A stretch of 20,351 bases of DNA from a virus: positions 1 through 20,351 of IMG/VR virus record IMGVR_UViG_3300040807_000349. One strand, written 5' to 3'. This document shows, piece after piece, positions 1 through 20,351 of the stretch. A program made the translations under genes and the position numbers. How positions within the stretch are numbered: position 1 is the stretch's first letter; each line of letters starts with the position of its first letter. The notes beneath the pieces are model-generated. The model was not told where the DNA came from and searched no databases. It saw nothing but the letters and a program-made list of their open reading frames with translations.

Positions 1-351
1 CGGGAGTTAGGATCTGGAAAAAGTCGGCGTGAGGTTGCCTGGGATTTGGGTTTGAATTTCAGGGTTGTGCCTAAGTTACCTATTGAGGATGGGATCCATG
101 CGGCTCAGATGTTAATTCCGCGTTTGTGGTTTGACCGAGAAAAGTGTAAGGTAGGCTTAGACGCTCTACGTCAGTATCATAGGGCTTACAATGAAAGGAC
201 GCGAAATTTTCGGGCGACGCCAGTGCATGATTGGTCTTCACATGCTGCTGATGCGTTTCGTTATTTTGCGGTAGGATTGAGAGAAACGGGCGTTCGGGTG
301 CAAGCGCCACAGAAGCAAGCGGTCATGGATTATGATCCATTTGCGGCTTAG
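1..351 (+). CDS. terL: Terminase large subunit, C-terminal part (5' truncated by window edge)
   Basis: The reading frame is open from base 1 and gives the last 116 residues of a DNA-packaging motor subunit. It begins RELGSGKSRREV, a stretch typical of the nuclease half of podoviral terminases, and ends in the block DWSSHAADAFRYFA. The Asp in HAADAFRY is the usual third acidic metal ligand of the RNase H-like nuclease that cuts concatemeric DNA during headful or unit-length packaging. The ATPase domain and the first catalytic acidic residues lie outside the window. An internal TTG at 46 could be taken as a start, but the family homology continues upstream of it, so I treat the gene as partial. 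Placement directly before the portal differs from T7, where gene 19 follows the fibre. Family assignment is confident; the subtype is not determined. Confidence 0.9.
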   Translation, partial: RELGSGKSRREVAWDLGLNFRVVPKLPIEDGIHAAQMLIPRLWFDREKCKVGLDALRQYHRAYNERTRNFRATPVHDWSSHAADAFRYFAVGLRETGVRVQAPQKQAVMDYDPFAA

Positions 352-361
352 GAGATAGGAC

Positions 362-1273
362 ATGGCGGAAATAGCGGTTCAGAAGGGCGATGAGGTCAAG
401 GTTGTTGAGCAGAACGGTAAGTTCTACTTGAAGACCCAGGACGATAAGTTTCTTAGCAACGCGACGGTTTTAGGATCGAGCGGTAAGAAAAACGCGCGCA
501 AGTATGTTTTCAATAGCAAGGAAAACGTTGACAAGTATTTAGCGATCAAAGGTTTCTACGAAGAGGGTACGAAGCCTGAGCCTGTTGTTGAACAGCCTGC
601 CGTTGAAGAGCCTGTCGTTGAAGAAAAACCTGCGGGCGAGGTTGTTGATACGGACATTGGCCGCGTGGAAAAAGCGGATGAGATCGTAGAGAAAGACATC
701 GTTGAAGAGCTTACGGATGTTGATCTTGGTGATAGCGAAGAGGCCAAAGCGGCTGAGGAAGCGCTTGTAGAAGTTGCCGAGAGTGCCGCGGCTGCGTTTG
801 GTGGTGAAGAAATTGGCGACGTTACGCAAACAAGTGAAGCCTTCACGAAAGAAACGGCGATTGCCGAGCAGACTGCTTTAACGCAAGAGGACGTTGATAA
901 GGCAATCCAGAATGCTCTTGAGCAGTACCAGCGAGATGTCCAGGCTAAGTCTGAGGCTGAGGCTGCGGCGCAAGCAGAGGCGGAGGCTGCGGCGCAAGCA
1001 GCGGCGGAAGAAGCGGCCAAGGTTTCGACAAAGACAAGTGTTCTGACATCTGTTCCCCAGGCGGTGCAAACGGTTGCGAGTGGTACGGCAACTGGCGGCA
1101 AGAAAGAGAAAGCGGCGGCTAAATCGATTGGTCCAGCCGAGGACAAAGCGATTGAGAGTTATACGACGGGTCGGCGCAGTACGATCCTAACAGAGCCTGG
1201 TGGATTGTTGACATCTACGGATGAGACGAGCGATCGGCGCTTGCGCTCAAGACGTTCGTTGTTAGCGGGGTAA
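362..1273 (+). CDS. Acidic Ala/Glu-rich hypothetical virion-region protein
   Basis: 303 residues, start ATG with GGAGATAGG just upstream. Three parts are visible. Residues 1 to about 68 form a compact, non-repetitive, Lys-rich domain. Residues about 70-235 are strongly acidic, rich in Glu, Val and Ala, with an Ala/Glu/Gln tract near 197-220 that should form a coiled coil and is encoded by an imperfect 24-bp DNA repeat. Residues about 265-303 are basic and contain GRRSTILT and a final RRLRSRRSLLAG. A GRRSTILT-like block followed by a basic tail ending near LLAG is familiar to me from small proteins encoded beside podoviral portals, so the gene may be such a protein with an acidic extension. 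No enzymatic motif is seen. The role is unknown; the position between terminase and portal suggests packaging or head assembly. Confidence 0.8.
   Translation: MAEIAVQKGDEVKVVEQNGKFYLKTQDDKFLSNATVLGSSGKKNARKYVFNSKENVDKYLAIKGFYEEGTKPEPVVEQPAVEEPVVEEKPAGEVVDTDIGRVEKADEIVEKDIVEELTDVDLGDSEEAKAAEEALVEVAESAAAAFGGEEIGDVTQTSEAFTKETAIAEQTALTQEDVDKAIQNALEQYQRDVQAKSEAEAAAQAEAEAAAQAAAEEAAKVSTKTSVLTSVPQAVQTVASGTATGGKKEKAAAKSIGPAEDKAIESYTTGRRSTILTEPGGLLTSTDETSDRRLRSRRSLLAG
959..1001 (+). repeat. Two-copy 24-bp-period direct repeat inside the acidic gene
   Basis: The 19-base unit GAGGCTGCGGCGCAAGCAG occurs at 959-977 and again at 983-1001, a 24-bp period equal to 8 residues (EAAAQAEA type). It encodes the Ala/Glu/Gln helix-forming tract. 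Identity at the DNA level suggests recent slippage or duplication. Confidence 0.85.
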
Positions 1274-1276
1274 GCC

Positions 1277-1480
1277 ATGATAATGAATGGGAAAGATCCA
1301 AAGAATACCGCTGGTTTAATGGGGCGGGATGCAATGCAACCTGCCGCATTTGGCGGTGTGGCGACGGTTGATCCGCTAGAGCGGCTTAATCAGAAGATGG
1401 CGGGGCGCACAATGGGCGGCTCTGTCGAGGGCTTAACGATGAAGAAGCCTAGTTTGATGAACAGTTTTGGGAAGAAGTGA
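1277..1480 (+). CDS. Small hypothetical protein upstream of portal
   Basis: 67 residues, Met-, Gly- and Lys-rich, ending KKPSLMNSFGKK. It starts three bases after the stop of the acidic gene. GGGG at 1267-1270 sits six bases from the ATG at 1277 and twelve from an in-frame ATG at 1283, which favours 1277. Its TGA shares a base with the ATG of the portal (TGATG), implying translational coupling. I do not recognise the family. There is no transmembrane segment or catalytic motif. Close packing between neighbours and consistent codon use support it as a real gene, probably a minor head or packaging factor. Confidence 0.65.
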   Translation: MIMNGKDPKNTAGLMGRDAMQPAAFGGVATVDPLERLNQKMAGRTMGGSVEGLTMKKPSLMNSFGKK

Positions 1481-3084
1481 TGGCACAAGTAGATCCTATA
1501 GTTTCTCGGTTAGATAAACGTTACCGCACTTTACAGTCCCAGCGCTCAAACTGGGAAAAGCATTGGCAAGAATTGGCAGATTACATGCTGCCGCGTAAGG
1601 CTGATATTGTTAAGAAGCGCACCCAGGGCGACAAGCGCACGGATCTTATCTTTGATGGCACGGCTATTCACGCAGTGGAATTGCTGGCGTCTTCTTTGCA
1701 TGGGATGTTGACATCTCCAAGTACCCCCTGGTTTTCTTTGCGGTATCGAGATCAGGGTCTGCAACGTAATGATGCAGCGAATGAATGGTTAGAAGCTTGC
1801 CTGGATCAGATGTATCAGCATTTTAACCGCTCTAACTTCCAGCAAGAGATCCATGAATTGTATTATGACCTGGTTGTTTTCGGCACTGGGTCGTTTTACG
1901 TCGAGCCGATGATGGATGGTTTGCGGTTTGCATGTCGTCACATTGCCGAGATTTGTATTAGTGAAGACGCAAGTGGTCGTGTGGATACGGTGTATCGCAA
2001 GTTTAAGCTCACGGCTCGTGCGATCGCAATGCAATTCCCGAATGCAAAATTACCAGCAAGCGTCGCGAAAGACGTTGAGAATGATCCGTATAAAGAACAT
2101 GATATTGTGCATGCGGTTTATCCTCGCGGTGAGGGCAATGGTAAGCTGGCAAAAGACAAGCCGATTGCGTCTGTGTATTACATGTGCGAGGGATTGGGGC
2201 TTTTGTCTGAGGGCGGGTTCGATGAGTTCCCGTTTATGGTTCCGCGCTTTGTTAAGGATAGCGTAAGTAATTATGGCCGTTCCCCAGCAATGACAGCACT
2301 GCCTGATGTGAAAATGCTTAACAAAATGTCGGAGACGACGATTAGAGCGGCGCAAAAGCAGATTGATCCTCCTCTTATGGTTCCAGATGACGGCTTTGTG
2401 TTGCCTATCCGCACAACGCCAGGCTCTTTGAATTTCTACAGATCTGGTACGCGCGATCGGTTGGAGCCTTTAAACATTGGTGCGAACAATCCTCTCGGCC
2501 TGAATATGGAAGAACAGCGCCGCAATGCTATTCGCCAGGCGTTTTATGTAGATCAGCTGTTAGTTGGTCAAACGCAGACGATGACGGCGACAGAGGTATT
2601 GCAGCGTAATGAAGAGAAAATGCGGCTTTTAGGTCCAGTTCTGGGTCGTTTGCAAGCTGAGTTGCTTCAACCGCTTATTTCTCGATCGTTCGCATTGCTT
2701 CTTCGTAGTGGTTTGCTACCCCCTGCTCCAGAGGAATTGCAGGGCCAGGATATTGATATTGAGTATGTATCGCCATTGGCGAAGGCGCAGAAGCTTACAG
2801 ATTTGCAATCTATGCTACGCGGCTTTGAAATTATGATGCAGGTTAGCCAGGTTGCGCCTGTCATGGATTATCTCGACGACGACAAGCTTGTGCAGTACCT
2901 AGTCGAAGTTACTGGTATGCCCGCGCGGATTATCAAGAGCGATGCTGAGGTTGCGCGTATGCGTCGAGAGCAAGCTGAGGCCCAGGCTGAGGCACAGGCG
3001 CGTCAGTTACAGGCTGAAAACGCAGCTAACGCGGGCCAGGCGGCTCCAGCGATTAAGGCGGCAAGTGAGGCTGGTCTGATATGA
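1480..3084 (+). CDS. Portal (head-to-tail connector) protein, T7 gp8-like
   Basis: 534 residues from the ATG at 1480, close to T7 gp8 (536). The N-terminus has the pattern LDKRYRTLQSQRSNWEKHWQELADY..P typical of the podoviral head-tail connector family. Other family-like blocks include LLASSLHGMLTSPSTPWF, LYYDLVVFGTGSFYVEP, and the region around QAFYVDQLL and MTATEVLQRNEEKMRLLGPV. The C-terminus is a Gln/Ala/Glu-rich helix (about residues 490-520). It forms the dodecameric ring at the vertex through which DNA is packaged and ejected and onto which the tail tubular proteins assemble. A GTG at 1477 is in frame, but the ATG at 1480 overlaps the preceding TGA and is the better start. The next gene overlaps by ATGA. 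Confidence 0.95.
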   Translation: MAQVDPIVSRLDKRYRTLQSQRSNWEKHWQELADYMLPRKADIVKKRTQGDKRTDLIFDGTAIHAVELLASSLHGMLTSPSTPWFSLRYRDQGLQRNDAANEWLEACLDQMYQHFNRSNFQQEIHELYYDLVVFGTGSFYVEPMMDGLRFACRHIAEICISEDASGRVDTVYRKFKLTARAIAMQFPNAKLPASVAKDVENDPYKEHDIVHAVYPRGEGNGKLAKDKPIASVYYMCEGLGLLSEGGFDEFPFMVPRFVKDSVSNYGRSPAMTALPDVKMLNKMSETTIRAAQKQIDPPLMVPDDGFVLPIRTTPGSLNFYRSGTRDRLEPLNIGANNPLGLNMEEQRRNAIRQAFYVDQLLVGQTQTMTATEVLQRNEEKMRLLGPVLGRLQAELLQPLISRSFALLLRSGLLPPAPEELQGQDIDIEYVSPLAKAQKLTDLQSMLRGFEIMMQVSQVAPVMDYLDDDKLVQYLVEVTGMPARIIKSDAEVARMRREQAEAQAEAQARQLQAENAANAGQAAPAIKAASEAGLI

Positions 3085-3293
3085 ACAAGCGTATAGAGGA
3101 ATTAAAACTAGCGTATCGCCGCACGTTTAACACGGATGACGGCGATAAAGTGCTAAGTGATCTCAAAACCAGGTTTGGCTTTGAGGCAACCACCTTTTCT
3201 AGCGATCCTTATGAAACTGCATTTAATGAAGGACAACGCGCAGCTGTGCTGCTGATCGTTAGAATGTTGTCCGAAGGGAAGGAACCCCAATGA
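3081..3293 (+). CDS. Bbp19-like small phage protein
   Basis: 70 residues. It starts at ATGA, overlapping the portal stop, and ends in another ATGA shared with the scaffold gene, so it is translationally coupled on both sides. The pattern YRRTFNTDDGDKVLSDLKTRFGF, then SDPYETAFNEGQRAAVLLI, resembles the short Bbp19-type proteins found between portal and scaffold in many podoviruses (recognised from memory). It is probably soluble, with a helical C-terminus. The family has no established biochemical role that I know of; the location suggests head assembly. Confidence 0.75.
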   Translation: MNKRIEELKLAYRRTFNTDDGDKVLSDLKTRFGFEATTFSSDPYETAFNEGQRAAVLLIVRMLSEGKEPQ

Positions 3294-4090
3294 GCGAAGA
3301 GGCAATCCAAGATACTGGATCTCAAGAAGTCGCGGCAGTTTCGGCTGCACCCGTTAGTTTTTTAGATAGCTTGCCAGAAGATCTGCGCGGTGAGCCAAGC
3401 TTGCGCAACTTCACTGATCCAGCAACGCTAGCGAAAAGTTACGTCCATGCCCAGCGCATGATTGGCGCAGATAAGATACCGTTGCCTGGAAAACACGCAA
3501 CGCCTGACGAATGGCGCGCGGTGTATCGCAAGCTTGGCGCACCAGATGATGCAAAGAATTATGAGCTTCAAGGCGATCTTGCGTTTGAAGATGGCGCGCT
3601 TGATGTATTTAAGCAACGCGCGTTTGAAGCTGGTTTAACAAATGCCCAGGCGAATGAGCTTGCGCGGTTCTACAGTGACCAGGCAACAAGCACCAAAGAC
3701 AACTATGCTTTGGAATTGGAGCGCGTTCGCGATGAAGGCATCCAGCAATTACAGCGTGAATACGGCAAAGCGTTCGATCAAAAGGTTGCTTTGGCTCAAA
3801 GCGCAGCAAGAACATTCTTAGGTGGGACTGAATTGTTCGATCAAATCGAGCTTTCAGACGGCCGAATGTTGGGCGATCACCCTGAGATTATTAAGATGTT
3901 TGCTTCTCTTGGGGAGCAGATAGGGGAAGACAAGTTAGTCGGTGAACCAACTGAAATGGTGATGACGCCACAAGAGGCGCAAAGAAAGGTTTCAGAATTG
4001 ACTAGCATGAACACCCCATATTGGGATAAGATGCACCCAGAGCATGACAACTATATAGCAGAAGTTCTCAGGCTCAGAGAGTATCTATAG
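3290..4090 (+). CDS. Capsid assembly scaffolding protein, T7 gp9 position
   Basis: 266 residues; start at ATGA overlapping the previous gene with GAAGGGAAGGA upstream. The N-terminal half contains FLDSLPEDLRGEPSLRNF, a LAKSYVHAQRMIG block and a PDEWRAVYRKLGAPDDAKNYEL block, the signature of scaffold-type proteins in marine and related podoviruses. The middle is a helical, charged segment (about residues 105-175), and the C-terminus has the MNTPYWDKMHPEHD motif also common in this group. It is acidic and lacks enzyme motifs. Expected role: it templates the procapsid and leaves or is removed before DNA packaging. It is shorter than T7 gp9 (307), and lies directly before the major capsid gene as in T7. 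Confidence 0.88.
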   Translation: MSEEAIQDTGSQEVAAVSAAPVSFLDSLPEDLRGEPSLRNFTDPATLAKSYVHAQRMIGADKIPLPGKHATPDEWRAVYRKLGAPDDAKNYELQGDLAFEDGALDVFKQRAFEAGLTNAQANELARFYSDQATSTKDNYALELERVRDEGIQQLQREYGKAFDQKVALAQSAARTFLGGTELFDQIELSDGRMLGDHPEIIKMFASLGEQIGEDKLVGEPTEMVMTPQEAQRKVSELTSMNTPYWDKMHPEHDNYIAEVLRLREYL

Positions 4091-4097
4091 CGGACAA

Positions 4098-4177
4098 GCG
4101 TTAGCCCCGCGAAAGACCTGGAAGGTGGAGTAGTTGCCCTAAGCAATAGCACGGCCCCGCAAGGGATAACCTAGCGC
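4098..4177 (+). promoter_or_regulatory. Candidate structured RNA in the leader of the major capsid gene
   Basis: The 126 bases at 4091-4216 hold no gene. A 7-bp closing helix pairs GCGUUAG (4098-4104) with CUAGCGC (4171-4177), with one U-G wobble. It encloses three small hairpins: ACC/GGU (4116-4118 with 4124-4126), GUUGC/GCAAU (4133-4137 with 4143-4147, loop CCUAA) and CCC/GGG (4156-4158 with 4163-4165) capped by a GCAA tetraloop. The result is an 80-nt multibranched fold ending about 26 bases before the capsid Shine-Dalgarno. There is no U-tract, so it is not a simple terminator, and no T7-type promoter consensus is visible. It could be a 5' UTR element affecting stability or translation of the most highly expressed late mRNA, or a processing site. 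The pairing is seen directly; the function is inferred. Confidence 0.5.
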
Positions 4178-4203
4178 AGTAACCTTAAACTGTAACAAAA
4201 GTC

Positions 4204-4208
4204 AGGAG
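4204..4208 (+). promoter_or_regulatory. Ribosome binding site of the major capsid gene
   Basis: AGGAG with eight bases (ACGACGAA) before the ATG at 4217. It is a strong, well-spaced site, in keeping with high capsid synthesis, and fixes the start codon. Confidence 0.8.
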
Positions 4209-4216
4209 ACGACGAA

Positions 4217-5083
4217 ATGTCTACTCAAATTACTACAGCTTTTGTCAATCAGTTTTCAGCAAATATCCAGATGCTGTCACAGCAAATGGGTTCTCTGCTG
4301 CGCAATGCGGTAGATGTTGAAAGCGTGAATGGCGAGAAAGCATTCTTCGATCAAGTAGGTTCAGCGGCAGCTGTTCTACGTACTTCACGTCATGCGGATA
4401 CACCGTTGGTTGATACACCACACTCACGCCGTATGGTAACAATGTCTGACTACGAATACGCAGACTTGATTGACGATCAAGACAAAGTGCGTTTGTTGGT
4501 AGATCCGACATCAACATATAGCCGTGCAGCTGCTGCCGCTATGGGTCGTGCAATGGATGACGTTATCATCTCTGCCGCTCTAGGTACAGCATACACAGGC
4601 AAAGACGGCTCAACAGCGACAGCGTTTGACACATCTAACCAACAGATTGCAGCTGCATCTGGCGGTTTGACATTGGCTAAGTTGATTGAAGCAAAAGAGA
4701 TCTTGGATAGCGGCAACGTTGATCCATCGATCCCTCGTTACATTGCTGTGTCTCCGAAGCAAATCTCTGATTTGTTGAACAACACAACAGTGACATCTAG
4801 CGACTATAACACCGTAAAAGCTTTGGCGATGGGTGAAATCAACAGCTTTGTTGGCTTTAACTTCATCGTGACAAACCGTTTGGGTGTTGATGGTTCTTCT
4901 AACCGCCGCGCTTTTGCATGGGCGCAGGACGGCATCAAAGTGGCAATGGGTAAAGAGCCTAGCGCGCGCATTGATGAACGTGCTGACAAATCCTATGCGA
5001 CCCAGATCTATTATTCACAGACTATGGGTGCGACACGCATGGAAGAAGCCAAAGTCGTTGAAATCCTTTGCGTCGAATCATAA
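4217..5083 (+). CDS. Major capsid protein
   Basis: 288 residues. The N-terminal region FVNQFSANIQMLSQQMGSLL and the later MSDYEYADLIDDQDKVRLLVDP and AAAAAMGRAMDDVIISAALG segments are typical of a podoviral major capsid family of presumed HK97 fold that is commonly annotated as phage capsid protein. The residue region about 185-225, with GEINSFVGFNFIVTNRLGV followed by RRAFAWAQDGIKVAMG, fits the A-domain and spine of such proteins. It builds the icosahedral shell. It is shorter than T7 gp10A (345) and has no obvious frameshift extension. Position after the scaffold and behind a leader of its own matches gene 10 of T7. The stop codon overlaps the AAGGAG of the next gene, so the two are probably co-translated. 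Confidence 0.92.
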   Translation: MSTQITTAFVNQFSANIQMLSQQMGSLLRNAVDVESVNGEKAFFDQVGSAAAVLRTSRHADTPLVDTPHSRRMVTMSDYEYADLIDDQDKVRLLVDPTSTYSRAAAAAMGRAMDDVIISAALGTAYTGKDGSTATAFDTSNQQIAAASGGLTLAKLIEAKEILDSGNVDPSIPRYIAVSPKQISDLLNNTTVTSSDYNTVKALAMGEINSFVGFNFIVTNRLGVDGSSNRRAFAWAQDGIKVAMGKEPSARIDERADKSYATQIYYSQTMGATRMEEAKVVEILCVES

Positions 5084-5096
5084 GGAGATCTGAACA

Positions 5097-5558
5097 ATGG
5101 CAACTGTATATTCAGCACAACGCACTAACTCACGCGCTACACCAGCCGTGATGAACAAAGCAAACGAGCTTGGCGGTCGTATCCGCGTGGCTCACGGCAC
5201 ATACGAAGCGTCTTCACTAGCGTCTGGTGACGTTATTGAGCTTTTCGTATTGCCAGACGGCGCACGTCTGTTGGAAGGCTCTTTGGCGCATGACGCGCTG
5301 GGTGCATCCACAACGTTGTCTGTTGGCTATGGTGCGCACACCAATGCTGCGGGTACTGCGGTATCTGCATCTGCGGCAGCGTACAAAGCGGCAGCGGCTT
5401 CAACATCTGCGCAAAAAGTTGACATCCTTGCAACACTAGCTTTGGGTTCAGGCTCAGAGGTAGATGCAGATGCTAACGGTATGCCTGTTACTGCCACAAT
5501 GGGCGGTGCAGCTGGCACAGGTACGATTGAAGTAACAATCAAGTACGTCGTAGACTAA
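5097..5558 (+). CDS. Probable capsid accessory (decoration-type) protein
   Basis: 153 residues, low in charge and rich in Ala, Gly, Ser and Thr, with alternating beta-type stretches (IRVAHGTYEASSL, VIELFVLPDGARLLEG, GTIEVTIKYVVD) and no cysteine or catalytic motif. AAGGAG overlapping the capsid stop lies nine bases before the ATG. Such small beta-rich proteins immediately downstream of the major capsid gene and before the tail genes are common in this podovirus type and often copurify with virions. A decoration or capsid-cementing role is inferred only from composition and position. The gene is followed by the terminator-like hairpin, so it closes the capsid transcription unit. Confidence 0.8.
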   Translation: MATVYSAQRTNSRATPAVMNKANELGGRIRVAHGTYEASSLASGDVIELFVLPDGARLLEGSLAHDALGASTTLSVGYGAHTNAAGTAVSASAAAYKAAAASTSAQKVDILATLALGSGSEVDADANGMPVTATMGGAAGTGTIEVTIKYVVD

Positions 5559-5565
5559 ATAGATC

Positions 5566-5592
5566 GGGGCGGGCAACCGCCCCCTTCTTCTC
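5566..5592 (+). terminator. Terminator-like hairpin after the capsid unit
   Basis: A perfect 7-bp stem GGGGCGG (5566-5572) / CCGCCCC (5577-5583) with a GCAA tetraloop is followed by CTTCTTCTC. It begins eight bases after the stop codon at 5558. The tail is pyrimidine-rich but not a pure T run, so termination may be partial. T7 has its late terminator at the same relative place, just after gene 10, where read-through reduces tail gene expression relative to capsid. Confidence 0.75.
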
Positions 5593-5607
5593 AATGGAGA
5601 CGCGGAA

Positions 5608-6213
5608 ATGACATCTACAGTGGATATTGCAAACTATGCGCTAAATACATTAGGCGCTTCCAACATCACGGCTTTGGATGAAAACAGTAAGCCCGCGCGG
5701 ATTATTAACCAGCGATACAATGCTGTGCGCGATACGGTGTTTAGATCACATCCTTGGAATTGTTTGATCCGCCGTGTTGAGTTAGCGCAAGAAACTGACA
5801 CCCCGACATTTGGATATACTTACCAATATGCCTTGCCGACAGACCCGTATTGCTTACGGGTACTAGAGTTTAGCAATGGTTCTATGTCATATCCCCAGGA
5901 TAATATGAGCAGTAACACAGGTGGCCCTGTGTTTGTTATCGAAGGCCGAAAGCTTTTGACTGATGAAGGCACGGCAAAGATTAAGTACATTGCGCGCGTG
6001 ACCGATCCGCAAGAGTATGACGCAAGCCTGATCGAAGCCTTGTCTGCGAGATTGGCGATGGAAGTCTGCTATGCTATTACTGGCTCGACATCGATGATCC
6101 AGGTTACGGCTTCGCTGTATGAAGAGAAGCTGAAAGAGGCACGGTTTGTTGATGGTACAGAAGGTGCGCCGCAAAAGCTTGAAGCAAGCGATTTCATTGA
6201 AGCGAGGTTCTAA
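5608..6213 (+). CDS. Tail tubular protein A, T7 gp11-like
   Basis: 201 residues, against 196 in T7 gp11. The N-terminus STVDIANYALNTLGASNITAL.E, then ARIINQRYNAVRDTVFRSHPWNCLIRR, is the clear family signature. The centre FGYTYQYALPTDPYCLRVLEF is also characteristic. The protein forms a ring docking the portal to the tail nozzle. GGAGA (5596-5600) is seven bases upstream of the ATG and immediately follows the capsid terminator hairpin. The stop overlaps the next start as TAATG, so synthesis of the two tail tubular proteins is probably coupled. Confidence 0.93.
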   Translation: MTSTVDIANYALNTLGASNITALDENSKPARIINQRYNAVRDTVFRSHPWNCLIRRVELAQETDTPTFGYTYQYALPTDPYCLRVLEFSNGSMSYPQDNMSSNTGGPVFVIEGRKLLTDEGTAKIKYIARVTDPQEYDASLIEALSARLAMEVCYAITGSTSMIQVTASLYEEKLKEARFVDGTEGAPQKLEASDFIEARF

Positions 6214-8474
6214 TGGCTCGATCCGCTCCCGCTCTAAGTACGTTCTCGGCTGGTGAGATCTCGCCACGGCTTGAGGGCCGTGTTTCTCTTGATAAGTATC
6301 GGGAAGGTCTGTCAGAGCTAACCAACATGATTGTGCAGCCGCACGGTGGTGTAACACGTCGCCCTGGTACAGAATATCTTGGCGAGGTGAAAGACAGCAC
6401 GAGAGAAACTAGGCTTATTCCTTTTGAGTTCAAGACATCTGACACCTATGCTTTAGAGTTCGGCAATCAATATATGCGGGTTTTCCGCAACGGGCTGCAA
6501 GTTCTTGAGGCGAGTGAAAAGACGGTGACGGCAATTACCCTGGCAAATCCAGGAGTGTTTACAAGCACAGCCCACGGTCTGAGCGATGGTGATGAGGTCT
6601 ATCTTTATAACGACGGGTCAGCGATGACCGAGATGAAAGAGCGTAACTATCGCGTAGCAAACGCAACCGCGAATACATTCACGCTGACTGATCTCTTTGG
6701 CAATGACATCGATACAACCGATTACACGGCGTTTGACGCATACATTAGCGTCGATCGCATTTATGAGATTGCTACGCCTTATCTGACTGCGGATCTGCAC
6801 AACATTCGTTTTGCTCAGTCTGCGGACGTCATGTACATCGTTCATCCAAGTCACCATTCTCGCACACTCTCGCGTTACGATCACAATGATTGGCGGCTTG
6901 ACGGCGTGTTTCTTGGGGAACCGCTAACAGCAAAGTCTATAACTGGTGTGACTAAGGCTAATCCTGGCGTTGTGACCGTTTCATCTCATGGTTTTTTCAA
7001 TGGCGACGCTGTTAAGATTAGCGGCATCGTCGGCATGACGGAGTTGAATAACAAGTATTTCTATGTTGCTAATGCCACAACCAACACCTTTACGTTAAAG
7101 GATGTTGAGAACAATGACATCGATACGACCAGCTACACGACCTATTCATCTGGCGGCACAGCGCAGAAGATCCAGGCATCCGTTCCCGCACTTTGGGGCG
7201 CTGCCAACAATCCGTCTGTGGTCACATTCTTCGAGCAGCGGCTAGTTTTCGGAGCAACGAGCAACAACCCGCAAGCTCTGTGGTTTTCAAAAAGTGCAGA
7301 CTATCTCAATTTTACAGTTGGGACGGCGGATGATGCTGCACTGATCTACACGATCGCGTCAAATAAAGTTAATGCTATCAGGTACTTATCAGCAACGCGC
7401 GTATTAATTATTGGTACGTCTGGCGGTGAGTACGTTCTAACAACAACAAACGGTGGTCCTGTTACGCCGACAACAACTGTTATTCGCAAGTATAGCAACT
7501 ATGGCTGCACGAACGATGAGCCTGTCCAGGTTGCGGATACGACGCTATTTATTCAGCGTGGTGGCCGAAAAGTCCGCGAGTTTAGATATGCGGGTGAGAT
7601 CGATACTGGCGGCTATGCTGCGCCTGATATTACGATCTTGGCCGAGCATTTAACGGAAGGCGGCATTCTACAGTTCGCTTACCAGCAAGAACCAGAAAGC
7701 TTGATCTGGGCGTTGCGCAATGATGGCACTTTGTTAGGGCTGACATATCGACGCGAAGAGCAGGTCGTTGCCTGGCATAAGCATATCATTGGCGGATCTT
7801 TTAATGGCGGTCAGGCTGTAGTTGAAAGCGTCATGAGCTTGCCTACTGATAGCGGTGAGGACGAGCTATACATAATCGTAAAGCGCACAATTAATGGCGC
7901 TACAAAGCGTTATGTGGAAGTTCTAAAGACGTTTGACTTTGGCTCTGATACTACGTCTGCATTCTTTGTGGATAGTGGTCTGGTTTATTCTGGGTCGTCC
8001 GTAGGCTCTGTCACAGGGGCGTATCACTTAGAGGGCGAGACGGTTTCTATCCTGGCAAACGGCGCAACACATGCTGATAAATCGGTGTCGAGCGGCGGCG
8101 TTACGTTTGATTTCAATATCACATCTGGGGCGATTGGCTTTGGCTTTACCAGCCAAATGCAGACATTGCGCCTTGAGGCTGGATCTGTTGACGGGACAAG
8201 CCAGGGCAAGCCTAAGCGTATCCATGCAGTAACATTGAGGATCGATGAGACGGTCGGGCTTGAGGTCGGTCCTGATGCAGACAGTTTGGATCGGATTTAC
8301 TTCCGTGACAGTTCTATGGCGATGGATACAGCTGTTCCATTGTTCACAGGAGATAAAGAGATCGAGTTTCCTGGCGGATTTGATGACGATGCTAAGATCT
8401 TTGTCCGCCAGAACCAGCCGCTGCCGATGACAATATTGGCAATCTATCCACGTCTAAACACGTTTGACAAATGA
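6213..8474 (+). CDS. Tail tubular protein B (nozzle), T7 gp12-like
   Basis: 753 residues (T7 gp12: 794). The N-terminus LSTFSAGEISPRLEGRVSLDKYREGLSELTN, then GGVTRRPGTEYLG, is the hallmark of podoviral nozzle proteins. Two related domains of about 70 residues are inserted, at residues ~105-173 and ~242-315. Each runs ANPGV.T...HG...GD.V, then VANAT.NTFTL, then NDIDTT.YT, resembling the FCCH-type repeat seen in many phage tail proteins. The remainder is beta-rich, including a VTFFEQRLVFGAT segment and a blade-like middle (about residues 330-500). The protein forms the hexameric nozzle of the short tail. Its stop overlaps the following start by ATGA. Confidence 0.93.
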   Translation: MARSAPALSTFSAGEISPRLEGRVSLDKYREGLSELTNMIVQPHGGVTRRPGTEYLGEVKDSTRETRLIPFEFKTSDTYALEFGNQYMRVFRNGLQVLEASEKTVTAITLANPGVFTSTAHGLSDGDEVYLYNDGSAMTEMKERNYRVANATANTFTLTDLFGNDIDTTDYTAFDAYISVDRIYEIATPYLTADLHNIRFAQSADVMYIVHPSHHSRTLSRYDHNDWRLDGVFLGEPLTAKSITGVTKANPGVVTVSSHGFFNGDAVKISGIVGMTELNNKYFYVANATTNTFTLKDVENNDIDTTSYTTYSSGGTAQKIQASVPALWGAANNPSVVTFFEQRLVFGATSNNPQALWFSKSADYLNFTVGTADDAALIYTIASNKVNAIRYLSATRVLIIGTSGGEYVLTTTNGGPVTPTTTVIRKYSNYGCTNDEPVQVADTTLFIQRGGRKVREFRYAGEIDTGGYAAPDITILAEHLTEGGILQFAYQQEPESLIWALRNDGTLLGLTYRREEQVVAWHKHIIGGSFNGGQAVVESVMSLPTDSGEDELYIIVKRTINGATKRYVEVLKTFDFGSDTTSAFFVDSGLVYSGSSVGSVTGAYHLEGETVSILANGATHADKSVSSGGVTFDFNITSGAIGFGFTSQMQTLRLEAGSVDGTSQGKPKRIHAVTLRIDETVGLEVGPDADSLDRIYFRDSSMAMDTAVPLFTGDKEIEFPGGFDDDAKIFVRQNQPLPMTILAIYPRLNTFDK
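6525..6731 (+). repeat. FCCH-like module, copy 1, in the nozzle gene
   Basis: Residues about 105-173 of the nozzle protein: ANPGVFTSTAHGLSDGDEV, then VANATANTFTLTD, then NDIDTTDYT. The second copy begins about 137 residues downstream. Similarity is clear at protein level but weaker in DNA, so the duplication is old. Confidence 0.75.
6936..7157 (+). repeat. FCCH-like module, copy 2, in the nozzle gene
   Basis: Residues about 242-315: ANPGVVTVSSHGFFNGDAV, then VANATTNTFTLKD, then NDIDTTSYT. This matches copy 1 block by block in the same order, with an added SGGTAQK end. Confidence 0.75.
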
Positions 8475-8923
8475 TTGAGTATGCACAGGAGACACTAAAC
8501 CAGGCAAAAGCCGACGCTATTCCGTTGTTGATACGGCATTACGAAGAGATTGCGCTCAATAAAGACATCATCGAGTTTAACCCAGATTGGGATATGTATG
8601 AGAAATATGAAGAGGTTGGGCTGCTAAAGATCTTTACTGCGCGCGAAGACGGGATATTGATCGGTTACTTTGTTGTCATAGCGACACGACATTTGCATTA
8701 CAAAGATCACATTTTCGCGTATAATGACATTATCTACATTGCCCCAGAACACAGAAAAGGGTTTGCGGGGTGGCGATTGATAAAGTACGCGGAGAAAAAA
8801 TTAAAGGAGCAAGGTGCAACAATTATGTTGATAAATGTTAAGCGCCATAAACCATTTGATGCTTTGCTTGAGAGACTTGGGTTTTCTCATATCGAAAGCA
8901 TTTTCTCTAAGAGGTTAGTGTAA
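8471..8923 (+). CDS. GNAT-fold acetyltransferase-like protein at the T7 gene 13 position
   Basis: 150 residues; start ATGA overlaps the nozzle stop. The layout is GNAT-like: a helical N-terminus, strand pair LLKIFTAREDGILIGYFVV (51-69), the motif A strand and loop IIYIAPEHRKGFAGWRLI (87-104), where RKGFAG stands in for the acetyl-CoA pyrophosphate loop (R/Q-x-x-G-x-G/A), then a C-terminal FDALLERLGF (129-138) typical of motif B. The protein could transfer an acyl group to a protein or small molecule. T7 gp13 (138 aa) occupies the same slot and is required for infectious particle formation; I recall that gp13 relatives are also assigned to an acetyltransferase-like fold. A virion assembly role is therefore as likely as free catalysis. 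It is coupled by TAATG to the gp14-like gene. Confidence 0.82.
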   Translation: MIEYAQETLNQAKADAIPLLIRHYEEIALNKDIIEFNPDWDMYEKYEEVGLLKIFTAREDGILIGYFVVIATRHLHYKDHIFAYNDIIYIAPEHRKGFAGWRLIKYAEKKLKEQGATIMLINVKRHKPFDALLERLGFSHIESIFSKRLV

Positions 8924-9450
8924 TGGCAGTTCAAGTTCTCCCATGGGTTGTCGCGGGAACGGCCGTCGCGGGCGGCATCTCGGAAAAGAAAGCGTCTGAT
9001 AAGGCCGCAGCCAAAGCGCAAGAGGCGGCAAACTTTAACGCGGAGTTAATCGAGCGTGACGTTACGCTCTTAGAAAAGCAAAAAGATCTTATCAATGCCA
9101 ACCAGTTAGTTCGTGAGAAGGTTTCTCGGTACAAGTTCGAGCAGATGCAGGGCAGCGTAAAGGCTAACTTTGCCTATGCTGGTATCGATATTGCCCAGGG
9201 AACGCCGATGCGTGTTCTTCGTCAAAACGCGCGAGAGTTCGAGTTCGACATGGCGACAGAACGTTTCAATGATAGCGTCCAGGTGATGCAGATCGCAGAC
9301 GCACAGGAAAGCGCAACACTGAATGCCGAGCTTACCCGCATGGAAGGCGGAGCGTATGCTGGTGCATTAAGAGCGCAAGGAACACAGAGCTTGATTTCTG
9401 GATTCGGCAAGGCCGCTTCGTTCGGATATTCAAGCGGAATATTTACATAA
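8923..9450 (+). CDS. Internal virion protein, T7 gp14-like
   Basis: 175 residues (T7 gp14: 196). It starts in TAATG with GAGG upstream. A short hydrophobic N-terminus (VLPWVVAGTAVAGGI, residues 5-19) is followed by an Ala/Lys/Glu-rich helical region to about residue 75, then ANFAYAGIDIAQGTPMRVL, which is a strong signature of the podoviral internal virion protein B group. The C-terminal half alternates Ala/Glu helices and ends in a Gly/Ser-rich tail. Such proteins are ejected with the DNA and form the outer-membrane part of the trans-envelope channel. The next gene starts nine bases later behind AAGGTGA. Confidence 0.88.
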   Translation: MAVQVLPWVVAGTAVAGGISEKKASDKAAAKAQEAANFNAELIERDVTLLEKQKDLINANQLVREKVSRYKFEQMQGSVKANFAYAGIDIAQGTPMRVLRQNAREFEFDMATERFNDSVQVMQIADAQESATLNAELTRMEGGAYAGALRAQGTQSLISGFGKAASFGYSSGIFT

Positions 9451-9459
9451 GGTGACGAC

Positions 9460-11940
9460 ATGAAGATACCTTTATACCAAGCTAGGGCTGGCGGCATCAC
9501 AACTGAAACGCCTGGTCGCTCGATCACTGCACGGATGAGCGCAGAGCCTTACGTCCAGGAGGCTTTGGCTAAAGGTCGTGTTGTAGGTGAAGCCGCTCGT
9601 CAAGTTGGCGAGTTTGCCCAAATGCGTTACAAAATGGCGCGTGAAAGCGCGTTGAGCAATGCGTTGATTGGTGCTGATGAACAGCTTCGTGAGGAATACT
9701 ACAAGCTAAGTAAGACAAACGAGCCGCATAAGGTTCTCGATGGCGATGATCCGATTTGGCAAAAAACTCAGCAAGGCATCTATGAAAAGCTGCGTGATAG
9801 TGTTGGCAAGGATAGATCAGCACTAGCTGCGTTTGATGAGAGCTATAAGCGCGCAGAGTTGCAGTATCGTTTCCGTTTGCGCACGGCTATGGATCAGAAG
9901 ATCGAGGCCAATATCCAGGCGGCACGTCGCCGTAGGCTTGAGAATGCGGAGCGCAGCGCGACAGAAGCTGAGACAGTCCAGGATGTGCAGCTAGAGTTAA
10001 AGAATATTGGGGTTGATAGCGAACGCCTGGCACAAGTTCTCGGCGGCAACCCCCAGGCTTTGAAAGCTCAGGAATATGAGTTCTTAAAGAGGGTTGCTTA
10101 TCGCCGTTTGCAGAACACGGTTGATCGAAGCGGTGCGCCGCTAGAAATGGCTTCGCGTATCCATGAAGCGGTGCGTGACGACAATCCAGATGCGCTCACT
10201 AAAATTGGAGCAGACGGCCAAATTACTGCTTTGGGCGGGGCGGTTGAATATCAACTGATGAAACTGCTCAATCCAGAAGATCGGGCAAAGATCCTTAACT
10301 CTGTTATCTCTACGCGCCAAGCAATAGATGGCCCTACGATCGAAGAGCAAAACAAAGCTAAGGCGATGCAGGGTTATGCGGCTTCTGTTACGGATGACAT
10401 CTCTTCTGCAATGAGCCAGATCAAAGACAATTTCTCCCTGTCTGATGGGCAGTTTGGAATTATTGCTGATAAAGTTGTCCAGGCACAACAATACTTGCCC
10501 GCTGATAAAGCTGCGAAGGTGCAAGCTGATTTTGCGTTATTGACAGGCATGGCGGAGATTTCCAAAGAATTAAAGCACATGAACCCTGACCAGATGAATG
10601 CGCGGATTGAAGAGCAGCGGATGAACGCGCAGACTGATTTTGACCGCAACATTGTGTCATTCATGGAAAGCTATCAGTCTAAGTTTAAGGAGCGGATTGA
10701 TAAAGATCCTATCGAGGTTGCGCGCGAAAACGGCATTCTCAAAAGCAAGTTCGAGGATATTACGTTCGATTTCTCTAGCGGTGATGCACGGGATAACCTG
10801 GCGGGGCAGCTGCGCCGTCGGTCTGACCTGGCAATGAATGTAAACGATATTTACGATCGCACAGGGCGCGGCTTACCACCAACACTACTGACAGCGGCGG
10901 AAGCACAGAACCTATCGCGTAGCTTCGATGTAATGACATTCGGGCAGCAACGCGAAGCGATTGCAACAATCCAGGGCGCGCTTGGACCGAATGCTCGTCA
11001 TGTATTCCGTCAGATTGGGAAAGATAGCCCGCTCGTCGGTCACATCGCTGGGTTAATGGATGTCTATGGTCCTGATGCGAAAGTTGTCCAGGACATTCAA
11101 ATCGGGATGGCGTCGGATCAAAAGGTCACGTTAAACAATGTCCAGGTCAACGGTGAAAGTGCAAACCTGGTCTTCAACAATCAGCTTAACTCAGCGTTTG
11201 CATTGTTGCCGCCTGATATGACATCTTCCTTGCGTAATACAACGCGCCAGGCAGTTAGTGCAATCTTAACGACTAAAGTGCTTCGTGGTGAGATCGAAGA
11301 CGTTGCAGACGTAAAAGAAGAAGAGATGCTGTCAATTATAAGTTATGCGCTAGGCGGCTCAGAAGATGGGACAACTGGCGGTCTTGGTATGTATAACGAT
11401 CGTGTTTTCTTCCGTCCCGATGGCGTTGATGATGAAACTTTTGCCGAAGGAATAAAAAACCTATCGATCGATGTTATTGCGCAAATGGGTCAGACGGGCC
11501 GTATTGTGCAGCATTCTGCAGATGATAAAATCTTATCTATGGCAATCGATGCTATTGCGGACGGCAGCGAGAATTTCCACCCATATGTATCCCGCACCCT
11601 GGGCGTTGGTAACAAGAAGGTTAATGTGTACGGCTTCTATGCTGGGGAACCTGGACGTGAGCGCGCTTATGTCGGGCAGAATGGATTGCCGCTAGAGTTT
11701 GTCTTTGAAGATATTAACCTGGCATCTGAGACAGTTCGCGTAATTGAAGAGCAAGCTGCGTTTGAAACTAAGCAAGTAACGCCGTCGGCTGAGTGGGGCG
11801 AAATAAGAGGTCGGTCTGTTTCTGTTGAGTTAAATGCTAAGAAGTATCTTGTCGATCCAGATACAAACAAAGTTTATACTGGCGATCGTAAAGAAGTTAC
11901 GGGAGATCTTGCCCGTGAAGTAAGGAAGGCTCGTAAATGA
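9460..11940 (+). CDS. Internal virion / ejection protein, T7 gp15-like
   Basis: 826 residues (T7 gp15: 747). AAGGTGA (9449-9455) precedes the ATG. The N-terminus IPLYQARAGGITTETPGRSI is followed by AEPYVQEALAKGR and long charged helices with many Gln, Arg and Glu (about residues 35-175), as expected of the gp15 family, whose members assemble a helical periplasmic tube during genome ejection. No enzyme motif or membrane span was found. Identification rests on the N-terminal pattern, the size, the helix-rich composition and the location right after the gp14-like gene. The stop overlaps the next start by ATGA, with TAAGGAAGG as ribosome site. Confidence 0.8.
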   Translation: MKIPLYQARAGGITTETPGRSITARMSAEPYVQEALAKGRVVGEAARQVGEFAQMRYKMARESALSNALIGADEQLREEYYKLSKTNEPHKVLDGDDPIWQKTQQGIYEKLRDSVGKDRSALAAFDESYKRAELQYRFRLRTAMDQKIEANIQAARRRRLENAERSATEAETVQDVQLELKNIGVDSERLAQVLGGNPQALKAQEYEFLKRVAYRRLQNTVDRSGAPLEMASRIHEAVRDDNPDALTKIGADGQITALGGAVEYQLMKLLNPEDRAKILNSVISTRQAIDGPTIEEQNKAKAMQGYAASVTDDISSAMSQIKDNFSLSDGQFGIIADKVVQAQQYLPADKAAKVQADFALLTGMAEISKELKHMNPDQMNARIEEQRMNAQTDFDRNIVSFMESYQSKFKERIDKDPIEVARENGILKSKFEDITFDFSSGDARDNLAGQLRRRSDLAMNVNDIYDRTGRGLPPTLLTAAEAQNLSRSFDVMTFGQQREAIATIQGALGPNARHVFRQIGKDSPLVGHIAGLMDVYGPDAKVVQDIQIGMASDQKVTLNNVQVNGESANLVFNNQLNSAFALLPPDMTSSLRNTTRQAVSAILTTKVLRGEIEDVADVKEEEMLSIISYALGGSEDGTTGGLGMYNDRVFFRPDGVDDETFAEGIKNLSIDVIAQMGQTGRIVQHSADDKILSMAIDAIADGSENFHPYVSRTLGVGNKKVNVYGFYAGEPGRERAYVGQNGLPLEFVFEDINLASETVRVIEEQAAFETKQVTPSAEWGEIRGRSVSVELNAKKYLVDPDTNKVYTGDRKEVTGDLAREVRKARK

Positions 11941-14900
11941 CCATTCTGAATTTCGAGAGAGCGCCGACAAAACCAGCAGAAGGACAATCTATTTCCGAAG
12001 CTCCGTCAGGTGTTTTGGAGAATTGGAATGCGGCTTTTAAAGGAGCCAGGGCGCAGCAGCCCCTGGCAGAGCGCCGTTATGAACGTCAGTATTGGTCAAC
12101 TGTGTTAGATGAGATCGAGGCGCAGACGGGCGAAAGCTTTAACAACCCTATGGCTTTTGATCTTATGCGCGGCAGTTACTACGATCATTATCTCGGAAAA
12201 ATCCAAAACTATGTGCGCGCAAATAAGGACAAGTTAGAGGGCGATTTCGATCTACTTCTTAGTCCTAATGTTACAGAAGACATTGCCAAACAATCACGAG
12301 AACGCGCTTTAAATGACATCCAGGAAAGCGAAGAGATCTATAGCCGCTCATCTGGAGCGCTATCCACGGCAGCAAGCTTTGCTGGTGCGTTTGCAGCTGA
12401 GGCGACAGATACGACTAACTTGGCACTTGCGATCGGGACGTCACCTATTGCGGCTGGCGCGCGGTCCTGGGGCGGGATTATGTTGCGTGAGGCGTTGCTA
12501 AACGCTGGCTCTGAGGCGCTGTTACAGCCCGCTGTGGCGCAATGGTACGGTGAGCTTGGCCTTGATTACTCGTTTGAGACATTCCGAGATGCAGTATTGC
12601 TGGCTGGGGCAACGGGTGCTGGTTTTGCTGGCGCGATCAAGCTTGGCGGCAGAACAATAACTTTGACCAAAGAACAACTAAAAAAAGGCTATGATGCGTT
12701 TATAGGCAGCGGGGCTTCTAAGGAAACTGACGTTGGCGTTGGTGCATCGATGATGTACGACGATGCTGTCGCAACGGAAGCAAACAACCCGTTGGATGGG
12801 GCAAATGCCGCAAATGAACACGTTGATCGTGTTTCTAAAGCGCAGAAAGCTATCGAGCAAAATGAATTAAGCCTTGTCCCTGGCGATCCGCAATCAGCTG
12901 TTGTGCCGCCAAAAACCGTTTATGATTTCGATAACCTGGACAATCAGATATATCGCTTCGACCCTAAAACTATCCAGGTCGATGCTCAAACATTTCAGTT
13001 TAAGTCAGGCGGCGATGAATACGGGGTGACTGAGCGGCTCAAGGATGTTACCGTATGGGATCCCTCTTTGTCTGGGCAGGTTACTGTCTATGAATATGTT
13101 GATGGCTCTCGGTTTATTGCGGACGGTCACCAGCGGCTAGGGCTTGCCAAGCGTATCATGGACCAAGATCCAAGCCAGGACGTGCGGCTTTATGGCAGTC
13201 TTCTGCGTGAAGTTGACGGCATTACGCCAGAAGAAGCGATGGTTACTGCCGCGTTTAAGAATATTGGTGAAGGCACTGGCACTGTCCTCGATGCAGCAAA
13301 AATCTTTCGGTTTGCGCCTGAACGTGTAGACGATCCGCGTTTGCCTAAACGATCTGCATTTGTGCGCCAGGCACGATCGATTGCTAATCTCAGCGATAAT
13401 TCGTTTGGCCTTGTTGTGAATGAGATTGTGCGTCCAGACATAGCAGCTGTTGTTGGCCGAATGATCCCCGCCGATAAAGAGATGCAAGATGTTGCGATGG
13501 ACGTTTTAGCTAAAACAGATCCATCGTCACAGTTCCAGGCAGAAACTATTGTGGGCCAGGTTCTCAGCACAGGCGTATCACGCGAAACACAAGTAAGCCT
13601 GTTCGGTGAGGAGGAGGTCTTAGAGAGCTTATTCCTGGAACGTGCAAAGATCCTTGAGCGGTCAAAGAACCAGCTAAAGAAAGACCAGGCCGCGTTTAAG
13701 AACCTGGTAAAGAACGCCGATCGCATTGAAGGCGAAGGCAATCAACTGGCGAAGGACGCCAATGAGAAAAGGACACAGCAAGATGGCACGGCAATCGCGC
13801 TCCTCCAAAGCCAAGCAAACAGAAAAGGCGCTCTCTCAGACGCCCTCTCAGAAGCCGCAAGATTTGCAAAATCCACAGGACGGTATGGCGAGGCTACAAA
13901 AAGCTTTGTCGATGCTATCCGAAGAGCAATTAACGAGGGCGACTTTGAACGCGCAGAGATTAGCGATGTCGGACGCTATGTCGATGATACGCCGCAAGCG
14001 ACTACAATACGAGATCAACACGACGAAGCAACGCTAGACATGTTCGATGATCCTCATGGTGAAGCCGTTAAGCAGCAAGCTGACGCCGTTACCGAGGATA
14101 TTCGTGCGGATCTTACAGAGCCGAAGCTTCTTAGAGAAGATCTGAAACGCCTGGTTGAAAGCGGTGCGCCCGAAGAGCAGATTGTAAATCACCCTTCTAT
14201 TCTGCGCGCTCTTGATGAAATGCAATCGATCGAGCCGACTACAAATCGCGCAGGGTACGACACAGACGCCTGGTACGAAACACGTCGCTATAACATCGGC
14301 GCGCGGCGGGACGGCACATTTGAAGAAGTTCACAATCACCTGGTCGATGTTGCGAGAAAGCTTGGCTGGGAAGATGCAGGGCTAGAGTTCCCGAAGAATG
14401 CTATCCGCCAGGAACGCAAAGCGGTTATTATCCTGGGGCCACCAGCGGCGGGGAAAAGCACAATCGCTAATCCGATTGCACGCAAGATTGGCGGGGCTAT
14501 CGTTGATGCAGACGAAGCTAAAAAAGTGTTGCCAGAATACAACGATGGCATTGGCGCAAACGCAGTGCATGAAGAAAGCTCGACGCTAAATGAATTGGTT
14601 TTCCAGGATCTTATGGAGCAAGGCGATAATATTGTTCTGCCAAAGGTCGGCGGCAAGCCTAAAAGCATTGAGACGGCCATTGCACGGCTCAAAGAAAACG
14701 GCTATGAAGTAGATATAGTTGATATGGTTGTTGGTCCAGAAGAGGCCATGCGGCGGATGGTAGCCAGGTTCATATCAACAGGTCGCCTCATCCCGCCTAA
14801 TTATGTTCGTTCTGTCGGTACAGGACCAAGTGCAACTTATGATTTCCTAAAGCAGAAAGGTGCAGCAGATGGCTACACAAGAATCTTCAATGAAGTCGGA

Positions 14901-15224
14901 CGAGACGACGCAAAGCCTATCATCGAAGACACAAGAAACCTCCTCGACAACGTCGAGCTTCGACTACGAAGAAGTGGAGATGAAGGGGATCGAGCGGGCG
15001 CAGGGGGCGGCAGCGCAGAGAGCATTGCGTCGCGCGCAGAAGCTGCGGAGCCAGTAGAGCTTCCGCTTATCGAGGAAAGCTTGCTAGATGCAGAATTTCC
15101 TATTGAGCAAATGCTCGATGCAGATGACAATATGGTTGCGCGTACTGTAACAGCGCGTGAGATCTTGGCCGAAATAGATCAAGATGATGCAATGATTGAT
15201 AGACTGTCGAGGTGTCCGCTATGA
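11937..15224 (+). CDS. Large polyvalent virion-region protein with ParB-like and zeta-toxin-like kinase domains
   Basis: 1095 residues in the slot where T7 has its ejected gp16. Residues 1-250 are helical and Ala-rich, with weakly hydrophobic stretches (about 140-180, 215-235), and probably belong to the virion part. Residues ~336-440 look like a ParB/Srx-type domain, with FIADGHQRLGLAK and its DGHQR motif at 396-400. Residues ~550-660 form a charged helical linker containing QVSLFGEEE, seen in other polyvalent proteins. Residues ~822-1005 are a zeta-toxin-type P-loop kinase: Walker A GPPAAGKST (834-842), VDADEAKKVLPEY (857-868), a LPKVGGK segment, a GYEVDIVDM strand, and RFISTGRLIPPNY supplying the conserved arginines. 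Classical zeta toxins phosphorylate UDP-N-acetylglucosamine; the substrate here is unknown. No antitoxin gene is adjacent. No lytic transglycosylase domain was recognised. Domain calls are from motif reading. Confidence 0.85.
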   Translation: MTILNFERAPTKPAEGQSISEAPSGVLENWNAAFKGARAQQPLAERRYERQYWSTVLDEIEAQTGESFNNPMAFDLMRGSYYDHYLGKIQNYVRANKDKLEGDFDLLLSPNVTEDIAKQSRERALNDIQESEEIYSRSSGALSTAASFAGAFAAEATDTTNLALAIGTSPIAAGARSWGGIMLREALLNAGSEALLQPAVAQWYGELGLDYSFETFRDAVLLAGATGAGFAGAIKLGGRTITLTKEQLKKGYDAFIGSGASKETDVGVGASMMYDDAVATEANNPLDGANAANEHVDRVSKAQKAIEQNELSLVPGDPQSAVVPPKTVYDFDNLDNQIYRFDPKTIQVDAQTFQFKSGGDEYGVTERLKDVTVWDPSLSGQVTVYEYVDGSRFIADGHQRLGLAKRIMDQDPSQDVRLYGSLLREVDGITPEEAMVTAAFKNIGEGTGTVLDAAKIFRFAPERVDDPRLPKRSAFVRQARSIANLSDNSFGLVVNEIVRPDIAAVVGRMIPADKEMQDVAMDVLAKTDPSSQFQAETIVGQVLSTGVSRETQVSLFGEEEVLESLFLERAKILERSKNQLKKDQAAFKNLVKNADRIEGEGNQLAKDANEKRTQQDGTAIALLQSQANRKGALSDALSEAARFAKSTGRYGEATKSFVDAIRRAINEGDFERAEISDVGRYVDDTPQATTIRDQHDEATLDMFDDPHGEAVKQQADAVTEDIRADLTEPKLLREDLKRLVESGAPEEQIVNHPSILRALDEMQSIEPTTNRAGYDTDAWYETRRYNIGARRDGTFEEVHNHLVDVARKLGWEDAGLEFPKNAIRQERKAVIILGPPAAGKSTIANPIARKIGGAIVDADEAKKVLPEYNDGIGANAVHEESSTLNELVFQDLMEQGDNIVLPKVGGKPKSIETAIARLKENGYEVDIVDMVVGPEEAMRRMVARFISTGRLIPPNYVRSVGTGPSATYDFLKQKGAADGYTRIFNEVGRDDAKPIIEDTRNLLDNVELRLRRSGDEGDRAGAGGGSAESIASRAEAAEPVELPLIEESLLDAEFPIEQMLDADDNMVARTVTAREILAEIDQDDAMIDRLSRCPL

Positions 15225-17686
15225 GTTTTCGCAACTGTATTGATGATGCGCAACGTGAAGGTGCTATTACTGAGGACCAGGCAAACGAAGCGCGCTCTCT
15301 TTTCGATGAATTAGACGAAGAATACCAGGGCAGAATGAATAAGGCGGCTGCACAATCGCAAGCCGCTCTTGATACATTTAACGCACTGCAACGCCAGGTC
15401 GCGCAGAAAAAGCGCCAGAAAGCATTGCAACTGAGAACCTGGCAGCAAATCAGCAAGAACCTGAATGACTATCGGACATCGATGAACCAGCCTGATATTT
15501 ACAAGGCTGCTTTATCGCACCTGGAACAAGACGTTAATTCACGGTTTTCTAGTGTTAAGCAGCGCGAAGAGGCTATCCAGGGCCAGGCATTTGGTGAAAT
15601 GTCGGCAGTCCTAGCATCGTTTCGCCGTAACATGATCGGTGAGGTACGCCAGAAAGCCAAGCTAAAGAACGTTATTCGTGAAGCTTTTGGTGAAAGTACG
15701 GGTGATGCAAGTGCGCGTGAGTTGGCGCAAGCCTGGGGCCGCACGTCTGAAATGTTGCGCAAACGCTTTAACCAGGCTGGCGGAGCAATTCCTAAGCGTG
15801 ATAACTGGGGGCTGCCTCAAACACACGACATGCTAGAAGTGCGCAAAGCGGGGTTCAATGAGTGGTCCGCCTTTGTTGAAGGGCGACTTGATCGCAATAA
15901 GATGATCGACGAAGCAACGGGCTTGCCGTTTTCTAATGAGAAATTTGGGCTTGTCTTGCGCGAGGTCTATGAAACTATTTCCTCTGATGGCATGAATAAG
16001 CTAAAGCCTGGCGGTCAAACGGGCGGCAAGTCTATGGCAAATCGCCGTCAAGACCACAGGTTTCTGGCATTTAAGGATGCGGACAGCTGGATTGAGTACC
16101 AAGATAAATTCGGCAATCCAAACTCTTTTGATGTGATGATCGGGCATGTGTCTAATATGTCGCGGGATATTGCGCAGATGGAGATCCTTGGGCCTAACCC
16201 GCGCGCAACGCTAACGTTTATGAAGCAAACCCTGGCGAAGAAATCGTCGGGCGATCAGGCGCTAGAGCGTAGGGCGGTTAAGACATCGAAGCAAATCGAT
16301 GAGCTTTACATGGCGCTTTCGGGGTCAACCAATGCGCCTGTCGATGGTGTCCTTGCGTCAACAATGGCGGGAACGCGCCAGGTCTTGCAGTCTGCGCAGC
16401 TTGGCTCTGCGGCTTTGTCTGCGGTTACTGATTTAAACTTTCAACGCCTGGCACGGCAACATGCGGGTTTGCCGCAAACTAAAACGTTGAAACAGTATTT
16501 GGATTTCATCAATCCTCTGAGTGCCGAGGAAAAAGGAGAGCTTGCTATTCGCCTTGGCCTGGTTGCTGAGGGCTGGACAAGCATGGCGGCTGCGCAAATG
16601 CGTTTTGTTGGCGACATCTCTGGTCCAGAAGTCACGCGACGTCTGGCAGATTTTACAATGCGCGCGTCTCTTCTATCGCCCTGGACAAACGCAGGGCGCT
16701 GGGCATTTGGCATGGAGTTCCTGGGTTCCCTGGCAAGCAATGCTGGCAAGCGGTTTGCGGATCTCGATCCTAATTTTAGAAAAACGCTAGAGCATTATGG
16801 TTTTGGTGAGGGGCGCTGGGACATTATCCGCTCAACAGAATTGTACGATGTTGACGGGGCTAAGTTCTTACGCGCGTCTGACATTGAAAGCCGCACAGAC
16901 ATATCGCCTACTTTGGCAAGTGATCTGGCAACACGCTTGCTAGAGATGGTGAATACTGAAACAAACTTTGCTGTTCCGTCTTCTTCGCTTCGTGGCCGCA
17001 CGGCTTTGATTGGCGAAACGCGCCCAGGCACGATTGCTGGTGAGCTTACCAGGTCGTTTGCAATGTATAAAAACTTTGGCGTCACGCTGCTTAACACCCA
17101 TGTCATGCGCGGTGTTACCCAGGAAGGCAAGGTCGGCAAAGGCGTGTATTTTGCTAACTTCTTAATTACTGCAACGTTAATGGGCGGCTTGGCATTGCAG
17201 CTAAAGGAAATGGCAAAGGGCCGAGATCCGCGTCCGATGGATACTGAGGAGTTCTGGGGCGCTGCGTTTATGCAGGGTGGTGGCCTGGGGATCTTTGGGG
17301 ATTTCTTGTTTTCAGATGTAAACCGTTTTGGCGGCGGTCTTGGGCAAACGATCGCTGGACCTGTTGTCGGTGTTGCAGATGACGTTCGCAGATTAACAAT
17401 CGGTAACATTCTTGAGATAGCGTCTGGGGAAGATACAAACGCTGCGTCTGAGTTTATTCGCTTTGCTGGCAAGTATACGCCAGGATCTTCTTTGTGGTAT
17501 GCACGGCTTGGTTTAGAGCGCGCCGTCATCGATCAGTTGCAGTTATGGGCTGATCCAAAGGCAGAGAAAAAGATGCAGCGCACTGAAAAAAAATACCGCC
17601 GTGAATACGGGCAACAATATTGGTGGTCTCCTGGCGATATTGCGCCAGAAAGAGCGCCAGAGATCGGAGCCGCATTTGGACAGTAA
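15221..17686 (+). CDS. Large internal virion / DNA-ejection protein (gp16-slot, second half)
   Basis: 821 residues from the ATG at 15221, which overlaps the preceding TGA (ATGA). A GTG at 15212 is in frame but less likely. The N-terminal ~150 residues are helical and Gln/Arg-rich. The C-terminal third is more hydrophobic and Gly-rich: FANFLITATLMGGLALQL near residues 643-660, then GGGLGIFGDFLFSDVNRFGG and GPVVGVADDVRRL, ending with YTPGSSLWYARLGLERAVIDQL and a basic RTEKKYRREYGQQYWWSPG tail. The C-terminal pattern is one I associate with large internal virion proteins of marine and rhizobial podoviruses. With the polyvalent gene it totals 1916 residues, against 1318 for T7 gp16. A likely role is an inner-membrane ejection conduit. 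No peptidoglycan hydrolase motif was recognised. Confidence 0.75.
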   Translation: MSFRNCIDDAQREGAITEDQANEARSLFDELDEEYQGRMNKAAAQSQAALDTFNALQRQVAQKKRQKALQLRTWQQISKNLNDYRTSMNQPDIYKAALSHLEQDVNSRFSSVKQREEAIQGQAFGEMSAVLASFRRNMIGEVRQKAKLKNVIREAFGESTGDASARELAQAWGRTSEMLRKRFNQAGGAIPKRDNWGLPQTHDMLEVRKAGFNEWSAFVEGRLDRNKMIDEATGLPFSNEKFGLVLREVYETISSDGMNKLKPGGQTGGKSMANRRQDHRFLAFKDADSWIEYQDKFGNPNSFDVMIGHVSNMSRDIAQMEILGPNPRATLTFMKQTLAKKSSGDQALERRAVKTSKQIDELYMALSGSTNAPVDGVLASTMAGTRQVLQSAQLGSAALSAVTDLNFQRLARQHAGLPQTKTLKQYLDFINPLSAEEKGELAIRLGLVAEGWTSMAAAQMRFVGDISGPEVTRRLADFTMRASLLSPWTNAGRWAFGMEFLGSLASNAGKRFADLDPNFRKTLEHYGFGEGRWDIIRSTELYDVDGAKFLRASDIESRTDISPTLASDLATRLLEMVNTETNFAVPSSSLRGRTALIGETRPGTIAGELTRSFAMYKNFGVTLLNTHVMRGVTQEGKVGKGVYFANFLITATLMGGLALQLKEMAKGRDPRPMDTEEFWGAAFMQGGGLGIFGDFLFSDVNRFGGGLGQTIAGPVVGVADDVRRLTIGNILEIASGEDTNAASEFIRFAGKYTPGSSLWYARLGLERAVIDQLQLWADPKAEKKMQRTEKKYRREYGQQYWWSPGDIAPERAPEIGAAFGQ

Positions 17687-17690
17687 TGCT

Positions 17691-17700
17691 GTTCATGAAC
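17691..17700. promoter_or_regulatory. 10-bp palindrome in the pre-fibre spacer
   Basis: The 54-base gap between the ejection protein stop and the fibre start contains the perfect palindrome GTTCATGAAC (17691-17700), followed by TATGAT at 17708-17713, which resembles a -10 box but lacks a convincing -35. AAGGA before the fibre ATG at 17741 is the ribosome site. This could be an operator or a minor promoter; support is weak. Confidence 0.25.
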
Positions 17701-17740
17701 GCAAAAATATGATACTTCTTATGCAAAGTAAGGATTTGTT

Positions 17741-20351
17741 ATGACAGTAAGCAGCAGCACAAACAAAGTAAGTTACAGCGGCAACGGTTCGCTGACAACT
17801 TTTGCATACACCTTTAAGATCTTCGATAAAGGCGATCTTACCGTCATTCTTCGGGCGGCAAACGGCGCGGAGACTGTGCAAACCATTACAACGCATTACA
17901 CTGTGACAGGTGTTGGCGATGCTGGCGGTGGCAACGTTGAGTTTGTTACAGCCCCTGCATCTGGCGTTACGGTTGTTATCTTGCGTGAGTTGGCGCTTGA
18001 ACAAGGTCTTGACCTGGTTCCAAACGATCCTTTCCCTGCGCAATCGCTAGAGGAAAGCCTGGATAAGCTGACCTTTATGGTGCAGCAACACGAAGAAGAA
18101 TTAAGCCGCGCAATAAAAGCATCTAAAACAAATGTCATTGCGGGTTCTGAATTTACGATTTCTGCGGCAGATCGTGCGAATAAAGTGTTTTCATTCGATG
18201 CTTCTGGCGACTTGTCCGTTACGCAAGAGCTTGGTGTTTGGCAGGGTGATTGGGCCACAAGCACGGGGTTCTCAGTTCGTGATATTGTTAAAGACACAAG
18301 CAACAACAACGTCTATATCTGTTTAACCGCGCACACATCTAGCGGATCTACACCGATTAGCTCTAATGCAGACAGCGCAAAGTGGGCATTGCTGGTTGAC
18401 GTTGCGTCTGCAACGGCGGCGCAAACAGCGGCAGAGGCCGCGCAGACGGCGGCAGAGACTGCACAGACTGCGGCTGAAACAGCGCAGACAGCGGCAGAGA
18501 CAGCCGAGACAAATGCCGAGACAGCGCAAACGGCAGCGGAAGCGGCACAGGCTGCGGCAGAGTTGGCGTATGATAACTTTGATGATCGTTATCTTGGCGC
18601 TAAGGCAAGCGATCCCGCGACGGATAACGATGGCAATGCGTTAATCACGGGCGCTTTGTACTTCAACACAACGTCAGGCATGAAGGTCTATGATGGTTCT
18701 GCGTGGGACGATGTAAAGCCTACGGCTGCGGAGCAAACAAACATTGATGCTGTTGCGGCTGACGCAACTGATATTGGTACGGTTGCAACAAATATTGCCA
18801 ACGTAAACACAGTTGCTGGGATCTCTAGCAATGTAACAACAGTGGCTGGCATAAGCGCAGACGTGACAACAGTTGCGGCTGATGGCACTGACATTGGCAC
18901 TGTGGCAACCAACATCAGCAACGTAAACACGGTTGCTGGTATCTCTGCAAATGTTACCACGGTTGCTGGCATATCGGCAAATGTAACTACGGTTGCAGGT
19001 ATTAGCGCTGATGTAACTGCGGTTGCTGGGGATGCTGCAGATATTGGCACTGTGGCAACTGATTTGGCTGGCGGCAATACTATCGGCACTGTTGCGGCTG
19101 GTATTGCAAACATAAACACAGTTGCGACAGACATTACTAACGTCAACACAGTTGCTACAAATCTGGCAGATGTTCAGAATTTTGCAAATACATACCGTAT
19201 TTCATCATCAGATCCAGCCACTAGCCTAGACACTGGTGATCTTGTTTTCAATACAACCGACAGCAAGATGAAAGTTTACAATGGCTCGGCATGGCAAGAC
19301 GTCGCGCCTGTTGCAACAAGCATAACTGTTTCTCAAATTAGTGACCTTACGGCTACGGCTGCTGAGATTAACCAGTTAGATGGCACTGCCGATCTACCAG
19401 GTGTGCGCCCAAGCCTTCTACTAGACTTTGCCAACAGCAAAACCCTAGACCCACGCATTACGTTTACCCGTGGCTCTACTGCGACTTACTGGGATGGCAA
19501 GACGACTGCGAAGGCAGAGGAGAATTTGCAAGGCGGTTCTTCGTTGTTTAACACAACGTATTGGCTCTTTGCCCAATGTACTTTTACTGCTGACTACACA
19601 ACTGCTCCTGACGGTACATCAACGGCTGTACGTCTAATTGAAGACAGTTCACCTAATTATCATTATCTGCATGGGCAAACTTCAAATACAGTTTCCACAA
19701 CTTCTGGAACTACTTATACTTGGAGTATTTATGCAAAGAAAGGCGTTGGGACATCTGCGCCTGATATTGTTCAGCTATGTTTTCGGGGAAATACGCACTC
19801 AACTGCATACGCAAACTTCAACATCTCTACAGGTACCGTAACAGGTTCAGCGGATGTTGTTTCTTCGTCAATCACAAGTGTTGGAAATGGTTGGTATCGT
19901 TTAGTTGTTACCGCTACGGCGAACTCATCAGGCAGCGGAGGCGGTGGCGTTTTCTCATTTGCGAATAACAATCCTTCGGCAACACGCTTGCCCATATATA
20001 CTGGTGATACAAATGCTGATGTTTTGCTTTGGGGGCCGCAGTTTGAACAACGCAGTTCAGCCACAGCCTACACAGCGACAACCACTAGCCCCATCGTGAA
20101 GTACCAGCCTGTGCTGCAAACAGCGGCATCTGGTGAGGCACGGTTTGACCACGATCCTGTGACAGGGGAAAGCAAGGGCTTGCTGATTGAGGAAGCTAGG
20201 ACGAACTTGAAACTTAACAGTACTACAGCCGCCGCAACAGCTAACATAAGCGTTCTGGCAAATACAATAATCGCCCCAGACGGTACACTATCCGCAAACA
20301 GGATTGTGGAAGATACAAGTACAGGCGAACATTTCTCTGACACAACAGTAT
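17741..20351 (+). CDS. Tail fibre protein, T7 gp17-like N-terminus (3' truncated by window edge)
   Basis: The frame is open from the ATG at 17741 to the window end: at least 870 residues, already longer than T7 gp17 (553). Residues ~1-130 resemble the virion-anchoring gp17 N-terminus (SYSGNGSLTTFAYTFKIFD, ILRELALEQ.LDL, then PFPAQSLEESLDKL). Residues ~222-276 are an AAETAQT coiled coil. Residues ~335-480 are 10-residue NVTTVAGISA repeats, flanked by two copies of an FNTT..MKVY.GSAW motif starting at 308 and 503. Residues ~593-785 form a beta-rich module of carbohydrate-binding type. After GEARFDHDPVTGESKGLL and EEARTNL (798-823) a second such module begins (APDG at 622 and again at 845). The fibre presumably trimerises and binds the host surface. 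The receptor-binding end is not in view. Confidence 0.93.
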   Translation, partial: MTVSSSTNKVSYSGNGSLTTFAYTFKIFDKGDLTVILRAANGAETVQTITTHYTVTGVGDAGGGNVEFVTAPASGVTVVILRELALEQGLDLVPNDPFPAQSLEESLDKLTFMVQQHEEELSRAIKASKTNVIAGSEFTISAADRANKVFSFDASGDLSVTQELGVWQGDWATSTGFSVRDIVKDTSNNNVYICLTAHTSSGSTPISSNADSAKWALLVDVASATAAQTAAEAAQTAAETAQTAAETAQTAAETAETNAETAQTAAEAAQAAAELAYDNFDDRYLGAKASDPATDNDGNALITGALYFNTTSGMKVYDGSAWDDVKPTAAEQTNIDAVAADATDIGTVATNIANVNTVAGISSNVTTVAGISADVTTVAADGTDIGTVATNISNVNTVAGISANVTTVAGISANVTTVAGISADVTAVAGDAADIGTVATDLAGGNTIGTVAAGIANINTVATDITNVNTVATNLADVQNFANTYRISSSDPATSLDTGDLVFNTTDSKMKVYNGSAWQDVAPVATSITVSQISDLTATAAEINQLDGTADLPGVRPSLLLDFANSKTLDPRITFTRGSTATYWDGKTTAKAEENLQGGSSLFNTTYWLFAQCTFTADYTTAPDGTSTAVRLIEDSSPNYHYLHGQTSNTVSTTSGTTYTWSIYAKKGVGTSAPDIVQLCFRGNTHSTAYANFNISTGTVTGSADVVSSSITSVGNGWYRLVVTATANSSGSGGGGVFSFANNNPSATRLPIYTGDTNADVLLWGPQFEQRSSATAYTATTTSPIVKYQPVLQTAASGEARFDHDPVTGESKGLLIEEARTNLKLNSTTAAATANISVLANTIIAPDGTLSANRIVEDTSTGEHFSDTTV
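18404..18568 (+). repeat. Ala/Glu/Thr heptad-like coiled-coil repeat in the fibre gene
   Basis: Residues about 222-276 of the fibre consist of recurring AAETAQT seven-residue units, encoded by a near-repeat of GCGGCAGAGACAGCGCAGAC type with 21-bp period. Trimeric coiled coils of this kind are common in fibre shafts. Such tracts often vary in copy number between relatives. Confidence 0.8.
18743..19180 (+). repeat. Ten-residue NVTTVAGISA repeat array in the fibre shaft
   Basis: Residues about 335-480. The block DIGTVATNI recurs at 18770, 18890 and 19040, spacings of 120 and 150 bases. The difference is exactly one extra ten-residue NVTTVAGISA unit, so the array grows or shrinks by 30-bp steps. 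Later units diverge to INTVATDITN. The regular Val/Ile spacing suggests a beta or mixed trimeric shaft. Confidence 0.8.

What the first reader, a model, noticed from the sequence alone, without database searches (positions are those of the whole stretch)
11937..15224. Zeta-toxin-type kinase and ParB-like domain built into a predicted virion-ejected protein
Seen: one 1095-residue frame holds a DGHQR ParB-type motif (396-400) and a zeta-like kinase with Walker A GPPAAGKST, a DAD motif and RFISTGRLIPP. It lies between gp15-like and gp16-like genes and is start/stop-coupled to both. Known: large polyvalent proteins combining such domains occur in phages and conjugative elements and are thought to be delivered with DNA to counter host defence or modify the host. 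Inference: a T7-like ejection slot has been converted into an effector carrier, so the kinase would reach the cytoplasm or periplasm with the first DNA. Without a visible antitoxin its activity may be gated by packaging or directed at a non-cell-wall target such as a nucleotide-linked defence signal.
Basis: partly seen in the sequence, partly recalled or inferred. Interest (0 to 1): 0.8.

Follow-up and report, generated by a model that had tools for sequence, protein, structure and literature searches.

The report
Phage entry protein with swappable enzyme
A short-tailed phage appears to carry, on a protein thought to enter the cell with its DNA, a toxin-like enzyme that relatives swap for a different one or leave out, and a lone cysteine at the end of that protein is matched by a lone cysteine at the start of the next entry protein.

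Summary
ORF 11937-15224 (1095 aa) has DGHQR at 396-400 and a genuine zeta/PezT-fold kinase at 825-988 (Pfam E=2.5e-21; Foldseek top hits are zeta and PezT structures), with the P-loop Lys and catalytic Asp and Arg conserved.

The interpretation needs changing. The phage is epsilon15/phiV10-like, and the gene sits in the epsilon15 gp16 slot, before a gp17 homologue. Relatives keep an N-terminal part, a ParB-like segment and a C-terminal tail. Between segment and tail lies a cassette. Of 121 distinct proteins, 61 carry a RelA/SpoT-type synthetase (closest to Tas1), 43 a zeta kinase, 14 nothing, 3 are unassigned, none carries both. Cassette state changes at least 14 times on the gp17 tree, and close relatives differ by a clean in-frame presence or absence.

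A lone cysteine lies at the C-terminal end of gp16-slot proteins, and a lone cysteine at the start of gp17, from epsilon15 to pelagiphages. The one gp16-gp17 fusion found has no cysteine. This suggests a disulfide tether between two ejection proteins, which supports virion incorporation of the cargo.

Packaging, substrate and the disulfide are untested. Polyvalent proteins and MuF toxins are precedents, so this is a new variant of a known kind.

The parts
11937..15224 (+). epsilon15-gp16-slot protein, 1095 aa: N part, ParB-like segment, cargo cassette, C-terminal tail
12000..12911 (+). N part (residues 22-325), mostly helical in the model, conserved across relatives and alphaproteobacterial prophage-like loci
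12936..14036 (+). ParB-like segment plus helical region (residues 334-700)
13122..13136 (+). DGHQR motif (396-400), invariant in 40 aligned relatives
14124..15065 (+). exchangeable cargo cassette (about residues 730-1043): zeta kinase here; RelA/SpoT-type synthetase or nothing in relatives
14409..14900 (+). zeta/PezT-type P-loop kinase domain (residues 825-988)
14436..14462 (+). Walker A GPPAAGKST (834-842); K840 aligns with zeta K46
14505..14513 (+). DAD (857-859); D859 aligns with zeta catalytic D67
14766..14798 (+). RFISTGRLIPP (944-954); R944 aligns with zeta R158
15066..15221 (+). conserved C-terminal tail (residues 1044-1095)
15213..15215 (+). Cys1093, the only cysteine of the protein
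15212..17686 (+). epsilon15-gp17-like virion structural protein, 824 aa, proposed partner
15236..15238 (+). Cys9 of the gp17-like protein, its only cysteine
9460..11940 (+). gp15-like ejection-module protein by position, no cysteine
8923..9450 (+). gp14-like internal virion protein (phrog_418)

Best explanation
The gene encodes the third ejection-module protein (epsilon15 gp16 slot) of an epsilon15/phiV10-like podovirus. A constant body (N part, ParB-like segment) and a constant C-terminal tail flank an exchangeable enzyme cassette, which here is a zeta/PezT-fold kinase. Inferred mechanism: the protein is packed in the virion core with gp14, gp15 and gp17. Its single C-terminal cysteine pairs with the single N-terminal cysteine of gp17, so the enzyme travels out with the ejection proteins ahead of, or with, the first DNA. 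In the new cell the kinase phosphorylates a small nucleotide-type substrate, to arrest or reprogram the host or to disarm a nucleotide-based response. Shown: architecture, kinase family and catalytic residues, cassette exchange, purifying selection, the cysteine pair. Inferred: packaging, disulfide, delivery, target.
For: Kinase: Pfam 2.5e-21; PDB profile search zeta 1gvn 1.4e-8, PezT, AvrRxo1; Foldseek 3q8x 1.1e-6, 1gvn, 2p5t, local pLDDT about 86-96. Slot: synteny with phiV10 and epsilon15. Cassette: 27 zeta, 33 RSH, 12 empty among 72 aligned proteins; 61/43/14/3, none with both, among 121 distinct; at least 14 state changes on the gp17 tree; clean presence/absence between close relatives L033/L059, L029/L057, L055/L054. 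Alternative cargo: Tas1 3.5e-20, AF2 pLDDT 94, Foldseek top hit Tas1. Both cargos under purifying selection, dN/dS 0.00-0.36. Cysteine pair. Natural gp16-slot/gp17 fusion L177, no cysteine.
Against: No proteomic or structural data on this phage were available. The N part and tail of phiV10-type gp16 match ours only weakly by profile (hhalign probability 57% and 11%), so orthology rests on synteny, the shared gp17 neighbour and the terminal cysteine. Low cysteine content is general in this module, so the absence of cysteine in the fusion is one observation and only modest support. The kinase substrate cannot be predicted.
Confidence: 0.66

Rival explanations
1. The kinase is a classical zeta/PezT toxin: it phosphorylates UDP-N-acetylglucosamine and weakens the cell wall, easing injection or later lysis, as proposed for polyvalent proteins in general (PMC5512222).
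For: Same family and fold. Iyer et al. suggest exactly this role for zeta domains of conjugative elements and MuF fusions.
Against: The position aligned with zeta E100 is not conserved and the one aligned with zeta E116 is an invariant proline (roles of these residues from general knowledge). Exchange with an alarmone-synthetase cassette, which has no cell-wall target, argues for a shared nucleotide or growth-arrest theme.
Confidence: 0.2
2. The cassette is counter-defence: the kinase and the RSH-type enzyme modify a nucleotide signal or cofactor used by host immunity.
For: Exchange between two nucleotide-handling enzymes, none carrying both, and faster evolution of the cargo than of the body. 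One structural neighbour among viral proteins is a 1134-aa protein named anti-CBASS Acb1 (name only).
Against: No PADLOC family of note. Structural relatives of both cargos (zeta, PezT, Tas1) are toxins, not known anti-defence enzymes.
Confidence: 0.3
3. It is a polymorphic toxin of the MuF type, used between strains or between phages, with immunity carried by the producer.
For: Constant body plus variable toxin-like domain, and (p)ppApp-synthetase cargos are known on MuF head proteins with immunity genes (PMC12226406). Five of 30 relatives carry an integrase, so some may be temperate.
Against: No MuF domain; cargo is internal, not C-terminal; genes overlap so no immunity gene fits beside it. 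An HD_4 hydrolase was found in only 1 of 30 contigs; no epsilon antitoxin hit, though that control was uninformative.
Confidence: 0.15
4. The enzyme acts late in the producing cell, or on virion proteins during assembly, and is not delivered.
For: The gene lies among late structural genes; timing cannot be seen from sequence.
Against: The enzyme is fused between a conserved body and tail, and the slot protein shares a cysteine pair with, and in one case is fused to, a virion structural protein. Empty versions keep both ends.
Confidence: 0.15
5. The terminal cysteine is an artefact of the overlapping start codon of gp17 (NTG read in the other frame gives TGN).
For: In the window the GTG start (15212-15214) overlaps the TGC codon of Cys1093 (15213-15215).
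Against: The cysteine persists where the genes do not overlap: SI2 (134 nt apart), phiV10, L206/L207, and ZCVPP1 with about 2.8 kb between the genes.
Confidence: 0.03

Closest known systems
Polyvalent proteins of phages and conjugative elements (Iyer et al. 2017, PMC5512222)
   Same: Multidomain protein next to virion genes; ParB-like, zeta and RelA/SpoT domains all named there; proposed delivery with the DNA.
   Different: In the passages read there, zeta domains are reported in conjugative elements and MuF fusions. Here zeta and RSH alternate at one fixed site inside an epsilon15-type ejection protein with constant ends, and no metallopeptidase domain was found in P0001.
MuF polymorphic toxins with Apk2 (p)ppApp synthetase (PMC12226406)
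   Same: Head-associated phage protein with a variable toxin-like enzyme, including an RSH-type synthetase.
   Different: No MuF domain, cargo internal rather than C-terminal, no adjacent immunity gene.
epsilon15 / phiV10 gp16 and gp17
   Same: Gene order gp15-gp16-gp17; single cysteine near the gp16 C-terminus and at gp17 residue 5; gp17 homology.
   Different: epsilon15 and phiV10 gp16 are 634 and 600 aa with no DGHxR motif and no P-loop; sequence similarity to our N part and tail is weak.
Tas1 (T6SS (p)ppApp synthetase), zeta/PezT toxins, AvrRxo1
   Same: Fold and catalytic motifs of the two cargo types.
   Different: Those are stand-alone toxins or secreted effectors with partner proteins; here they are internal domains of a phage protein.

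Membership tests
Zeta/PezT kinase family | Walker A Lys, catalytic Asp and Arg of the zeta active site | tested here: met
   K840, D859 and R944 align with zeta K46, D67 and R158 and are invariant in 17 homologues
Zeta/PezT kinase family | zeta fold | tested here: met
   Foldseek 3q8x 1.1e-6, 1gvn, 2p5t
Zeta/PezT kinase family | residues of the UDP-GlcNAc pocket | tested here: inconclusive
   E100-equivalent not conserved, E116-equivalent is Pro; pocket not modelled
Zeta/PezT kinase family | cognate antitoxin (epsilon or PezA) | tested here: inconclusive
   no epsilon hit in 30 relatives but the control set was silent too; no room between the genes
epsilon15 gp16 ejection-module protein | position between gp15-like and gp17-like genes | tested here: met
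epsilon15 gp16 ejection-module protein | single cysteine near the C-terminus, paired with a single N-terminal cysteine in gp17 | tested here: met
epsilon15 gp16 ejection-module protein | sequence homology over the N part and tail | tested here: inconclusive
   hhalign probabilities 57% and 11%
epsilon15 gp16 ejection-module protein | presence in the virion and ejection | not testable with these tools
   needs proteomics
T7 gp16 family | recognisable T7 gp16 homology of slot or downstream protein | tested here: not met
   no such Pfam family; downstream gene is phrog_684/epsilon15 gp17
Polyvalent proteins | several unrelated domains in one protein encoded among virion genes | tested here: met
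Polyvalent proteins | delivery to the new host | not testable with these tools
   inferred only
MuF polymorphic toxins | N-terminal MuF domain | tested here: not met
   no MuF match in P0001
MuF polymorphic toxins | adjacent immunity gene | tested here: not met
   genes overlap on both sides; HD_4 in 1 of 30 relatives
ParB / sulfiredoxin superfamily | GHxR-type motif | tested here: met
   DGHQR invariant in 40 aligned relatives
ParB / sulfiredoxin superfamily | family profile or fold match | tested here: inconclusive
   no Pfam hit, no PDB sequence hit, Foldseek Noc 2e-4 and ParB 4.5e-3
RelA/SpoT-type synthetases (alternative cargo) | sequence profile, fold and catalytic motifs | tested here: met
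   Tas1 3.5e-20, fold 2e-7, invariant D73, E128, Q130 in A5; third subtype linked by hhalign 95.5%

The most novel reading that the evidence does not exclude
In epsilon15-type podoviruses the C-terminus of gp16 and the N-terminus of gp17 are joined head to tail by one conserved disulfide. This tether carries a swappable enzyme (kinase or alarmone synthetase) out of the virion and is reduced in the host cytoplasm, freeing the enzyme-bearing protein from the ejection channel: a redox-released effector delivery system.
Probability: 0.35. Interest if true: 0.82.

Novelty: new variant of a known kind. Interest (0 to 1): 0.66.

Why it matters
Phage-delivered enzymes are usually inferred from single odd genes. 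Here one position in a conserved ejection-module gene has exchanged two unrelated nucleotide-handling toxin-fold enzymes, or none, at least 14 times, which gives matched natural pairs for testing what the cargo does. The cysteine pair makes a simple prediction about how two ejection proteins are joined, testable on epsilon15 itself with a non-reducing gel. If right, the constant tail may also be a natural address for loading proteins into virions.

Tried and rejected
A direct scan of viral contigs with P0001 alone found nothing; the gp17 route worked. A ParB-segment search of plasmids found nothing. The GNAT gene next to the module as a possible immunity gene: rejected, since by ORF layout it is absent from some zeta relatives (L012) and present in some RSH relatives (L019) (by gene size and order). 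An epsilon antitoxin search was silent, but so was the control. T7-type RNA polymerase: no hit, control uninformative. The third cargo subtype had no PDB sequence hit but joins the RSH group by profile. Cysteine as a codon-overlap artefact: rejected by non-overlapping cases. A literature search for disulfide-linked ejection proteins gave no paper that plainly describes one (open-access library only, titles and abstracts seen). One multi-sequence call failed for frame errors and was repeated.
Full report
WHAT IS THERE. The window is a 20,351-base viral contig, classed as linear and probably a fragment. Its gene order is head-tail connector, a protein matching phrog_3742, major capsid protein, tail genes, a GNAT gene, a gp14-like gene, a gp15-like gene, the gene in question, a gp17-like gene and a tail-fibre-like gene. 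ORF 11937-15224 is open over 1095 codons. It carries DGHQR at 396-400 and a zeta-toxin-family kinase at 825-988 (Pfam E=2.5e-21).

THE KINASE IS REAL AND CONSTRAINED. A profile of 17 homologues finds the solved zeta toxin (1gvn, 1.4e-8), PezT and AvrRxo1. The AlphaFold model is poor overall (mean pLDDT 73) but good over the kinase (about 86-96 through residues 830-990); Foldseek puts zeta and PezT structures first. K840, D859 and R944 align with zeta K46, D67 and R158 and are invariant among the 17. The catalytic roles of the zeta residues are from general knowledge. The positions aligned with zeta E100 and E116 are not kept as acids, so the substrate may not be UDP-GlcNAc. Pairs of relatives give dN/dS of 0.00-0.36 for the kinase or its replacement and 0.005-0.10 for the ParB-like segment where it could be computed: functional, but freer than the body.

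WHICH SLOT IT IS. The downstream protein is a homologue of the epsilon15/phiV10 gp17 virion structural protein (phrog_684 4.9e-189). In phiV10 and epsilon15 the order is gp15, gp16, gp17, so this gene occupies the gp16 slot. Direct profile similarity between our N part or tail and those of phiV10-type gp16 is weak.

THE CASSETTE. The gp17 search returned 80 related contigs. In those with a complete slot gene, all but L085 (599 aa, no ParB-like segment) have the ParB-like segment and a conserved C-terminal tail; between them is one of three states: a zeta kinase (27 of 72 aligned proteins including the window and SI2), another domain (33), or nothing (12). With three scans pooled, 121 distinct complete proteins split into 61 with the other domain, 43 zeta, 14 empty and 3 unassigned, and none carries both. 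The other domain matches Tas1, a (p)ppApp synthetase, at 3.5e-20; its model has pLDDT 94 and its best solved matches are Tas1 and an exported alarmone synthetase. A divergent subtype joins it by profile comparison (probability 95.5%). On a tree of the neighbouring gp17 protein the three states need at least 14 changes (the tree is a quick one and has some long branches, but starred branches alone force 7 changes for zeta and 6 for empty). Near-identical pairs differ only by the cassette: in L033 and L059 most blocks of the body are 93-100% identical (a few central blocks lower), 45 of 49 tail positions are identical, and the cassette is simply absent from one. L029/L057 and L055/L054 show the same. 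A distant sublineage repeats the exchange (L206 synthetase, L207 zeta, near-identical tails).

A CONSERVED CYSTEINE PAIR. The protein has one cysteine, C1093 of 1095. Of 121 distinct relatives, 119 have a cysteine in the last 15 residues and 103 have exactly one cysteine in all. The gp17-like proteins have one cysteine near residue 5-9 (59 of 70 have exactly one), while gp15-like proteins in 66 relatives have none. The pair is present in 138 distinct loci by script and in three more on inspection. It holds in epsilon15 (C629 of 634; gp17 C5), phiV10, Tyrion, BcepC6B, YA3, Komp_PA14_gP, TPWB-05, Piluca, VP2, YeP5, ZCVPP1, HTVC024P, Skadi-4 and SI2. In the marine T7-like phage MedDCM-OCT-S31-C1 the ParB-bearing protein has one cysteine, its last residue, and the next protein has one, at position 3. 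The one ORF that fuses the slot protein to gp17 (L177, 2812 aa, from a metagenome-assembled genome) has no cysteine. Loci without a gp17 gene in view mostly lack the terminal cysteine, though for many of these the downstream sequence is too short to be sure. Overlap of the gp17 start codon with the cysteine codon in the window is not the cause, because the cysteine is kept where the genes are apart. epsilon15 and phiV10 gp15 are exceptions to the cysteine-free rule, with two each. A head-to-tail disulfide is the simplest reading, but it is inference; metal binding or another thiol function is not excluded.

MOST LIKELY MECHANISM. Shown: architecture, conserved active sites, exchange, selection, cysteine pair. 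Inferred: the protein is packed with the other ejection proteins, tethered to gp17, and brings its enzyme into the new cell. Both cargo types belong to enzyme families that modify nucleotides or nucleotide-linked metabolites, so a shared aim such as growth arrest, reprogramming or interference with nucleotide signalling fits better than a cell-wall role alone. The exact target is open.

WHAT IS KNOWN. Polyvalent proteins with ParB, zeta and RelA/SpoT domains, and their likely delivery, were described in 2017 (PMC5512222). MuF head proteins with (p)ppApp synthetase toxins and immunity genes are characterised (PMC12226406). What I did not find described, in an open-access library searched by keyword, is a fixed exchange site for these two enzymes inside an epsilon15-type ejection protein, or the gp16-gp17 cysteine pair. 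Hence: new variant of a known kind.

LIMITS. The relatives are mostly metagenomic contigs, many incomplete; no virion data were available for cargo-bearing members; counts depend on the top-80 caps of the scans.

Noticed in passing
L177:6732-15170: One 2812-aa ORF in an alphaproteobacterial MAG fuses the ParB-bearing slot protein to the gp17-like protein and has no cysteine.
   Followed up: partly
window 8471-8923: GNAT acetyltransferase gene between the tail gene and the gp14-like gene; by gene layout present in some relatives and absent in others, with no link to cargo type.
   Followed up: partly
window 4217-5083: The major capsid protein also has a single cysteine close to its C-terminus (285 of 288).
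   Followed up: no
L003 (Ruegeria phage 45A6) 5802-16942: A 3912-aa protein in a different phage type shares the ParB-like segment (46% identity).
   Followed up: no
L164-L194: Relatives of the slot protein lie in alphaproteobacterial genomes (Aureimonas, Stappia, Novosphingobium and others), many beside a gp17 homologue, probably prophages; L183 carries a zeta domain in a 2569-aa protein.
   Followed up: partly
contig of L067, 2839-3198: An HD_4 (alarmone-hydrolase-type) gene in a phage whose slot carries the synthetase cassette; the only one in 30 relatives.
   Followed up: no
L024, L027, L036, L065, L073: Extra unassigned stretches beside the synthetase cassette; in L036 one has a DGNSTY motif like a second ParB-type domain.
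   Followed up: no
BFVD entry A0A6J5LTH6: A 1134-aa phage protein named anti-CBASS Acb1 matches part of the model; possibly another cargo type.
   Followed up: no
L005 (P-SCSP1q) 6618-14309: A 2563-aa ParB-bearing protein sits between gp15-like and the tail fibre with no separate next ejection gene and has no cysteine; possibly a second fusion.
   Followed up: partly
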